Shown: positions 1-64,000 of the stretch, piece by piece
Layout: every line of letters begins with the position of its first letter
How positions within the stretch are numbered: position 1 is the first letter of the stretch
Source: an uncultured Parafilimonas sp.
GTDB lineage: Bacteria; Bacteroidota; Bacteroidia; Chitinophagales; Chitinophagaceae
Reading direction: 5' to 3'
Assembly: GCA_903882935.1 (NCBI GenBank)
Contig: CAIRZB010000043.1
Span: 1 to 64,000, forward strand
Length of the DNA: 64,000 bases
Made by a program: the position numbers and the translations under genes
Notes under the pieces: generated by a model
The model's database searches: none
What the model was told of the DNA's origin: nothing
The model's input: only the letters and a program-made list of their open reading frames with translations

Positions 1-2
1 AA

Positions 3-122
3 TACCACTTCAGGTTCAACAGGAGAAATGCAATGGCGGGTACTTTTAATGCACTAATTGAACGTATGATGCAAGCCCCGCCTATACGTTTAGAAAATAT
101 TCAAAAACGAAGTGCGACCTAA
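3..122 (+). mobile_element. 3' end of an IS1595-family (ISXO2-like) transposase, cut by the window edge
   Basis: An open frame enters from the left edge and ends at TAA (120-122), giving 39 residues. It contains YHFRFNRR, followed by FNALIERMM and a short tail. This resembles the C-terminus of IS1595/ISXO2-type DDE transposases, where a Y-x-F-R-F/Y-N-R-R stretch sits in the last 50 residues. I infer an insertion sequence whose body lies outside the window. No terminal inverted repeat can be defined from one end. The 270 bases that follow (123-395) are AT-rich and hold no gene I can support. Confidence 0.55.
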
Positions 123-395
123 GTGCTAATTCCTATAAAATCATTTTTACAATTAGTTTTTCTGATATTGTATTGGCTTTCCGGGTTTTGTGCATTGTCA
201 AAACCTAGCATTAGTGAAAAGACTGGAAAGGCTATCAAATGCACAGGTTTCATAAGTTGTTGAGTTGAATAGTGAAAATACCTTTAATTTTTCCAGTAAC
301 CAAATAAGTTCACGCCACATTGACATCGCACATTCTTGCCCAATCGCCACATTTCGCATACAGCCATCTCAAAAAAATGTAGTTCTTTTGCGGCC

Positions 396-959
396 ATGAT
401 ACCTTTTGAGACCATCGACAAAACTTGGACCTTGTTTTTAGACCGCGACGGCGTGCTTAACCGCGATAAGGAAGGCGATTACATACGCAACGTGGGTGAG
501 TTTGTGTTGCTTGCAGGTGCTGCCAAGGCCGTGGCCATATTTAATAAAATATTCGGTATTACCGTAGTAGCCACCAACCAAAAAGGGGTAGGCAAGGGGC
601 TGATGACCTTGGACGACCTTGGCGGCATACACGATTTGTTGCAGCAACACCTACAGGCCGCCGGTGGCACCATTGACAAAATATACTTTGCCCCCGATTT
701 GGACAACGACAGCCCCAACCGCAAGCCTAACCATGGCATGGCTTTGCAAGCGCAGCGGGATTACCCCCAGATTAACTTTGGCAAAAGCATTATGGTGGGC
801 AACCGCCTTAGCGATATGCAGTTTGGGCGAAATGCGGGCATGTACACCGTTTTTGTGGCCACCACGCACCCCGAAACCCCTTTTCCCGACCCGTTGATTG
901 ATGCCCGATACGACAGCCTAATTGATTTTGCCGAACATTTGGCCTTAACAAAACACTAA
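396..959 (+). CDS. HAD-IIIA family phosphatase, GmhB/histidinol-phosphatase-like
   Basis: A 187-residue cytoplasmic HAD-superfamily phosphatase. Motif I is LFLDRDGVLN near residues 13-22 (nucleophile Asp and general acid Asp). Motif II is VVATNQ. The motif III lysine lies in NRKPNHGM, and motif IV is GNRLSDMQFGRNAG. This layout matches D-glycero-D-manno-heptose 1,7-bisphosphate phosphatases and histidinol phosphatases. The cysteine zinc loop typical of E. coli GmhB is absent, and motif IV reads GNRLSD instead of the common GDxxSD, so the substrate cannot be assigned. The ATG at 396 (MIPFETIDK) is preferred over an upstream ATG at 336, because the HAD fold begins immediately after it. No heptose pathway genes adjoin. 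Confidence 0.85.
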   Translation: MIPFETIDKTWTLFLDRDGVLNRDKEGDYIRNVGEFVLLAGAAKAVAIFNKIFGITVVATNQKGVGKGLMTLDDLGGIHDLLQQHLQAAGGTIDKIYFAPDLDNDSPNRKPNHGMALQAQRDYPQINFGKSIMVGNRLSDMQFGRNAGMYTVFVATTHPETPFPDPLIDARYDSLIDFAEHLALTKH

Positions 960-1041
960 ATTTAGGTACCAGCAAAATATACCCCTTGTTTTAGCGTACA
1001 CAACATTGTACACTGTTTTTTCGTTAAAAAGGCCTTACTGT

Positions 1042-1965
1042 ATGAATAAATTACCCATCGCCTTATTATTATTGTTGTGCACGTATGCACAGGCACAAAA
1101 CATAACGCCTGCCAACCAAAAGGCCCTAAAAGGCATTGAAACCAAGCTGCAACACTATGCCGACCAAATGGTGTTAGACACCATAGCTGTAAACCGCTTT
1201 TCGGCAGACAGCGCGTTTGTAAAAAACATGGTTACGGCACTGCGGGTACAGGGTTCGTTCAATTACAGGTTTGACAGCATCAAAACAGTGGCTAAGCTTT
1301 ACCCACCAGACAGCAGTTTTAGGATATTTACCTGGGAGTTGCAGCGCGACGAGGGCTATTTTCGCCAGCAGGGGTTTATACAAATGAAAACGGCGGACGG
1401 CAGCCTAAAGCTTTACCCCCTGTTTGATGCCAGCGACTATGGCGGCATTAACCTTACCGATTCAGTAAGGGGTGCCCGCAACTGGATAGGGGCCATTTAT
1501 TACGGCATAGTGGCCAAGCAATATAACGGCCAAACCTATTATACCTTATTTGGTTTAGATGACAACGACATACTAACCACCCGCAAGTGGATTGACGTAC
1601 TTACGTTTGATGCCGCAGGCCAGCCCCGGTTTGGCGCACCTGTGTTTGATTACAAGGAAGACAGCCTAAAGGCACCCCAGCCCGCTTACCGTTTTTTAAT
1701 GGAGTTTAAAAAAGATGCGAATGTGCGCATGGTGTACGACCCTGCCATGGATATGATAATTTTTGAACACCTGATAAGCGAAAACAGCCAGTTATGGCGG
1801 AAAGACACCTTAATACCCGACGGCGATTACGAAGGCTTTACCTGGACCAATGGCAAATGGGTACAGGTGGAGAAAGTGTTTACCCAAAAACTATTAGACG
1901 GCCAGGCCCCCGCGCCCAAACCTTTCTACGATGCCAACGGCAACCCGATACAGCCGGTGCAGTAG
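1042..1965 (+). CDS. Secreted protein of unknown function
   Basis: A 307-residue protein beginning MNKLPIALLLLLCTYAQAQ, a clear type I signal peptide with probable cleavage after AQA. The mature part is soluble, rich in aromatic residues and Asp, and has no membrane segment or C-terminal sorting domain. Repeated patterns such as YRFDSIK, WELQRDEGYFR and FTWTNGKWVQVEKVF resemble other uncharacterised periplasmic or outer-membrane-associated Bacteroidota proteins; no family is recognised. The start at 1042 places the signal peptide at the N-terminus, while the frame stays open upstream to 1006. It lies 82 bases after the phosphatase on the same strand, so co-transcription is possible. Confidence 0.75.
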   Translation: MNKLPIALLLLLCTYAQAQNITPANQKALKGIETKLQHYADQMVLDTIAVNRFSADSAFVKNMVTALRVQGSFNYRFDSIKTVAKLYPPDSSFRIFTWELQRDEGYFRQQGFIQMKTADGSLKLYPLFDASDYGGINLTDSVRGARNWIGAIYYGIVAKQYNGQTYYTLFGLDDNDILTTRKWIDVLTFDAAGQPRFGAPVFDYKEDSLKAPQPAYRFLMEFKKDANVRMVYDPAMDMIIFEHLISENSQLWRKDTLIPDGDYEGFTWTNGKWVQVEKVFTQKLLDGQAPAPKPFYDANGNPIQPVQ

Positions 1966-2028
1966 GGGGGCGTTCGCCTGTGTACGGACAAAAATCTTAC
2001 TCCTATTGGTGAATTGTAATAAAATAAT

Positions 2029-2190
2029 TTACAGAAGATACTTTGTCGTTTTTGTTAGGTAATCTATATCAATATAAAAGCTAAGTATTCCAATAGTAAT
2101 TATCTTTTTTATCTACAGTAATTTGTTCTAAGGTATTATCTGCGCTAAATTCCTATAGTTTTTTATCAAAAGAGAATTGAAAAACCGAAA
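2029..2190 (-). pseudogene. Possible decayed gene fragment (AT-rich)
   Basis: Between 1966 and 2243 there is no intact gene. On the minus strand, two short stretches read like coding sequence: one gives EFSADNTLEQITVDKKDNYYWNT and, after a shift of one base, the other gives SFYIDIDYLTKTTKYLL before a stop at 2029-2031. A further stop interrupts the upstream part. The composition is much more AT-rich than the preceding genes and matches the phospholipase D-like gene that follows. I infer a relic of acquired DNA; it could equally be chance, since only about 50 codons are involved. Confidence 0.25.
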
Positions 2191-2243
2191 ATTATATTAA
2201 CTTACCATTTTTAATCCTAATACAATTTCGAAACTAAAATAGT

Positions 2244-2993
2244 ATGGCAAAATATTTAAGAACCTCGGGAATTTCCGCCGCCCTTGAAGAACTTATACGG
2301 GAAGCCCGCGAACGTCTTTACATAATTAGCCCCTATCTGAAGCTTTCTGATAATGTAAAGGAACTCCTTAATGACAAGGAAAGAGAGAAGTCTGAAGTAA
2401 GAATTATTTTTGGAAAGCAAGAACTTAACCCAACTGAAATGAGTTTCTTGCAGAATCTAAAGTATGTCAGACTTTATTTTTATAAAAACCTGCATGCAAA
2501 GTGTTATTTGAATGAAAAGAAATTAATTATTTCTTCCATGAATTTGTATGAATTCTCACAACAGAACAATAGGGAAATGGGCGTTTTAATTGAGCGAGAG
2601 AATGATGGTGACAAACAAGTTTATGAAGATGCTTGGCGGGATATTGAATCTATACTAAACAATGCCACTGATTTTGCTTACATTGAAGCTCCCAAAGAAG
2701 TCGAAAAAATAAAAGACGAACCATTAAAACATGCATCATTACCAAAAATTGAAATTAAAAGGACTCACGATATTCAAACAGGTTATTGTATACGAACTGG
2801 TATTTCAATTCCCTTTAACGTTGAGAAACCTATGGGATATGAAGCATATAAATCTTGGAGTAAATTTAATGACCCTAATTATCCTGAGAAGTTCTGCCAC
2901 TTTTCAGGGGAACAGTCTAATGGCGAGACAAGTGTAAATAAGCCCATACTTAAAATGAATTGGAAAAAAGCTAAAGAAGTTTTCAACCTGTAA
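2244..2993 (+). CDS. Phospholipase D-like domain protein
   Basis: A 249-residue cytoplasmic protein with one PLD (HKD-type) motif, NLHAKCYLNEKKLIISSMN at residues 82-100: His84, Lys86, a Glu/Asn in place of the usual Asp, then SS and Asn100. The N-terminal EELIREARERLYIISPY segment is the usual first strand-helix of PLD nucleases. Enzymes with one motif dimerise to form the active site, so a nuclease or phosphodiesterase role is likely. The C-terminal half (residues 150-249) is not recognised; it contains the aromatic stretch YEAYKSWSKFNDPNYPEKFCHFSG. Codon use is distinctly AT-rich compared with the flanking genes, which suggests recent transfer. Such PLD proteins often sit in defence or restriction loci, but no partner gene is adjacent. 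Confidence 0.8.
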   Translation: MAKYLRTSGISAALEELIREARERLYIISPYLKLSDNVKELLNDKEREKSEVRIIFGKQELNPTEMSFLQNLKYVRLYFYKNLHAKCYLNEKKLIISSMNLYEFSQQNNREMGVLIERENDGDKQVYEDAWRDIESILNNATDFAYIEAPKEVEKIKDEPLKHASLPKIEIKRTHDIQTGYCIRTGISIPFNVEKPMGYEAYKSWSKFNDPNYPEKFCHFSGEQSNGETSVNKPILKMNWKKAKEVFNL

Positions 2994-3154
2994 AGAGAGA
3001 AAAGCCTTATAAGGTTTATAATCTATTAGGCACTTTTTGGTTCGGTGCATTAAATGGGCGATACTACCCCCTCAGGTCAATTATATAAAGTTCGGCGAAT
3101 TAATATCGGTGCCGAGGAGAGTTGACTCCCCAACGAGCGCGTTCAATACGCTTC

Positions 3155-3853
3155 CTAATGCGTAAATACTATCATCTCAACATCCATTGCTTGGCATCTT
3201 TTAAAACTTTCCCGAATGTTTTTTAGCATGTCTTGTACTTCGTCAAACTCGTCGTTGTCAAAATCTGTTTTGGCTTCATCAATGTCAACCTTGTCCATTA
3301 CTGCATTGATATGGTTAATATCTTTTTTGGAGTAGCAATAAATAGCTGGAAAGTCGTTGATTTGGGGAATGTCAAATACCTGATGTACTTCAAACATATC
3401 GCTCAAGTTAATTTGTATTCCTTTTGCCTCGATAATCGAAACGGCCTCTTCCCAATCACGGCCATAATAAAAGCCATCGCAAAAGGGCAATAGGTGTTCC
3501 CCCAAATAATCACAAATTACCAGCAGCACATAGCCGTAGGCATGCCCCATATTCTTGTTTAGCCCAGATGGGGAAGTAATGGTAGGGGATGGCTTTTTAA
3601 AACCCCAAAAATTTCTTGTTGGTTTTGCCTCAGGCGCAGTCCTGTTTTCTGGTTTTACATAGTTGAAAATAATATCCTTGAGTATTTCATCAAAATTATA
3701 GGCATACTCGGTGCCAGAAAAGAAGTCTGGGTTGGCGTAATGCTCGTATAGGTCGGCTGTTTTTATCTTTTCAAAAAGGTCATGGTCTTTACAACCAAAT
3801 ACATTTTTTGCTTTTAAAATATCAACTGCAAATGGTATCGCATACATGCCCAT
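3155..3853 (-). CDS. Uncharacterised protein, DUF7691-like
   Basis: A 232-residue soluble protein with no signal peptide. The opening MGMYAIPFAVDILKAKNVFG and the following CKDHDLFEKI resemble the start of small bacterial proteins of the DUF7691 type (pattern: YxxPxAVD, then GSKD and a run of charged helices); I hold this only loosely. The middle contains HAYGYVLLVICDYLGEHLLPF and the C-terminus is acidic (DIDEAKTDFDNDEFDEVQD). A second ATG six bases in is an alternative start. It stands alone between two intergenic gaps on the accessory left side. No function can be given. Confidence 0.65.
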   Translation of the reverse strand: MGMYAIPFAVDILKAKNVFGCKDHDLFEKIKTADLYEHYANPDFFSGTEYAYNFDEILKDIIFNYVKPENRTAPEAKPTRNFWGFKKPSPTITSPSGLNKNMGHAYGYVLLVICDYLGEHLLPFCDGFYYGRDWEEAVSIIEAKGIQINLSDMFEVHQVFDIPQINDFPAIYCYSKKDINHINAVMDKVDIDEAKTDFDNDEFDEVQDMLKNIRESFKRCQAMDVEMIVFTH

Positions 3854-3948
3854 ACAGTGGTAGCTTTGAAGGATTTATAATTGGTAAATCAATCAAAACT
3901 ACTGTTTTTTACAGGTATTCTATTGTGTAATTATTGGCGTAAGCAGCA

Positions 3949-4384
3949 TTAAGATTTTACTTTCTTTGGTAGCGCTTTCTTCTCCATATTTTCCTTCAAC
4001 CTTGCTTTTACAATTTTCTTTACCAAGGCGGTTGGTATCGGTTTGTCCAGTGTAAATTGTATGGTGCCTTTAGATGTTTTAAAGGCCTTCAAGTATTCTT
4101 TAAACAGCTCCGTAAATATCGGGTTCATCACAAAAAAAACTACAATGCTTTTCAAAGGCGGCAAAGCCCACCAGCAGACCATGGTATTTAAATGCCGGTA
4201 TTTGGTAACTAATGGCCTCCTCGGCATCGGGCACAACTGATTTTATAATTTGCCGCAGTTTTTCAAGGGCAGCCCTAACCGTTTCTGTTTGCAAGGCAAG
4301 GTATTCGTCAATAGTAGTGGCAGGCCTACGGTGGGAGGATGCTTGCATCTGTTTATTTTTATTAACGCAATTATTGTCTTTCAT
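3949..4384 (-). pseudogene. DUF1801 (YdhG-like) protein, frameshifted at a T run
   Basis: The N-terminal half (TTIDEYLALQTETVRAALEK, then VVPDAEEAISYQIPAFKYHG) and the C-terminal half (LFKEYLKAFKTSKGTIQF, then LDKPIPTALVKKIVKAR) are the two parts of one DUF1801 domain, but they lie in different frames. The break falls at eight consecutive T residues on the minus strand (A run at 4132-4139). Removing one T would join HCSFF directly to VMNP, as in intact homologues. Either this is a sequencing or assembly indel, or the gene is freshly inactivated. The start is 4384 or 4348. It precedes or follows the SRPBCC and VOC genes on the same strand, a common grouping of small stress-linked or iron/sulfur-linked proteins. 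Confidence 0.75.
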
Positions 4385-4460
4385 CCACAGAACGGAAGGT
4401 TCTAAAAAGCATAAAAAACATAATGTAAATCTTTGTAAATACGTTTCCGTAATGCTGTGG

Positions 4461-4964
4461 CTACCCACCCACCAGTGCCTTCTCAATTTTAACCAGTGAT
4501 TGTTCCATCCCCATTTTGGCCATTTTCATCATGTTCCCCGGCAGCCAGCCAAATTGTGTTACGGTTAATTCGGTGGTTCCGTCGCCTAAGTCTTTAAAAG
4601 CGATTATCTGGTGCTGGTCTTGCGGAAAGTCAGGGGGCATGCCAATAACTGATGGGTCAATCTTATTGCCCTGCTCATCGGCTAGGTTGTGTATAAATTC
4701 CAGCTTTAGCAAGGGTATAATTTGTGTGTACGCCCACGTGCTGTACATATCCTGCCCGCCAAATGATGCTGGGGCCCGCATGCAAATGATGGAAGTGCCG
4801 CCAACCCTAAGGTCTATCCTGGCACTGGGGCAAGTAAACATATCAGGCCCCCACCATTTCATTATTAACTCGGGGTCTGTCCATGTGCGCCATACCAATG
4901 CAACCGGCGCTTTGAAGATGTGTTTAAAAACCAAATCGGTTTTATTTGTCGTATTATCGCTCAT
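4461..4964 (-). CDS. SRPBCC/AHSA1 domain protein
   Basis: A 167-residue START/Bet v1-fold protein of the Aha1-C-like (AHSA1) family. It opens with VFKHIFKAPVALVWRTWTDP and continues ELIMKWWGPDMFTCPSARID, the family's signature: an entry strand, a W-x-x-x-T/S-D-P turn, then KWWGP. The C-terminus has GTTELTVTQFGW, another conserved strand. These proteins bind hydrophobic ligands; specific substrates are rarely known. It lies between the DUF1801 and VOC genes on the same strand, 36 bases from the VOC stop, and is probably co-transcribed with it. No signal peptide is present. Confidence 0.85.
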   Translation of the reverse strand: MSDNTTNKTDLVFKHIFKAPVALVWRTWTDPELIMKWWGPDMFTCPSARIDLRVGGTSIICMRAPASFGGQDMYSTWAYTQIIPLLKLEFIHNLADEQGNKIDPSVIGMPPDFPQDQHQIIAFKDLGDGTTELTVTQFGWLPGNMMKMAKMGMEQSLVKIEKALVGG

Positions 4965-5000
4965 GGGGCAATCTTTAGTGTGCTATTCTTTGTCGTAAGC

Positions 5001-5453
5001 CTATTGCAAGTCTTTTATGATGATTTTTTCCATCTTCATCTTGGCTGCCATTACATTTTTGCTTTTAACGGGGTTGCCTGTGTACATTAACTCACCCAAC
5101 GCATTGGGTATAATTTGCCAGGTTACGCCAAACTTATCGTCGAGCCAGCCGCACCGGGATGTTTTGCCACCTTCGCCCAGCTTTTCCCATAAGTAGTCTA
5201 CTTCCTCCTGCGTGGTGCATTTTACAAAAAATGAAGTGGCGGGGGAGAACTTATAGTGGGGGCCGCCGTCTAATGCCATAAACTCCATTCCATTCAACCT
5301 AAAGGTTGCGGTCATCATGTTTGGCCCTAAACGGTTTATGCTCACAATTTTTGAGTCTTTAAAAACGGAAGTATAAAAATGCACCGCTTCTTCCACCTTG
5401 CCGTCAAACCAAAGAAAGGGCGTAATCTTTTGTGCGGTGTTACTTATTTGCAT
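5001..5453 (-). CDS. VOC family protein, PhnB/3-demethylubiquinone methyltransferase-like
   Basis: A 150-residue vicinal-oxygen-chelate fold protein. ITPFLWFDGKVEEAVHFYTS, then VFKDSKIVSI, is the classic opening of the PhnB-like subgroup; FMALDGGPHYKFSPATSFFV and WGVTWQI-type (KFGVTWQIIP) strands follow, and the end reads VMAAKMKMEKIIIKDLQ. Members are often annotated as 3-demethylubiquinone-9 3-methyltransferase, though most are uncharacterised metal-dependent or resistance-type proteins. It is the first gene of the minus-strand trio with SRPBCC and DUF1801. Confidence 0.87.
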   Translation of the reverse strand: MQISNTAQKITPFLWFDGKVEEAVHFYTSVFKDSKIVSINRLGPNMMTATFRLNGMEFMALDGGPHYKFSPATSFFVKCTTQEEVDYLWEKLGEGGKTSRCGWLDDKFGVTWQIIPNALGELMYTGNPVKSKNVMAAKMKMEKIIIKDLQ

Positions 5454-5968
5454 GAGTCGGTTATTTAATTGGTTGTTTTATGCGTAAAAAATCAGCAATC
5501 GTATTTTATTAGTTACCGGTACGCTGGCGCCGGTAATAATGTGCCATCACGTAAGGCCGCAATTAGCTGCTGCCTTCAAACAGTGCAGCGGTTGCCCGTC
5601 AAATATAGCTTTTCGCGCGTAAATGTAAAGGGTTATTAGTTAACAGCCCTTGGCAAAGCATATTTCAATAAAATCGTAAAGGCTTCAACCAAGGGCCAAT
5701 ATAGCAGGTGCTCTCCCTTGGGGGCCAACCTTAAGTTTTGCTTAGGCAGGTTTAAAAAGCCGTTAATGATTGCTATACTGCTTTTAGATTGGCTTACCTT
5801 GTGCTTTGGCCAGCTTTTTGGACTGGTGAAGAATGATGCTTGCCTATTGGATTGCCTATGCTATTTTGAAGTGCCATTTTTTTATATAAAAACCTGTCTT
5901 CGCTTTTTTATCGAGTACGCGTTTTGGCGTGGGCGTTTGAATACACGTGTAGAATAAAATTGACTGGT
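5454..5968. other. Intergenic gap without a supported gene
   Basis: This 515-base region separates the divergent VOC gene and the PAS kinase. I see no TAnnTTTG promoter close to the kinase start and no clear hairpin terminator. A short open frame at 5718-5957 has a hydrophobic, Cys-rich translation with no family resemblance and odd codon use, and I treat it as chance. A CCGGTACGCTGGCGCCGG stretch near 5516-5533 could form a small hairpin. Confidence 0.5.
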
Positions 5969-8782
5969 ATGAACTTACTATTAGAAAAACAACTGAACCA
6001 ATATGCTATTGAACCGGGTAGCAAAATGCCCGAAGGGTTTGACGGTTTATTGGAGTGCATAAGCCAAACCTATAGCAGTTTCGAAAACGCATTACAAACT
6101 TGTTACCAACAAAAAAACGAGCTAAGCAATTGGCTTAAAAAAGAAAGGCAGGAGATTTGCCGGCGCGAAAAACACCTGGCCCTCAGCCAGCAGATTGCCC
6201 GTGTAGGCAGTTGGGAGATAGTGCTGGAAGATATGGAGAAACTAGAACAGAATCATGTTTACTGTTCTGACGAAACTTATCGCATTTTGGGCCTTGAGCC
6301 AGGTGAAATTGATGTAACCGGGGCGTTTATTATGGGTAAAGTGCACCCAAACGATCGGCAGGCTGTTGATGAGGCTATGCTTGCCGCAATTAAAACAGGC
6401 GCATACTTTAACGTGCAGCACAGGCTGCTGGTAGAGAACGGCGTTGAAAAAATAGTGCATGCCTTAGCCGAGGTAACAAAAACAGAGGGCGAGGGGCAGC
6501 CGATAGTTATTACCGGCACTTTGCAAGATATTACCACGGAGAGCATTGCAAAAGCGAATTTGGAAAAAAACAGCCATGAAATAAACATGTTATTTGAAAA
6601 CATGGAGGAAGGCTTTTTTTCGGTGGATGTGGTAAACAACCAAGTGTTGCAAATATCTAAAGCCTGCGAAAAAATTTGGGGCTACCCCAAACAGGCTTTT
6701 ATTGAAAACCCGTACTTGTGGCAACAGGTAGTGGTAGAGGAAGACAAGCCGGCGGTAGCAGAAAGTTTTGCCGCATGCCAAAATGGGCTGGCAGTTACCC
6801 ATGCGTACCGCATATTACACAAAAACGGGTCTACACGCTGGCTTCAATCAAAAATAATCCCCACCGTAAACAGCGAGGGAGTGCTGTTGCGCATAGACGG
6901 GATGATAGCCGACATTACAGAACGGAAAGAAGCGGAAAAGACTATTGCAGACAATGAACTAACAAACCGTATTTTTTTTGAACAAAGCCTAGCTGCTATT
7001 TACCGAACTACCATAACAGGTGAAATTATTTATTGCAATATGGCGTTTGCCAATATGCTTGGGTTTAATTCACCAAACGAATTGGTGCATCAAAATATCA
7101 CAGATTTTTACCTGTGTAAGCCAGATAGCGATACCTTTTTTACCGGCTTGCGGGAACGTAAAGCCTTGGTTGATATTAATTTGCCCCTGAAGCACCGAAA
7201 TGGTAGCATTTTGCATGTGCTGGAAAATTCGGCCATTTATGTTGACCCTGCTACCGGTATTGAATATTGCGATGGGATAATGATAAACATTACCGAGCGT
7301 AAAAAAGCAGAAGATAAATTGTATGCCAGCGAAAAGCGTTACCGGCAAATTGTGGAAACCGCGCAGGAAGGCATTTGGACGATTGACGAGCGCGAACAAA
7401 CGAATTTTGTAAACAAAAAAATATGTGACATACTTGAATACAGCCCGGAAGAAATGATGGGAAAAGGGTTGTACGATTTTATGGATGAGGAAGGTAAAAA
7501 ATATGCGATCGCATGCATGGAGCGGCGCAGAAAAGGTTCAAAAGAAAACCTCGACATTAGGTACATAACCAAAACAGGCAGGGAAGTATGGGCCAATATA
7601 TCGGCCAACCCCATCATTGATGATGATGGCACTTACCGGGGTGCATTGGCTATGGTTACCGATATTACCGATAGAAAGCACCATGATGAGCTGCTGCAAA
7701 AATCAGAGGCCAACTTGCGTACCATCTTTGACCACGCTGATTCGTCGTTTTTGTTGTTGGATGCTGATTTTAAAATAATCTCCTTTAATGCCATGGCCCA
7801 AACTGCCATGTTGCAGCAAGCTGACCTGCCATTGAGGGCTGGGGAACACCTTTTGGCATTTGTGACTGCGGAAAGGCAGCCCGCCATTAAAGACATTCTA
7901 CAAAGGGTTGTAAACGGCGAAACGGTGTCATACCAAATATGCCTAACGCCGCCAGGGGGTGTTAGCAAATGGTATGATGTTAAATGGGTAGGCGTTCCCT
8001 ACACGGGCCACACCACTAAATGGGGTATTATGGTATCTGGTAAGGATGTAACGCAGGAAAAGATAATCAGCTTGGAAAGGGAGCGGATGACCACCGACCT
8101 TGTTCAGCGCAACAAAGACTTGCAGCAGTTTAATTATATAGTGTCGCACAATTTGCGTGCGCCAGTAGCAAACATCATGGGCTTAACGTCTTTACTGGCC
8201 GATGATGGAGGGGACGCGGAATTTAAAAGGGAACTGGTTAAAGGGCTGGGTGTCTCTATTAAAAACCTTGACGGTATTATAAAAGACCTTAGCCATATTT
8301 TACAGGTGAGAGAGCAGCGCATACACGAAAGTAAAGAAGACGTAATGTTAACCCAGTTGGTGGAAGAAATTAAAACGAGTATTGGTAACATTATCAAAAA
8401 AGAAAATGCCGTGCTTGAATGCAGTTTTGTGGGAACAGAACACCTTTTTACCATACGTAGTTACATACACAGTATATTTTACAACCTCATTTTAAACAGC
8501 ATAAAGTATAAACGTACCGGTGTTTACCCGGTAATAAAAATTACAGGCAGTGCGCAGGGTGGCATGGTTACCATTGATTTTGCGGACAATGGCAAGGGGA
8601 CAGACATGGTACGAAACGGAAAAGAAATGTTTGGTTTGTACAAACGTTTTGACAGTAAGGTAGAAGGGAAGGGCATTGGTTTGTTTATTGTAAAAGCCCA
8701 AGTTGAAAGCCTTGGGGGTACAATATCAGTAACCAGCGAGGTTGGCAAGGGTACTACCTTTTCGGTGGTATTGCCGGTGTAA
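5969..8782 (+). CDS. Multi-PAS sensor histidine kinase
   Basis: A 937-residue soluble sensor kinase. After a helical N-terminus (1-70) come five PAS domains, at about 71-190, 205-318, 334-443, 452-570 and 583-697. Four of the PAS units end in the DIT-x-x or ITERK(K/E)AE linker typical of PAS/PAC units. The dimerisation helix carries the phospho-acceptor His727 in FNYIVSHNLRAP. The ATPase domain shows the N box (FYNLILNSIKY, Asn843), the G1 box DFADNGKGTD and the G2 box GKGIGLFIVKA. There is no membrane segment and no receiver domain, so it probably senses a cytoplasmic signal (redox, light or a small ligand). The start at 5969 (MNLLLEKQ) is chosen because upstream residues look non-coding. 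No response regulator is adjacent. Confidence 0.93.
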   Translation: MNLLLEKQLNQYAIEPGSKMPEGFDGLLECISQTYSSFENALQTCYQQKNELSNWLKKERQEICRREKHLALSQQIARVGSWEIVLEDMEKLEQNHVYCSDETYRILGLEPGEIDVTGAFIMGKVHPNDRQAVDEAMLAAIKTGAYFNVQHRLLVENGVEKIVHALAEVTKTEGEGQPIVITGTLQDITTESIAKANLEKNSHEINMLFENMEEGFFSVDVVNNQVLQISKACEKIWGYPKQAFIENPYLWQQVVVEEDKPAVAESFAACQNGLAVTHAYRILHKNGSTRWLQSKIIPTVNSEGVLLRIDGMIADITERKEAEKTIADNELTNRIFFEQSLAAIYRTTITGEIIYCNMAFANMLGFNSPNELVHQNITDFYLCKPDSDTFFTGLRERKALVDINLPLKHRNGSILHVLENSAIYVDPATGIEYCDGIMINITERKKAEDKLYASEKRYRQIVETAQEGIWTIDEREQTNFVNKKICDILEYSPEEMMGKGLYDFMDEEGKKYAIACMERRRKGSKENLDIRYITKTGREVWANISANPIIDDDGTYRGALAMVTDITDRKHHDELLQKSEANLRTIFDHADSSFLLLDADFKIISFNAMAQTAMLQQADLPLRAGEHLLAFVTAERQPAIKDILQRVVNGETVSYQICLTPPGGVSKWYDVKWVGVPYTGHTTKWGIMVSGKDVTQEKIISLERERMTTDLVQRNKDLQQFNYIVSHNLRAPVANIMGLTSLLADDGGDAEFKRELVKGLGVSIKNLDGIIKDLSHILQVREQRIHESKEDVMLTQLVEEIKTSIGNIIKKENAVLECSFVGTEHLFTIRSYIHSIFYNLILNSIKYKRTGVYPVIKITGSAQGGMVTIDFADNGKGTDMVRNGKEMFGLYKRFDSKVEGKGIGLFIVKAQVESLGGTISVTSEVGKGTTFSVVLPV

Positions 8783-8815
8783 GGTATAAACAGCCAACTG
8801 TTACGGTGGTACTGC

Positions 8816-8823
8816 TATCTTTG
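8816..8823 (+). promoter_or_regulatory. Bacteroidota -7 promoter box (TATCTTTG)
   Basis: TATCTTTG matches TAnnTTTG and ends four bases before the ATG at 8828. Transcription would begin at or near the start codon, giving a leaderless mRNA. The -33 TTTG partner is not convincing here. Confidence 0.45.
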
Positions 8824-8827
8824 CCTA

Positions 8828-9439
8828 ATGTTAATAACACCTGCAACCGTGCTTGTACCAAAGCCCTCCGATTTCCCCCACCGGGAAGATATAGAAGACC
8901 TGTTACAAAAAAGGCGCGAGGCCAACATAACGCAAGGCTTTATTATTCGCCAAAATAAAACGCCATTGTTGCCGTTTGCCTTTACTGCCGATATTAACAT
9001 CAATAATAACCGCCTTTGGCAGCTTTTTTTGGCACTGGCGGAAGACCTGCCAACCTCTGTTTGCTGCACGTATGGCCTTTCTGGCGAGGACCCGGTTACC
9101 ACCGACTATCTGCCCAAAGCGGATATTTTGTCAACATTCAGCCGTTTTGAACTGGAACTCACGATGGATTGTTCTTTTGAGTACAGCCTTCTTTACCATA
9201 CCAAGGCTATGTTGATGGAAGTGGCAGTAACAGAAGCAAAATACATTAAATTTTCGGGCAGCGATAAAGGTACATTGCTACAGAAAATGGATGCGTTTGG
9301 CTTAATGGAAACACGCAGCATATCGTTTATTGATGAACACCCCAAAGTGGTATTACCACTGCGGCAGGTAGTACCCGCCGCGCGCAGAACGGCGGATGTT
9401 ATATGGTCATTTAACAGGGCTTTTGGTGTAGAGCAATAG
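8828..9439 (+). CDS. Conserved-looking hypothetical protein
   Basis: A 203-residue soluble protein, 45 bases after the PAS kinase. There is no signal peptide and no membrane segment. It contains SFEYSLLYHTKAMLMEVAVT, then SFIDEHPKVVLPLRQVVPAARRTADVIWSF, with mixed alpha/beta character. A possible catalytic or binding residue set (CCTYG, HTK, DEHPK) is visible, but no family is recognised. A promoter box directly before its ATG suggests its own transcription rather than simple read-through from the kinase. Whether it acts with the kinase is unknown. Confidence 0.75.
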   Translation: MLITPATVLVPKPSDFPHREDIEDLLQKRREANITQGFIIRQNKTPLLPFAFTADININNNRLWQLFLALAEDLPTSVCCTYGLSGEDPVTTDYLPKADILSTFSRFELELTMDCSFEYSLLYHTKAMLMEVAVTEAKYIKFSGSDKGTLLQKMDAFGLMETRSISFIDEHPKVVLPLRQVVPAARRTADVIWSFNRAFGVEQ

Positions 9440-9858
9440 GGCATGCCCTGTTAAAGCCTTACCCGCCAACATTCATTTTCCCCAATCCGCACATACAAAT
9501 TGTGTAACCGTAATTTTTTCCAACATAAAAAGGTGGCGGCATAAAAACTTTCTGCCCAAGTATTGTACCATCAATAAAAAAGCCCGTGGTGAAAAAAGGG
9601 GCTCAATCCTTCCCATTCCATCTTGCGTATTTGAGGGGGAAATCTAACGCCGTCGGTAATCCTAGCAAATCGCTCTTTTCCTTTTGCTATAAAGCTTTGG
9701 TGGCAGGCGTGGTGGCAGAATTTATGCTATAAAAAAACGCCTAAACATTCTACCCAAGCCAATCAAAATTTCTTGAAATAAAGCACCTAAACTTTGCAAG
9801 CCGCCCGTGATGATAAAAGTAATCCTAGCCTTTGTTTATTTGGCATCATTTACGTGCC
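9440..9858. other. Intergenic gap with a possible gene relic
   Basis: This 419-base region lies between convergent genes. On the minus strand, about 9459-9716, one frame reads FCHHACHQSFIAKGKERFAR and on to EWEGLSPFF. After a T run (A6 at 9592-9597) a second frame continues TTGFFIDGTILGQKVFMPPP to KMNVGG and a stop at 9459. Deleting one T would join them. Only ATG codons late in the frame are available, so this is at best a relic or a mis-assembled short gene. Confidence 0.3.
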
Positions 9859-10782
9859 TCAGCCCTTTTTATACTTGGCAAGGTTTACCAGCAGCACACC
9901 GCATAAAATAACCGCTAAGGCAAGCACTTGTTGCAGGGTGATTTTCTCACCAGCAATCAGCCATCCTAAAAAGATAGCCACTGCGGGGTTTACATAGGCG
10001 TAGGTGCCCACAATTGATGGCGGGCGCACACCCAACAACCATATATACGCAATGTACCCGATGAGTGACCCGATAAAAACCAAGTATAACATGGCATATA
10101 TTGAGCTTGCCGTTATGCCACCCCAGTCAAAGCCCGGCTCTTCACCCGTAATAAAAGAAACTATAAAGCCGGCCACACCGGCGGCCATCATTTGTATGGC
10201 AGCCTTAACCAACGTGGAGCCTTGAGAAACCGTATATTTTGCGTACAGCGAACCTGCTGCCCAAACAATACTGCCCACAAGCAGCACTGCAAAACCTGCT
10301 AACTGGTGGCTGTTGTGCAGGTTAAGCGAACCCTTGCCCTGAAAAAGCAGCACAATACCCGCAAACCCAACCAGCAAACCGCCAATGATGGATTTGCTTG
10401 AGAAATTTTGCTTCCAATTCCGCTTGTCAAGTATTACAAAAAAGAAGGGGATGCTTGCGACAATCACCGCGGCCAAGCCCGATGGAAGGTACTGCTCGCT
10501 CCAAATAAGCGAGGTTGTTCCAGCACCCAACATCATTACCCCGCCCCATGCATTTTTAGCAACTGATGTAAGCGGCGGTGTTTTTTCGCCCTTGGCCAAG
10601 CACCATAAGTACAAAATTATACCTGCCGCAAAAAAACGAAGCCCAGCCATTAAAAATGGCGGCACGCTTCTTATTGCCATGGCTATGCCCACATATGTGG
10701 AGCCCCAAATAATATACACTGCTGCAAAAGCTGCTAAAACCAACCCTTTGCTTGGCTCATTTTGGGTTTGTGTGTTAGTCAT
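9859..10782 (-). CDS. EamA family (DMT) transporter
   Basis: A 307-residue inner-membrane exporter of the drug/metabolite superfamily, with ten predicted transmembrane helices in two EamA repeats. The first repeat opens AAFAAVYIIWGSTYVGIAMA; the second contains AGSLYAKYTVSQGS and ends with the loop PPSIVGTYAYVNPAVAIFLGW, a hallmark of the YedA/RhtA-like group. Such proteins export amino acids or related metabolites. Its start overlaps the end of the Lrp-type regulator by eight bases, so the two form one operon. The regulator probably controls the exporter in response to an amino acid. Confidence 0.93.
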   Translation of the reverse strand: MTNTQTQNEPSKGLVLAAFAAVYIIWGSTYVGIAMAIRSVPPFLMAGLRFFAAGIILYLWCLAKGEKTPPLTSVAKNAWGGVMMLGAGTTSLIWSEQYLPSGLAAVIVASIPFFFVILDKRNWKQNFSSKSIIGGLLVGFAGIVLLFQGKGSLNLHNSHQLAGFAVLLVGSIVWAAGSLYAKYTVSQGSTLVKAAIQMMAAGVAGFIVSFITGEEPGFDWGGITASSIYAMLYLVFIGSLIGYIAYIWLLGVRPPSIVGTYAYVNPAVAIFLGWLIAGEKITLQQVLALAVILCGVLLVNLAKYKKG

Positions 10783-11248
10783 TCAGTAATGTTGGAATGG
10801 GTAGATAATTGTCTTCTTTCAGTGTTTCAAGCACAATGGTGCTTTTGGTTGATATGATGCCCGGTACCTTGCCCAGGCTGTTGCGCATAAAATTGGCAAG
10901 GCTTTGCGGGTCGGTCGTGCGCACTTTAATAATATAGCAGTCATCGCCGGCAATATTGTGTAATTCAAGCACTTCGGGCATGTGTTTTAAATATTCGCCC
11001 ACCTCAATGTTGCCTGGCCCAGTGCTGCTTTTAATGGATATAAATGCCAGGAGCTTGAGGTTTACAGCAGAAGGGTTGATGTTGGTGGCGTATGAGGTGA
11101 TAATGCCTCTTTCCTCCAACTTACGCACCCTTTCCAATACGGCAGACGGTGCCATGCCCAGTTCCTTGGCCAGTGTCGCGTTTGGCAGACGCGCATCCGG
11201 TTGCAAAAGGCAGAGAATTTTTAAATCAATTGCATCTAGGGAAGCCAT
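10775..11248 (-). CDS. Lrp/AsnC family transcriptional regulator
   Basis: A 157-residue regulator. The N-terminal winged helix-turn-helix (LDAIDLKILCLLQPDARLPN, then ATLAKELGMAPSAVLERVRKLE) is followed by the RAM/AsnC ligand-binding domain, including EVLELHNIAGDDCYIIKVRT. It binds DNA as an oligomer and senses amino acids. Gene overlap with the EamA exporter indicates translational coupling and points to that exporter as a target. A perfect inverted repeat lies ten bases upstream of its start and may be its own operator. Confidence 0.95.
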   Translation of the reverse strand: MASLDAIDLKILCLLQPDARLPNATLAKELGMAPSAVLERVRKLEERGIITSYATNINPSAVNLKLLAFISIKSSTGPGNIEVGEYLKHMPEVLELHNIAGDDCYIIKVRTTDPQSLANFMRNSLGKVPGIISTKSTIVLETLKEDNYLPIPTLLND

Positions 11249-11257
11249 TTTTTTTCG

Positions 11258-11285
11258 AATATTATTCTGTAAAAATAATAATATT
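11258..11285 (-). promoter_or_regulatory. Inverted repeat upstream of the Lrp-type gene, candidate operator
   Basis: AATATTATT (11258-11266) and AATAATATT (11277-11285) form perfect nine-base arms around a ten-base spacer, beginning ten bases before the start codon. Lrp-family operators are AT-rich, weakly palindromic 15-base sites, so autoregulation is a reasonable inference. AT-rich palindromes also arise by chance. Confidence 0.45.
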
Positions 11286-11480
11286 TGGAATTTAATTCAG
11301 TAAAATCATGGATTTTTATTGCGGCAATGCCTTAAATGTGGCACTTGCCGCTAAATAAGGCAATTTTGGCGGTGGAATAATTGAGCGAAGCGGTTAGAAG
11401 GCCAAAATTGTTTTGTTGTTGGGCGGGGCCACGTAATTTTTTGTACAACGATAATATGGCAAAATTTTTTGCTTGATCGG

Positions 11481-12227
11481 TTACATACCAACGCCGTTCC
11501 AAATCTTCCAGTTTTCCTCAGCCTGAATTTCCAGCATTTCGTGGCCGTTGTGTGTGGCGGCACCTTGTGCCCGCCCTAACCGGAGAAATTTTGTAAGGGG
11601 TGGGTTATACACTAAATCGAACAGGTAATGTTGGGGCGTTAATAAGCCGTAGGGAATACTAGGTGCCTCATCAGTTTTGGGGTACGTACCCAATGGCGTG
11701 CAATTGATGATTACTGTATGGGTTTGTATTACGGAAGCGTCTACATCTGTATAGCCCAATATGTTTTCCGTTACATTGGCTGTTCGCGAAACTAACCGGT
11801 AGGCAATGCCCAGTTTTTTTAGCGTATACTCCACCGCTGCGGCGGCACCCCCAGTACCAAGAATAAGGGCTTTTGTATGGTGGGGTTGAAGTTTTTGGAT
11901 GAAGGAATTTTCAAAACCAACCACGTCGGTATTATAGCCTACAAGCCTATCACCTTCAATTTTTACGCAGTTGCAGGCCCCCATTTGCTCAACTGCCGCT
12001 GAGGTTTGGTGTAAAAATGGCAGGATGGCTTTTTTGTATGGTATGGTTATGCAAAAGCCCTCCAGGGCGGGGTGGTTGTGCAATACGCCCTGCAAATCGG
12101 CTATTGAAGGAATGGAAAATGCGTGAAAAACAGCATCATGTATCCCTTCCCGCAAAAATTTTTCCGTGAAATATTTTTGCGAGAAGGAATGCGACAATGG
12201 GTATCCTATTAGGCCATATTCACGCAT
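11481..12227 (-). CDS. aroE: Shikimate dehydrogenase
   Basis: A 248-residue enzyme that reduces 3-dehydroshikimate to shikimate with NADPH in aromatic amino acid synthesis. The substrate site appears as GYPLSHSFSQ, with the catalytic Lys in TIPYKKAIL and the Asp in YNTDVVGF. The nucleotide site is GTGGAAAAV, and NCTPLGTYP is present. The usual C-terminal NGxxML is NGHEMLEIQA. The ATG at 12227 (MREYGLIG) is chosen over an upstream TTG. It lies 114 bases behind the ComA-like gene on the same strand and is likely in its transcript. Confidence 0.95.
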   Translation of the reverse strand: MREYGLIGYPLSHSFSQKYFTEKFLREGIHDAVFHAFSIPSIADLQGVLHNHPALEGFCITIPYKKAILPFLHQTSAAVEQMGACNCVKIEGDRLVGYNTDVVGFENSFIQKLQPHHTKALILGTGGAAAAVEYTLKKLGIAYRLVSRTANVTENILGYTDVDASVIQTHTVIINCTPLGTYPKTDEAPSIPYGLLTPQHYLFDLVYNPPLTKFLRLGRAQGAATHNGHEMLEIQAEENWKIWNGVGM

Positions 12228-12341
12228 TGTAGGTTTGATGATTTGCAATGGACAATGATTGTTGCAGCAATCCGGCGTGGCGCACTGGGTAATGCTTTTT
12301 GCATTAGTGGGGCAGCTTATTTAACTATGCGCACTAACTTA

Positions 12342-13115
12342 TTATAACCTATTATCCTTATTAAGGTATAGGCTAAAAGTGTCGCCACGCAAGCCAACCC
12401 GCATGGCTTCAAGGGGTATTACTTCGCTGGGGGCAATGTTGCCAAGGTTTACATTACAACCCAATAATTCTAAAAAATAGAGCTGCTGGCTTTTTTGGGG
12501 TGCCTCCCAAAGTATTTTTTCGCCCGGTATTTGCGTTAGTATTTCTTGCACCAAACCTTCCCTAACCTCACCGCTGCCGCGGTAAATACCCACGTTGCCT
12601 GCTTCCCTTGCTTCCGCAATCACGTAATCAGACCCGGCTTCCAACTCGGCACGCATCAGTTCTATCCATTTGTATGGGGGGATAATATGCTCTGCATCTT
12701 TGCTGCCTACCTCGCTAAGCACTTTGGCATGCTTGGTAAGTTTTTCAATATAGCCGCATTTTTCTGCATGGGGTATGGTTATAGAACCGTCGCTTACCTC
12801 AATATAGTCAATGCCGTAATCTTTAATAAGTGCTATATAGTCATCTAACTGGTTGCGTATTAAAAAGGCTTCAAAAAGGGTACCCCCAAAATAAATGGGC
12901 ATCCCATAGCGCTGGTAAAGCTCAATTTTTTCCCTTAGGCGCGGGGTAACGAACGATGTGCCAAACCCAAGTTTTACTATATCCACATGCGGCCCTGCAA
13001 CGTCTATAAAATTATCCACTTCGTTCATGCTAAGGCCTTTATCCATCACCATTGTAAGACCATAAGTTCTTGGCCTAGCGGTACGCTCTGGCATTTGCGA
13101 CAAGCTAAAATTCAT
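12342..13115 (-). CDS. Phosphosulfolactate synthase (ComA family)
   Basis: A 257-residue TIM-barrel protein. In methanogens ComA adds sulfite to phosphoenolpyruvate to make phosphosulfolactate, the first step to coenzyme M; plant HSA32 heat-stress proteins share the fold. Visible signatures are RTYGLTMVMDKGLSMNEVDN, VDIVKLGFGTSFV, YIEVSDGSITIPHAEK and ELEAGSDYVIAEAREAG. Bacteroidota do not make coenzyme M, so the product could feed sulfolactate or sulfonate-lipid metabolism, or the enzyme could have the HSA32-like role. The ATG at 13115 is preferred because a TAnnTTTG promoter overlaps the alternative start at 13151. Confidence 0.9.
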   Translation of the reverse strand: MNFSLSQMPERTARPRTYGLTMVMDKGLSMNEVDNFIDVAGPHVDIVKLGFGTSFVTPRLREKIELYQRYGMPIYFGGTLFEAFLIRNQLDDYIALIKDYGIDYIEVSDGSITIPHAEKCGYIEKLTKHAKVLSEVGSKDAEHIIPPYKWIELMRAELEAGSDYVIAEAREAGNVGIYRGSGEVREGLVQEILTQIPGEKILWEAPQKSQQLYFLELLGCNVNLGNIAPSEVIPLEAMRVGLRGDTFSLYLNKDNRL

Positions 13116-13148
13116 TCTTCTCCAGTTAAAACTATTAGTAAATGTTTG

Positions 13149-13156
13149 CAAAAATA
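13149..13156 (-). promoter_or_regulatory. Promoter -7 box (TATTTTTG) for the ComA-like gene
   Basis: Read on the minus strand, TATTTTTG fits TAnnTTTG. It implies a transcript starting near 13142 and a leader of roughly 27 bases, and it rules out the upstream TTG as a start codon. Confidence 0.5.
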
Positions 13157-13526
13157 AGGTAACGCGCCATTACGCAAGTAAGTTGTTCGTTAAAAGACGC
13201 AGAAATTAGTAGGGGGCGGATGGGCGAGGGTTACTGCTAGGGCTTTGGGGTTATAAATAAGAAGAAGCCGAGGTTGGATAACGAGTCTCTGCGGGTCCAT
13301 GTTTGGCTGCTTTGTTTTTAAAATTTGGGATAAATGATAGCCGCCTAACAAAAGCTGTTTTTTTGACCACCCAAGCTATGGCTTCGGATAAAAAGCAGCA
13401 GTGGGGCACAATAACCAAAATTATGGGTGCGCTAAGGTTTTTGGAGGGCTGGCATAAATATAACAAACCGCTGGTGTCGCTTTGCAAAATGAAATACTTG
13501 TTAGGGTATCAAAATCAACGGGCCAC
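13157..13526. other. Intergenic gap, no supported gene
   Basis: A gap of about 370 bases between the TPR gene and the ComA promoter. Short open frames exist on both strands (13251-13487 minus, 13303-13713 plus), but they oppose each other, have no family resemblance, and the plus-strand one runs into the TPR gene. No terminator hairpin is obvious. Confidence 0.45.
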
Positions 13527-14948
13527 TCACAATTTTTTACTTTTTTTATACCTGGCAAGCGCATCAACCACTTGGCTGCTTTGTAGTATGGACGGGTTAA
13601 TTTCAACAAATTTCTTCACTAATTTGGGTGCTTTGCTCAAACCATTCTCCAACTGTATTAGTGCCTCTTTGGCTTTGCCGCCTGCAAACAAGGCCGCACT
13701 GTACAAAAAGTAAAATAGCGGCTTATTGTCGGTTGCTTCCAGCGCAGCAAGGCATTGTTTCGCTGCAAGGTCAAAATCACCTGCTTTATACAGGCAGCGT
13801 ATCAACGACTCTCTTGCAGTAACGTTGCGCGGCCGATGGTGTACAACAACCCCAAAACGAATGACAGCTTCTTTATAATTGCCTAAATTTAGCATGCATT
13901 CGCCCATGGCAAGGTTATACTCAGGGGCATTACGGTTTAAACGCATGGCAATTTCCAACTGTTTTACAGCGCTTTCCCACTGTTCCTCGTTTATATAGGT
14001 TAGGGCAATTTTGTAGTTTAATTTGGTGTCTTGCGGGCTCATGTGCGAGGCCTTTCGGTAGTTAAACCTTGCTTGTGCAAATTTACCCAGCCTATGGTGG
14101 CAATGGCCAATTGCTTCGTAAATCACTTCCTCGGGCCTTGTTAGCTCAAGCACTCGTTCCAGTACCTCAATGGCCTCTTTGTATTTGCGCATGCGTATAT
14201 AAGCATCGCCCATATTGCGGTACGCATAATCAAATTTTTCATCTATCACTACCGCGTACTGGTAGGCATCTATGGCTTTTTCGTATAGTTTTATGCCTTG
14301 GTATGCCGCGGCAAGGTTAAACCAAGCCAGCTCGCTGTAGGGGTATTCTTCTATAATGGCTTGGTGCAGCCGAATGCTTTCCTCGTTACGGCCTGTGAAA
14401 TCGGTCCAGAAACATATTTTATACAATGCCTCCTCGTTTACAGGCTCTTGTTCCAAAATAAGTTTAAGGCAGTCAAATACTTTGTCAAACTCCTCATAGT
14501 CGTCATATACATCGGCCAGTTCAAACAATAATTCAAGTTTTTCCTCTCCTTCAAAAAGCAGTAAGGCTTCTTCAAGCACCTGCACGGCATTTAATTGTTG
14601 GTCAAGAGCCAAATAGGCATCCGTTCTTAATATATATAGGTTAATGTCTGAACCGTCGTAAAGCGCGGCTTGGTCTAGCAGTTCCAATGCATCGGCATAG
14701 TGCCTTGTGGCAATTAGGAGGTCTGCTTTTTTTATGAGCAGAAGGGATGAGTATGGAAAATAGTCCAATCCAGTTTCAGCTGCCTCCAAGGCCTTTGCCA
14801 AATCGTCTTGGTCATCAAAATAATCAATTATCCTTTCAAAGGCATCTTCTTCAATAAAAGAGTGGCTTTTGCCAGAGCGGAGGTTAACATACTGCTCCAA
14901 CAGTTCCTTAAGTTCTTCCCTGTCTTCCCTAAATGGATTTTCCTGCAT
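13527..14948 (-). CDS. Tetratricopeptide repeat protein
   Basis: A 473-residue soluble protein made almost wholly of TPR helices. Recognisable units include SELAWFNLAAAYQGIKLYEKAIDAYQYAV, FDYAYRNMGDAYIRMRKYKEAIE and PEYNLAMGECMLNLGNYKEAV, each with the W/L-G-Y-A-F-A-P pattern. Residues 1-120 are acidic and helical. There is no signal peptide, so it acts as a cytoplasmic protein-interaction scaffold; the partner is unknown. It is the upstream neighbour of the ComA-like gene and aroE on the same strand. The C-terminus (residues 440-473) is Lys-rich (ARYKKSKKL). Confidence 0.93.
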   Translation of the reverse strand: MQENPFREDREELKELLEQYVNLRSGKSHSFIEEDAFERIIDYFDDQDDLAKALEAAETGLDYFPYSSLLLIKKADLLIATRHYADALELLDQAALYDGSDINLYILRTDAYLALDQQLNAVQVLEEALLLFEGEEKLELLFELADVYDDYEEFDKVFDCLKLILEQEPVNEEALYKICFWTDFTGRNEESIRLHQAIIEEYPYSELAWFNLAAAYQGIKLYEKAIDAYQYAVVIDEKFDYAYRNMGDAYIRMRKYKEAIEVLERVLELTRPEEVIYEAIGHCHHRLGKFAQARFNYRKASHMSPQDTKLNYKIALTYINEEQWESAVKQLEIAMRLNRNAPEYNLAMGECMLNLGNYKEAVIRFGVVVHHRPRNVTARESLIRCLYKAGDFDLAAKQCLAALEATDNKPLFYFLYSAALFAGGKAKEALIQLENGLSKAPKLVKKFVEINPSILQSSQVVDALARYKKSKKL

Positions 14949-15040
14949 ATTATAAGGTTAAGGAAAGTTAAGCCTATTATTTAAATAACCCAATTTTTTT
15001 ATGTAACATTTTGGTAAAACATTCGTTTTTTAAAAAATGA

Positions 15041-15072
15041 TTTGTTAATTAAAGCCAAAAAATATAGTTTTG
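15041..15072 (+). promoter_or_regulatory. Bacteroidota promoter (TTTG-N20-TAGTTTTG)
   Basis: TTTG at 15041-15044 and TAGTTTTG at 15065-15072 are separated by 20 bases, matching the -33/-7 consensus. The ATG at 15078 begins five bases after the -7 box, so the transcript is predicted to be leaderless or nearly so. Confidence 0.6.
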
Positions 15073-15077
15073 CCCCA

Positions 15078-15446
15078 ATGACGATGTTGTGCAGATATAA
15101 AAAGATACTAATTGCTGCCATACTACTTTGTAGTTTTGGTGGTAATGTTGTTTTTGCTGCATTTACAGGGGTTTCAATTGACGAGCATACTAATAAGTTC
15201 AGTCTCAAAAACCTTCCTGCACTGTCAAAAAGTTATTCCCTGTCTTATCTCCGTATGGGTAACTACCAATATGTTGGCAACCAGCAGGTATCCCAGCAAA
15301 AAGTTAACGACACATCTGTTGAAGTTCAATCCATGATGAGGGTTCAACGTGGCAATACCACATTTGTTTATCCGTACAAATACAAAGTTCAGGTTCCAAG
15401 GTTTAAAACACCTACCCCGCCGTCATTTCCAATGGGGTCGCATTAG
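15078..15446 (+). CDS. Small exported protein of unknown function
   Basis: 122 residues. The N-terminus MTMLCRYKKILIAAILLCSFGGNVVFA is a signal peptide or N-terminal anchor, and the mature part is about 95 residues. It is polar, Gln/Ser/Tyr-rich, and ends KTPTPPSFPMGSH. No family is recognised. Either 15078 or 15084 can be the start; the frame extends to a TTG at 15042, but that codon is part of the promoter. It is followed by a very strong bidirectional palindrome that should end its transcript. Confidence 0.65.
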   Translation: MTMLCRYKKILIAAILLCSFGGNVVFAAFTGVSIDEHTNKFSLKNLPALSKSYSLSYLRMGNYQYVGNQQVSQQKVNDTSVEVQSMMRVQRGNTTFVYPYKYKVQVPRFKTPTPPSFPMGSH

Positions 15447-15534
15447 TTTAGCGGGCCGGCTTAAAAATATCCCACAACGTTAATTGTTAAAAATTATCCC
15501 AATAATATTTGGGTGAATTTTATTGTGTGCACAA

Positions 15535-15592
15535 AAACACTATTAACTATAAAGGGGAAGCTGCAGCTTCCCCTTTATAGTTAATAGTGTTT
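15535..15592. terminator. Perfect 58-base palindrome, bidirectional terminator
   Basis: Two 29-base arms (15535-15563, 15564-15592) are perfectly complementary with no spacer, centred on CTGCAG. An A run on the left arm and a T run on the right make each strand a hairpin followed by Ts, between convergent genes ending at 15446 and 15634. The function as a two-way terminator is inferred. The length and perfection are unusual. Confidence 0.8.
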
Positions 15593-15633
15593 ATTTAAAA
15601 ACCCGGCGTTTGTTGGTGTAACGGCTTTGCCAC

Positions 15634-18318
15634 CTACTGTTTTAATACCTTTTGCTGGGATATTACCACACCGTTTGCATTGGTTATTTTTACCATATAA
15701 ATGCCTTTTGCCATATTTGGCATCGGGATACTGATGGTTTGCCGGTTCTCCGTAACAGGCTGCTGGCTGTTAACCAACGCCTTGCCGTTAATATCGTACA
15801 TATTAAAATTGTACCGGCCGGGTTGCAAGCCGCTCAGGCTTACCAATAAATTATCTTTAACCGGGTTGGGATACACATACACTAACTGGCTGGCTCCATT
15901 TTTAAGCAGTACGATGTTTGAGTATTGCACATTACCGTCATTATCCATAATCTTTAAACGGTAATAATTGCTGCCTGCAAATGGCTGTTCATCCACATAG
16001 GTATGGTTGCCTACCAATTGTGTTGGGGTTACTGCCAAAACACCTAGCTGGCTAAAGTTGTAACCAGTGCCGCTTTTTTCAATAATCACGCTCTTTACGT
16101 TTATGGCCTGTTCAATTTTAATATACAGTTCGTCAGTTCCTTTTACGTACGCGCCGCTAAACTTCGATAACACTATTGGCAGTGCCGACCCCGCCAATAC
16201 AACATCGAATGTGGCCTTGGTATTCCTTAGCCCATCAAAATACAACAGGTAGGTTTGGTTGGGCAAAAGCCCAGTAATATCAGGCAATGCACCATTGCCG
16301 GTAAAGGTGGCACAAGCCACAGGTGCCGGAAACGATTGGCCACCGGGGCACGAATTTGCCTGGTAAACTGCTAGCCTTACCCCTTGCCCTATACAGGCAG
16401 CCAACGTGGCGGGCTTGGTGGCATAATTGGAAATGGTTAATGCCAATGTGCCATTGTTAAGGGAGGTGGTTTTTAGGGCATAATAAGCATTGTTGGTAAC
16501 CGATTCTCCCTTGTTTTGGCAATCAACCTGCGTGTATTTGGGGTCGCCTTGCATGTTGCTGGTGGCATGTACAAGGTCAAAACTTATGGAAGTGTTAGGC
16601 GGTGTTGGCGTTGCAGGAAAACTGCCCGGGCATTCATCGTTACTGATAACGGTAAAAGAACCTTGGGTCAATTCAAAAATATTGGGGCAACCAAAGTCGG
16701 CCCCTTGCGCTGTAACAGCGTACAACGCCCCAATATAGGCAGCGTTGTCTGGCGAGCGCCTTACGCCGTAATTAACTATGGCATAGTGCATTACCTTGCC
16801 CGGGTTAATGCCGGTTGTGCCTACAGGAAACTGGGTGTAGCCGTCGTTTATGTGGGCCAAGTTTAGCACATGCCCAATTTCGTGCAGTATTACGCTTTCC
16901 AAGTCATATGTTACGCCTCCCGAGCTGCTCGGAAAACAAGGGCCGTTTACAAAACTAACGGTTGTGCCAGTTGATACCCCCGGGTTACGTACCAAAATGT
17001 CGAACCCTGTTTTTTGGGCGTTGGCCACGCCAAAACTGGGGGTGGTGCCATAGCAGGTTTGAAACCAGCTGTAAGTTGCCTCCAATACACCGTCGGCCAT
17101 TAGAGGTACCCCAGTGTTTTTGTTATCGTATTCCACTACGTTAATCTGGTCGTCCTTTATGGCTTGGGTTGTTGTAGTAGCCCCTTGGCTTAATGCAGCC
17201 CCTACCAGCTGCTGCCAGGTAGCAATGGCACTGGTAAATGGCGTAGTTGCCGCATCGGCGGCAAAGCTCTTGGCACTGCCTGCCGTTGAATTGCTAAATT
17301 GGTAAGTATAGCCGCCCTTTTTGTCAGAATTGAGCAACCGTGGTTCCGACACTGTGATAGTGTCTACCCCAACGGATGAAAAGTCAAATTCGGCGTTCAG
17401 CACTGAGTAAGTGACCGTTAAGTTTTGCGGCGAATTAACGACGCTATTGTCGCTCAACACAACCGAAAGGCCGCCGGTTGATGCCCTTGATGGTACGCTG
17501 AGCACTATTTTGGTATCGCTCCACGAAACCATATAAGGCGAATTGAAAGCAACGCTATAATCTGGCGTAACATTGCTGTTGTTGCCGTCTTTGAAATTTA
17601 CCGCACACGAACCAGTAGGGGTATTGCCGAAACCAGAACCAGTTATGGTTAGCGTGTTATTTGTGGGGTCGTTTAGGGTACCCCCATGCACCACCAATGG
17701 AGAAATGCTGGTAATAAGCCCCTGCACACCGTTGCGCATTTGGCCACCCGGTGCGTAACGCTTAACCAACGCTGCCACACTATAGCTATTGTTGATAATA
17801 GTGGTGGGTTGGCCTGTAAGCTGTTGTACTTGTTTATATAAGTTGACCTCAATATCATCGTAGCTTGCAAAGGGTGCAAAAGCTTTGTTGGTGATATAAT
17901 CGTATCTTAAAAAACCTTGGTCGCTGCCATAAACATCAAACAGAAAATGGCCTGTAACTGGCGATTTTAAGTTTATGGCGTTTTCGGTGCAGAAAAATAT
18001 GCCCGTTTGGTTTTTAGCTAAGCTAAGCAGGTCGCTTACTTCAACGGCTCGGTTGCCCACTGAGCCGCCTTGGGTTAATACTTCAATGGTGGCTGGATGG
18101 ATTTTACCTTTAAAGACTTTGTACACTTCGACTGTGTTTGCCGTAAATATCATGGTATGCGCATCATTCCAAAAACTCTTTTGCGCAATAACTTTACCTT
18201 CGGCAACTAGGGTTGCGGCACTTACCTTGTTTTGCAAGTTAACCTTAAATAGCTGCGCATGGGTGGCCTGCAAAAACAGGGCTAGGGTTAGTATGGCGAT
18301 GCATAATTTTTTTTTCAT
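15634..18318 (-). CDS. Secreted zinc metalloprotease with IPT domain and T9SS sorting domain
   Basis: An 894-residue secreted protein. Signal peptide: residues 1-21 (MKKKLCIAILTLALFLQATH, then AQ). An IPT/TIG-type Ig domain lies at about 200-305 (ITSISPLVVHGGTL, LTITGSGFG). The matrixin/metzincin-like protease domain has HEIGHVLNLAH at 479-489, giving three zinc ligands and the catalytic Glu480. The C-terminal 80 residues form a type A sorting domain: VYPNPVKDNLLVSLSGLQPG, YDINGKALV, GIYMVKITNANGVVISQQKV. That domain directs it across the outer membrane by the type IX system and anchors it or releases it. The substrate is unknown. Terminators flank both ends, so it is probably monocistronic. 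Confidence 0.93.
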   Translation of the reverse strand: MKKKLCIAILTLALFLQATHAQLFKVNLQNKVSAATLVAEGKVIAQKSFWNDAHTMIFTANTVEVYKVFKGKIHPATIEVLTQGGSVGNRAVEVSDLLSLAKNQTGIFFCTENAINLKSPVTGHFLFDVYGSDQGFLRYDYITNKAFAPFASYDDIEVNLYKQVQQLTGQPTTIINNSYSVAALVKRYAPGGQMRNGVQGLITSISPLVVHGGTLNDPTNNTLTITGSGFGNTPTGSCAVNFKDGNNSNVTPDYSVAFNSPYMVSWSDTKIVLSVPSRASTGGLSVVLSDNSVVNSPQNLTVTYSVLNAEFDFSSVGVDTITVSEPRLLNSDKKGGYTYQFSNSTAGSAKSFAADAATTPFTSAIATWQQLVGAALSQGATTTTQAIKDDQINVVEYDNKNTGVPLMADGVLEATYSWFQTCYGTTPSFGVANAQKTGFDILVRNPGVSTGTTVSFVNGPCFPSSSGGVTYDLESVILHEIGHVLNLAHINDGYTQFPVGTTGINPGKVMHYAIVNYGVRRSPDNAAYIGALYAVTAQGADFGCPNIFELTQGSFTVISNDECPGSFPATPTPPNTSISFDLVHATSNMQGDPKYTQVDCQNKGESVTNNAYYALKTTSLNNGTLALTISNYATKPATLAACIGQGVRLAVYQANSCPGGQSFPAPVACATFTGNGALPDITGLLPNQTYLLYFDGLRNTKATFDVVLAGSALPIVLSKFSGAYVKGTDELYIKIEQAINVKSVIIEKSGTGYNFSQLGVLAVTPTQLVGNHTYVDEQPFAGSNYYRLKIMDNDGNVQYSNIVLLKNGASQLVYVYPNPVKDNLLVSLSGLQPGRYNFNMYDINGKALVNSQQPVTENRQTISIPMPNMAKGIYMVKITNANGVVISQQKVLKQ

Positions 18319-18366
18319 ATAAGCAGGGGTTTTTGTACCAATGCAATTATCTATTTTGTGGCCAAA

Positions 18367-18411
18367 TTAATAAAAAAGGGGTTGCAAACCATGCAACCCC
18401 TTTTTTATTAA
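18367..18411 (-). terminator. Hairpin terminator of the PUR-domain gene
   Basis: A 20-base stem (18367-18386 with 18392-18411) around a loop of five bases, with A/T runs at both ends. It lies 11 bases past the stop of the DUF3276 gene on the minus strand and just upstream of the metalloprotease start. Confidence 0.8.
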
Positions 18412-18421
18412 TATTTATTTT

Positions 18422-18838
18422 TTACCATTTGTCAACGTCGTCCGTATGGTTTGCGGCTGGTATGGCCGTGGCTTCTACTTCAATAACAATTTCAGGTTCT
18501 TCTGCAACCACCACTTCCACCAACTCTGTGTTTTCACCGCCTTCAGGGTATTCATGGTTAAACGCATCAAAATCAAAATCAGGCATCAAATCGGTTTTCA
18601 CATAGTCAATAGCCTCGCCCAGTGCCTTTATAAATTTATTAAAATCTTCTTTGTATAAAAAAATCTTGTGCCTGTCGTACCCATCATCATTAAAACGTTT
18701 CCTGCTTTCCGTAATGGTGAGGTAGTAGTCATTACCCCTTGTTGCCCTAACATCAAAAAAATAGGTTCTTCTCTTTCCTGCCCTTATGCGCCTGCTATAC
18801 ACGCTTTCCATTTTCTTGTCGTTGTTCTCGTACGCCAC
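18422..18838 (-). CDS. PUR-alpha-like DNA/RNA-binding protein (DUF3276)
   Basis: A 138-residue protein of the DUF3276 family, the bacterial PUR-domain group related to Borrelia BpuR. SVYSRRIRAGKRRTYFFDVR and YYLTITESRKRF form the first PUR strands; HKIFLYKEDFNKFIKALGEAIDYV is the following helix. The acidic C-terminus (from residue 105) is a variable tail. PUR proteins bind single-stranded nucleic acid and can repress translation of their own mRNA. The start is GTG at 18838; an internal ATG at 18811 is an alternative, but the family usually has the MAYENNDKKMESV-like lead. A TAnnTTTG promoter lies about 35 bases upstream. Confidence 0.92.
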   Translation of the reverse strand: MAYENNDKKMESVYSRRIRAGKRRTYFFDVRATRGNDYYLTITESRKRFNDDGYDRHKIFLYKEDFNKFIKALGEAIDYVKTDLMPDFDFDAFNHEYPEGGENTELVEVVVAEEPEIVIEVEATAIPAANHTDDVDKW

Positions 18839-18874
18839 AGTTTGTTTTGGTTTTTATTTTAATAATGGTGAACG

Positions 18875-18904
18875 CAAATATAGTATTGTTTTGAAATTGC
18901 CAAA
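18875..18904 (-). promoter_or_regulatory. Promoter of the PUR-domain gene
   Basis: On the minus strand TTTG (18904-18901), 18 bases, then TATATTTG (18882-18875). This gives a leader of about 30 bases before the GTG start at 18838. Confidence 0.6.
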
Positions 18905-18943
18905 ATTTAACTGAAAGATTTATGCGATTGCTTAAACAAAACT

Positions 18944-20767
18944 TTATTGGGGCTGCAAGCCGCTTAAAACCTGCAAATTGTATAGTTCAGCATAGTAGCC
19001 CTCCCTTTCCAATAGCTGGGCGTGGGTGCCTTGTTCAATAATGTGGCCGTCTTCAACAATAATAATTTGGTCAAAATTTACAACGGTAAAAATCCGGTGG
19101 GTAATAATGATGACGGTTTTGTCTGCCTCTAAGGTTTTAAAGTTGTTGATGATGCTGTTTTCTGTTTTGGCATCCACGGCACTAAGGCTGTCATCAAAAA
19201 GCATTATTTGGGGTTGCTTTATCAATGCACGTGCAATTGAAACACGCTGTTTCTGCCCGCCGCTTAGTGTTACGCCACGCTCCCCCACGGTTGTTTGGTA
19301 ACCGGCGGGCAGCTCCATAATTTCAGCGTCAATGGCGGCGTTAGCGGCGGCATTGCGTATGTTTTCAATTGGGGCTTTTTGCTGCAAGCCAAAGCTTATG
19401 TTGCCTTCAATGCTGTCGCTAAATAAAAACACATCCTGCGGCACGTAGCTTATACTGTTGCGCAACAAAGGCAGGGGCATTTTTGCAATGTTTGCACCGC
19501 CAATGCCCACGGTGCCTTCGCTGGGGTCGTAAAACCTGAGTAATAACTGGGCGATGGTTGATTTACCGCTGCCCGTTTTACCGATAATAAGCACTTTTTG
19601 CCCCTGTTTTACCGTAAAACTCACATTTTTTAGGGCTTGTATGCCTGTATGGGCGTAGGTAAACGATACATTGTTAAAAACAATATCGCCAGTTACGTTG
19701 CCTGCAAAGGCACCTATGGCTGGTTGCTGCACGGCAGGCACTGTATCCAAAAACTCATTCAGCCTTTTTTGCGAGGCCGCCGCCCGCTGCACCATGCTGG
19801 CCACCCAACCAACCGAGCTTACGGGGAAGGTGAGCATGTTTATGTACATGACAAATGCAACGATAACGCTTATTTTATAAGGGTCGGCCAATGCCTCCAT
19901 GCCGCCAAAATAAATGGTCAGCAGGGTGCTTAGGCCAATCATCAAGCCCATGCTGGGAAAGTAAATAGCCTCCACTTTAGCCAGCCCAATGGCATTTTTT
20001 CGGTATTCCTCGCTGTTTTTGCCAAAAAAACCGAGCATGGCCCGCTCTTGTACAAATGATTTTATTACCCGTATGCCCGAATACGATTCCTGGGCGTTGG
20101 TGGTAAGGTCGCTTAGTAACGACTGTACCTTGGTGCTTTTTTTGTGTATAATGCTGTTAACCAAATAAATGGTAACCGACAGTATGGGCAGCGGTGCTAG
20201 CACAATCATGGCCAATCTGGCATCTTGCCGCCACATGTTTACTACACTTAGGATAATCAACGTAAGCAGGTTGATGAAATACATTAGGGCGGGCCCGGTG
20301 TACATGCGCACCCTGCTAACATCCTCAGCAATTCGGTTCATTAAGTCGCCAGTGCTGTGGGTTTTGTAAAAACCTGCATCCAGTTGCTGGTAATGTTTGT
20401 ATACTTCGTTTTTTTGGTCGTATTCAATATGGCGGCTCATCACAATTATTGTTTGCCGCATAAAAAACATTAGTACTCCGCGCAGAATGGCCACCAACAA
20501 AATAGTTACACAGCATACTACCACCACCGTGCTAAAACTGTTTATTTTTTCCATATTGCCTAGCAGGTAGGTAACAAAGCCGTCGTATTTTTTGGGGGTG
20601 CCGGGGTGGGTGGCACTTAAATGTTGCTGCACCTTGTCTACCACGTAACCGGTTATTTCCGGTGCCAGCACCGTAAAATAATTGGAAGTGACAACGAAAA
20701 TGATGCCTATAAAAAAACGGTAACGGTATTTCCAGAAGTACTTATTAACGGCCGAAAGGTGCTTCAA
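18944..20767 (-). CDS. ABC exporter, fused permease and ATPase (MdlB/MsbA-like)
   Basis: A 607-residue half-transporter. Six membrane helices occupy about 1-320 (type 1 exporter fold, with the coupling motif YQQLDAGFYKTHSTGDLMNR). The ATPase domain has Walker A IGKTGSGKST, the Q loop SYVPQDVFLFSDS, the signature LSGGQKQRVSIARAL, Walker B IMLFDDSLSAVD and the H loop ITHR. It probably acts as a dimer, exporting lipids, drugs or peptides. I choose a TTG start at 20767 (L-KHLSAVNKYFWK), because the segment upstream overlaps a TAATTTTG promoter and the tRNA promoter; longer versions to 20845 look non-coding. The substrate is not predictable. Confidence 0.9.
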   Translation of the reverse strand: MKHLSAVNKYFWKYRYRFFIGIIFVVTSNYFTVLAPEITGYVVDKVQQHLSATHPGTPKKYDGFVTYLLGNMEKINSFSTVVVVCCVTILLVAILRGVLMFFMRQTIIVMSRHIEYDQKNEVYKHYQQLDAGFYKTHSTGDLMNRIAEDVSRVRMYTGPALMYFINLLTLIILSVVNMWRQDARLAMIVLAPLPILSVTIYLVNSIIHKKSTKVQSLLSDLTTNAQESYSGIRVIKSFVQERAMLGFFGKNSEEYRKNAIGLAKVEAIYFPSMGLMIGLSTLLTIYFGGMEALADPYKISVIVAFVMYINMLTFPVSSVGWVASMVQRAAASQKRLNEFLDTVPAVQQPAIGAFAGNVTGDIVFNNVSFTYAHTGIQALKNVSFTVKQGQKVLIIGKTGSGKSTIAQLLLRFYDPSEGTVGIGGANIAKMPLPLLRNSISYVPQDVFLFSDSIEGNISFGLQQKAPIENIRNAAANAAIDAEIMELPAGYQTTVGERGVTLSGGQKQRVSIARALIKQPQIMLFDDSLSAVDAKTENSIINNFKTLEADKTVIIITHRIFTVVNFDQIIIVEDGHIIEQGTHAQLLEREGYYAELYNLQVLSGLQPQ

Positions 20768-20782
20768 AACAAAAATTTTTAG

Positions 20783-20790
20783 CAAAATTA
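20783..20790 (-). promoter_or_regulatory. Promoter -7 box (TAATTTTG) for the ABC exporter
   Basis: Minus-strand TAATTTTG, about 15 bases before the proposed TTG start at 20767. It supports that start over the longer open frame. No clear -33 element is seen. Confidence 0.45.
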
Positions 20791-20810
20791 GGGTAAGGCC
20801 GCTACATTTT

Positions 20811-20842
20811 TTTGGAAGATAGCCCCGGAGGCCTTTATTTTG
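20811..20842 (+). promoter_or_regulatory. Probable promoter of tRNA-Ser
   Basis: TTTG (20811-20814), 21 bases, TATTTTG (20836-20842). The -7 box is one base shorter than consensus. It ends five bases before the tRNA, consistent with transcription starting at or near the mature 5' end. Confidence 0.45.
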
Positions 20843-20847
20843 CACCC

Positions 20848-20931
20848 GGAGAGATGGCAGAGCGGTCTAATGCGGCGGTCTTGAAAACCGTTGACTCTAA
20901 AGGTCCAGGGGTTCGAATCCCTTTCTCTCCG
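20848..20931 (+). tRNA. tRNA-Ser (anticodon TGA)
   Basis: A cloverleaf with acceptor GGAGAGA paired to TCTCTCC, the D arm, anticodon loop CTTGAAA (anticodon TGA), a long variable arm as in class II tRNAs, and T loop GTTCGAATC. The discriminator base is G, as expected for serine. The 3' CCA is not encoded (GCA follows). It sits between a divergent ABC exporter and ftsK and is followed at once by a terminator. Confidence 0.95.
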
Positions 20932-20933
20932 CA

Positions 20934-20962
20934 AAAGGGATGATTAGCAATCATCCCTTTTT
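20934..20962 (+). terminator. Terminator of tRNA-Ser
   Basis: AAAGGGATGATT (20934-20945) pairs with AATCATCCCTTT (20949-20960) around a three-base loop and is followed by Ts. It starts two bases after the mature tRNA end. Confidence 0.85.
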
Positions 20963-21115
20963 ATTTTGGGTCAAAAAGCTCTTTTTTTCCTCCAATTAAA
21001 ACAGATTGCGAAATTCTTTTTTGCCCGCTGGGGTTTTCATTTGTAACCCCATTCAAAATAAAACTGTGCACAAACTTACCGGGCCGCCACATACCATTCT
21101 CTCCGCTAACTCCGT

Positions 21116-21123
21116 TATATTTG
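21116..21123 (+). promoter_or_regulatory. Promoter -7 box (TATATTTG) of ftsK
   Basis: TATATTTG ends 13 bases before the ftsK ATG at 21137, predicting a leader of under ten bases. Confidence 0.5.
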
Positions 21124-21136
21124 CCCCTGCAATAAT

Positions 21137-23788
21137 ATGGCCAACAGTTTAAAAAAGAAAATACCGCCACCGCCGGACCCCGAACAACTAAAGCCTGAAA
21201 AAGAGGTGGAGGTTACCGTGCAACAGGTGGTGAAGGATGAGCGCACCACAAAAATTGCGGGGGCTGTAAGCCTGTTGGTAACGGCGTTTCTGGCCGTGTC
21301 ATTCTTCTCGTACTTTTTTACCTGGCAAAACGACCAGGATAAGGTTTTTCAATTTACCGATGTTTTTAGGGCTGGCATAAAAGTTAACAACACCATGGGG
21401 GTGCTGGGTGCTTATTTTGCGCACCTGTTTATTTACAGCGGCTTTGGCCTGGCCAGTTTTTTGTTCTGCACGTTCTTTTTCGTGCTGGGCATCAACCTGC
21501 TGGTGGGTAAAAAAATATTCAGCGTGTTACGCAATATAAGGTATGTGCTGGTGGGGCTGATTGTGTTGAGTATAACCGCATCGTTTTTTACAGTAGGCAG
21601 TGCCTTTTCATGGGGCGGTGCAGTGGGTGAAATGATGACCGAATGGCTGGTAAAGTGGATCGGGCAGTTTGGCACCGGTTGCCTGCTGGCCGTGGCGGTG
21701 CTGAGTTATATTATTTGGCGGTTTAACCCCACCTTTCGTTTTCCAGAGCGTAAGCCCCGAATAAAGGAGCCAAAACCAGCCCCGGCTGCACCCATACAGC
21801 AAGCGAGGCAGGCCGTGCCCGAACCGGAGGAAGAAGGGTTTGGGGACAATGATAATGACGAAGGGCCTTTTGTAGAACCCAGCCTTGTGCGGTCAAACAA
21901 CAGCCCCGCGCCGGCAGACGATTTACTGGTGCATAAAAACAAACTGAAAAACGACGGCAAAGGCGTGGTGGTGATAATGCCCAAGCAAGAAGAAGACGCG
22001 CCTAAGATTGTTTTTGAAATAATAGAGCGCGACATACCCGAAAGCGAGGACGACCTTACGAAAGACGAGCTGGACGACATGCACGGCCTGCCCCTTGAGG
22101 TGGAAGAGGAGGAACTGGAAGAGACAGAAGAGATACGCGAGCAACCCACCCGGCCCGCCGCCGGTAAAAAAGGGCAACTGAAAATAAAATTTGATGACAA
22201 GGTTGACCTTGAGTTGGAGATGCAGCACCACCACGAGGATGAGGAGGTGGACGAAGTGATACCAGCCGCCCCCATAAAACCGGGCAGCTTGTACGACCCC
22301 CTGTTAGATTTAAGCAATTACAAATACCCCATTTTAGACTTGCTGGAAACACACAGCAGCGAGAAAATAATACAGGACCCTAACGAGCTGGAGGCGAACA
22401 AAAACCAAATTATCGCCACCCTTAAAAATTACGATATTGCCATACAACGCATAGCCGCCACCGTTGGCCCCACGGTTACTTTGTACGAAATTGTGCCCGC
22501 CCCAGGCGTGCGCATAAGCCGTATAAAAAACTTGGAGGACGATATTGCGCTTAGCCTCGCCGCATTGGGTATACGCATTATCGCACCCATACCAGGCAAG
22601 GGTACCATTGGTATTGAGGTGCCTAATGTGCGCAAAACCATTGTGGGCATGAAAACGCTGTTGGCCAGCGAGAAATTCCAGAACAATGCTTTTTCGTTAC
22701 CGATAGCCATTGGTAAAAAGATTGACAACGAAAATTTTATCGTAGACCTTGCCGCCATGCCACACTTGTTGATGGCGGGTGCCACCGGCCAAGGTAAATC
22801 AGTGGGTATAAATACCCTGTTAGTGTCATTGCTCTACAAAAAGCATCCGGCCCAGTTAAAATTTGTATTGGTTGACCCCAAGAAAGTAGAGTTGAGCCTT
22901 TACCGGATTATTGAAAAGCACTTTTTGGCCAAGTTGCCCGGCGAAGAGGAAGCGATTATTACCGACACCAAAAAAGTGGTGCATACGCTCAATGCGCTGT
23001 GTACCCTTATGGATATACGCTACGACCTGCTGAAAGAAGCCGGCTGCCGCAATATTAAGGAGTACAACGAAAAATTCATCAAACGCAAGCTTAACCCCCA
23101 GAAAGGGCACGAGTACTTGCCGTTTATTGTATTGGTGGTGGATGAGTTTGCCGACCTTATAATGACTGCAGGCAAGGAAGTGGAAATGCCCATTGCGCGC
23201 CTGGCGCAGCTTGCCCGTGCGATAGGCATACATTTGATTATCGCCACACAACGGCCGTCTGTTAATATTATCACCGGTACTATCAAGGCTAACTTTCCGG
23301 CGCGTATTGCGTTTAAAGTATCCAGCAAAATTGACAGCCGCACCATATTAGATGCCGGTGGTGCCGAGCAGTTGATTGGCAAGGGCGATATGCTGATTAG
23401 CTACAATGGTGAAATTACCCGCTTGCAATGCGCTTTTGTGGATACCCCGGAAGTGGAACGCGTATGCGAATTTATAGAGGCCCAGCAAGGCTACCCCGAT
23501 GCCTACAAATTACCCGAATATGTGGATGAGAAAGAGGCCGACGGCAAAGATTTTGACATGGCCGACAAAGACCCCCTGTTTGAAGAAGCGGCCCGCCTAA
23601 TAGTGCAAAACCAAATGGGCAGCACCAGCCTTATACAACGCCGCATGAAGCTTGGCTACAACCGCGCCGGCCGCCTGATGGACCAGCTTGAACAGGCGGG
23701 CATCGTTGGCCCCAACCTCGGCAGCAAAGCCCGTGATGTACTGATTAAAAACGATGGGGAGTTGGACGAGATTTTGGGTGGGTTTTAG
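21137..23788 (+). CDS. ftsK: DNA translocase FtsK
   Basis: An 883-residue septal DNA pump that clears the chromosome from the division site and activates XerCD/dif resolution. Four membrane helices lie in residues 35-190; an acidic Pro/Glu-rich linker follows (about 200-385). The alpha/beta motor has Walker A GATGQGKSVG near residue 548, Walker B FIVLVVDEFADL, and TQRPSVNIITGTIKANFPAR. The C-terminal gamma winged helix (QMGSTSLIQRRMKLGYNRAG) reads polar KOPS-like sequences. The stop codon is the first three bases of a long inverted repeat. The linker gives a spurious Ser-rich open frame on the opposite strand. Confidence 0.97.
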   Translation: MANSLKKKIPPPPDPEQLKPEKEVEVTVQQVVKDERTTKIAGAVSLLVTAFLAVSFFSYFFTWQNDQDKVFQFTDVFRAGIKVNNTMGVLGAYFAHLFIYSGFGLASFLFCTFFFVLGINLLVGKKIFSVLRNIRYVLVGLIVLSITASFFTVGSAFSWGGAVGEMMTEWLVKWIGQFGTGCLLAVAVLSYIIWRFNPTFRFPERKPRIKEPKPAPAAPIQQARQAVPEPEEEGFGDNDNDEGPFVEPSLVRSNNSPAPADDLLVHKNKLKNDGKGVVVIMPKQEEDAPKIVFEIIERDIPESEDDLTKDELDDMHGLPLEVEEEELEETEEIREQPTRPAAGKKGQLKIKFDDKVDLELEMQHHHEDEEVDEVIPAAPIKPGSLYDPLLDLSNYKYPILDLLETHSSEKIIQDPNELEANKNQIIATLKNYDIAIQRIAATVGPTVTLYEIVPAPGVRISRIKNLEDDIALSLAALGIRIIAPIPGKGTIGIEVPNVRKTIVGMKTLLASEKFQNNAFSLPIAIGKKIDNENFIVDLAAMPHLLMAGATGQGKSVGINTLLVSLLYKKHPAQLKFVLVDPKKVELSLYRIIEKHFLAKLPGEEEAIITDTKKVVHTLNALCTLMDIRYDLLKEAGCRNIKEYNEKFIKRKLNPQKGHEYLPFIVLVVDEFADLIMTAGKEVEMPIARLAQLARAIGIHLIIATQRPSVNIITGTIKANFPARIAFKVSSKIDSRTILDAGGAEQLIGKGDMLISYNGEITRLQCAFVDTPEVERVCEFIEAQQGYPDAYKLPEYVDEKEADGKDFDMADKDPLFEEAARLIVQNQMGSTSLIQRRMKLGYNRAGRLMDQLEQAGIVGPNLGSKARDVLIKNDGELDEILGGF

Positions 23789-23941
23789 CAGTCTGACGGT
23801 CTCCGTCTGACTATGGTTACTACCCTGTTTTCATCGCAGAATTTAATCCAAACGGTTTGGAATCAACTAGTATGCCGTTTGGAAATTCCACTCGAGACTT
23901 TTGGCTATTAGCGCAGTCAGACGGAGACCGTCAGACTGCTA
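23786..23941. repeat. Inverted repeat of the GTCTGAC-N7-GTCTGAC family spanning both convergent stop codons
   Basis: A 27-base arm at 23786-23812 is perfectly repeated in inverse at 23915-23941, with a 102-base loop. Each arm holds GTCTGAC twice, 14 bases apart. The arm begins TAG: on the plus strand this is the ftsK stop, and on the minus strand it is the channel gene stop. The same GTCTGAC unit recurs at 42797-42924. It may act as a two-way terminator or be a small dispersed element. Confidence 0.85.
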
Positions 23942-24892
23942 TACCTCCCTAAATTCATTCAGCTTGTGTAATTCCATGATGGTGGTGTTGCCGTCGTCGC
24001 TTTCGCGGTACATGGGCACAAATTTGGCGTTGAATTTTATTTCTTCGTAAGTGTAAGAGGTGCGCTGCAATACAATGTTTGAGTATACATCGTCAAAAGC
24101 CCTTACTAGTACATACAGTTCTACGTCGGCGGTTTTCATATCCTCCCAGCCAAAACCATATAGTGGGCTTTGGTCGTTAATGGGGTGTACAACGGTAAAG
24201 TTTAAGGGTAGGCTGTCGGCACGGCTGCGTTCCAAGGGCAGGGTGTAAAATTTAAACACCAGCTTGCCATCCTCCGGCACTTGCAGGCCTATGGTAACAA
24301 CTACTTCCACATTGGTAAGCACGTGGTTGTCTTTATACGACGCAAACCTAAACATAAGGCCGGTAATGTCTTGGTAAGGGGCTACCAGCGCCAGGTCGGT
24401 AAAAACAAGGTAGGCACTCGGCTTGGAGAAACGCCCGTAAATTAAACCCGTGGCAATGGCGAATGACAAAAAGCCTAACAATGCTTCAATGGAAGCCACG
24501 AAATTGGCGGCCGTGCCAACGGGGTTTACCCGGCCGTACCCTACGGTGGTAAACGTTTCGGTGCTAAAAAAATACACTTCCTTAAACCGCTCCCAGCTGG
24601 TGTTGGCAATCATGCCGCTAAACTCCCCAAACCCCACCAACAAATAAACACAGGTGAAAACTAAGTTGATGGCGAAATAAAACAAAAACACGATGGTAAT
24701 AAACTTCCAGCGGGGCATGTTGAGCATGTTGTGGAAAACGCTTATGCGGTCCCAAACGGCCATGCCATCCTTGCGGATGTTAAAACTACCGTCCTTATTA
24801 ATAAACCTGCCGCCTACAGTATTGGTATTGCTGCCAAAACCAGTATCGTTGTTACTTTTTATAGCTGTGTTTATGCGCTTATGTGTTGCCAT
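23939..24892 (-). CDS. Inward-rectifier potassium channel (KirBac type)
   Basis: A 317-residue inner-membrane channel. Residues 1-50 are a polar N-terminus (slide helix region, RISVFHNMLNMPRWKF). TM1 lies at about 55-90; the pore helix and filter are ETFTTVGYGRVNP; TM2 is at about 130-155. The cytoplasmic beta-rich Kir domain follows (AYLVFTDLALVAPYQDITGL, MFRFASYKDNHVLTNVEVVV, then HPINDQSPLYG). TVGYGR is the prokaryotic Kir variant of the K+ filter. It probably sets membrane potential as a tetramer. It converges on ftsK and shares the inverted repeat at its stop codon. Confidence 0.95.
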   Translation of the reverse strand: MATHKRINTAIKSNNDTGFGSNTNTVGGRFINKDGSFNIRKDGMAVWDRISVFHNMLNMPRWKFITIVFLFYFAINLVFTCVYLLVGFGEFSGMIANTSWERFKEVYFFSTETFTTVGYGRVNPVGTAANFVASIEALLGFLSFAIATGLIYGRFSKPSAYLVFTDLALVAPYQDITGLMFRFASYKDNHVLTNVEVVVTIGLQVPEDGKLVFKFYTLPLERSRADSLPLNFTVVHPINDQSPLYGFGWEDMKTADVELYVLVRAFDDVYSNIVLQRTSYTYEEIKFNAKFVPMYRESDDGNTTIMELHKLNEFREV

Positions 24893-25007
24893 CGTTTGGT
24901 TAATCGGAAAAAATGAATGACGATAAAGATATGTTTTTTAGGGGAATTGGATTGGGTTGGATTTGGGTGCTGCATTTTCATTATTTTAACATTGTCCATC
25001 AATGTCG

Positions 25008-25092
25008 TTTAGTTAAGCCCATATTTTCGGTTGTGGAGACACAACCGAAGGCACCCGCCCGGATTTGTGTCTTCACAAATCCCTTAACTAAA
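25008..25092. other. 85-base folded element with three stems (possible three-way junction)
   Basis: The outer stem TTTAGTTAAG (25008-25017) pairs with CTTAACTAAA (25083-25092). Inside are two perfect hairpins: TTCGGTTGTG/CACAACCGAA (25026-25049, loop GAGA) and GGATTTGTG/CACAAATCC (25061-25082, loop TCTT). The two hairpins share the core TTGTG-nAGA-CACAA when read on opposite strands, so they look like inverted copies of one unit. It lies in a gene-free gap of 330 bases (24893-25225). A structured RNA, a REP/BIME-like repeat and a miniature mobile element are all possible. Confidence 0.6.
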
Positions 25093-25225
25093 TCACATTG
25101 CATTGTCTATTAAAAACAACAGAGAGTAGTTTTTAGATGTTTGATAATGAATTGATTAAAAAGGTTGTGCACTTGGTAATAAGTGATGGTTTTTGCATAG
25201 ATTAGCGAATCAACAATAATTTTAA

Positions 25226-25824
25226 ATGATATTTATATTTCAAAAATAATATTCATTGCAGGTTTTCTTTTAGCAATTGCGTCTTGCAATGAAAATAATT
25301 CGGTGAAAGAAGCCATTGTTTCAGAAAGTGATACGACAAAATTTATGAAACTGCTTCTCGACAGTGCTTTTTACAGACACAATTTGCCTGACATTTCAGC
25401 ATTAACACAGCATAATCCTTTTGGTGGCACCATCCGAATCTATAATGAAATCTATCAAGGTGATAGCAACATTGCAAGATACTTTCCAGTGGCCTTACCG
25501 AACATTAAGTTAAAATTCTTGAAACAATCACAGATTTGCTCTTTAGCAATTCAATTTCAAAACGACACAACCTTCTTTCCAAATTTTCTTGAAATCCGCG
25601 GGTTTAAAAAAATTGATACTATTTACCAATTTTATTTACAAAACACTTGCGTAATTCCATTTTTTGACAAAAACGGGCACCATCTTTATAAAAAAGGCAA
25701 ACTCGAGGGCATTGATACCTTACCATGTATTTTTGGATTTCTATGTGGCGGCGGTATAGGAATGACATTCACAAAAAAAGGTGGTACAATACAATCAAAA
25801 ATAACTGGCAGGTGGTCAGACTGA
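25226..25824 (+). CDS. Putative lipoprotein, start region possibly frameshifted
   Basis: The continuous frame from about 25201 carries the lipobox AGFLLAIASC-N, with Cys as the lipidation site, and then about 180 residues of unknown type ending ITGRWSD. However, that frame has no ATG, GTG or TTG before the lipobox. The only nearby ATG, at 25226, is one base out of frame: adding one A to the A run at 25242-25246 would give MIFIFQKIIFIAGFLLAIASC, a textbook lipoprotein signal. I therefore annotate from 25226 and suspect an indel; otherwise an unusual start codon is used, or translation begins at GTG 25303 without a signal. The gene is AT-rich, like its neighbour. The product contains CGGGIGMTFTKKGGTIQSK; no family is recognised. 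Confidence 0.55.
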
Positions 25825-25981
25825 AAAGTTAAGTAACAATTGGATTATAACAGGCAGGCAAAGAAAAATCATCGATTTTCAACAATGTTGGAATTTGTTT
25901 CACTTCTAATTAATCAATTCAATATTAGCAGCTAATTTCAACAATATATAAATAAGCTGTAGTTTGAACAGGCGATAAATA

Positions 25982-25989
25982 TAAATTTG
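25982..25989 (+). promoter_or_regulatory. Promoter -7 box (TAAATTTG)
   Basis: TAAATTTG fits TAnnTTTG, 52 bases before the ATG at 26042. A TTTG at 25963-25966 is closer than usual, so the -33 assignment is uncertain. Confidence 0.4.
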
Positions 25990-26041
25990 CCGCCGTTAGA
26001 GAAACCCTTTGCGATGTTAAAGATTATTTAGTACGCCAAAA

Positions 26042-26758
26042 ATGAAAAATTTTTTTACGACAATTTTACTGATATTTAGTCTTGCTTCTTACGGACAGAA
26101 GGGAAGCTTTATTCCATTTAAACTTATTGTCATCCAGCTAGATACAGCCATCATTGACAAATCTCTTTATGGTGACACTGATTCAGTACAATTGGATTAC
26201 CAAAAGCGTTATTATAATTCTCTCAAACAAATGGAAGACCTCTTAAAGTTCGAGGGCTATTCAAAAGAAATGGCACAGAAATTTAAAGAAACACAAGAGA
26301 GATTAAAGAAAGAAATCCCTCTTATGAAAGCCCAAGAAGAAAACGTTAAAAAATTCAAATACTATCATACACTTTCAGCATACTCATCAGAAGTTTACAA
26401 TTTTTACTTTAATGAGTATGAGCCGTTTTCAGCAATCATTGAACTGCCAAACCAAAATACCGACATATCATCGATAGTTAAAATCGCCGACACATCAAAA
26501 GCGGATTATATTGTTTTCTTCAGCAATGTGCATACAGACGTTAAAGATGGACTGCCTATTTTACAGTTAACAACGTCACTTTACTCAAAAAAGGACAACA
26601 AAATTATATTAACAAAACAAACAGAAGGCGACACAAGTAGCAGAGGCGACATGTGGACATGTGGTAGTACGACACTTTCATGTTTGCTCATAAATGGAGT
26701 AAGAACATCAACTGGCCAAGTTGCACCTGAAATTGCAAAACGTCAAATTCGACATTAA
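26042..26758 (+). CDS. Secreted protein of unknown function
   Basis: A 238-residue protein with signal peptide MKNFFTTILLIFSLASYGQ. The mature part has a Lys/Glu-rich coiled-coil-like helix (about residues 60-105, QMEDLLKFEGYSKEMAQKFK and on to KAQEENVKKF), followed by beta-rich sequence with SKADYIVFFSNVHTDVKDG. It is AT-rich with codon use unlike the 21-24 kb genes and probably belongs to the same acquired patch as the lipoprotein upstream. No family is recognised. Confidence 0.7.
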   Translation: MKNFFTTILLIFSLASYGQKGSFIPFKLIVIQLDTAIIDKSLYGDTDSVQLDYQKRYYNSLKQMEDLLKFEGYSKEMAQKFKETQERLKKEIPLMKAQEENVKKFKYYHTLSAYSSEVYNFYFNEYEPFSAIIELPNQNTDISSIVKIADTSKADYIVFFSNVHTDVKDGLPILQLTTSLYSKKDNKIILTKQTEGDTSSRGDMWTCGSTTLSCLLINGVRTSTGQVAPEIAKRQIRH

Positions 26759-26849
26759 GAATTTGGAATATGACAGGTGATTTTGCAATTGCAGAGCTAT
26801 TAACACTACATACCAAATTACTCCAATTGGCCAAATAAACGCCATATCC

Positions 26850-29291
26850 CTACTTCCTGTCAATCACCATCCGCTTATAAATCCTGTCCCCATGTTGCGT
26901 AAGGCCGGTAACAGTTACAACGTACCTGGTGGCAGCATCTGCGGTATAAAAGTTTAAAGTAGCCTTGCCGCCAGCATCGGTTATAATACCCCCCTGCCAA
27001 TAAATGGTATTGCGTGTATCGGGCGTGTTTGCAGCTTTTATCAGTTTGTCGGCATAATTGGGCATCTTAAAAGCAGGGGCTACATGGTAGGTTACTGGGT
27101 TTATCAGTGTAAAGCCGTTTTCCATTTCCACGCTTTGTTGGTAGCGGGTTTTGGTGTTTACAATTACCACACCATTGCCGCCACGCATGCCATAAATGGC
27201 TGCGTTGCCGCCGGTTAATACTTCAATAAAATCAATATCCCGCCAAAAAAGTCCATTTAGGTAGGCCATTACACCGGTATTGGGCATTGGTGCCCCATCA
27301 ACTACCAGCAGAGGTTCGCTTTTGGTGCTGCCACCCCGTCCGTCGCCCCCGTAAATGGTAACCCAACCCATAGACAGGCTTACCCCCGGTACCATTAGTA
27401 ATGCATTGCCCACAAAGTTTTGGTAACCGCCCCGTTGCAGCATGTCGGAGGTAATAATGCTTGATAATGGGTCGCTTCTTTTTGACACATCATAGTTTTC
27501 CTTTTTCGCCAAAACCGTATTCACTATAACCGGCTTTAGCCAACCTTCGGAGGCATTTGAATACAGTATGTCGGCGTAGCTTGCCTTTTGCCAACTGGGC
27601 ATACTTGCCAAGCCAGTGGTAAACTTTTGCTTTGCGGTGGCCGGTGTTGTGAATGACGGAAACATAAACCGGTCAATAGATATGTTATTGTCAGTGTCTT
27701 TATAACCACCTTTTTCTGTAACCTGCAAGTTCAGCAGCAGGCTGTCGCGGCCTTGGGGTATCGGCAGCCTAAATTTTCCGTCTGCGTTGGTGGTATCTGA
27801 CTCAAAGAAAAAATCGTGCTGGTTCTGTAGTATTTCTGTTACCACCATACCCTTTAGTGGCTTGTTACGCCTGCCTGTTAACTGGCCATGCAGATGGGTA
27901 AGCAGTTCTGTTTGTTCGGTTTCTTCGATGGCTGTGTCAACCTCATTGGCGTTATAGTATATTGCATAGTTGTTATGTTGGGTTGGCTGGGCAATCATCA
28001 GCATGTCAACATCTGCTAGGGCGATGGCGCGGTTATTGTTTTTTATCCAGTTGTTTAAGGAGGAGGAAGGCTGTAGCGTATCTGTTTCCAGCGCATCGGA
28101 TAGGGTTTGCATCCGCTCATCTTGCACCGAAACGTTCAGAGAGGCCAGCATTGGGTCACCGTGAGTATTTGATACTGATAGGTTCAATTCAACCTTATCG
28201 CGCGCGGCATAATTTTTCTTGTTTGTTTTAACACTAACGGTGTAATTATCCTTGTTTATAAACACCTTTCTTTCGCTGAGTAAACTCTTAGCCCCGTTAA
28301 AAAGCAGCAGGCTCGCCACCCCACCCGGAAAATTGCTTACCGGGATTGATAAATTATACATGCCTTTGCCAACGGCGGCAAAACAAACACTGTCGCCGCT
28401 AATGCCCAATAGGTAGGTGGTGGCCGTTTTTGCATAAATGGAGTCTTCCAGTGTAATCACCGCATGTATCCATTCGTCGTTTTGGCCTGTAACGGCTATT
28501 TGCCCGGCGTAGGGGTTAAAGGCCGGCAACGGGTATTTTGCCCCGCCACCCTGTTGCAGGGTGGCTGCATAAGCATGGTTGCCCTCCGGGTAAAAATTAA
28601 CACGCGCAAGCCCAAACCTGTTGGTAGCGAAACTTGCCACGCTTGAATCGGCCTCGGTTTGCACCAGCCCCGCAACAGAAAGCGGGTTGCCGTTAATGTC
28701 GGTGGCTTTTATCACCAAGGTGCATTGTATGCCTGTTGCAAGCGTGCCGCCTTCGGGGTAAAACTGTACAACGGGCCTGCTGGTTTGCGCCGGTTGCTTT
28801 TGCACAGCGGCCCTGTTGTAAACCCGTGGCGTATTGGTGGCGTTTTTATTGATGATGTATATCGGGTGCAGATAAATGTCGTTCTGGTTTTCACGGAGTA
28901 TTTTGCGCGTGTAACCGCGTAGCCAGTAATAGCCGTTTTCAACTGTGGCACCAATGGTAAGCGCGCCATTGGTATTAAATGCCCCTGCGTTTAATACCGC
29001 TTGGGCAACCACCGAATCTTTTTCGTTCACCAGGTCTACCAATACATTTTTGCTGGTGTTGCTTAGCCGGTTTGTTTCTTTATTCACCACTACCGCATTA
29101 AACCAAATTTTTTCACCAGGTGCATACACGGTGCGGTCTGGCTGAACTATCACCCGTTCCTCGTTGTTGGTTCTTATTTGTTGTAACAAGTGGCTGGTGA
29201 GGCTATCCACATCATGCAAAGGATGCTGGCAAAATGCTTGCAAGGGCAAAATGCAAATAGAGGCCAGTGCCCAACAATTTAAGGGTTTCAT
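26850..29291 (-). CDS. Outer-envelope protein with MG2 domain and TonB-receptor plug, no barrel
   Basis: An 813-residue exported protein (signal peptide to about residue 21, ending QAFCQ). Residues 45-140 form an alpha-2-macroglobulin MG2 domain (YAPGEKIWFNAVVVNK, NGYYWLRGYTRKIL). Ig-like and carboxypeptidase-regulatory-like modules follow (LTGRRNKPLKGMVVTEIL, ADGKFRLP). Residues about 620-730 are a TonB plug domain (LLMVPGVSLSMG, PLLVVDGAPMP, IDFIEVLTGGNAAIYGMRGG, NGVVIVNTK). A TonB beta-barrel is missing: only about 80 residues follow, ending in an Ig-like strand set. Such MG2-plug proteins are frequent in Bacteroidota; their role is unproven and probably surface assembly or polymer handling. 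Confidence 0.88.
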   Translation of the reverse strand: MKPLNCWALASICILPLQAFCQHPLHDVDSLTSHLLQQIRTNNEERVIVQPDRTVYAPGEKIWFNAVVVNKETNRLSNTSKNVLVDLVNEKDSVVAQAVLNAGAFNTNGALTIGATVENGYYWLRGYTRKILRENQNDIYLHPIYIINKNATNTPRVYNRAAVQKQPAQTSRPVVQFYPEGGTLATGIQCTLVIKATDINGNPLSVAGLVQTEADSSVASFATNRFGLARVNFYPEGNHAYAATLQQGGGAKYPLPAFNPYAGQIAVTGQNDEWIHAVITLEDSIYAKTATTYLLGISGDSVCFAAVGKGMYNLSIPVSNFPGGVASLLLFNGAKSLLSERKVFINKDNYTVSVKTNKKNYAARDKVELNLSVSNTHGDPMLASLNVSVQDERMQTLSDALETDTLQPSSSLNNWIKNNNRAIALADVDMLMIAQPTQHNNYAIYYNANEVDTAIEETEQTELLTHLHGQLTGRRNKPLKGMVVTEILQNQHDFFFESDTTNADGKFRLPIPQGRDSLLLNLQVTEKGGYKDTDNNISIDRFMFPSFTTPATAKQKFTTGLASMPSWQKASYADILYSNASEGWLKPVIVNTVLAKKENYDVSKRSDPLSSIITSDMLQRGGYQNFVGNALLMVPGVSLSMGWVTIYGGDGRGGSTKSEPLLVVDGAPMPNTGVMAYLNGLFWRDIDFIEVLTGGNAAIYGMRGGNGVVIVNTKTRYQQSVEMENGFTLINPVTYHVAPAFKMPNYADKLIKAANTPDTRNTIYWQGGIITDAGGKATLNFYTADAATRYVVTVTGLTQHGDRIYKRMVIDRK

Positions 29292-29639
29292 ACAGCAGGC
29301 AATTTTTTGATTACGAACCGTATAAAGTTAGTGGTTATGGCGATAAAAAAATAAACTATGCAACATGCATACGCTGAACTGATAGACTGGATTAATTTTT
29401 TATGCTGTGTTAAGCGCCCTCGCTTCACAGGCCTATGCTATTGCCTCCAGCGACCAACAATACAACCAACTACAGTAAAACATCAATCGCCAGTGGCGAT
29501 AAAATAATCGTTCGCGGCGCGGACGCCACGAACAGCGTGGGAAAAGCTTACCGAAATAGCCTATTATCACACTAACTAATTATTTAGCTTTTGCCCCAAG
29601 GGCGAAACAGTAAATTTGTACACACATAACATAAAAAAT
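29292..29639. other. Divergent intergenic region with a promoter
   Basis: 348 bases between divergent genes. A hairpin GTTCGCGGCG/CGCCACGAAC lies near 29509-29532. A minus-7 box TAAATTTG (29611-29618) precedes the alcohol dehydrogenase ATG by 21 bases. A plus-strand frame near 29437-29577 reads like a short coding relic (SKTSIASGDKIIVRGADATN) but has no credible start. Confidence 0.4.
29611..29618 (+). promoter_or_regulatory. Promoter -7 box (TAAATTTG) of the alcohol dehydrogenase
   Basis: TAAATTTG, 21 bases before the ATG at 29640. A TTTG at 29590-29593 sits 17 bases upstream, a little short of the usual spacing. Confidence 0.45.
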
Positions 29640-30686
29640 ATGATTGCAACTAAAGCGTATGCTGCGTATAACCCGGTTACCCCTTTGGCCCCGTTTGATT
29701 TTGACCGCCGCGCTGTTGGCCCGCACGATGTGCAGGTGGAAATATTGTATTGCGGCGTTTGCCACAGCGACTTGCACCAAGCCCGCGACGAATGGGGCGG
29801 TTCCATATACCCCATGGTTCCTGGCCACGAGATTGTGGGTAAAGTAGTGGCGGTTGGCAGCCATGTTACCAAATTTAAAGCAGGCGACCTTGCCGGTGTG
29901 GGCGTTATGGTTGACAGTTGCCGTGTTTGCGACCATTGTAACCAACACTTGGAGCAGTACTGTGTGGAAGGGATGACCGGCACCTACAACGGCTTGGAGC
30001 GTGATGGCAAAACCATTGCACAGGGCGGTTACAGCACCCAAATTGTAACAGACGAGCGTTGGGTATACAGCATTTCACCCAAGTTAGACCTTAAGGGCGT
30101 GGCGCCGTTGCTCTGCGCGGGTATAACTACCTACTCGCCTTTGCGGTTTGCCGGTGTAACAAAAGGCACTAAAGTAGCCGTGGCAGGCTTGGGCGGCTTG
30201 GGGCACCTGGGGGTAAAATTTGCTGCTGCGTTTGGCGCGGAAGTAACGATGCTCAGCACGTCAAAATCCAAAGAGGCCGACGCTAAACAGTTGGGCGCGC
30301 ACAACTTTGTGCTTACCACCGATAAAGAACAACTTAAGCAATACAAGGGGTATTTTGACGTGATACTGAATACGGTGGCAGCCAACCACAGTTACGACAC
30401 ATATTTAAACCTGCTGGCCTTAAATGGCAAGATGATTATTGTTGGCATACCACCCAAAGCCTCCGAAGTACCAGCCGGCAAAATGCTGGAAAACCGCCGT
30501 AGCATTCTAGGTAGCATGATTGGCGGCACGGTGGAGACCCAGGAAATGCTCGATTTTTGCGCGCAACATAATATAGTGGCCGATGTTGAGTTGATTAACA
30601 TGCAGGATATTAATGAAGCCTACGAGCGTATGTTGAAAAATGATGTGAAATACCGTTTTGTAATTGATTTGGCCTCGCTGAAATAA
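29640..30686 (+). CDS. Zinc-dependent NADP alcohol dehydrogenase (YahK/cinnamyl type)
   Basis: A 348-residue medium-chain dehydrogenase that reduces aldehydes or oxidises alcohols. Catalytic zinc ligands lie in YCGVCHSDLH and VPGHEIVG; the structural zinc cysteines are in DSCRVCDHCNQHLEQYC. The Rossmann motif is GLGGLGHLGVKFA, followed by TSKSKEADAKQLGA, which suggests NADP preference. Substrate-pocket residues (GTYNG) match the YahK/AdhC group. The ATG at 29640 (MIATKAYAAYNP) fits the family start. It is monocistronic: a promoter lies before it and a strong two-way terminator after it. Confidence 0.96.
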   Translation: MIATKAYAAYNPVTPLAPFDFDRRAVGPHDVQVEILYCGVCHSDLHQARDEWGGSIYPMVPGHEIVGKVVAVGSHVTKFKAGDLAGVGVMVDSCRVCDHCNQHLEQYCVEGMTGTYNGLERDGKTIAQGGYSTQIVTDERWVYSISPKLDLKGVAPLLCAGITTYSPLRFAGVTKGTKVAVAGLGGLGHLGVKFAAAFGAEVTMLSTSKSKEADAKQLGAHNFVLTTDKEQLKQYKGYFDVILNTVAANHSYDTYLNLLALNGKMIIVGIPPKASEVPAGKMLENRRSILGSMIGGTVETQEMLDFCAQHNIVADVELINMQDINEAYERMLKNDVKYRFVIDLASLK

Positions 30687-30716
30687 GCATTTTTGTGATG
30701 CCTGCAAGTTGAAAAT

Positions 30717-30757
30717 AAAAAAAGCTGCCCCGCATATTATTGCGGGGCAGCTTTTTT
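30717..30757. terminator. Bidirectional terminator between convergent genes
   Basis: AAAAAAAGCTGCCCCGCA pairs with TGCGGGGCAGCTTTTTT around a six-base loop, with an A run on one side and a T run on the other. It ends the dehydrogenase (plus) and the TonB receptor (minus). Confidence 0.9.
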
Positions 30758-30772
30758 ATTGGCCAGTAGGTA

Positions 30773-33700
30773 CTAGTTAAACAAATACCTTAAACCAAAC
30801 TGCATCTGCCAACGGGAAACGATGCTGGCATCGTTTTTCCAGGTAGAGGAGTAAGGTGTTTGGGTGCCGCCATTTTGGAAAGGAAATGAGAAAATGGGGG
30901 TTGATACACCGTTTACAGTGGTAACCTTGTCAACTTTAATCAGGCTGGTAACATTGGGTATTTGGTACAAACCCCAATCTTTATTCAGCAGGTTGCCAGC
31001 GTTAACCAAGTCGATGGTAAAGCGCAATGTGTGCTTGCTCTTATCTTTAGTTGTAAAATAAAAATCTTGGGTAAAGTTTAAATCAAGCCTTTTAAACCAA
31101 GGGTAAACCAACGCATTGCGTTTTGCATAATCGCCGCGGTGCTTGCTTAGGTATTTGTCTTGCCCAATAAACGTTTCCAATTGTTGGCCAATTTGGCCTG
31201 GTGTACGTGTGTCGGCCACTGAGGTGGTAACAGCCACGCCGTTGTTATAAGTAACCACTTTGGTGGCTGCACTGGCTTCCAGTTGGCCGTTGGCAACATA
31301 ATTGGTTATGTCGCTGGCAGTAGGTATGTACAACAAGTCGTTGCTGGTGTTGCCATCACCGTTAAGGTCACCATTATACACATATGAGTTTACGCCGTTG
31401 GGGGCTGCTTCAAACAAAGCACCGATGGAAGATGCAAAATGTTTGGCATATTCCTTTCTGTAATAAGCGGAGATGATAATGCGGTGGGGCAGGTATGAGT
31501 TTGAGAAACCCAACTCGTCAGAGTTAGCATTGCCGTAGATGGCTTTAGAACCCCACATGGTGGCTGCGGTTGAACCACCCACCATTACGTCTTTCGCCTG
31601 CTGGTATGTATAAGCGGCGTTCAGGTACAGGTTGCGGAAGGTTTTTTGTACTTGCAATGTTAACGTGTAAGCATAACCCTTGTTGGTATTGGTCATGTAT
31701 ATAGCATTACCGATGCTTGGGTTGCTAACGGAAGCACTGCCCGAGCCGCCCACGGCATAAATGGCTGTAGTGCCATAGTGTGGCCTGGTTAAGCCATTGC
31801 CATCTTTAATATAGGCATTGGGGTTTGGCAAGTTAACATTTTGGAAGTATACGGCGTTAACATCCTTAGCAATGGTACCTTCTAACGTAACAACAAAATT
31901 GTCGGGCAGTTTTTGGTCAATTGCCAAACTTCCCTTCAATGCCTGCGGGAATTTGAAATTAGGATCGGTTACGTTGATGCTGTATGATTTGCCCAAGCCG
32001 CCTGCTGAAGAGGTTAGTTGGCTTCTGTAAGCATTAGGGTCTGGGTTAAACATATAACCTTGGCCGTTGCTGATGGAGCCAAACAAGGCCACGCCGCTGT
32101 TGCTCGCTTGGTTGCTTATCCATACAAATGGTGGTGGGCCGGCAAATAAGCCAACACCGCCGCGCAGCTGTGTTTTTTGGTCTTTAAACACATCCCAGTT
32201 AAAGCCAATACGGGGCGACACCTGTACGCTGGTTTTAGGACCTTGCCCAGTGTTAAGGTGCGTGTGGTTATAAAACTTACTAAGCGTGTCAACAACAGGG
32301 TTGTACAGGAAGGTGTTTTGGAACGCCGCCACATCAAGCCTAAAGCCATAGGTAAGGGTAAAGTTTTGCTTTATCCTCCATTTGTCCTGCGCAAAAAAGC
32401 CATATTCTTGGTCTTTCGGGCCTACTAGCGGGAAAGATCCGTCGCTTGTTAGGCTCGCTGATAAGTCGTACCTGGCTGCGGCCTTTACACCATTAAGGCT
32501 TGAATAAAAATCGGCCAGGCTGTTAAAGCGGTAAACGCCCTGGTATGAAGGGGAGAAACCGTTTTGGTATTTTTTAAAGGAGTTTTGTGTTCCCACGGTT
32601 ATTTCGTGTGCACCCGCATAAAAGTTAAAGATGTCGTTCAACTGAAAAACATCGGTGTTAAGCTTGTTGCCATAAGTGTATTGCTCATAACCAAAAGAGG
32701 TAAGGGGGTTACCATTGCCATCCAATATGTCAACTAGGGGCAGGTATTGGCCTGGGGCTTTGCCTGTAGTTTGGGTACCAGATAGTGATGACCGGTAATC
32801 CCTTAAAGCTGTATAGCCAATTTGTAATTTGTTTGATGCCCTGTTGCTAAACCTGGTGTTTAACTCAGCAATAAAAATGTTGAAGTTATTGTTGATGGTG
32901 TAGCCGCTGCCGTAAAAAGGCATGGCGTATTGGCCTGCTGTACGGCCATAGCTAGAGTTTACCGAGCCGCTGTTGCTGGCCTGTACATCCCTAAACGACT
33001 TTAAGTAGTTGTACTTGATGGTAAATGTATTGTGGTTGTTTATAGTCCAATCAACCTTTATGGTTACTTTATCACTTTGTGTTTTGTAGCTATACCCTTG
33101 AAAAGCACCGGGGTCGTATCCGAAACGGCTTTTTAAGGTATCGGAAAGCTGTTTCAACAAGTCATAGCTGGCTGCCGATACACTCACACCGTCGGGTGAA
33201 TGGGTGGCATCGTACGCCACGAATGTGGTGCCTGGGTCGGTTCTTCTTTCAGACTCGCCGCTGATAAAGAAGAATAATTTGTTTTTAACAATTGGGCCAC
33301 CTACTGAAAACCCGCGCAGGCTATAATCCAAGCTTTGCTTAGGTAAAGTTACGCTGCCCACTTTATAGCCCTGTGTACCAGAGCCTTTTGTGTAGCCGTA
33401 AACGGTGCCTTTAAACGTGTTTGTGCCGCTGCGTGTAACCGTGTTTATACCGCCGCCAGAAAAGCCGCCTTGCCTTACGTCGTAAGGGGAAACACTCACC
33501 TGTATTTGCTCAATCGCATCCAGGCTGATGGGCTGGGAGTTTGTTTGGCCGCCCAATGTACCCGAAAGACCGAAGGAGTTGTTGAAGTTGGCCCCGTCAA
33601 CCGTAACGTTGTTGTATTGGTTGCTTTGGCCTGCAAAAGAAAGGCCGTTGGCAGTTGGCGTTAGCCTTGTAAAGTCTTGCAGCGACCTATTGATGGTAGG

Positions 33701-34144
33701 CAGCCTTTCTAATTGGTTACGGCTAATTACCTCCTGCGAGCCAGTATGGCTGTTGTTAAATATCCTGTCTTGCTTTGTGGTAGTTACAGTTACATTTTGA
33801 AGGGTATTTGATTGCGGGGTAAGGTTAAAATCGGCTTTAAACTCTTGGCCCAGCAACAGGTTTACATTTTCCTGCATTTCTTCTTTATAGCCTATGTACG
33901 AAACCGTTATGGTATAAGGCCCGCCAATTTTAAGGTTGGGCAAATTAAACCTGCCGCCGTTGCGGCTGGTGGTTACATACTTGGTTCCCGTGGGGGTGTG
34001 CAACGCAGTAATGGTTGCGCCTACAACGGGCGTTTGGTTAGCGGTAATGCTGCCTACAATCTCTGAGGTCGTTTCCTGCGCACTTGCGGTAAAACCGGCA
34101 AGCATGCATAAGAAAGTACCCAGCATCAGATACAATTTTCGCAT
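30773..34144 (-). CDS. TonB-dependent receptor, Oar-like
   Basis: An 1123-residue outer-membrane receptor. The signal peptide ends near residue 22 (GFTASAQ). A carboxypeptidase-regulatory-like domain covers about 25-110 (SEIVGSITANQTPVVGATIT, GRFNLPNLKIGGPYTITVSYIG). The plug domain follows (about 120-260), with RLPTINRSLQDFTRLTP, NNVTVDGANFNNSFGL and GGGINTVTRSGTN. The remainder is a 22-strand barrel ending MQFGLRYLFN with the terminal Phe-type signature. The Oar/OmpA-related subgroup lacks a SusD partner, and none is present. The substrate is unknown (peptide, metal complex or protein). Next upstream on the same strand, 190 bases away, is the M14 peptidase. Confidence 0.94.
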   Translation of the reverse strand: MRKLYLMLGTFLCMLAGFTASAQETTSEIVGSITANQTPVVGATITALHTPTGTKYVTTSRNGGRFNLPNLKIGGPYTITVSYIGYKEEMQENVNLLLGQEFKADFNLTPQSNTLQNVTVTTTKQDRIFNNSHTGSQEVISRNQLERLPTINRSLQDFTRLTPTANGLSFAGQSNQYNNVTVDGANFNNSFGLSGTLGGQTNSQPISLDAIEQIQVSVSPYDVRQGGFSGGGINTVTRSGTNTFKGTVYGYTKGSGTQGYKVGSVTLPKQSLDYSLRGFSVGGPIVKNKLFFFISGESERRTDPGTTFVAYDATHSPDGVSVSAASYDLLKQLSDTLKSRFGYDPGAFQGYSYKTQSDKVTIKVDWTINNHNTFTIKYNYLKSFRDVQASNSGSVNSSYGRTAGQYAMPFYGSGYTINNNFNIFIAELNTRFSNRASNKLQIGYTALRDYRSSLSGTQTTGKAPGQYLPLVDILDGNGNPLTSFGYEQYTYGNKLNTDVFQLNDIFNFYAGAHEITVGTQNSFKKYQNGFSPSYQGVYRFNSLADFYSSLNGVKAAARYDLSASLTSDGSFPLVGPKDQEYGFFAQDKWRIKQNFTLTYGFRLDVAAFQNTFLYNPVVDTLSKFYNHTHLNTGQGPKTSVQVSPRIGFNWDVFKDQKTQLRGGVGLFAGPPPFVWISNQASNSGVALFGSISNGQGYMFNPDPNAYRSQLTSSAGGLGKSYSINVTDPNFKFPQALKGSLAIDQKLPDNFVVTLEGTIAKDVNAVYFQNVNLPNPNAYIKDGNGLTRPHYGTTAIYAVGGSGSASVSNPSIGNAIYMTNTNKGYAYTLTLQVQKTFRNLYLNAAYTYQQAKDVMVGGSTAATMWGSKAIYGNANSDELGFSNSYLPHRIIISAYYRKEYAKHFASSIGALFEAAPNGVNSYVYNGDLNGDGNTSNDLLYIPTASDITNYVANGQLEASAATKVVTYNNGVAVTTSVADTRTPGQIGQQLETFIGQDKYLSKHRGDYAKRNALVYPWFKRLDLNFTQDFYFTTKDKSKHTLRFTIDLVNAGNLLNKDWGLYQIPNVTSLIKVDKVTTVNGVSTPIFSFPFQNGGTQTPYSSTWKNDASIVSRWQMQFGLRYLFN

Positions 34145-34152
34145 AATAAGTT

Positions 34153-34168
34153 AATTTTGCGCAAAATT
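34153..34168. promoter_or_regulatory. 16-base perfect palindrome upstream of the Oar-like receptor
   Basis: AATTTTGCGCAAAATT lies nine bases before the receptor start on the minus strand. On that strand it holds CAATTTTG, one mismatch from TAnnTTTG, so it may be both promoter and operator. This is inferred from position only. Confidence 0.35.
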
Positions 34169-34333
34169 GCAGCATAAAAAATTACCAATGTGTTGACCTA
34201 GGTTAAGGATTTTTTAATAAATTGGGATGTTTTTAATATTTTTTAAAAAAAGCTTCCAGCAAAGTATTCAAACTCGTCAAATACTATTGAATAATGTTTG
34301 CTGATTATTATTTTATACTTTTTGCCAAAAAAA

Positions 34334-36844
34334 CTATTCACCCGCCAAAAAAACAGCATTCGCAAATAGTAATTTGCCATTTTGCCAAAATTGCCTAAAC
34401 AAAACGTCATCCGCAAAAAACACAACATTGCCGCGGCCGTAATTTTCAGCACCAATTACCAATCCGTTTTTTAAGCTCGTTTTAAGCTTGCTGCCCACGA
34501 AGCCACTGGTATAAGCGGCCTGTTTTATCACACCAACATTCCAGCCATCTTTTAAAAATTCGTAAATCTTGGCGTCTTGTTTCAGCGTGTAAAAATTGTT
34601 TGCGTAACCAAATGCAAGTGGGTGGGTATTGTCAAGTTCAACCTTATAAATGGCACCTGGTATGCTTTCTTTTACCTCGTCCCTTTCTCTGTCCCCATAT
34701 TTTCTTAAGGCGGTGTAATCGCTGTCGCTTTTTGGCTTACCGCTGTCATCTTTATCATCCTTTAGTTTAAAGCCAAAGTCCCCAGCTGCCAGCTCGCTCA
34801 CGCCGTTTTCCAAAGCAATTATTTTGCCGCCGCCTTTTACAAAGCCCTGCAGTTTTTCCATATTGCTTTTATTGGCCAGCACTTGGTAGTTGCCGTCTGG
34901 CACAATAAGTGTGTTGTATCCGTCAAGCCGCAGGCTGGCAAGGTTTTCCGCGCTCAGTTGTGTTAGCGGGTAGTGCATCGTTTGGTCAAAAAAGCTCCAA
35001 ACCTCACCGGCCGAGGACGAAGAAACCTGCCTGCTGCCGGTAAGCATGGCCACTTTTGGCGCGTGGATGTAATGGAAGTCGTAGGAGCCAAAATCGGGGC
35101 CTTTGTCCATAAAGCCGGTTTCCACTGCATACCCCTGCACGTTAAAAAGCCTGCAAGCCTCGTTGGTTATAGCCAGCCAATCGGCTATGTTGTTACCTTT
35201 AAGCACCACCAGCGTGCCGCGTTCGTAAGTCTTGCCGTTGTACGTAAAAGGGCTTTCTGCAAAACGCACTTTTACCTGTTTTTGCAAAAGGTAGGCAAGA
35301 AGTTTAGCGCAGTTTAAAGATGTGTAGGGTATCAGCTGTCCATAGGTGGCCTGTACCGGTGTAATAGCAACCACTTGTGGGTAGGCTGCTATGTCTAGCT
35401 TTTCTTTTACGGCATACGCTTTAACACCAAACACATACGGCACCGACCAAGCGGTTATGTCGTAGGTAACAGAGTCTGTCATCATAGTATTTGGCTCAAA
35501 AAGCACTTTTGCCAGTTTGCCTTTTGGCTGCACTGTTGAAACTGCCAATTGAAAGCCTTCGTCTACATAACTTTCGTCTTTGCCTGTTGCGTAATTAATG
35601 CCCTTGAAGTTTTTGGCGGTGGTGATGCCGTATTCAATATTGTTATTTTGCAGTAGCTCTTCCACGGGTTTTAACTGGCCTGCATCTTTTGCGGTAAGCA
35701 CATACGTTTTATAATCCATACCTACGCCGTTGCGGCTGTCGTCAAAAAACTTTTTAAATTCAGTTAATAACCGTGCTGCGTTTTTTGAGGCGGTTTCAAT
35801 GGTGCTGATGCCGGTGGTAAAATGGTGTTGGGCGCGGTCAACCAGGGTAAGCGTGTCGCCATCGGCGGTTTTAATTCCCAAGCCGGCACTTATGCCACCT
35901 TGCTCAAACGTCATGCCAATTGAGCCGTTGTAAATGGGGTAGGTGTCGCCATAGGATGGGTAGAAAAGGTCAAATTCCTTTTTGGTGAAAAACAGCCAGC
36001 CATTATTGTCAAAATAGTGGGCATTGTTGCGGCCTATTTGTACCTGAAAATCGCGTTGCCATTGGGTTATCACCTCATGGTAGGGCTGTGCGGCCGGTGC
36101 AAAATAATAGGGGCTGTTGTAGCCTTGCTCGTGGTAGTCAACATGTACCTGCGGTAGCCAGCGGTTGTATAATTTTAAGCGTTGCTGGCTTTCTTTTTGT
36201 GTTTGCCAAGCCCAGTCGCGGTTAAGGTCAAAATTGTAATGGTTGGTACGTCCTTGGGGCCAGGGTTCCACGTGTTCCCTGGCTTGTGGGTCGGCATTAA
36301 AGGCCGTGCCCACGGCTTGGTTGTACCAGTTAACATACCTGTCTCGGCCGTCGGGGTTAATGCAAGGGTCAAGCACCACCACGGTGGTTTTTAGCCATTC
36401 CTTGGCTTGGGTATTGCTTGGGTCTACCAAGGCAAACAAGGTAAGCATGGCAGCCTCGGATGAGGCGGGTTCGTTGCCGTGCACATTATAGCTAAGCCAC
36501 ACTATGGCCGGTGTACCCTCGGTAACTGGGGCCGCATTGTCTTTTGCTTGGCCTGCCAACCGCAGGTTGTTAAGCCTAATGGCCTCCAGTTTTTGTAGGT
36601 TTTCCGGCAGGGCCACGTAGGCTACTTCCAAATCGCGCCCTTCGTACGTTTCGCCGTATTTTTCAATCTTCACCATGCCGGGCAGTGCCGTTTCAACTGC
36701 TTTAAAATAGTTGAGTATTTTGTAATGGGGTGTAAACCGGGTGCCGATTTTATACCCTAAAAACTGTTCTGGCGATTGTAACGTTTGGGCTTGGGTAAAA
36801 ACAACCTGCGCTGCCGCGAAAATGATAAGAAGAATTTTTCTCAT
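34334..36844 (-). CDS. M14 family zinc carboxypeptidase, exported
   Basis: An 836-residue periplasmic or surface peptidase. Signal peptide: MRKILLIIFAAAQVVFTQAQ. The M14 zinc site is HGNEPASSE (His122, Glu125), with the distal His in QVHVDYHEQG (233/238). Substrate-binding Arg and Asn are in DPCINPDGRDRY and NFDLNRD, and the catalytic Glu is in GMTFEQGG. Residues about 600-836 carry a class I glutamine amidotransferase-like fold (VAMLTGSRQVSSSSAGEVWS, LIVPDGNYQVL, VKGGGKIIALENG). This two-part architecture is common in Bacteroidota. It probably trims peptides outside the inner membrane. There is no T9SS sorting domain. Confidence 0.93.
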   Translation of the reverse strand: MRKILLIIFAAAQVVFTQAQTLQSPEQFLGYKIGTRFTPHYKILNYFKAVETALPGMVKIEKYGETYEGRDLEVAYVALPENLQKLEAIRLNNLRLAGQAKDNAAPVTEGTPAIVWLSYNVHGNEPASSEAAMLTLFALVDPSNTQAKEWLKTTVVVLDPCINPDGRDRYVNWYNQAVGTAFNADPQAREHVEPWPQGRTNHYNFDLNRDWAWQTQKESQQRLKLYNRWLPQVHVDYHEQGYNSPYYFAPAAQPYHEVITQWQRDFQVQIGRNNAHYFDNNGWLFFTKKEFDLFYPSYGDTYPIYNGSIGMTFEQGGISAGLGIKTADGDTLTLVDRAQHHFTTGISTIETASKNAARLLTEFKKFFDDSRNGVGMDYKTYVLTAKDAGQLKPVEELLQNNNIEYGITTAKNFKGINYATGKDESYVDEGFQLAVSTVQPKGKLAKVLFEPNTMMTDSVTYDITAWSVPYVFGVKAYAVKEKLDIAAYPQVVAITPVQATYGQLIPYTSLNCAKLLAYLLQKQVKVRFAESPFTYNGKTYERGTLVVLKGNNIADWLAITNEACRLFNVQGYAVETGFMDKGPDFGSYDFHYIHAPKVAMLTGSRQVSSSSAGEVWSFFDQTMHYPLTQLSAENLASLRLDGYNTLIVPDGNYQVLANKSNMEKLQGFVKGGGKIIALENGVSELAAGDFGFKLKDDKDDSGKPKSDSDYTALRKYGDRERDEVKESIPGAIYKVELDNTHPLAFGYANNFYTLKQDAKIYEFLKDGWNVGVIKQAAYTSGFVGSKLKTSLKNGLVIGAENYGRGNVVFFADDVLFRQFWQNGKLLFANAVFLAGE

Positions 36845-37196
36845 GTTAATGTGCTAAAGGTGTAACAAACAGTGTGCAAAGTATCCGCTTAAATAATCTG
36901 GGGCAGCCATTTGTAAACTGCTGCCTTCTTTTGGCTGGTGAAAATATTGAAACTAAGCACAGTGGCAAAAAAATAGTGGGTATTTAAAAATTAGGAACCC
37001 TTGGCAAGTGAAAACCCGCGGTATTGTGCAATAAATGGCAGTAGGTTAGGGACTATCGTAAAACATAATTTCAACTTGCAGTCCAATAAAGGGCCGGTCA
37101 TTATTTAAGGGGTTGAAAACGACACGGGCCTGGCTCTGTGGAAACCTGCTGCAATAATTTGGGGTTAGCCTGTTTAAACATGGGCAATATTTTTGC
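36845..37196. other. Intergenic gap, no supported gene
   Basis: 352 bases between the M14 peptidase and the RDD protein, both on the minus strand. No open frame of coding character, clear terminator or repeat is seen. A near-consensus TACTTTG box on the minus strand close to 36878-36884 may belong to the peptidase promoter. Confidence 0.4.
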
Positions 37197-37577
37197 CTAT
37201 GCTTCTACAACGGCTGTTTTGGTAACATAGTCGTGCAAAGTACGCTCAGTAAAAGCTATAAAAACGCAGTCTACAATCAATGTAAGGCGCAATAAACTGC
37301 GTACCAGTATTTGCCAAAACGCTGGGCGTTTGCCGTTTTCGGCCACTACTTTGCTCATGGTAAGCCATTTGGCAGGTGTACGGCCAAAAAACAGCTCAAA
37401 AAACAAATAATACAATACCATCACCAGCCAAAAAAAGTAATAAAAAGGCCAGCCATCTGTATGGTAGTAGTAGCTGCGAAAATTACTGGCGTAGTTGCAA
37501 ACCCAACTGATGCCAAAAATCAGCAATGTGTCAATAATAAAATTAAGAACCCGGGTGCCGATGCCTACATAATTCAT
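37197..37577 (-). CDS. RDD family membrane protein
   Basis: A 126-residue inner-membrane protein. It opens MNYVGIGTRVLNFIIDTLLI with the conserved Arg and Asp of the RDD motif in the first helix. Two more membrane helices follow (WPFYYFFWLVMVLYYLFFELF), then the family's F-x-G-R-T-P-A-K block, FFGRTPAKWLTMSKVV. The last part contains RSLLRLTLIVDCVFIAF. RDD proteins include Na+/H+ antiporters, but most are uncharacterised. The ATG at 37577 is preferred to an upstream start at 37688, since the RDD helix begins there and CATCTTTG, close to the -7 consensus, lies just before it. Confidence 0.88.
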   Translation of the reverse strand: MNYVGIGTRVLNFIIDTLLIFGISWVCNYASNFRSYYYHTDGWPFYYFFWLVMVLYYLFFELFFGRTPAKWLTMSKVVAENGKRPAFWQILVRSLLRLTLIVDCVFIAFTERTLHDYVTKTAVVEA

Positions 37578-37699
37578 ACTGCAAAGATGGGGGGAAAAGT
37601 TCATGGTTGGCCAAAAAAGTGCATAGTCCACGGTCGAGGGCCCATGGCAAATACATGGCGGGTGGATGGCTGAAAATCCCCATTCCATCGTAGATGCGC

Positions 37700-38145
37700 A
37701 ATCGGCCAGTAACGCATTGTATTAACCATGGACGATGGGCTATCGACTTTTTCCGATCATCAATAGACATTGAGGAAGTCCATATTCGATGACTAATCGG
37801 CCTTAATCCGCAGTGTATTAACTATGGGCCACTGACTATGGGCTATCGACTTTTTCCGATCATCAATAGCCACGGAGGAAGTCCATATTCATTGAGTAAT
37901 CGGCCTGTATCCGCATTGTATTAACTATGGACTATGGGCTATCGACTTTTTCCGATCGTCAATAGCTACGGAGGAAGTCCATATTCATTGAGTAATCGGC
38001 CTTTATCCGCATTGTATTAACTATGGATGATGGGCTATCGACTTTTTCCGATCGTCAATAGCCACGGAGGAAGTCCATATTCATTGAGTAATCGGCCTTT
38101 ATCCGCATTGTATTAACCATGGACCATGGACTATGGGCTATCGAC
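37700..38145. repeat. Tandem array of 96/103-base hairpin units
   Basis: Four full units plus partial ends: units begin with TATCGAC at 37741, 37844, 37940, 38036 and 38139 (periods 103, 96, 96, 103). Each holds GGGCTATCGAC, a TTTTTCCGATC loop and GTCAATAGCC, which form a hairpin, and an outer TATGGAC/GTCCATA pair. The 103-base units differ by one extra 7-base step of the CTATGGA/CCATGGA type. The array fills the space between the RDD start and the Nudix stop. It is not a CRISPR: the whole unit is repeated and there are no unique spacers. Confidence 0.85.
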
Positions 38146-38150
38146 TACTC

Positions 38151-38564
38151 CTACATCCCCCGCAAGTATTGTTGAATAATTTCCGTAATGGTTGGGTAGC
38201 TGTTGTTTAGGTAAATGTCCAATATCTCTTTTCTTACCCACTCAATTTCCGCTATGTATTCTTCGGTTTGTGGTACCAGTTTTTGCCCCGGTGCTGCGGC
38301 CATGGCATACCAATGGCTTTCCTTATGTACGTCATCGTTAATGCGTGGCTCAAAATAGTCGTGGTAGGTAATGCCTACAAAGCCCGTAATGGCAACTTCG
38401 GCCAGGCCGGTTTCTTCGCGCACCTCACGCAACGCGCATTCCTCAATACTCTCCCCGTCGTCTAGCTTCCCTTTCGGCAGGTCCCATTTGCCCCTGCGGA
38501 ATATCATCAGTATCTCGTCGTTTTCGTTGGTAATAATCCCGCCTGCGGCAATAATTTTTGTCAT
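38151..38564 (-). CDS. Nudix hydrolase
   Basis: A 137-residue pyrophosphohydrolase. The Nudix box spans residues 32-54: GKLDDGESIEEC followed by ALREVREETGL, with all metal-binding Glu residues present. It opens MTKIIAAGGIITNENDEILM. The C-terminal half (HDYFEPRINDDVHKESHWYA) suggests the NUDIX-domain group near diadenosine- or nucleotide-sugar hydrolases; the substrate cannot be set. It lies next to the tandem repeat array, which begins five bases beyond its stop. pyrE is divergent. Confidence 0.94.
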   Translation of the reverse strand: MTKIIAAGGIITNENDEILMIFRRGKWDLPKGKLDDGESIEECALREVREETGLAEVAITGFVGITYHDYFEPRINDDVHKESHWYAMAAAPGQKLVPQTEEYIAEIEWVRKEILDIYLNNSYPTITEIIQQYLRGM

Positions 38565-38646
38565 CGTGGTGCTTTTGGTAAAACGGGTACAAATTAGGGG
38601 TAATTTTTTGAATGCAAACCCTGCACCTTGGGGTGGCGGGTGTTTT

Positions 38647-38802
38647 TAACCACAGAGTTATAGGATTTGTTTGCACAGAGTGGCCTGGGGTATCTTGTTG
38701 TAAAAGCATGCAAAGTTGGCCAGATATATTAAACAAAAGGCCCTGAAAGCGAATCCAAACTCCGTGTTACTCCGTGCCATAACACCCTTAACGCTGTGGT
38801 TA
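38647..38802. repeat. 156-base element with TAACCACAG inverted ends
   Basis: TAACCACAG (38647-38655) and CTGTGGTTA (38794-38802) are perfect inverted termini. The inside has short G/C-rich pieces (GCACAGAGTGGCC; CTCCGTG twice) that pair partly with each other. Sequences of the CCACAGAG/CTCCGTG type are common dispersed intergenic repeats in environmental bacteria. It could be a MITE-like or extragenic repeat. The gap 38565-38994 otherwise holds no gene. Confidence 0.5.
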
Positions 38803-38861
38803 GAAAATCCTAATTTTTACAGAATTGATTGCAATACCTACTTTCGCGGATGTAACGCCAA

Positions 38862-38974
38862 GGTGAAAGGTTTAGGGCTACGGGTTAAGGCCTTAAACCT
38901 TACGCGCCAAGCCTCACACCGTATTAAAGGTTTCGAGCGTGTTGCGTTAAATGTTACACCCTAAACCTTACACC
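38862..38974. repeat. Degenerate 7-base repeat tract upstream of pyrE
   Basis: Successive heptamers in register: GGTGAAA, GGTTTAG, GGCTACG, GGTTAAG, then the complementary type TTAAACC, TTACGCG, CCAAGCC, TCACACC, and near the end TTACACC, CTAAACC, TTACACC (38954-38974). The tract ends 21 bases before the pyrE ATG, so it forms most of the pyrE upstream region. Confidence 0.55.
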
Positions 38975-38994
38975 ATATAAAAGTATTTACCATT

Positions 38995-39627
38995 ATGCTG
39001 TCTAACCAAAAAGCCGTTGCCGAAAAATTGCTGCATGCGGGCGCTGTTAAACTTAGCCCTGAAAACCCATTTACATGGGCCAGCGGCTGGAAAAGCCCCA
39101 TCTATTGCGATAACCGCAAGGTGCTTTCCTTCCCTTATGTGCGCGATTTTGTGAAAAGCGAGATGTGCAATGTGATATTTGAAACATTTGCGAATGCTGA
39201 TGTGCTGGCCGGTGTGGCTACTGCCGGTATACCCTGGGGGGCGATGGCGGCCGACCAATTAAAACTGCCTTTTATATATGTACGGCCAAAGCCAAAAGAA
39301 CACGGGTTGGGTAACCAAATTGAGGGTTATTATGAAAAAGGCCAAAAGGTGCTGGTGGTGGAAGATTTAATTTCAACAGGCAAAAGCAGCCTGCAGGTGG
39401 TGGATGTTTTGCGTGCCGCAGGCATTGAAGTGGAAGGCATGGTGTCTATCTTTAATTATGGGTTCCCGTTGGCCGAAGAGGCGTTTAAAAAAGCCGGTGT
39501 TCCCTACTATTCCTTAACAAATTATTCAGCATTGATTGGCTTAGCTTTGGAGAAGGGTTCCATCACTGAGGAAACCGAAAAAATACTACTGCGCTGGAGG
39601 GAAGATCCGGCGGCCTGGGGGAGGTGA
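38995..39627 (+). CDS. pyrE: Orotate phosphoribosyltransferase
   Basis: A 210-residue enzyme that joins orotate and PRPP to make orotidine 5'-phosphate in pyrimidine synthesis. The substrate region reads FTWASGWKSPIYCDNRK; the flexible loop is VRPKPKEHGLGNQIEG; the PRPP motif is KVLVVEDLISTGKSS. Length and order match dimeric PyrE. Other pyr genes are not adjacent. Heptamer repeat tracts lie immediately before and after it. No TAnnTTTG box is seen in the usual place (TATTTACC at 38982 is poor). Confidence 0.96.
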   Translation: MLSNQKAVAEKLLHAGAVKLSPENPFTWASGWKSPIYCDNRKVLSFPYVRDFVKSEMCNVIFETFANADVLAGVATAGIPWGAMAADQLKLPFIYVRPKPKEHGLGNQIEGYYEKGQKVLVVEDLISTGKSSLQVVDVLRAAGIEVEGMVSIFNYGFPLAEEAFKKAGVPYYSLTNYSALIGLALEKGSITEETEKILLRWREDPAAWGR

Positions 39628-39634
39628 GGGCGGG

Positions 39635-39788
39635 AAACGTGAGACGGGAAACGTGAATGGGGAAACGTGAGACGTGAGACGTGAATCGTGAAACGTGAGA
39701 CGTGAATCGTGAAACGTGAATGGTGAAACGTGAAACGTGAGACGTGAGACGTGAATCGTGAATGGGGAAACGTGAAACGGCAATGGAG
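39635..39788. repeat. Microsatellite of 22 heptamers (AAACGTG/AGACGTG/AATCGTG)
   Basis: From 39635, 22 uninterrupted seven-base units keep strict register: AAACGTG, AGACGTG, AATCGTG and AATGGGG variants. The tract begins eight bases after the pyrE stop. On the minus strand it encodes an artificial HVSRFTFHDSRL-like peptide, which is not a real gene. It resembles the short tandemly repeated repetitive sequences known from cyanobacteria. Confidence 0.85.
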
Positions 39789-39886
39789 AATTGCTTTTAG
39801 TATAGAATAAGCGAAGCCGAAAGTAATGGGGCCATCCAAAGTTGTGTTTATAGGGCAATGACCAATGTTATATCATTAAAAAAGCG

Positions 39887-40306
39887 ATGATGAGAAAAAT
39901 GATTTGTTTTATTGCAATGGCAGTTGTTTCGCTTGGTGTTAAAGCACAGGTGATGCAAGCAAAATCTGTTTGGGCCACCTTTACCGTTCCGCAGATGAAA
40001 TGCTGGGAATGTAAAAGCCGGCTGGAAAAATACTTGTTTCATGAAACAGGCGCGGGCGACGATGCCAGTGTTTTTAAAGTTGTCGTTAATATGTTTAACG
40101 GCACAGTGCGCATAAACTACGTACCAGACCGCATTACAGCCGACAACCTGAGGGCCGCCATCTCCAGCGCGGGGTACGATGTTGACAGCCTTAAGGCAAA
40201 CCCCGACAGTTATAAGTTGCTGCCCCCCGTGTGCAAACGCAAGGATGAGGGCGGCGGCCCGCAAAAAGGTAAGCCCTGCAACGTAGCCCCCGAAGGAGAG
40301 GACTAA
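39887..40306 (+). CDS. Exported heavy-metal-associated (HMA) domain-like protein
   Basis: A 139-residue protein with a signal peptide (MMRKMICFIAMAVVSLGVKA). The mature part is HMA-like: VPQMKCWECKSRLEKYL carries a CxxC pair at Cys39 and Cys42 in the place of the copper/mercury-binding site, followed by VVNMFNGTVRINYVPDRIT and LRAAISSAGYDVDSL. The usual pattern MxCxxC is kept (MKCWEC). The Gly/Lys-rich tail (KRKDEGGGPQKGKPCNVAPE) has two more Cys. Being exported, it may bind metal in the periplasm. The GNAT gene starts six bases after its stop, so they form an operon. Confidence 0.8.
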   Translation: MMRKMICFIAMAVVSLGVKAQVMQAKSVWATFTVPQMKCWECKSRLEKYLFHETGAGDDASVFKVVVNMFNGTVRINYVPDRITADNLRAAISSAGYDVDSLKANPDSYKLLPPVCKRKDEGGGPQKGKPCNVAPEGED

Positions 40307-40311
40307 AAATA

Positions 40312-40839
40312 ATGGAAGCGAACACTTTATCCATCAGGCAGGTAGTGCCAGCTGATGCTGAAGCATTCAGGCAACTGTGTATTGAAACCTTTGTAGACAC
40401 CTACAACATTTACAACACGCCGGAAAACATGCAGTTGTATATTGATACGCATTATACCCCCCAGCGGGTGCTGGATGAAATAAACAGCAGCACCATGCAG
40501 TTTTACTTGGCTGTTGCCGAGGATAAACTGGCAGGCTATGTTAAGATGCGCACGACCGAAAACCCGCCCGAATTGGCCGGTAAAAAGCACATTGAAATTG
40601 AACGTATTTATGTGCTGCCCGGTTATAAAGGGTTAAAAATTGGAAAAAGCCTGATAGCCCATGCAGCCACAGTGGCCCGCGGGCAACAATTTGAAGTGCT
40701 TTGGTTAGGTGTATGGGAGAAAAATGACCATGCAATTGCGTTTTACACCAAACAGGGTTTTACTGTGTTTGGCGAGCATGATTTTATACTGGGCACCGAT
40801 AGGCAAAAGGATTGGTTGATGAAGTTGGAGCTTGTGTAA
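40312..40839 (+). CDS. GNAT family N-acetyltransferase
   Basis: A 175-residue acyl-CoA-dependent acetyltransferase. Strand 4 reads EIERIYVLPGYKGLKIGKSL, giving the P-loop-like Q/R-x-x-G-x-G/A site in the form GYKGLKIGK. Motif B is WLGVWEKNDHAIAFYTKQGF, with FTVFGEHDF after it. It opens SIRQVVPADAEAFRQLC, a common GNAT start. The substrate is unknown; small GNATs of this type include spermidine/spermine-like or RimI-like enzymes. It is co-transcribed with the exported HMA-like gene. Confidence 0.92.
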   Translation: MEANTLSIRQVVPADAEAFRQLCIETFVDTYNIYNTPENMQLYIDTHYTPQRVLDEINSSTMQFYLAVAEDKLAGYVKMRTTENPPELAGKKHIEIERIYVLPGYKGLKIGKSLIAHAATVARGQQFEVLWLGVWEKNDHAIAFYTKQGFTVFGEHDFILGTDRQKDWLMKLELV

Positions 40840-41179
40840 TAATAGTGCCTCGCTTATTGGCTGTCGAATTTTTGCTGCCTTAATATTCGCCTTCTTTAAA
40901 CCCCTATTACCGGCAGCTTGCAGAAAAACAAAGTATAGCTATTAGCATAATCTTACGTTGTTAATTCGCCGTTTGGTTCCGGTATTTCAATTCGGCGTTT
41001 AAGCTATAAATAATTTAAGCAGCACACTTTTGGTGCTGTTTTCTGCTGTAGCCACTAAAAGGTGTTGCAGCGCAATCCCGCCATTAAATTTCTCCACACA
41101 AAAATCCTTTGCTACCTTACGGCTATTACGGCAATGGCATTACCGGTTGGTGGCCAATGCCCTCACGAAATATACCTGT
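40840..41179. other. Intergenic gap, no supported gene
   Basis: About 340 bases between the GNAT gene and the amine oxidase. The oxidase frame is open back to 41030, but that portion has weak coding character (Cys/Leu-rich, no motif). No TAnnTTTG box or strong terminator was found. Confidence 0.4.
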
Positions 41180-42802
41180 ATGCTCCTTAGCCGAAAAACT
41201 GCCATTAAACTACCCGCACTTAACCAGTTAAAGCAAGCCTTTGGCATATCGGCCACCGCCCATGAAAACAACAGCAGCGATGTTCTCGACTTTGCTGGTC
41301 AGCCGCAGGCTAAACCGCTTAGCCGGCGCAGTTTTATGGGCAATATGGTAAAAGCAAGCGCTGCCATTGGCGTTGCAGGGCTTTACCAGGCCTGTAACCC
41401 CGCCAATAAAAAAACACAATCGCGCATTGCCATTGTGGGTGCGGGCATAGCGGGTTTGCATGCCGCCTACATATTGAAGCAGGCAGGCTTTACGGCCGAT
41501 ATGTATGAAGCCAGCGGCAGGGTAGGGGGGCGTATATTTTCAGTGGCCGATTTAATGGAAAAAGGCTACTGGACGGAGATGGGCGGCGAATTTATTGACA
41601 GCGGCCACAAGGATATGTTGAACCTTGCCAATCAGTTTAACCTGCCTTTGCTCGACCGCAGGGCACCAAAAGAGTTATCGCTAGGATTAGAGGAATATGC
41701 TTATTATTTTAATAAAACATATTACCACCAAAAAGACATTGTTGAGGCATTGCATCCGTTTACCCCGCAGTTGAAAAAAGACATTGCCTCCCTTTCTGGC
41801 GATATTTCTTACACCAGCCATACCAAAAACGACGTGTATTTCGATAATCTTTCCATAGTGGACTATACGGATAAATTGGGCTTGTCGGGATGGTTTAAGT
41901 CGTTCATTAATAACGGGTACACTGCCGAATACGGCATGGAGGCCAGCGAGCAGTCGGCCCTTAATTTTTTACAGCTCATCAGCCCCGACGCGCAAGGCAA
42001 TTTTGCACCATACGGCATAAGTGATGAGCGGTTTTCCATCATAGGCGGCAACGAAAAACTGTGCGCGGCACTGGGCACCCAGCTTGCCCAGCAGATTAAG
42101 CTAGGACATACTTTGGCGGCCATTAACCAGAACAACAGCGGCCAATATGTGTTAACGTTTAACACCGATGTAAAGCAACTGACTGAAATAACCGCAGATT
42201 TTGTGTTGCTTACGGTGCCTTTTCCCGTATTGCGCGGCGTGGATATGCAATTGCCGCTGCCCGCTTGGAAAATGAACGGCATACAGCAGTTGGGCGTAGG
42301 CACGAACGGAAAGATTTTTATAGGCGTACACGACCGGGTATGGCGCAAACAAGGCTACGCCGGTTATGCTTTTACCGACAATGGCCTGATGAACGGGTAC
42401 GATTCCACCCAAATGCAGCATGGCAACAATGGCGCGGGGGTTTATACCATTGCGCCGGGGGGTAAGGCCGGTGCGGCAGTAGGCAGTGGGGATGCCAACC
42501 TTATGCAACAAACGGCCATTGGCCAATTGGACGAACTTTACCCCGGTGCAAAGGGTGCTTTTACGGGCAGGATAAGCCATTGGAACTGGCGCGACTACCC
42601 TTTGAGCAAATGCAGCTACATGTCGTACAAAACTGGCCAATATACCACCATTGCGGGCAGCCAGTTTCAACCGGTAGGCAACCTATATTTTGCTGGTGAG
42701 CACTGCAGCATAGCCTCGCAGGGCTTTATGAACGGCGGTGCGGAAACAGGGCGCATGGCGGCGGAGTTGATGATTAAGAAGTTGACCGCCAAAGCCGTCT
42801 GA
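41180..42802 (+). CDS. FAD-dependent amine oxidase, Tat-exported
   Basis: A 540-residue flavin monoamine oxidase family protein. A twin-arginine signal SRRSFMGNMVKASAAIGVAG precedes a Cys (YQAC), so it may be a Tat lipoprotein; about 50 residues lie before the RR. The FAD site is IAIVGAGIAGLHAAYILKQA, then VYEASGR-type YEASGRVGGRI. The C-terminal FAD motif is NLYFAGEHCSIASQGFMNGG. It oxidises amines or amino acids, making H2O2; the substrate is not clear. The ATG at 41180 is preferred to the open frame beginning at 41030. Its TGA stop lies within the first GTCTGAC repeat. Confidence 0.9.
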   Translation: MLLSRKTAIKLPALNQLKQAFGISATAHENNSSDVLDFAGQPQAKPLSRRSFMGNMVKASAAIGVAGLYQACNPANKKTQSRIAIVGAGIAGLHAAYILKQAGFTADMYEASGRVGGRIFSVADLMEKGYWTEMGGEFIDSGHKDMLNLANQFNLPLLDRRAPKELSLGLEEYAYYFNKTYYHQKDIVEALHPFTPQLKKDIASLSGDISYTSHTKNDVYFDNLSIVDYTDKLGLSGWFKSFINNGYTAEYGMEASEQSALNFLQLISPDAQGNFAPYGISDERFSIIGGNEKLCAALGTQLAQQIKLGHTLAAINQNNSGQYVLTFNTDVKQLTEITADFVLLTVPFPVLRGVDMQLPLPAWKMNGIQQLGVGTNGKIFIGVHDRVWRKQGYAGYAFTDNGLMNGYDSTQMQHGNNGAGVYTIAPGGKAGAAVGSGDANLMQQTAIGQLDELYPGAKGAFTGRISHWNWRDYPLSKCSYMSYKTGQYTTIAGSQFQPVGNLYFAGEHCSIASQGFMNGGAETGRMAAELMIKKLTAKAV

Positions 42803-42924
42803 CGGTCCCCGTCTGACGGCGTGGCAGCATCAAGTTGCCACATAAGGCGGTCAGACGGTGACCGTCAGACCAGTGCCGCAGACTGCCTCTGGCGTCAAAA
42901 CCGGTCAGACGGGGACTGGCAGAC
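42797..42924. repeat. Second cluster of GTCTGAC-N7-GTCTGAC repeats
   Basis: Three pairs: 42797-42803/42811-42817 (forward), 42850-42856/42864-42870 (inverse, GTCAGAC) and 42904-42910/42918-42924 (inverse, the last with one change, GGCAGAC). Within every pair the copies start 14 bases apart, as in the cluster at 23786. The amine oxidase stop (42800-42802) is inside the first copy. It lies between convergent genes. Confidence 0.8.
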
Positions 42925-42934
42925 CGGGGTATAG

Positions 42935-43774
42935 CTATTGCGCTATTTTAGAATATTCCTTTAAATCGCGTTTCTCCTTTGGGGTGAGGCTTTTCATGCC
43001 GCTGCGGTTAATCTTATCTAATATGCGGTCAATCTCTTTTTGTTTGTCCATTTTTTCCATATTATACCGGTGGTCAGCCGTGTAGTTTTTGTTGTTTACG
43101 TTAAAAAACAAATTGTCTACAAAAATTACGTGCGGCCGGGTTATAATCAGGTATATAAAAGCGAGCGACGGTATAGCAACAATAAGAATAGGCACCAAGT
43201 TAATGAAAAGCGACGACGGGCTGATGGCTATGGCAACCAGCATACCCACCAATGCGCCGCCTAAGTGTGCATCGTGGCCAATGTTCATCCAGCTGGAGCG
43301 GATACCGTAAATGGACACCAGCACAAACAGCAAGCCGTATAGCCAGCCCGGTACAGATATGAATAATATTCGGGCCGACATGCCGGGAAACAAGGCAACC
43401 GACGCGAAGATTATTCCGCAAACTGCCCCAGAGGCACCCACAGCACTGTAATCGCCATGAAACCGGTGGATAAATAGTGAAAGCAGACCACCGCCTATTA
43501 GGCTGCTGAAATATACGATGAGGAACTGGGCCTCGCCAAGGGAATACTCCACCGCAGTGCCGAAAGAAAACAGCGTGAGCATGTTTAAAATAAGGTGCGG
43601 CCAGCTTACATGTAAAAAGCCGGACGTAACCAGCCGAAGATATTGCTTGTTGATGAGAATTTTATCCACTTCAAAAGCATATTTATCAAGAAAAGCCGGG
43701 CTTTTAAAGCCTTTGTAAGACACAAAAACATTTAGCAGTATTAATATTAGGCTGGTGATTCCCGTGGTACTCAT
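42935..43774 (-). CDS. Rhomboid family intramembrane serine protease
   Basis: A 279-residue membrane protease. Residues 1-200 form six membrane helices. The loop motif WPHLILNMLTLFSFG is present; the catalytic Ser115 is in GASGAVCG and His170 in GHDAHLGGALVG. It cuts single-span membrane proteins within the bilayer. The cytoplasmic C-terminus (about 215-279) is Lys-rich, with MEKMDKQKEIDRILDKINRS ahead of a DUF6576-like ending (SLTPKEKRDLKEYS) typical of Bacteroidota rhomboids. It converges on the amine oxidase. Confidence 0.95.
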   Translation of the reverse strand: MSTTGITSLILILLNVFVSYKGFKSPAFLDKYAFEVDKILINKQYLRLVTSGFLHVSWPHLILNMLTLFSFGTAVEYSLGEAQFLIVYFSSLIGGGLLSLFIHRFHGDYSAVGASGAVCGIIFASVALFPGMSARILFISVPGWLYGLLFVLVSIYGIRSSWMNIGHDAHLGGALVGMLVAIAISPSSLFINLVPILIVAIPSLAFIYLIITRPHVIFVDNLFFNVNNKNYTADHRYNMEKMDKQKEIDRILDKINRSGMKSLTPKEKRDLKEYSKIAQ

Positions 43775-44048
43775 GTTTATACAGTGGTTCAGTTGGTGAA
43801 GCCGTAAGTTACAACGCTTTTTATTTAGTGGCAGAGATTTATAGACGAGTTTTGAAAAAATTACGGTGTGTAATTTTTCTTAGGTAATATTTGCCATCGC
43901 TGCAAATTTTGTAGTCATTGCGAAGCATATATGATTGGCTGTTCTAACCCCTGCTGCCTCATCCATCGTGCGCAAGAGCATAACGCAAATGCGCTTACCC
44001 AATGTAAGTATTTGTTGGCCAGGTATATGAGTTGCATAGTACCTGCCC

Positions 44049-44708
44049 CTACAATTTAAACGACAGCCCGCCTGCCAATATGTATTTGCCATAGCCCGCC
44101 TCCATAAAAAGGCTGGTGTTGTTGCTTAGGTGAAATTTTACACCCAGCGATACTTGGTAGGCAAATTCATTGGGTTGCGGCACATCGGTTATTTTGCCCC
44201 CGTTGCTGGTAGTATAGTTTTGCGACCAATTGTTTACCCCGATGGCTGTTCGTACATACGGAGAAACTTTGTTGTTGTACGTGGGGAAATAGTTTACTAA
44301 ATTAAGCATCACGCTCACATTATCCAAACTGCCGGTAAATGCCTGTGTGTTGGTAAAAGCATCGTAATAAGGCGCCGAAACTTTACCATAAGTACCCATT
44401 ATGCCTATGCTGGTGTAGGGGCTAAACTGATAGTCAACCGAGCCGCTGATGGGGCCTGTTTGGTTGTAGTTGCCCACATTGGCATTGGTAAAGGCGCCGA
44501 GGTAGTTTTTGTCGAGGTTGGGGAAGCCATACCCCACAGCAATGTTTAACGAAGGCCTGAATCCACTGTTTACGGCCTGCCGCCTAGGGTGATGGTACGA
44601 CCGGGCGTAGCCGGGCGAGATATACACCCTTGACCCATACTGTGCATTTGCTTTTACCACGCCTGCCAGCAATGCTATGGCGGAGATAACAATATATTTT
44701 TTCATCAT
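44049..44708 (-). CDS. Outer-membrane beta-barrel protein
   Basis: A 219-residue exported protein with signal peptide MMKKYIVISAIALLAGVVKANAQ. The mature part has alternating hydrophobic/aromatic strands (GFRPSLNIAVGYGF, ISGSVDYQFSPYTSIGIMG, FAYQVSLGVKFHL) and ends LAGGLSFKL. The pattern resembles small eight-stranded barrels (OmpW/OmpX-like, 'outer membrane protein beta-barrel' domain). No ligand can be assigned. About 270 bases on each side lack other genes; a weak minus-strand frame at 43880-44092 is not supported. Confidence 0.78.
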   Translation of the reverse strand: MMKKYIVISAIALLAGVVKANAQYGSRVYISPGYARSYHHPRRQAVNSGFRPSLNIAVGYGFPNLDKNYLGAFTNANVGNYNQTGPISGSVDYQFSPYTSIGIMGTYGKVSAPYYDAFTNTQAFTGSLDNVSVMLNLVNYFPTYNNKVSPYVRTAIGVNNWSQNYTTSNGGKITDVPQPNEFAYQVSLGVKFHLSNNTSLFMEAGYGKYILAGGLSFKL

Positions 44709-44981
44709 CTGGTGCTTTTTGGGTATCAGATGGGTGGCGGCGCGTTAAAGTTTAACGCCTAACTGGTTTTAACAAATTTATTAAGCTATCGTCGCTATAA
44801 AAGCGGGGAAGGGGGTTCCACTGAATAAACATATTGGCTGATAATTAGCTATGCCATGTTTGGGGTGTATTAATGCATTATTTTGCAAATGTTTTTCGGG
44901 CGGTATTCAGCCGCCGCAGTAGGTTGTAGCATCGTTGTTATACCGTACCTGCATATTCGTTTGGCACCGCTTTTCTAGTGT

Positions 44982-45422
44982 CTATTTTACACCCCCGCCC
45001 AATTTCTCCTTCGCTTCCTCAGGCACGGGCATCAATTTTTTATTGCTATAGTCATAGCATAGCATACCGGTTTTGGCTTTGCCTGCCAGTACGGTGGTAT
45101 CGGCTTTAACTATTTCCAGTTTGTACAAAAGGTCAAAGCCGTATTTCTCAAAGCCTGTCGCGGCAACATGTATTTTTAAGTTATCGCCGTAATTCAGCTC
45201 TTTTTTATATTCAACAGCGGTATCGTTCATAATCAGCCCATAACCCTCAAATTGCAATTCGGCATAACCATGGTGTAACAAAAACTGCTGGCGCGCCTCT
45301 TGTATCAGCGATAAAAAAACATCATTGCCCACATGCCCGCCGTAATTAAGGTCGGTTATGCGTATGGTCAATTGGGCAGCAAATGCAAAATTTTCAGACA
45401 AGTTTATTTTAACGCGTTCCAT
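44982..45422 (-). CDS. Acyl-CoA thioesterase, hotdog fold (4HBT type)
   Basis: A 146-residue hotdog-fold protein. The active-site region reads RITDLNYGGHVGNDVFLSLI, matching the D-x-N-x-x-G-H-V-N/G pattern of 4-hydroxybenzoyl-CoA/YbgC-like thioesterases. NDTAVEYKKELNYGDNLKIH is the following strand pair. It hydrolyses acyl-CoA or acyl-ACP thioesters in the cytoplasm; chain-length preference is unknown. It lies 142 bases from rdgB on the same strand, so a shared transcript is possible. Confidence 0.92.
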   Translation of the reverse strand: MERVKINLSENFAFAAQLTIRITDLNYGGHVGNDVFLSLIQEARQQFLLHHGYAELQFEGYGLIMNDTAVEYKKELNYGDNLKIHVAATGFEKYGFDLLYKLEIVKADTTVLAGKAKTGMLCYDYSNKKLMPVPEEAKEKLGGGVK

Positions 45423-45564
45423 CGGTTTTAGTACTTTATAATTTAGAAAAATGCTGCAAAGGCGCAGATGGCTGGGCCTTTGAAAAATATAAATTTGGGC
45501 ATTTATAGTAAAGGCACATGCCTAAAGTCAATCGGTTAAACTTTTACAGGCCCAAAATCTTTCT

Positions 45565-46149
45565 TCAACCCTCTAATGAGTTCAAAAAAGCAACCAGTTT
45601 ATCCGTTGCTTTTCGCCGGTGGCTGAAAGCGTTTTTTTCATCCATGCTCATTTCCGCAAAAGTTTTGTTGCTTCCGTCTGGCACAAACACGGGGTCGTAG
45701 CCAAAGCCTTGTGCACCCTTCTGGTCATCAACAATACGGCCATTACAAATGCCTTCAAAAAAATATTCTTTCTCCTCCCATATCAACGATATAACCGTAC
45801 GAAACCGGGCAGCCCGGTTTTGTTTGCCGGCAAGGTTAAGCAGCAGCTTGTCAATATTGCCTTGGAAATTTCTTTCATCCCCTGCATATCTGGCGCTTTT
45901 AACGCCCGGTTCGCCGTTTAATGCTTCTACTTCAAGGCCGGTGTCTTCGCTAAAACAGTTTTGTGCGGTAAGCCGGTGTATAGTTTGGCTTTTTTCACTG
46001 GCATTGTCTTGTAAGGTGTCATGCGGTTCGGGAATGTCAATGTCTATACCCGCATCGGCAAGGGTTACTATATTAACGTTGTTGCCCACTACTTTTTTTA
46101 TCTCTTCTACTTTATGCTGGTTGTTGGTGGCAAATATTATCGTATGCAT
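45565..46149 (-). CDS. rdgB: dITP/XTP pyrophosphatase (RdgB/HAM1)
   Basis: A 194-residue enzyme that hydrolyses non-canonical purine NTPs such as dITP and XTP, protecting DNA. It opens TIIFATNNQHKVEEIKKVVG, with the family's T/S-x-N-x-x-K motif. The metal-site acidic residues are in SEDTGLEVEAL; GEPGVKSARYAG and GFGYDPVFVPDG, then KTFAEMSMDEKNAFSHR, complete the HAM1 signatures. Length is normal. The uncharacterised gene upstream (46224-46778) ends 75 bases before it on the same strand. Confidence 0.97.
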   Translation of the reverse strand: MHTIIFATNNQHKVEEIKKVVGNNVNIVTLADAGIDIDIPEPHDTLQDNASEKSQTIHRLTAQNCFSEDTGLEVEALNGEPGVKSARYAGDERNFQGNIDKLLLNLAGKQNRAARFRTVISLIWEEKEYFFEGICNGRIVDDQKGAQGFGYDPVFVPDGSNKTFAEMSMDEKNAFSHRRKATDKLVAFLNSLEG

Positions 46150-46223
46150 ATATTTTATTTTACACAGCTGTTAGCTGTTAGTAAATACAGAGTTGGTTTT
46201 AACTCGTAGCTTATCACTATCAG

Positions 46224-46778
46224 CTAAAAACTTATTTTTTTCAGGCTTTCCCACAGTTTTCTTTTTTCCGCCTTAATGTTTTCGGTGGTGTTTGCGGGAG
46301 AAGCCAAGGTTATTTCGGGCGCTTTTAAAATGGTGCAGCCTGCAAAGTTTTGCGCTTGGTAATCAGGTATGGCAAATGGCAGTTGTATTTGCTCGGTGGT
46401 TATGCCAAACAAAATAATGTGGCTGGCCGTCAATTCTTTTTGCAATTGCGCAAACACTGCCGGGGTTTTGTGCAGGTTTACTATGGCCGTGTCGGCCAAG
46501 TTTATTTTTAGGGCTGCCAGCAGTTTGCCTAGGGTATCTAACCATTCATCGTTAATAAAAGGCGCGGTTGCATCATTTACCAAAATGGCAATTCCCCGGG
46601 TGTTGTTGCCCAAAAACCATTTTTTTTGCTCCGGAGGTGTAGTTTTTGGTAAAGTTTCCGGCCTCGTTTGTGTACCTTGCGGGGGTGCCCGTGCAATGGC
46701 TGGCCCGGTATCGGGGGCCATAACCAGGGTGTTTTTATACAGGTCTACAAGCACAAAATCTGGCAATTGTATATTCAT
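46224..46778 (-). CDS. Uncharacterised protein, possibly replication-associated
   Basis: A 184-residue cytoplasmic protein. The N-terminal 85 residues are Pro/Thr-rich with APPQGTQTRPETLPKTTPPE; the rest is alpha/beta: WFLGNNTRGIAILVNDATAP, LGKLLAALKINLADTAIVNL, HIILFGITTEQ. It ends AEKRKLWESLKKISF. The ending and the LGKLLxAxxLxLxD pattern recall a Bacteroidota family sometimes compared with DNA polymerase III psi or uracil-DNA-glycosylase-like folds, but I cannot confirm that. It is divergent from ilvE across 74 bases and precedes rdgB. Confidence 0.65.
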   Translation of the reverse strand: MNIQLPDFVLVDLYKNTLVMAPDTGPAIARAPPQGTQTRPETLPKTTPPEQKKWFLGNNTRGIAILVNDATAPFINDEWLDTLGKLLAALKINLADTAIVNLHKTPAVFAQLQKELTASHIILFGITTEQIQLPFAIPDYQAQNFAGCTILKAPEITLASPANTTENIKAEKRKLWESLKKISF

Positions 46779-46852
46779 TGTTAAAAAATATATTACAAGT
46801 TAACGGTTGTTAGTTTTTATTTTTTTATTTTCTTTGCAACAAATGTAATGTT

Positions 46853-47917
46853 ATGACGGAAGCTTTGGACATCCTTATCACAAAAGTAGAAAGGAGTAAG
46901 TTGAACGAAATGGATTTTGACAACCTTCCCTTCGGTAAATATTTTACCGACCACATGCTGGAGGCTGATTATGAAAACGGGGAATGGAAAAATGTGGAGA
47001 TTAAGCCCTACCAGCCGTTGCTGCTGGATCCGTCACTCGCCGCCCTGCATTATGGCCAGGCTATTTTTGAAGGTATTAAAGCCTATAAGGATGACAACAA
47101 CAACGCATTTATTTTTCGCCCTTACGATAATTTAACCCGTTTTAACCTAAGTGCCCAGCGCATGAACATGCCAGAGGTGCCTGAGGAGATATTTATAGAA
47201 GGCATGCGCCAGTTGATTGGGATTGATAAGAATTGGATACCCCAACGCAGGGACTATAGCCTGTACATAAGGCCGTTTATGTTTAGCACCGATGCCATGC
47301 TGGGGGTTAGGCCAAGCGAAACCTACAAGTTTTTGATAATACTAAGCCCAAGCGGCCCCTATTTTGCCGCCCCGATGAAGATATTGGTGGAAGAAACCTA
47401 TACCCGCGCCGCACCGGGTGGGGTGGGTTTTAGTAAAAATGCCGGTAACTACGGCGGTAGCCTTAAGGCGGCCACCGATGCCAAGAAAGAAGGCTATGAC
47501 CAAGTGCTGTGGACCGATGCTTTTGAGCATAAATGGTTGCAGGAAGTGGGCATGATGAATGTATTTTTTCTGATAAAAGGCGTGGCAGTAACTCCCAGCT
47601 TGGAAGAGGGTACGATTTTAAAAGGCGTAACAAGAGACAGTGTGATGGTGGTTTTAAGGGAGATGGGTATACCTGTTGAGCAAAGGCGCATAAGCATTGA
47701 GGAGTTGATTGACGCACACAAGGCCGGCACCCTGCAAGAGGTGTTTGGCACCGGCACTGCTGCCACCATTGCGCCGATTAAGGAATTAAAGTATAAAGAT
47801 TACGTGATGCAGTTTGAGGTGCAGGGCTGGACGGTATCGCCCGAAGTAAAAAGCCGCCTGAACGCAATACGTGAGGGCAAGGCCGAAGATACCCACGGGT
47901 GGTTAGTTAAAGTATAA
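46853..47917 (+). CDS. ilvE: Branched-chain amino acid aminotransferase
   Basis: A 354-residue PLP enzyme (fold type IV) that transfers amino groups between Leu, Ile or Val and 2-oxoglutarate. YGQAIFEGIKAYK at 67-79 and RFNLSAQRMNMP are substrate-site motifs. The PLP lysine is probably Lys195 in GVGFSKNAGNYGGS, where homologues have KxGGNYGAS. EVGMMNVFFLI and GITRDS-type GVTRDSVMVV follow. Bacterial class II (mitochondrial-like) length fits. Other ilv/leu genes are not nearby. A very long terminator hairpin follows. Confidence 0.95.
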   Translation: MTEALDILITKVERSKLNEMDFDNLPFGKYFTDHMLEADYENGEWKNVEIKPYQPLLLDPSLAALHYGQAIFEGIKAYKDDNNNAFIFRPYDNLTRFNLSAQRMNMPEVPEEIFIEGMRQLIGIDKNWIPQRRDYSLYIRPFMFSTDAMLGVRPSETYKFLIILSPSGPYFAAPMKILVEETYTRAAPGGVGFSKNAGNYGGSLKAATDAKKEGYDQVLWTDAFEHKWLQEVGMMNVFFLIKGVAVTPSLEEGTILKGVTRDSVMVVLREMGIPVEQRRISIEELIDAHKAGTLQEVFGTGTAATIAPIKELKYKDYVMQFEVQGWTVSPEVKSRLNAIREGKAEDTHGWLVKV

Positions 47918-47936
47918 CATTAAAATTGCCCATAAA

Positions 47937-48001
47937 AAAAATCCCAAAGTTTACGTGCATGGGTCGAGAACCTATCCAGATACGTAAACTTTGGGATTTT
48001 T
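47937..48001 (+). terminator. Long terminator of ilvE with structured loop
   Basis: AAAAATCCCAAAGTTTACGT (47937-47956) pairs perfectly with 47982-48001, which ends in five Ts. The 25-base loop has its own small GGGT/ACCT pairing. The 20-base perfect stem and large folded loop are bigger than most terminators in the window. It separates ilvE from rpsL; an attenuator role is possible but not shown. Confidence 0.75.
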
Positions 48002-48082
48002 GCGTAATTGCCGGGGTTTGTTGTTTTATAATTGCTTTACGGGGTTGGAAATAATGACTATTTGATATTTTATTAAAATTAT

Positions 48083-48114
48083 TTTGGTATTTCAATTGCA
48101 GGTGGCTACCTTTG
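48083..48114 (+). promoter_or_regulatory. Promoter of rpsL-rpsG
   Basis: TTTG (48083-48086), 20 bases, TACCTTTG (48107-48114): a full Bacteroidota promoter. The leader to the rpsL ATG is about 20 bases. Confidence 0.65.
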
Positions 48115-48139
48115 CCCTCCCAAAAATTAATCGGTAATA

Positions 48140-48523
48140 ATGCCTACGATACAACAATTAGTTAGAAAAGGACGCGAAATTATTAGGGCTAAAAGCAAAT
48201 CAAGGGCACTGGATGCTTGCCCCCAGCGTCGTGGTGTTTGTACCAGGGTGTACACAACAACGCCTAAAAAACCAAACTCCGCTTTGCGTAAAGTGGCTAA
48301 GGTGCGTTTGACAAACAAAATTGAGGTAATTGCCTACATACCAGGTGAAGGCCATAATTTACAAGAGCACTCAATTGTGTTGATACGCGGTGGCCGTGTG
48401 AAAGATTTGCCAGGTGTGCGTTACCACATTGTACGCGGTAGCTTGGACACGGCAGGTGTTAAAGACCGTAAAAAGAGCCGCAGTAAATACGGTACGAAGA
48501 AAGAAAAAGCTAAAAAGAAATAA
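48140..48523 (+). CDS. rpsL: 30S ribosomal protein S12
   Basis: 127 residues of the decoding-centre protein S12. Conserved blocks: [55 protein letters not shown]. The [10 protein letters not shown] block has lysine at the streptomycin-resistance position (equivalent of K42/K43), the drug-sensitive type. rpsG follows after 101 bases. Confidence 0.99.
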
Positions 48524-48624
48524 ACCGCAATTGCTGATTTAGGGATATGGAAAAATTTGGGACATAGTTTCAAATAACAAAATCTCTGAAATCAAAAACT
48601 CAAAATTATAAAGTTTAACATACT

Positions 48625-49092
48625 ATGCGTAAGTCGCAAGCCAAAAAATTACCTTTAGCTCCTGATGGGCGCTTTAACGATAAAATGGTTACCCGTTTTA
48701 TAAACAACATCATGTGGGATGGTAAAAAAAGCACTGCCATCAATGCTTTTTATGATGCCATTGACAAAGTGAGCAAAGTAACCGGCGAAAACGGTTATGA
48801 AATATGGAAGAGGGCTTTGGTAAATGTTACGCCTGCCGTAGAAGTACGCAGCCGTAGGATTGGTGGTGCTACTTTTCAAATTCCTGCCGAAGTGCGTGCA
48901 GACAGGAAAATTTCGTTGAGCATGAAATGGCTGGTGCGTTTTAGCCGCGAAAGAAACGGCCGTACAATGGCCGACAAACTTTCCAGCGAAATAATTGCCG
49001 CTGCAAAGGGTGAAGGGGCTGCTTTTAAAAAGAAAGAAGATACCCACCGTATGGCTGAAGCTAACAAGGCCTTCTCCCACTTTAAAGTATAA
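48625..49092 (+). CDS. rpsG: 30S ribosomal protein S7
   Basis: 155 residues of S7, which nucleates the 30S head. It opens MRKSQAKKLPLAPDGRFND; then VTRFINNIMWDGKKSTA, ALVNVTPAVEVRSRRIGG and ATFQIPAEVR, the S7 signatures, follow. In many Bacteroidota the next genes would be fusA and rpsJ; here a terminator follows at once and the next gene is a sensor kinase. Confidence 0.99.
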   Translation: MRKSQAKKLPLAPDGRFNDKMVTRFINNIMWDGKKSTAINAFYDAIDKVSKVTGENGYEIWKRALVNVTPAVEVRSRRIGGATFQIPAEVRADRKISLSMKWLVRFSRERNGRTMADKLSSEIIAAAKGEGAAFKKKEDTHRMAEANKAFSHFKV

Positions 49093-49116
49093 TTACTTAA
49101 TTGTGTATATAATTAG

Positions 49117-49143
49117 TCCCACCTATATGGTGGGATTTTTTTT
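49117..49143 (+). terminator. Terminator of rpsL-rpsG
   Basis: TCCCACC and GGTGGGA pair around a five-base loop (49117-49135) and are followed by eight Ts. It lies 25 bases past the rpsG stop. Confidence 0.9.
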
Positions 49144-49280
49144 GCCGCTAACCCCCGATTGTTACAATAAGCAATGCTAAAAACCGCACAAAGGCAGCTG
49201 CCACTTGTTTTTGCCATATTTTTACGCTGCCAATTGGCCTAGCAACCATTTATGCCTACACCTATTTGCATAATACGCGC

Positions 49281-50294
49281 ATGAGTTACCGGAAATTTAT
49301 ATTGCCGGTGGCGGTGTGTATGTTGCTTGCCTGCTTCAACTTACTCAATAACAATGTTGGCAAGGTAGGGTTAGATGCCTCGCGGTTGTTTATGGCATGG
49401 GTTATTTCATCGTTTTTTCTGTTGGTAATATGGTTGGCAAATGGCATTTTTTATAGCAGGCGTTATTTTATTACAGGCGATAAAAAGGCTATTTCAAGAA
49501 TTGGTTCGGCAGTGCTTTGTAATGGGTTGTTGATAATAGCTATTGCAAATTCTGCCCGTTATATCGCCATGGATACATCTATTTTCGCCGGCCAACCTAC
49601 GCTTGGGTGGGTTATTTTTATAAAATTATCAGTCGCTTCTTCCATAATTATCAGTATTCAATATACAATGGATTCGCTAAGGCAAACCCAAGCATTTAAA
49701 TTGGCCAACGCACAATTGGCCAACGAGAATTTGGAGGCCCGTTTAAAGGTTCTGAAGCAACAAATGAATCCCCATTTTTTATTTAATGCCTTAAGTACTT
49801 TGCGCACAATGGTTAGGGATAAGGACGACAATGCCGAAAAATTTATTTTGAGCCTTTCTGATGTTTATCGGCAACTATTGAATAGAAAAGATGCTGCTGC
49901 TATTACGTTGGAAGATGAGCTTGGTTTTCTATCCTCCTACTTGTTTATGCTGCATGCACGGTTTGAAGATACCCTACAGGTTAACATACAAACTATGCCG
50001 GGCAGTATCCAAAAACGCCTGCCATCGTTAAGCCTGCAGCTGTTGGTTGAAAACTGTATCAAGCATAATAAAGTGTCATCTGTAAAACCGTTGGTTATAG
50101 GCATTTACCAAAACGATGACACATCAATTACTGTTGAAAATAATTTGCAAATAAAACCGTCCGCTAGCGAAGAGTCTTCCGGCATCGGCCTTCAAAACCT
50201 TAAAAAAAGGTATGAATTGTTAGGTGTTAATGACGGCATTTGTGTAACAGTAACGGATAGTAAATTTATTGTTTTTTTAAAATTGCTGACATGA
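49281..50294 (+). CDS. LytS-type sensor histidine kinase
   Basis: A 337-residue inner-membrane kinase. The N-terminus has about four membrane helices (residues 5-135: FILPVAVCMLLACFNLL; WVISSFFLLVIWLANGIF; VLCNGLLIIAI; then another). A short coiled region precedes the His_kinase domain. Its phospho-acceptor is in LKQQMNPHFLFNALSTLRTM, with the family's N-P-H-F-L-F-N-x-L motif. The ATPase part has LQLLVENCIKHNKVS and GIGLQNLKKRYELL. The ATG at 49281 is preferred over a TTG at 49266. Its stop overlaps the next ATG by four bases (ATGA), so kinase and regulator are translationally coupled. Confidence 0.93.
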   Translation: MSYRKFILPVAVCMLLACFNLLNNNVGKVGLDASRLFMAWVISSFFLLVIWLANGIFYSRRYFITGDKKAISRIGSAVLCNGLLIIAIANSARYIAMDTSIFAGQPTLGWVIFIKLSVASSIIISIQYTMDSLRQTQAFKLANAQLANENLEARLKVLKQQMNPHFLFNALSTLRTMVRDKDDNAEKFILSLSDVYRQLLNRKDAAAITLEDELGFLSSYLFMLHARFEDTLQVNIQTMPGSIQKRLPSLSLQLLVENCIKHNKVSSVKPLVIGIYQNDDTSITVENNLQIKPSASEESSGIGLQNLKKRYELLGVNDGICVTVTDSKFIVFLKLLT

Positions 50295-51055
50295 ACATAT
50301 TGATAGCCGAAGATGAGCCTAAAACCGCAAAATTGTTGAAGGAGCTGATAGAAGAGCAGCATGAAGGCAATAAAGTGGTGTGCGTTTGCGACAGCATTGA
50401 GGGTGTTGTTGGCTACCTGAACAATAAAAGCGAAAAGATTGATTTGTTTTTTATGGATATTATGCTGGCAGACGGCAACAGCTTTGAAATATTTAAACAA
50501 GTAACCATTATTGCCCCTGTAATTTTTTGTACGGCTTATGACGATTATATATTAGCGGCCTTTAAAAACAATGGTATTGATTATATTTTAAAACCTTTTG
50601 CTGAAAAAGATATTGAAAACGCCTTTACAAAAATTAAGCAAATTAAAAAGGCGTTGGCTGTAAGTGACGAGGCCGCCAAACAAATGGCGGAAATTGTAAG
50701 GCCGCCTGTGGTAAGGCAGACTGCATTTTTGGTGCAGTTTCGGGAGAAAATGTACCCTGTTCAGGTTAAAGATATTGCACTGGTGTCGTTGGAAAATGAA
50801 ATTGTATACTTATACACCTTTGATAACGAAAAACATGCTGTTTTTAAACCGATTGACGATATTGAAGACGTTTTGGAACCCAGCAAATTTTACAGGATAA
50901 ACCGGCAGATGCTCGTAAATAAAGCAGCTATTATTGCCATTGAGCCTTTTTTTAACAGAAAAGTAATTGTAAAAACTCCTGTAGCCACCCAGGAAAAAGC
51001 TATTGTAAGCAGGTTGAAAGTTACCCCATTTTTAGCCTGGGTAGAAAGGGGGTAG
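50291..51055 (+). CDS. LytTR family response regulator
   Basis: A 254-residue regulator. Receiver domain: ILIAEDEPKTAKLLKELIEE, phospho-acceptor Asp56 in LFFMDIMLADG, Thr81, Lys101 in DYILKPF. The LytTR DNA-binding domain spans about 148-250, with FLVQFREKMYPVQVKDIALV, EVEIVYLYTF-like ENEIVYLYTFDN and PSKFYRINRQMLVNKAAI. These bind direct repeats about two helical turns apart. Two TGTTCAAT copies 21 bases apart lie three bases after its stop, upstream of the efflux genes. Confidence 0.95.
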   Translation: MNILIAEDEPKTAKLLKELIEEQHEGNKVVCVCDSIEGVVGYLNNKSEKIDLFFMDIMLADGNSFEIFKQVTIIAPVIFCTAYDDYILAAFKNNGIDYILKPFAEKDIENAFTKIKQIKKALAVSDEAAKQMAEIVRPPVVRQTAFLVQFREKMYPVQVKDIALVSLENEIVYLYTFDNEKHAVFKPIDDIEDVLEPSKFYRINRQMLVNKAAIIAIEPFFNRKVIVKTPVATQEKAIVSRLKVTPFLAWVERG

Positions 51056-51057
51056 TC

Positions 51058-51086
51058 TGTTCAATCCGCCGTCGTTTTTGTTCAAT
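51058..51086 (+). promoter_or_regulatory. Direct repeat TGTTCAAT, 21-base period: candidate LytTR operator
   Basis: TGTTCAAT at 51058-51065 and again at 51079-51086. The starts are 21 bases apart, two helical turns, so the sites face the same side of DNA. This is the arrangement known for LytTR regulators (two direct repeats). It lies about 75 bases before the DUF2147 ATG and just after the regulator gene. Binding by this regulator is inferred. Confidence 0.6.
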
Positions 51087-51159
51087 TCAGCCATAAAACA
51101 CTTTCTCCGCCGGCCAACTTGCCACAACTTTACAGGGAAATAATCAAAAATTAAAACGC

Positions 51160-51582
51160 ATGAAGCACCCCCTTCTACTTATGATGCTTTTTTTGCCTGG
51201 TCCCGTCTTTGCCCAAAGCAAAGCGGACAAAATAGTTGGCAATTGGACAAATGAAGAAGCCGATGCCAGGTTTGTAATAGCCAAAGCCGGCGATACCTAT
51301 TCTGCCAAAATTACTTGGCTTAGCCAGCCTAACGAGGTTAGCGGAGCACCCAAAACCGACAAACACAACCCCGACAAAAACCTGCGGGCAAGGCACATAA
51401 TTGGCATTGATATTTTTACCCAATTAAAATTTGATAACGGCATTTGGGATGGCACAGATGTTTACAGCCCTGAAAAAGGTATTTACGCCAAGCTAAAAAT
51501 TGAATTGGTGGACGACAACCACCTTAAAATAATTGGCAGTAAAGGTGTTTTTTCTTCAACAAAAACTTGGGTACGGCTATGA
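51160..51582 (+). CDS. DUF2147 family exported protein
   Basis: A 140-residue protein with signal peptide MKHPLLLMMLFLPGPVFAQ. The DUF2147 fold is seen in KIVGNWTNEEADARFVI, TKHNPDKNLRARHIIG-like KHNPDKNLRARHIIGIDIFT, and DGTDVYSPEKGIYAKLKIEL. The family forms small beta-barrel-like periplasmic proteins of unknown function. Its last codon overlaps the TolC ATG (ATGA), which places it firmly in the efflux operon, downstream of the candidate LytTR operator. Confidence 0.9.
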   Translation: MKHPLLLMMLFLPGPVFAQSKADKIVGNWTNEEADARFVIAKAGDTYSAKITWLSQPNEVSGAPKTDKHNPDKNLRARHIIGIDIFTQLKFDNGIWDGTDVYSPEKGIYAKLKIELVDDNHLKIIGSKGVFSSTKTWVRL

Positions 51583-52898
51583 GCAAAATGATTTGTATTA
51601 CAACCATTGTGGCTTTTGTTTTTGCAGGGGTTAGTGGTCAGGTTAATACCGGCGGCGTTGAGCTTGCCAGTATTACCGATGCATTGTCCGTAGCATTAAA
51701 AAACAACCCCAATAAGCAGGTATACGACTTGAATGTTCAAAAAGCCAAAGCCGATTTTAAAACAGCCGAAAGCTTTTTATATCCAACGGTATCGGCCAGT
51801 GCAACAGGGCAAGATAACCTTGTGATAGCAGTAACCCCGGTGCCAGGAGAAATTGTAAACCAACCCGGCAAAACCGTATATCTAAAATTTGGCAAACAGT
51901 ACGTTTTCAATGGTGGCCTCACGGTTTCAAGAACGTTGTTAAACTGGCAGGCACACGCACAGGCGAGGGCTGCAAAAACCAACATTGCGCTTAGTCAGGC
52001 CCAGGCAGATGCCTATGTGCAGGTGTTGAAACAACAAACTGCGCAATTTTACTTTACTTGCTTAATAGCGAAAGCCGCCGTTAAAGTAAGCGACAAAGAC
52101 CTAACCCTTGCAGACAGTGTTGTAAAAACGATACAGCAGCGGCTGGCGGAGGGGCTAACAGACTCTGCATCGTTAAACAGCGCCCTAATAAACTATAACC
52201 AAGTATTGCAGAATAAACTGCAGAACCAGGAATTGCTGGATGAAAGCCTGCAAAACCTGCGGATAGTGCTTGGGCTGCCAAATGCCGAGGGGCTTGTACT
52301 AACAAAAGAAGTTGACTTATATGCTTATGGGGATGACGTAAACCCAGCACTTGCAACCGATAAAAACCTAATGGTTTATCCCCAACAATTAACTATCGCC
52401 GAATGGAATGAAAAGGCACAGAAGAATACGTACTCGCCCCAGATTTTAATGTTGGGTTATTTTGGCAAGCAGCAGTTTGGCGATAACTTATTACCCTCAT
52501 TTGGCCCTGGTAATTGGACGAATTACCAATACATTGGCCTTAGCATTAGCGTGCCCATATTCACAGGTTTTTCAACTAAAAACAAAATAAAATCGGCAGG
52601 TGTTTCAAAGAGCATTACCGAGCAACAATACAAAGCGGCACAACTGCAAAGCCAAGCCAACGACAGTATCGTATTGGCGCGGGCTGCTAATTATCGCGCT
52701 ATTTGCATGGCTTCGGCCGAGACTTTCAAATTGTACTTTGCCAACTGCCAGCTCGGCAAGCAAAAATTTGAAGAGGGCATTGTAAGTATTGACGTGTATT
52801 TAAAAAGTTTTCAGGATTACCTCTCCGCCGAAAACACGCACTTAAATAATCTGTCCCTATTGTATAGCAATTATGCAGTAGTACTATCAAGGCAATAA
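51579..52898 (+). CDS. TolC family outer-membrane efflux protein
   Basis: A 439-residue outer-membrane channel. Signal peptide: MSKMICITTIVAFVFAGVSG. It then shows the TolC repeat pattern: LASITDALSVALKNNPNKQV, LNWQAHAQARAAKTN, YVQVLKQQTAQFYF, and the second half TYSPQILMLGYFGKQQ and SISVPIFTGFSTKNKIKSA, ending in a coil with VYLKSFQDYLSAENTHLNN. It forms trimers that span outer membrane and periplasm. The ATG at 51579 overlaps the DUF2147 stop. It is followed 19 bases later by the adaptor. Confidence 0.94.
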   Translation: MSKMICITTIVAFVFAGVSGQVNTGGVELASITDALSVALKNNPNKQVYDLNVQKAKADFKTAESFLYPTVSASATGQDNLVIAVTPVPGEIVNQPGKTVYLKFGKQYVFNGGLTVSRTLLNWQAHAQARAAKTNIALSQAQADAYVQVLKQQTAQFYFTCLIAKAAVKVSDKDLTLADSVVKTIQQRLAEGLTDSASLNSALINYNQVLQNKLQNQELLDESLQNLRIVLGLPNAEGLVLTKEVDLYAYGDDVNPALATDKNLMVYPQQLTIAEWNEKAQKNTYSPQILMLGYFGKQQFGDNLLPSFGPGNWTNYQYIGLSISVPIFTGFSTKNKIKSAGVSKSITEQQYKAAQLQSQANDSIVLARAANYRAICMASAETFKLYFANCQLGKQKFEEGIVSIDVYLKSFQDYLSAENTHLNNLSLLYSNYAVVLSRQ

Positions 52899-52917
52899 CA
52901 CAATAAAAAGAAATAAT

Positions 52918-54009
52918 ATGCCACGTAACAAAATATTTTTTGCAGCATTAATACTGGCCTCAGTTGGTTGTAAAAAGGTAGAGCAAACAACCCCTGTGCG
53001 AAAAGATATTGTTGACGCTGTTTTTGCAAGCGGCAACATCATCACCCAAAACCAATATGCCGTAACAGCCAACGCTGAAGGCTTTTTAAAAGACGCACTA
53101 GTTTCCGAGGGCGATTCTGTAAAACAAGGGCAGCTGCTGTTTAATGTAATTAACAATGTGCAGCAATCACAAGTGGCCAATGCAGCAATTAATTACGACT
53201 ATGCAAAAACAAAAGCAGATTTATCTGCCCCGCAAATACAACAATACCAAATTCAAATAGGCCAAGCGAGGCAACAGGCAAAAACAGACTCGGTAAACTT
53301 TGGCAGGTATCAGCGCCTGATCAAAACTAAAGCGGTGGCGCAGGCTGATTATGAAAGGGCCCAACTACAATACCAAAACGATGTGTCCAATGTGCAGCAA
53401 TTGGAAAAACAATTGGAGGATTTACAAAACAACCTTGCTTTAAATAAGGAAAATGCCAAGTCTCAGCTAACCATTCAGCAACAAACCAACCAATACAACA
53501 GTGTATTTGCGGTTGCGCCAGGCCGGTTGTTGAACGTGTACAAAAAGGTGGGTGATTTCGTTAAAAGGGGCGAGGCAATTGCGTATATCGGCACAGGCTT
53601 TTTAATAATAAAACTACAAATTACAGAAGACGATATTGACAGGATAAAACTGGGCCAGAACGTTTTGGTATCATTAAACACAGAGAAAGACACGGTTTAT
53701 AAAGCCGTTATTAGCAAAGTGTACCCCTATTTTGATAACGTAAACCAGTCGTTTATTGCCGAGGCCACCTTTTTACAACTGCCGCCAGTACTAAAATCTA
53801 ACACCCAGCTGCAGGCAAACATAATAGTGGGCGAAAAAAAAGCGGCACTCATCATCCCTACCCTGTACCTTGATAAAGACGGCATGGTTACGCTTGAAAA
53901 CGGCAACAAAAAAATAGCTGTTAAAACCGGGATACGCAACCTTGAATGGACAGAGATACTGAGCGGGATAAGCGAAGCCGACGTAATAGTAATGCCTAAA
54001 ACCAAGTAG
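52918..54009 (+). CDS. HlyD/MacA-type periplasmic adaptor, lipoprotein
   Basis: A 363-residue adaptor subunit. The lipobox ILASVGC (Cys near residue 18) anchors it to the inner membrane. A lipoyl half-motif ANAEGFLKDALVSEGDSVKQ is followed by a long coiled hairpin (about 90-185, with RQQAKTDSVNFGRYQRLI and QQLEKQLEDLQNNLALNKEN) and the second lipoyl half, YKKVGDFVKRGEAIAYIG. Beta-barrel and membrane-proximal domains follow. It bridges the ABC permease to TolC. It starts 19 bases after tolC and ends two bases before the permease. Confidence 0.93.
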   Translation: MPRNKIFFAALILASVGCKKVEQTTPVRKDIVDAVFASGNIITQNQYAVTANAEGFLKDALVSEGDSVKQGQLLFNVINNVQQSQVANAAINYDYAKTKADLSAPQIQQYQIQIGQARQQAKTDSVNFGRYQRLIKTKAVAQADYERAQLQYQNDVSNVQQLEKQLEDLQNNLALNKENAKSQLTIQQQTNQYNSVFAVAPGRLLNVYKKVGDFVKRGEAIAYIGTGFLIIKLQITEDDIDRIKLGQNVLVSLNTEKDTVYKAVISKVYPYFDNVNQSFIAEATFLQLPPVLKSNTQLQANIIVGEKKAALIIPTLYLDKDGMVTLENGNKKIAVKTGIRNLEWTEILSGISEADVIVMPKTK

Positions 54010-54011
54010 CC

Positions 54012-55256
54012 ATGTTTAGTTCAGTCAACAATAAAATATCGGGCGTACATCTTACCTCTAATGCCAAGCAAACAGTAGTGGCGGTGCTAAGTGTAACTTT
54101 CGGCATATCCATGTACGTTTTTATGAACAGTTTTATGTCGGGTGTTAATGATGCGCAAACAAAACTTGCTTTTACTGCACTGGCGCATGTAAGGGTGTAT
54201 AACGATGGGCCTGCCGATAATACCAACTTGCTAAAAAGGGTGTTGCCCTACGGTAAACTCATAAACCTGCGCAATGCGAAAGTAATACAGTATACTAAGG
54301 GTATAAAAAATAGTACACAAATTGTTTCCTTGTTGCAGCACCAGCCGGAAGCTACGGGTGTTACAAGCCAGGTAAACATCAACGTGTCGTACCACAACGG
54401 TGCCATTAAAATAAACGGCCAACTTTCGGGCGTAGATGTTGAAAATGAAAACAGGCTTTTTGGTATAAGCAATTACATGTTGCAGGGGCAATGGCAGGAG
54501 CTGAAAAGCCGAAGCGACGGTGTAATTATCGGGTCGGGCTTGGCAAAAAATATGAGCCTGAAAATAAACGACAACCTCAATTTGCTAACTGACGACGGGG
54601 TGGCAAAAAACTACAAGGTCATCGGCATTTTTGAAACCACCATTGCCAACACTGATAAATCCAAAGCCTATATTAACATAGGCGCCGCAAGGCAACTGTT
54701 GTCAAAAAACGCCGACTATGTTACTGACATACAGCTGAACGTAAAAGACTACAGCAAGGCCCGCCAAACTGCCGGCAAAGTTGCCCCCGTTATCCCATAC
54801 AAGGTGGAGGCATGGCAAGTTGCAAACGGCCAGCTAGAGGCAGGCTCCGACCTGCGGGATATTATAGCCAAGGCCGTTTCGCTCACCATATTGTTGGTTG
54901 CTGGTTTTGGTATTTACAACATCATGAATATGACCGTAAACCAAAAAATACGGGAAGTGGCGATATTAAAGGCCATGGGCTTTTCTGGCGGCGACATTAC
55001 TACCATATTTTTAACCGAGGCCTTAATTATTGGTATTGTTGGAGGCATTGTAGGCATGTTATTTGGTTATGTGGTAGCCTTGGCTGTAAACCATATACCT
55101 TTTGCAATAGGCGGCCTTACAACGCTGCCAATGACCTACAAGCCCAGTGATTACCTTCTCGCTTTCGTTTTTGGGTTGCTCACTACGTTTGTGGCGGGTT
55201 ACCTGCCCGCGCGCCACGCTTCAAAAATAGACCCTGTAACAATCATAAGAGGATAA
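54012..55256 (+). CDS. MacB/FtsX-type ABC transporter permease
   Basis: A 414-residue permease with four membrane helices: one near 25-45 and three at about 285-400. The large periplasmic domain between the first and second helices is the MacB_PCD fold (ENRLFGISNYMLQGQWQELK, YKVIGIFETTIANTDKSKA). The FtsX C-terminal domain has VNQKIREVAILKAMGFSGGD and the final PARHASKIDPVTIIRG, the classical FtsX/LolE/MacB ending. The ATPase gene follows after five bases. It is a mechanotransmission transporter with the adaptor and TolC. Confidence 0.94.
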   Translation: MFSSVNNKISGVHLTSNAKQTVVAVLSVTFGISMYVFMNSFMSGVNDAQTKLAFTALAHVRVYNDGPADNTNLLKRVLPYGKLINLRNAKVIQYTKGIKNSTQIVSLLQHQPEATGVTSQVNINVSYHNGAIKINGQLSGVDVENENRLFGISNYMLQGQWQELKSRSDGVIIGSGLAKNMSLKINDNLNLLTDDGVAKNYKVIGIFETTIANTDKSKAYINIGAARQLLSKNADYVTDIQLNVKDYSKARQTAGKVAPVIPYKVEAWQVANGQLEAGSDLRDIIAKAVSLTILLVAGFGIYNIMNMTVNQKIREVAILKAMGFSGGDITTIFLTEALIIGIVGGIVGMLFGYVVALAVNHIPFAIGGLTTLPMTYKPSDYLLAFVFGLLTTFVAGYLPARHASKIDPVTIIRG

Positions 55257-55261
55257 AAGCC

Positions 55262-55960
55262 ATGAACACAACCATTTCGCTTAAAGCAAGCAACATTGAT
55301 AAATATTTTTACCAGCCGGAGCCTTTCCAAGTGTTGAAGGATGTAAGTTTTGAAGTGAAAAAGGGCGAATTCTTAACCCTAATCGGTAAGTCTGGCTCGG
55401 GCAAGTCCACTTTGTTATACGTGCTCTCTACCATGGATACAGATTACAAAGGCAGCCTTGAAATAAATGGTGCGCGGCTTACCGGCAAATCGCAGAATGA
55501 ACTGGCCGCCTTTAGAAACGAGCACATAGGCTTTGTATTCCAGTTTCATTACTTACTGGTGGAGTTTACGGCACTCGAAAATGTAATGCTGCCTGCGTTA
55601 AAACTAGGGAAGAAAAGTAGGGAGGAGATTGAGGCTAATGCCTACGAAAGCCTAAAAATGTTGGATTTAAAGGAGCAGGCACTAAAGCAGGCAAACAAAC
55701 TTTCTGGCGGGCAGCAGCAGCGGGTGGCCATTGCCCGGGCACTCATCAACAACCCTTCGGTAATTATGGGCGATGAACCTACCGGCAACCTCGACAGCAA
55801 AAATACCAAAGTGGTGTTCGATATTTTCAAGCAACTCTCCCGCGAACGGGGCCAAACCATTATAGCTGTTACCCACGATGATGATTTTGCCCGAAACAGC
55901 GACCGGGTAATTGAATTAAGCGACGGGAATTTATTGAAGACGAGTACAATTGGCAGGTAA
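55262..55960 (+). CDS. MacB/LolD-type ABC transporter ATP-binding protein
   Basis: A 232-residue ATPase. Walker A is IGKSGSGKSTLLYVLS (about 37-52); the Q loop is GFVFQFHYLLVEFTALENVM; the signature is LSGGQQQRVAIARAL; Walker B and D loop are VIMGDEPTGNLDSKN; the H loop is AVTHD. This is the MacB/LolD subgroup. With the permease it powers the TolC-linked exporter. The final gene of the seven-gene run. Confidence 0.96.
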   Translation: MNTTISLKASNIDKYFYQPEPFQVLKDVSFEVKKGEFLTLIGKSGSGKSTLLYVLSTMDTDYKGSLEINGARLTGKSQNELAAFRNEHIGFVFQFHYLLVEFTALENVMLPALKLGKKSREEIEANAYESLKMLDLKEQALKQANKLSGGQQQRVAIARALINNPSVIMGDEPTGNLDSKNTKVVFDIFKQLSRERGQTIIAVTHDDDFARNSDRVIELSDGNLLKTSTIGR

Positions 55961-56069
55961 AATACAACTGATTTTTTTATTGACTGATTATGTGTTCGCG
56001 AAATTGGCCAAAGAATGCAGATTGTATGCCTTTGCGGTAAAATTTAAGAAAAAAAGAAGCTAAAAATAG

Positions 56070-56098
56070 TTTGCAACCAGATAAAAAGTATAATTTTG
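56070..56098 (+). promoter_or_regulatory. Promoter of the Xre/RES toxin-antitoxin pair
   Basis: TTTG (56070-56073), 17 bases, TAATTTTG (56091-56098). It supports the ATG at 56128 as the antitoxin start, since the upstream TTG at 56071 lies in the promoter. Confidence 0.5.
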
Positions 56099-56127
56099 TA
56101 TTGGAATTTGTAAAAAATATACTTTCC

Positions 56128-56769
56128 ATGAGTCGCATACCAAAAAAAGAAGGCCCTATGGTGGCCCCAAAAAATTTAGCTGAAAAGGCAAAGCAGCAAG
56201 CTTTGGGCAACTATGCCAAAATTAATGCAGCCCACGATAATGTTGAGGCAGATGGCAATATTTTACATGACGCAGGGGTTATGTATGGCAATGGTATTGT
56301 TAAAAATGGGTATTATAATAACCTTTTTCAAAATATTGCCGGTAAAGTACAGGCACTCTCCGATTTATTGCAAGGGGGCAGGGGGCAGCAGCCCGAAGTA
56401 TCAGTATTTGATAAAATGGAGATGATTAACCAAGGTATTTCAAAGCAAGAATTTGAGTATTTAAAGCAAAAAAGCGGCCTTGATTACGACCAACTATCTG
56501 AGGTGCTTTCGGTAGCAAGGGCTACGTTAATTAATAAAAAAGGCACCGAAAAATTCAACTATTCTTTAAGTGAAAAAATAGTAAGCTTGGCTGATATTTA
56601 TGCCTATGGCTACGAGGTTTTTGAAGATGAGGCCCGTTTTAACAACTGGGTATTTCGCCCAAACCGTGCGCTGGGCGGTAAAGCGCCATATTATTTTTTA
56701 AACAACCAATATGGCAGGGAAGAGGTTAAAAACCTTATTGGCCGTATTGACTATGGCGTTTATGCATAA
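56128..56769 (+). CDS. Antitoxin of the Xre/MbcA/ParS type (RES pair)
   Basis: 213 residues. The C-terminal half (about 105-213) is the Xre-like and ParS/MbcA toxin-binding antitoxin domain: GISKQEFEYLKQKSGLDYDQ (helix-turn-helix part), LSEVLSVARATLINKKG, IVSLADIYAYGYEVFEDEAR, FNNWVFRPNRALGGKAPYYF and EVKNLIGRIDYGVYA. The W-x-x-x-P-N-x-A-L-G/GG-x-x-P core is clear. The N-terminal ~100 residues (KNLAEKAKQQALGNYAKINA, GIVKNGYYNNLFQN) are an extra, unrecognised extension. It neutralises the adjacent RES toxin and probably represses its own promoter. The toxin starts 11 bases later. Confidence 0.88.
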   Translation: MSRIPKKEGPMVAPKNLAEKAKQQALGNYAKINAAHDNVEADGNILHDAGVMYGNGIVKNGYYNNLFQNIAGKVQALSDLLQGGRGQQPEVSVFDKMEMINQGISKQEFEYLKQKSGLDYDQLSEVLSVARATLINKKGTEKFNYSLSEKIVSLADIYAYGYEVFEDEARFNNWVFRPNRALGGKAPYYFLNNQYGREEVKNLIGRIDYGVYA

Positions 56770-56780
56770 ACCGGGCTATA

Positions 56781-57239
56781 ATGATTGTTTACAGGATAGG
56801 CAGGACAAGATTTGCGAATGATTTGTCAGGTGAAGGGGCCAGGCTGCACGGTGGCCGCTGGAACCATAAATTAACAGCCTGCGTTTACGCATCGGAAAGC
56901 CGTGCGTTGGCGTTGTTGGAATACACGGTAAACGTAAATATTGACGACATACCCCGGGCTTTGAGCTTTACGGTTATCGAAATACCTGATGATGACGTGT
57001 TGCAACTTGGCCTAGCCGATTTGCCTGGTAATTGGAATGCCGCGCCTGCACCTACGTCTACAAAGCAATTTGGTACTGCTTTATTGAAGAAAAACGAACA
57101 CATGGTTATAAAAATACCCTCTGTAGTTATTCCTGCCGAGTATAATTACCTTATTAATCCTCTGCATGGCAATATTAAGGGCTGCAAAATATTGGGGGTA
57201 AGCGATTTTGTTTACGATGTTAGGATTAAAGCGATGTGA
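56781..57239 (+). CDS. RES-domain toxin
   Basis: 152 residues of the RES family, NAD+-degrading toxins structurally related to ADP-ribosyltransferases. VYRIGRTRFANDLSGEGARL, then HGGRWNHKLTACVYASESRA and LALLEYTVNV, gives the conserved Arg, Glu and Ser set that names the family. IPSVVIPAEYNYLINPLHG is the typical C-terminal block. Length is normal. It forms a bicistronic unit with the antitoxin, antitoxin first. Confidence 0.93.
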   Translation: MIVYRIGRTRFANDLSGEGARLHGGRWNHKLTACVYASESRALALLEYTVNVNIDDIPRALSFTVIEIPDDDVLQLGLADLPGNWNAAPAPTSTKQFGTALLKKNEHMVIKIPSVVIPAEYNYLINPLHGNIKGCKILGVSDFVYDVRIKAM

Positions 57240-57436
57240 GTTTACGCTAAAAGGCTACTTTGAACAAAAAATGCACTTGAGCTACCGCTGAGATAAACCC
57301 CACTAGATACGACATGTTAAAAATGTAAAAAGGCAGCGCTTATTTACAAAAAGCACACGCTTTACCTTTTTAAAACGATAATTTTATCCGGGCGTATGCA
57401 CCAAGAACAACCTTTTATAAACCATAAAAAGAACGT

Positions 57437-57640
57437 ATGGAAACCTTTTTAGGAGTAGTCATCCTGACAGTTACAGCCTTCGCCTCATACTTTCTTTCTT
57501 CGAGATTGTATCGAAAATTGGTAAAATCTGCCAATAAATATCCGGTGCTGCTGAGCGTTTTAACCTTTGTGGGTGTTTTTTTGATTATCATTGCTGCGAT
57601 CTTATTTATCATTATATCTAACATGTCATTTGAGCGGTAG
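57437..57640 (+). CDS. Small two-helix membrane protein
   Basis: A 67-residue protein with two strongly hydrophobic segments, LGVVILTVTAFASYFLSS and LLSVLTFVGVFLIIIAAILF, joined by a basic loop RLYRKLVKSANKYP. It has no known family. The codon usage and the clean positive-inside arrangement support a real gene. It converges on the DUF2306 gene with eight bases between stops. Confidence 0.55.
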   Translation: METFLGVVILTVTAFASYFLSSRLYRKLVKSANKYPVLLSVLTFVGVFLIIIAAILFIIISNMSFER

Positions 57641-57648
57641 GCACTGGC

Positions 57649-58281
57649 CTATTTTCTTTTGCCCCTGCCGATTATCCATTCGGCCAGCAACAAATTAGGC
57701 ACAAAGCCCATCCACGCGTCAATCATATACAAGTGCAGTGGGTCAACATATACTATGCTTAATATGATTATTTTCCATGTTCGCAAGGTAACGGCAGATA
57801 GCGTGAGGGCATAACTTCTTACTATAAAACGCTTGTGCGCCAAAATATCCCTTTTTTTTATTGCTGCTACGGCTTTTAGGGTAAAATAAAACCATAAGCA
57901 GTCTAAAATTACAAACGCGGTTTTAGTAGGCCATAAGCCGTTGGCGTATATTGCCATGATCATTGCTGCAGGAAAGTTGATAAACAAAATATCGTATACA
58001 TATATTTTGCCCATCAGCTGGTGAAGCGGCTTATGTTTTTGCAGAAGGTAGCTTGAAAATTGGGTAAAGCCGGCCAATAAGGCGAATATGATAGAAAATA
58101 CGTGGGTGTAAAAAGCTGTCTTCCAAACTGCTACGTGTATATAAGCTTGTTTAAATTGTAAAAACCCAATATCGTCTTGCATGGGGTAGTATCTAACAAT
58201 TCCTCTTAACATTAAAAAGGTAACTATGCACAGCAATATGTACAAGCAGGCATCTTTTGTTATATTCTTTAAGGTTTGCAA
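57649..58281 (-). CDS. DUF2306 membrane protein
   Basis: A 210-residue membrane protein with about six helices. The DUF2306 signature is present: SSYLLQKHKPLHQLMGKIYVYD has the H-x-x-x-G-K/R-I/V-Y-V core; later AHKRFIVRSYALTLSAVTLR matches HKRWMIRSYALxxxAVTLR. Histidines in these motifs suggest a heme or metal, but the family is uncharacterised. It stands alone on the minus strand between the small membrane protein and the aminotransferase. Confidence 0.9.
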   Translation of the reverse strand: MQTLKNITKDACLYILLCIVTFLMLRGIVRYYPMQDDIGFLQFKQAYIHVAVWKTAFYTHVFSIIFALLAGFTQFSSYLLQKHKPLHQLMGKIYVYDILFINFPAAMIMAIYANGLWPTKTAFVILDCLWFYFTLKAVAAIKKRDILAHKRFIVRSYALTLSAVTLRTWKIIILSIVYVDPLHLYMIDAWMGFVPNLLLAEWIIGRGKRK

Positions 58282-58452
58282 GGTTTTTATTTGGTAAGCG
58301 GTTTAAACAGCGTTTTTTTTAAGAGAACGTAAATATTGGTTTTTTTTGGGGGGATGGGTGAAATTTTGGCCCAATTTATCAAAATTTGGCTGTGGTGTTT
58401 GTTCAGATAGAATTGGTGCTTGTTTTATTCTATAACGAACATATATAATTGA

Positions 58453-58483
58453 TTGCCTAAAACTTCAATTTAATGTAGGTTTG
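58453..58483 (+). promoter_or_regulatory. Promoter of the aminotransferase, leaderless arrangement
   Basis: TTG (58453-58455), 20 bases, TAGGTTTG (58476-58483). The ATG at 58488 is only five bases past the -7 box, so transcription should start at the start codon. Confidence 0.6.
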
Positions 58484-58487
58484 CCAA

Positions 58488-59693
58488 ATGGCAACATTAC
58501 CAATAAGCAGGCGCGGTGAGCTGATGCCATCCTCGCCCATACGAAAACTGGTGCCTTTTGCTGAGGCGGCCAAAAAAAGAGGCATAAAAGTATACCATCT
58601 TAACATCGGCCAGCCCGACATTGAAACGCCCAAGATGGCATTGGATGCCGTGCGGCATTCAGATTTTAAAGTACTGGAGTACAGCCACAGCGCGGGTAAC
58701 GAGAGTTACAGACGTAAACTGGTGGAGTATTACAAAAAGCGCGGCATAGAAGTAGACTACACCCAAATTATTATAACCACGGGCGGCTCAGAGGCGATTA
58801 TATTTGGCTTTATGGCCTGCCTTGACGAAGGCGACGAGGTAATAATTCCAGAGCCTTTTTATGCAAACTACAACGGCTTTGCGGTGGAGGCGGGTGTAAA
58901 AGTTGTGCCGGTAACCTCGCATATTGAAACCGGCTTTGCCCTGCCTGCCATGGACGCATTTGAAAAAGCCATTACCCCGCGTACCAAGGCCATTGTAATT
59001 TGCAATCCTAATAACCCAACTGGGTACCTATACAGCCAGGCCGAACTGGAAACCTTAAGAGGTATTATTAAAAAACATAACCTATACCTTTTTGCCGACG
59101 AGGCGTACAGGGAGTTTTGTTACGAAGGCGAGCATTTTAGTGCCATGTGCCTACAGGGTGTTGACGATAATATTGTGTTGATGGATACCATAAGCAAACG
59201 TTACAGTGCTTGCGGTGGTAGGATAGGGGCGTTGGTTACACGAAATAGGCTGTTGTTGGATACTGTAATGAAATTTGCCCAGGCGCGCCTTAGCCCGCCA
59301 GGTTTTGCCCAAATTTTAGGGGAAGCCGCAGTTGACTTGCCAGAGGATTATTTTGATGAAACCAAAGCTGAATACAAGGCCCGGCGTGATTTGATTGTTG
59401 CCCGGCTAAATGCCATGGATGGGGTTTTTTGCCCTAACCCCGGCGGTGCTTTTTACGTTACTGCTAGGTTGCCCATTGCCGATGCGGATGCTTTTTGCCA
59501 ATGGCTGCTGGAAAGTTTTGAATACAACGGCCAAACAGTGATGCTGGCACCTGCCAGTGGTTTTTATACAACGCCTGGCTTGGGCAAAAATGAAGTTAGG
59601 CTAGCCTATGTGCTTAATACTGGTGATATTGATAAGGCTATGGACTGTTTAGCGGTAGCTATTAAAAGGTACACTGCGCAATTAATAAAGTAA
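58488..59693 (+). CDS. PLP-dependent class I aminotransferase (aspartate-type)
   Basis: A 401-residue PLP enzyme of fold type I. NIGQPDIETP at 39-48, the phosphate-site GGSEAI near 99, CNPNNPTGY at 172-180 with the PLP-pocket Asn/Tyr, the Asp204-Ala-Tyr set in FADEAYREF, and the Schiff-base Lys237 in DTISKRYSACGGRIG. The conserved C-terminal Arg lies in LGKNEVRLAYVL. It belongs to the AspC/AAT-like subgroup; exact amino donor is not certain (aspartate, aromatic or alanine). Monocistronic. Confidence 0.95.
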   Translation: MATLPISRRGELMPSSPIRKLVPFAEAAKKRGIKVYHLNIGQPDIETPKMALDAVRHSDFKVLEYSHSAGNESYRRKLVEYYKKRGIEVDYTQIIITTGGSEAIIFGFMACLDEGDEVIIPEPFYANYNGFAVEAGVKVVPVTSHIETGFALPAMDAFEKAITPRTKAIVICNPNNPTGYLYSQAELETLRGIIKKHNLYLFADEAYREFCYEGEHFSAMCLQGVDDNIVLMDTISKRYSACGGRIGALVTRNRLLLDTVMKFAQARLSPPGFAQILGEAAVDLPEDYFDETKAEYKARRDLIVARLNAMDGVFCPNPGGAFYVTARLPIADADAFCQWLLESFEYNGQTVMLAPASGFYTTPGLGKNEVRLAYVLNTGDIDKAMDCLAVAIKRYTAQLIK

Positions 59694-59825
59694 ATAAAAA
59701 AATATATGATTATATTTCACTAATTTCCCTTATTTTTGTGTCTTAATAGTAAATGAACCGTGTATTAATTTATTTTATATATAAAAAATATTTTCATCTT
59801 TTTCATATGGCAAGCAATCGAAGAC

Positions 59826-59859
59826 AGCCTGTTGTTTTTACAACGGGCTTTTTCTTTTT
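59826..59859 (+). terminator. Hairpin with T tract, likely terminator
   Basis: AGCCTGTTGT and ACAACGGGCT pair (one G-U) around TTTT and are followed by a T run. It lies 133 bases past the aminotransferase stop, so a small transcript could lie between (59694-59825); I see no credible gene there. Confidence 0.6.
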
Positions 59860-59932
59860 TCAACTTAGGTGTAACTGATGCGGCCTCCTAAAAAACAGTT
59901 TTTACAAATTATTGTTTTCTTTAAAAATACAG

Positions 59933-59962
59933 TTTGCCGTAAACGTAAAATCATTATTTTTG
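59933..59962 (+). promoter_or_regulatory. Promoter of tRNA-Met
   Basis: TTTG (59933-59936), 18 bases, TATTTTTG (59955-59962). The tRNA begins ten bases later. Confidence 0.65.
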
Positions 59963-59972
59963 CGCCCCAATT

Positions 59973-60046
59973 GGCGGGATAGCTCAGATGGTTAGAGCGT
60001 CGGATTCATAACCCGGAGGTCTCGGGTTCAACTCCCGATTCCGCTA
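59973..60046 (+). tRNA. tRNA-Met (anticodon CAT, elongator type)
   Basis: A 74-base cloverleaf: acceptor GGCGGGA with TTCCGCT (two G-U pairs), anticodon loop TTCATAA, T loop TTCAACT, discriminator A. It lacks the 1-72 mismatch features of the initiator. CAT could also be tRNA-Ile with lysidine, which cannot be excluded by eye. CCA is not encoded. Confidence 0.93.
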
Positions 60047-60049
60047 CAA

Positions 60050-60076
60050 CAGAACCCTTGCACAGCAAGGGTTCTG
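60050..60076 (+). terminator. Terminator of tRNA-Met
   Basis: CAGAACCCTTG and CAAGGGTTCTG pair around a five-base loop, three bases after the tRNA. The T tract is weak. Confidence 0.75.
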
Positions 60077-60224
60077 CATTTATACCAGTGCAAACCCATA
60101 CGAAAAGCCGTACAAAAAAGCGTAACGTACTGCTACAAGAATTTAAAAATTCTTGGGATACTTTTTTTATTTCCTTAAGCTAAGGCCCCATATTTCTTCA
60201 TTTCGGGATGGCGTATAGGTACAC

Positions 60225-63200
60225 TTACTTAAAATTCCTACCGCCGGGAAAAATTTCTTTCTGCACGGCTTGCTGCTGTACCTTATTTTGTTGTGGGGGT
60301 ACAAGGGCAGTTTTTTCGTCGGCACGCGATAATGTTAACAGCGGTAGGTTTTCATTGTTTGCACCTGTTAGGTTGCGTAACAGTTTAGTTAAGTTATAAC
60401 AACGCTGCACTATTACGTGTATAACCTCGCCTTCGCGCTGTAACTGCCCCTCTACCATTAGCAGCCTGGATTGTAATATTGGCTTGCGGTACTCCTCAAA
60501 CAGGTTTGGGAAAACCACGAGGTTGGCAACGCCTGTTTCATCCTCAATGGTTATAAAGCAAACGCCTTTAGCAGTGCCTGGCCTTTGCCTTACAAGTACC
60601 AAGCCGGCTACTTTTACAAAAACGCCGTTTTGCCCCGTTGTAAGTGCTTGGGTGGTAATAATGTGTAACTGTTGTAGCTTTTCGCGTACAAAACTCACAG
60701 GGTGGGCCTTTAATGACAGTGACGTGGCTGCATAATCTTGCACTACATGCTCCGAATCGGTCATGCCCGGCAGGTTGATGGCTTGCTCCGCGTCGCTTTC
60801 AGATGGTTGGCCGGCAAAAAGAGCAATAGGCCTGTCGTTACAGGTGGATATCTCCCATAACGCCTGGCGGCGGTCAATGCCCAAGCTTCTAAAAGCATCA
60901 GCATCGGCCAGTTTTTCCAATGCTGCCTGCGTAAGGCCAATATCGCGTAATTGGTTAATGCTGGTGTATAACTGTTTTCGGCCTGCTAACAGCAGTTTGG
61001 CATCCTCCTCACGCATCCCTTTTATTTGGCGGAAGCCCAACCTTACTGCGCAGTATTTATCCAGCTTTTCTTCCAGGGTATTGTCCCAATGGGAATGGTT
61101 AATGTCCACCGGCCTTACGACCGTGCCATGTTTTCGGGCATCAATAATTATTTGCGCTGGCTGGTAAAAGCCCATGGGCATGCTGTTGAGCAGTGCGGTT
61201 GCAAACACACCTGGGTAATAATGTTTTATCCATGCCGAAACATATACCAGCAGTGCAAAGCTGGCGGCATGGCTTTCGGGAAAGCCGTAGCTGCCAAAGC
61301 CCTCCAGCTGTTTAAAAATGCGGCGGGCAAAATCCTCCGTGTAGCCTTTTTTTACCATGCCGCGTGTAAGCTTTTGTTCAAACTGCGCCACCAAGCCCTG
61401 TGCTTTAAAGGTGGCCATGCTGCGGCGCAAGCCATCAGCCTCGGCAGGGGTAAAACCTGCGGCCACAATGGCAATTTTCATGGCTTGCTCCTGAAAAAGC
61501 GGCACGCCAAGTGTTTTGCCTAAAATTTCTTTCAGTTCCTGCGATGGGTATTCAACCGGCTCTAGGCCGTTACGGCGGCGGAGGTAGGGGTGTACCATAT
61601 CGCCTTGTATAGGCCCTGGGCGTACAATGGCCACCTCTATTACCAAGTCGTAAAAGCAAGTGGGTTTAAGCCTGGGCAGCATGGCCTGCTGGGCGCGGCT
61701 TTCAATCTGAAAAACGCCGATGGTGTCGCCATGGCAAATCATTTCGTACACGGCCGGGTCGTCTTGGGGTATGTTTGCTAGTGTTAAATCAGGCCCATAA
61801 TGGTTTTTTACCAGGGTAAAGGCTTTGCGTATACAGGTTAGCATACCAAGGGCCAGTATGTCTATTTTTAAAAACCCTAGGGCGTCAATATCGTCTTTGT
61901 TCCATTCAATATTTGTGCGGTCTTCCATGCGGGCATTTAATATGGGGCATAGGTCGGTAAGTTTCCCCCTAGTTATTACAAAGCCGCCGGTGTGCTGCCC
62001 CAACTGGCGCGGAAAACCCATCATTTGGCCTGTAAGCGCCAGCACTTTTTTTAAATGTGTGTCATTAGGGTTCAGGCCTTGTTCTTCAATGCGTTTCCCT
62101 TCAACCCATTCATCCGTAAATTCCCAAACGGAGTCAGAAATGCGTTTAATGGTATCCACCGACAGCCCCATGGCCTTGCCCACATCCCTTATCGCGCCTT
62201 TATGGTGTAGCTGTGTAACGGTGGCCACAATAGCGGCCCTATCCCTGCCGTATTTTTGGTAAATGTATTGAATCACCTCCTCCCGCCGCTCGTGTTCAAA
62301 ATCAACGTCAATATCCGGCGGCTCGTTGCGGGCGGATGAGATAAAACGCTCAAACAGCAAATCGAACTTAGTGGGGTTTACGGAGGTTATGCCCAGGCAA
62401 AAGCAAATGGTTGAATTTGCGGCGGAACCGCGGCCCTGGCAAAGAATGTTCTGCTGGCGGGCAAAACGCACAATGTCGTACACCGTTAAAAAATAAGCGG
62501 CATAATCCATCTCTTCAATAAACTTCATTTCGTGGTGTATGGCCGCGGTTATTTTTTCGGGTATCGTGTCGCCAAAATGTTGCCGGGCACCTTGCCAGGC
62601 CAAAAAGGCCAGTTCCTCCAAGGGGGTGCGGCCTTCGCTGGTAATTTCTTCGGGGTATACATATTTTAAAGTGTCTAGGGTAAACTGGCAAGCCTCTGCA
62701 ATTTCCTGCGTGCGTTGTATAGCGTTTGGGTATTGCCTGAATAGCCGTAGCATTTCGTGTATGGGCTTTAGGTGCCTTTCTGCATTTTTATGCAACAGAA
62801 AGCCGGCCGTGCTGATGGTGCATTTTTCGCGCACGCAGGTTAAAACATCCTGTAGTTGGCGGCGGTTGGGTTCGTGGTAATGCACATCGTTGGTGGCAAC
62901 CATGGGCACCGGCAGGTGGCTTAGGCGGTGCATCAGCTTTGCATCGTTGCCTTGGTAGTAGCGGGTGGCAGCCACATAGCAATCGTTGCCAAACGCCTGC
63001 CTGTATTCGCCCAGCGCGGCTGTAAATTCCGGTGTAAATACAGCCGCGTCAGTAAGCTCGGCAGGGGGTATGGCTATAAATTTTATGCCTTTGCTATGTT
63101 GGTAAACATCTGCTTTGTACAAATGGCAGTCCCCTTTTTCAGCCCGCAGGTTGCCGGTGGTTAACAATGCCGAAAGGCGGCCATACGCTTGTTGGTTGGT

Positions 63201-63437
63201 GGGGTAGGCCAACAGGCTGGGGCCATCCAGCAAATCAAGCCGGCAGGCGGGTATAATGCGTATGCCACTGGCCTTGGCGGCCACATGGCCGCGCACTATG
63301 CCTGCAAGGGTGTTACGGTCGGTAATGGCAATGGCCTTATAGCCAAGCGCGGCGGCCTGTTCTGCCAGCTCACCGGGGTGCGAGGCACCCCGCAAAAAGC
63401 TGAAATTGCTGGTGGTTTGTAGTTCGGTATAGCTCAT
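60225..63437 (-). CDS. dnaE2: Error-prone DNA polymerase III alpha subunit DnaE2 (ImuC)
   Basis: A 1070-residue translesion polymerase. The PHP domain opens NFSFLRGASHPGELAEQAAA, then YKAIAITDRNTLAG. The catalytic core includes PPDIDVDFEHERREEVIQYI with the metal-binding Asp pair, and PFQEQAM-type PLFQEQAMKIAIVAAGF, then GSYGFPESHAASFALLVYVS. The tail carries an OB-fold (VKVAGLVLVRQRPGTAKGVC, FITIEDETG). The C-terminal HhH/OB arrangement and 1.07 kb-residue length fit DnaE2, not the replicative DnaE. The ATG at 63437 overlaps the preceding stop (ATGA), so it is coupled to the ImuB gene upstream. Confidence 0.96.
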   Translation of the reverse strand: MSYTELQTTSNFSFLRGASHPGELAEQAAALGYKAIAITDRNTLAGIVRGHVAAKASGIRIIPACRLDLLDGPSLLAYPTNQQAYGRLSALLTTGNLRAEKGDCHLYKADVYQHSKGIKFIAIPPAELTDAAVFTPEFTAALGEYRQAFGNDCYVAATRYYQGNDAKLMHRLSHLPVPMVATNDVHYHEPNRRQLQDVLTCVREKCTISTAGFLLHKNAERHLKPIHEMLRLFRQYPNAIQRTQEIAEACQFTLDTLKYVYPEEITSEGRTPLEELAFLAWQGARQHFGDTIPEKITAAIHHEMKFIEEMDYAAYFLTVYDIVRFARQQNILCQGRGSAANSTICFCLGITSVNPTKFDLLFERFISSARNEPPDIDVDFEHERREEVIQYIYQKYGRDRAAIVATVTQLHHKGAIRDVGKAMGLSVDTIKRISDSVWEFTDEWVEGKRIEEQGLNPNDTHLKKVLALTGQMMGFPRQLGQHTGGFVITRGKLTDLCPILNARMEDRTNIEWNKDDIDALGFLKIDILALGMLTCIRKAFTLVKNHYGPDLTLANIPQDDPAVYEMICHGDTIGVFQIESRAQQAMLPRLKPTCFYDLVIEVAIVRPGPIQGDMVHPYLRRRNGLEPVEYPSQELKEILGKTLGVPLFQEQAMKIAIVAAGFTPAEADGLRRSMATFKAQGLVAQFEQKLTRGMVKKGYTEDFARRIFKQLEGFGSYGFPESHAASFALLVYVSAWIKHYYPGVFATALLNSMPMGFYQPAQIIIDARKHGTVVRPVDINHSHWDNTLEEKLDKYCAVRLGFRQIKGMREEDAKLLLAGRKQLYTSINQLRDIGLTQAALEKLADADAFRSLGIDRRQALWEISTCNDRPIALFAGQPSESDAEQAINLPGMTDSEHVVQDYAATSLSLKAHPVSFVREKLQQLHIITTQALTTGQNGVFVKVAGLVLVRQRPGTAKGVCFITIEDETGVANLVVFPNLFEEYRKPILQSRLLMVEGQLQREGEVIHVIVQRCYNLTKLLRNLTGANNENLPLLTLSRADEKTALVPPQQNKVQQQAVQKEIFPGGRNFK

Positions 63438-64000
63438 GCAAAATAACCATGTATAAACCATTGGTGTGGTTTGTTGCCCGTGTAATGCCCTGAGCGGAAC
63501 AGCCAATACCGTTGGCCGTCAGTATCTTCCACGTGGTAGTAATCCCTGTGCGGCCCTTCTTCCAGCCACCATTCTCGTTCTATTCTTTCCGGCCCGTCGG
63601 CTTTGTTTATTTTATGCAGCCGCCCCCTGTGCCTAAACAGCATTGGCGGGTAATCTGGTATGGGTGCGGTTACTTCAATAGGCTCGGGCTTGTGCATCAG
63701 TTGCACTGGCCTGGGCATGGTTACCTGCCAGGCAGCATCCGTTTTATCCCCGAGGGAGGGGGCTTGTTTTATCGACCTTTCAGGCCAATGGTGTTCATTA
63801 GGTAAATAGCGGTGTATTTTATCCGCCCCAAACTTGCCCGCTAAGCGGTCTAACAAATCACTAAGGGCTTGCTGTTGCAAACCGGGTGTGCTGCCCCAGA
63901 GTGATTCTTGCAAAGTGGGTACCTCCTCCACTTGGGGGGCTTCCAGTACAAAAAGCTCTATACCCGCCGCCGGTTCAATGCTGGCTATGTTTATTTCAAA
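63434..64000 (-). CDS. imuB: ImuB-like Y-family polymerase, C-terminal part (runs off the window)
   Basis: The frame is open to the right edge; 188 residues are visible. The segment FRHRGRLHKINKADGPERIEREWW and YYHVEDTDGQRYWLFR is the C-terminal domain that follows the Y-family core in ImuB (DUF6504-like). LQESLWGSTPGLQQQALSDL precedes it. ImuB is a catalytically inactive clamp-binding partner of DnaE2 in the SOS mutasome. Its stop overlaps the DnaE2 start. Catalytic residues cannot be assessed here. Confidence 0.85.
   Translation of the reverse strand, partial: FEINIASIEPAAGIELFVLEAPQVEEVPTLQESLWGSTPGLQQQALSDLLDRLAGKFGADKIHRYLPNEHHWPERSIKQAPSLGDKTDAAWQVTMPRPVQLMHKPEPIEVTAPIPDYPPMLFRHRGRLHKINKADGPERIEREWWLEEGPHRDYYHVEDTDGQRYWLFRSGHYTGNKPHQWFIHGYFA

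Follow-up and report, generated by a model that had tools for sequence, protein, structure and literature searches.

Long simple sequence repeats with units of 5-11 nt have been surveyed across genomes; heptanucleotides are the most abundant of them in most genomes, and polymerase slippage has been proposed as their cause (Mrazek et al. 2007, as summarized in PMC4679880 and PMC4692102). Rehm et al. (2015, PMC4692102) described heptamers of Xanthomonas (GGGAATC) and Nostoc (GGGGA(C/T)T), which show a preference for four units. Most of these repeats are intergenic. Those upstream of a gene lie within 50 bp of it on its non-coding strand, those downstream lie equally close on its coding strand, and convergent pairs occur in Xanthomonas (70 in Xcc, 75 in Xac). 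The paper's passages on these repeats relate the four units to the formation of G-quadruplexes, which do form in vitro, and report no function. MacGregor (2015, PMC4679880) described intergenic TAACTGA heptamers with a patchy distribution in Beggiatoaceae, Cyanobacteria and some Bacteroidetes. In the passages on Flexibacter litoralis, 12 of 14 sets point toward a start codon, whereas one that follows a stop codon has the reverse orientation, a placement that we read as outward too. A search of the literature on heptamer or similar repeats found no paper on the heptamer GTCSATR, the subject of this work.

The window analysed here is a stretch of 64,000 nucleotides from the genome of an uncultured Parafilimonas sp. 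It contains a tandem array at 37713-38148, consisting of four units of 96, 103, 96 and 96 bp followed by a partial copy, between two minus-strand genes identified by Pfam. Unit boundaries were counted from CGCATTG/CGCAGTG. The features of the locus are:

37197..37577, minus strand, RDD-family gene (Pfam PF06271, E 1e-12, residues 40-155 of a 163-aa ORF)
37622..37647, minus strand, degenerate heptamer run with GTC on top at the left side of the gap, read from the sequence
37713..37808, plus strand, array unit 1, 96 bp, nested hairpin weak (fold z -0.28)
37809..37911, plus strand, array unit 2, 103 bp, with one extra heptamer (fold z -1.61)
37912..38007, plus strand, array unit 3, 96 bp (fold z -3.93)
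38008..38103, plus strand, array unit 4, 96 bp (fold z -2.79)
38104..38148, plus strand, partial fifth copy, read from the sequence
38151..38564, minus strand, Nudix gene (Pfam PF00293, E 1.1e-23), the array starting just past its stop codon

An earlier note had described this region as a tandem array of 96/103-base units, which was borne out both by the unit register and by TRF (37713-38134, period 96, 4.3 copies, 89% matches, score 655). A repeat search of the window gave spacings of 103/96/96 in another register. The coordinates in that note are right, and the difference of exactly seven bases between units, also claimed there, holds as well, the surplus of unit 2 being one additional heptamer. 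The note further had four units filling the whole RDD-Nudix gap. The four units stand, but with the RDD gene starting at the methionine just ahead of the Pfam domain, where we infer its start (the longest ORF extends to 37688), the gap spans 37578-38150 and the array occupies only about three quarters of it. The left part of the gap carries the degenerate run at 37622-37647, within which 37622-37640 is one arm of an inverted repeat. Unit 3 contains the run AACTATGGACTATGGGCTATC at 37923-37943, and the partial fifth copy ends with a four-heptamer run (38115-38142) adjoining the end of the Nudix gene. The units differ among themselves, which argues against a simple assembly duplication.

The array probably arose when one intergenic heptamer element of a dispersed family was amplified locally, head to tail. 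The core of this family is a run of about four GTCSATR heptamers, and such runs often occur as inverted pairs around short filler DNA. We interpret the unit as a forward run joined by a short T-rich linker to a decayed reverse run, plus filler; a segment of this composition, about 96 bp long, would have been duplicated, most likely when near-identical heptamer runs misaligned during recombination or replication, and the 103-bp unit may reflect gain or loss of one heptamer. The array presumably has no dedicated RNA function. Our verdict is that it is an ordinary amplification, and that its repeat class is known but unexplained.

Amplification is favoured by the equality of the length step with one heptamer and by the distribution of the unit, which is private to the array while its heptamer core is dispersed. 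A DNA search with the array found no second copy of the 96-bp unit in the source genome or in 58 relatives; the other matches, in the source genome, G002 and G055, were heptamer stretches of 30-43 bp. The earlier note had proposed looking for the unit elsewhere, and what recurs is thus the related heptamer core, not the unit itself. We rejected AAATACATNGCGG, considered as a conserved tail behind the heptamers, as a family-wide part: the pattern occurs in eight places, namely five in the array, one in the left run of the gap and two elsewhere, with one match for the control.

Also consistent with amplification, the array is absent from the same-genus genome G002, in which the Nudix gene and pyrE are adjacent and the gene beyond Nudix differs from that in the source genome. 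The pyrE-HMA gap measures 21 bp in G002. In the window it is 259 bp long and contains a second degenerate heptamer array (39634-39779, GAAACGT, 20.9 copies) directly behind pyrE.

Other arrays of a run plus filler exist as well. Further compound arrays in the source genome have spacings of 54 bp (three copies of a 97-nt reference), 50 bp (three times), 47 bp (three times) and 83 bp (twice), and run-plus-filler neighbours occur there at 40 and 72 bp. Three genome_contigs records (L140, L232 and L250) likewise contain compound arrays. The window array is one of several compound arrays. Against simple amplification stand the significant folding of two units and a pooled arm-matching P of 0.025, which would fit some hairpin function, and the narrow run length in copies elsewhere, which simple slippage would not predict.

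The dispersed core is the degenerate heptamer GTCSATR (YATSGAC on the opposite strand). A three-heptamer pattern, searched with one mismatch allowed and controlled by the same pattern read backwards, gave 83 matches in the 5.5-Mb source genome (56 forward and 27 reverse), with none for the reversed control. Among 298 genomes of the order, 29 contained matches, the source genome included. The distribution is patchy: all five genomes of genus g54 matched, two of ten in g59 (with 111 matches and 1), and the single genome of g113 gave 371 matches, while many of the 29 had just one to five. The reversed control also matched in about 17 other genomes of this search, with up to 123 matches (G075), so low counts among the 298 genomes mean little. 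The control heptamer (GSTAYCR) gave 123 and 57 matches in G075 and G087, both of genus g88, and is apparently another heptamer family.

Among the matches listed for named genomes, about 50 of 80 titles were Bacteroidota by hand count, including Chitinophaga, Mucilaginibacter, Pedobacter, Sediminibacterium, Saprospiraceae and others, and the remainder were scattered; several of these records come from one shared assembly. Composition was examined in 402 heptamers beside perfect anchors, outside the selected anchor. Position 4 was 44% C and 43% G, position 7 was A in 55% and G in 38%, and each of the remaining five letters was 87-95% constant.

Exactly four heptamers were present in 38 of 43 own runs (from 25 own neighbourhoods and the window) and in 105 of 168 genome_contigs runs, counts obtained with a search pattern that itself spans parts of four heptamers and could miss shorter runs. 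When run lengths were re-measured from a 14-nt anchor in any phase, they peaked at 30-31 nt (24 of 44 own and 53 of 160 genome_contigs runs); this peak comes from ascertained runs, although 22 nt would suffice for the pattern. Outside the selection, runs of at least 14 nt were few: four in own neighbourhoods and 33 in genome_contigs loci, with none in a further 400 kb of own sequence. Of these 33 unselected runs, 16 have the R as their first letter and 21 stop at the grid's first G or T. Given the 30-31 nt peak, a 30-bp motif, R(GTCSATR)4G, describes the core best, with four heptamers plus RG.

The runs are also oriented, as assessed with mechanically called ORFs. Within 60 bp of an ORF edge, 22 of 24 own runs and 79 of 95 genome_contigs runs read outward, whereas loci from relatives (L079-L107) showed no such tendency (10 of 19); runs inside ORFs or farther off were excluded (32 of 56, 75 of 170 and 14 of 33, respectively). 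A second method counted 37 outward versus 14 inward among genome_contigs family runs, and 2 versus 2 in four relatives. Opposite-orientation neighbours within 500 bp had the GTC side first in 9 of 10 own pairs, 31 of 31 genome_contigs pairs and one of two in L079-L107, and under a looser motif in 59 of 68. The left (37622-37647) and right (38115-38142) runs of the window both fit the orientation tendency. The pattern of 35 concordant versus 10 discordant edge runs for other heptamers suggests that orientation is general to them, with strand assigned by a GT/AC rule derived on families already inspected and many runs uncalled; their lengths had no sharp peak at four.

In several respects these runs resemble the repeats in the sections of PMC4692102 cited above. 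GTCSATR is a degenerate tandem heptamer preferring four units, its runs lie outward near gene edges, and its inverted pairs are convergent. It differs from the G-rich repeats of those sections in lacking quadruplex G-tracts, in its Bacteroidota hosts and in forming compound tandem arrays. None of the 56 own runs matched a four-G-tract pattern, nor did either strand of the window array. As repeats lacking G-tracts share the unit number, orientation and pairing, quadruplex formation cannot be the general cause of the four-unit preference. We therefore conclude that the GTCSATR family is a quadruplex-incapable variant of a known, unexplained class of heptamer repeats. Like TAACTGA in the sections of PMC4679880 devoted to it, GTCSATR is an intergenic heptamer with a patchy distribution and outward placement. 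Heptamers related to TAACTGA are seldom repeated according to those sections, whereas GTCSATR differs in sequence and is degenerate within a run; the four-unit preference is a trait of GTCSATR, with no such description in the passages on TAACTGA.

Heptamer runs were compared at one site, the 140 bp ahead of menD, in four species of genus g54 (L374-L377). Two of them (G055 and G113) carry a GTCSATR run there, comprising 29 nt of period 7 and lying 20-21 bp before the start codon. The other two (G068 and G102) carry at the same site a CGTACAT run of 30 nt (4.3 copies) whose distance to the start codon is 38 bp. The intergenic DNA at menD in this genus is too diverged for an orthologous empty site to be defined.

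An alternative is that the runs are candidate sites of a DNA-binding or directional DNA-processing protein, and that selection maintains the array as a cluster of them; the earlier note had likewise suggested a nucleoid or protein-binding array. Five nearly fixed letters and two twofold-degenerate positions (C/G at position 4, A/G at position 7) would suit protein binding, to judge from heptamer composition, and the length peak, the preferred end phases and the outward reading point in the same direction. We nevertheless regard this alternative as unlikely. No matching protein was found, the motif is patchy, in 29 of 298 genomes with the source genome included, and a single sequence-specific protein would not explain a different heptamer at menD in two sister species. 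For the runs themselves, protein binding, a directional border function and an end-repair process are candidate explanations.

The array, lying behind the Nudix gene, might instead be transcribed and act as a set of RNA hairpins with a role in termination or stability. The earlier note had each unit folding into a nested hairpin. Both stems are indeed present, but the units do not fold equally. Against shuffled sequences, z in the register of that note ranged from the -0.28 of unit 1 to the -3.93 of unit 3 (see the feature list), so that units 3 and 4 fold clearly and unit 2 weakly; the other register gave -0.32, -2.01, -1.62 and -1.20 for the four units, and the whole array gave -1.86 and -2.29. 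Across the four units, 89% of 64 pair cells remain paired. No compensatory change was seen in these four sequences, with none of 16 named pairs altered on both sides, a result that also fits amplification. The arms of inverted pairs in the source genome matched no better than shuffled partners (11 pairs, P 0.51), while P was 0.03 for 48 other pairs and 0.025 for all 59 pooled, a slight excess over chance that is uncorrected for genome composition. Rfam at the gathering score returned only two tRNAs elsewhere in the window and nothing on the array, and a known structured RNA family was rejected on this ground. Since the units fold unevenly and lack compensatory change, and the arms of own inverted pairs match no better than shuffled ones, selection for an RNA hairpin is not supported. 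Action of the array as repeated RNA hairpins, as proposed in the earlier note, is quite improbable.

A further possibility is that a known transposase mobilized a REP/BIME- or MITE-like element, or that a reverse transcriptase wrote the heptamers. REP, BIME and REPIN elements are extragenic and occur as inverted pairs and tandem clusters, and REPs are palindromes tied to RAYT transposases. GTCSATR elements share the extragenic placement, the inverted pairs and, in a manner resembling BIMEs, the tandem clusters, and the source genome has five Y1_Tnp matches. They differ in that the core consists of four direct heptads, with no palindromic unit bearing a conserved head. G314, with 111 motif matches, has no Y1_Tnp match, nor has the motif-bearing G129. 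A bacterial reverse transcriptase that makes tandem-repeat DNA does exist (DRT10, in the passages of PMC12632851 concerning it). RVT_1 was missing in six of nine motif-bearing genomes searched (G000, G055, G102, G113, G120 and G125), the 99% complete source genome among them, which also sets the family apart from telomerase-like or DRT repeat synthesis. Neither protein is therefore required, RAYT and reverse transcriptase were rejected as necessary drivers, and we consider this origin for the array very improbable.

Plain simple-sequence slippage, with no special element, is scarcely credible. In its favour, no repeat period is commoner than 7 in unselected stretches (400 kb of G000 gave 4 such runs and 0 for periods 5, 6 and 8-12 each; 400 kb of G314 gave 14 versus 7 for those periods combined), and some runs are long, the longest reaching 132 nt. 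Against it, slippage as proposed for long simple sequence repeats does not predict the fixed length or orientation of GTCSATR runs, with their 30-31 nt peak, preferred end phases and one-way pairing (31/31 and 9/10).

Amplification of a heptamer element accounts for the array and leaves a wider question about the runs. We tentatively propose that four-step runs of about 30 bp are general elements at the outer borders of dispensable or inserted DNA, and that one directional process makes or recognises them and fixes their length and orientation while the heptamer is free. This idea has a low probability in our judgement, one that the finding of different heptamers in runs of about 30 nt at one menD site raised slightly. 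If it were true, the quadruplex would be incidental in Xanthomonas and the window array would be an amplified border element. The origin and positioning of such repeats are testable in culturable Bacteroidota, given that the motif occurs in records of Chitinophaga, Mucilaginibacter and Pedobacter.

Contig C98 of the source genome (L119, 2495-3577) contains a pdeM gene (TIGR04123) with an in-frame interruption of about 125 codons. More than one heptamer family makes up the insert; GTCCATA lies near its left border and an AACCAGC-type run at its right. It is absent in all 12 relatives that have the gene, out of 18 searched; in each of the 12, five of which were aligned, the two matching pieces either overlap or are separated by no more than 24 nt.

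Within the viral collection, 32 contigs (L342-L373) contain the three-heptamer pattern, with two GTC-first pairs among 35 runs. In L137, L143 and L244, from a Saprospiraceae bin and others, the filler between paired runs has a recurring hairpin-like stretch, GAGTGCC/GGCACTC.
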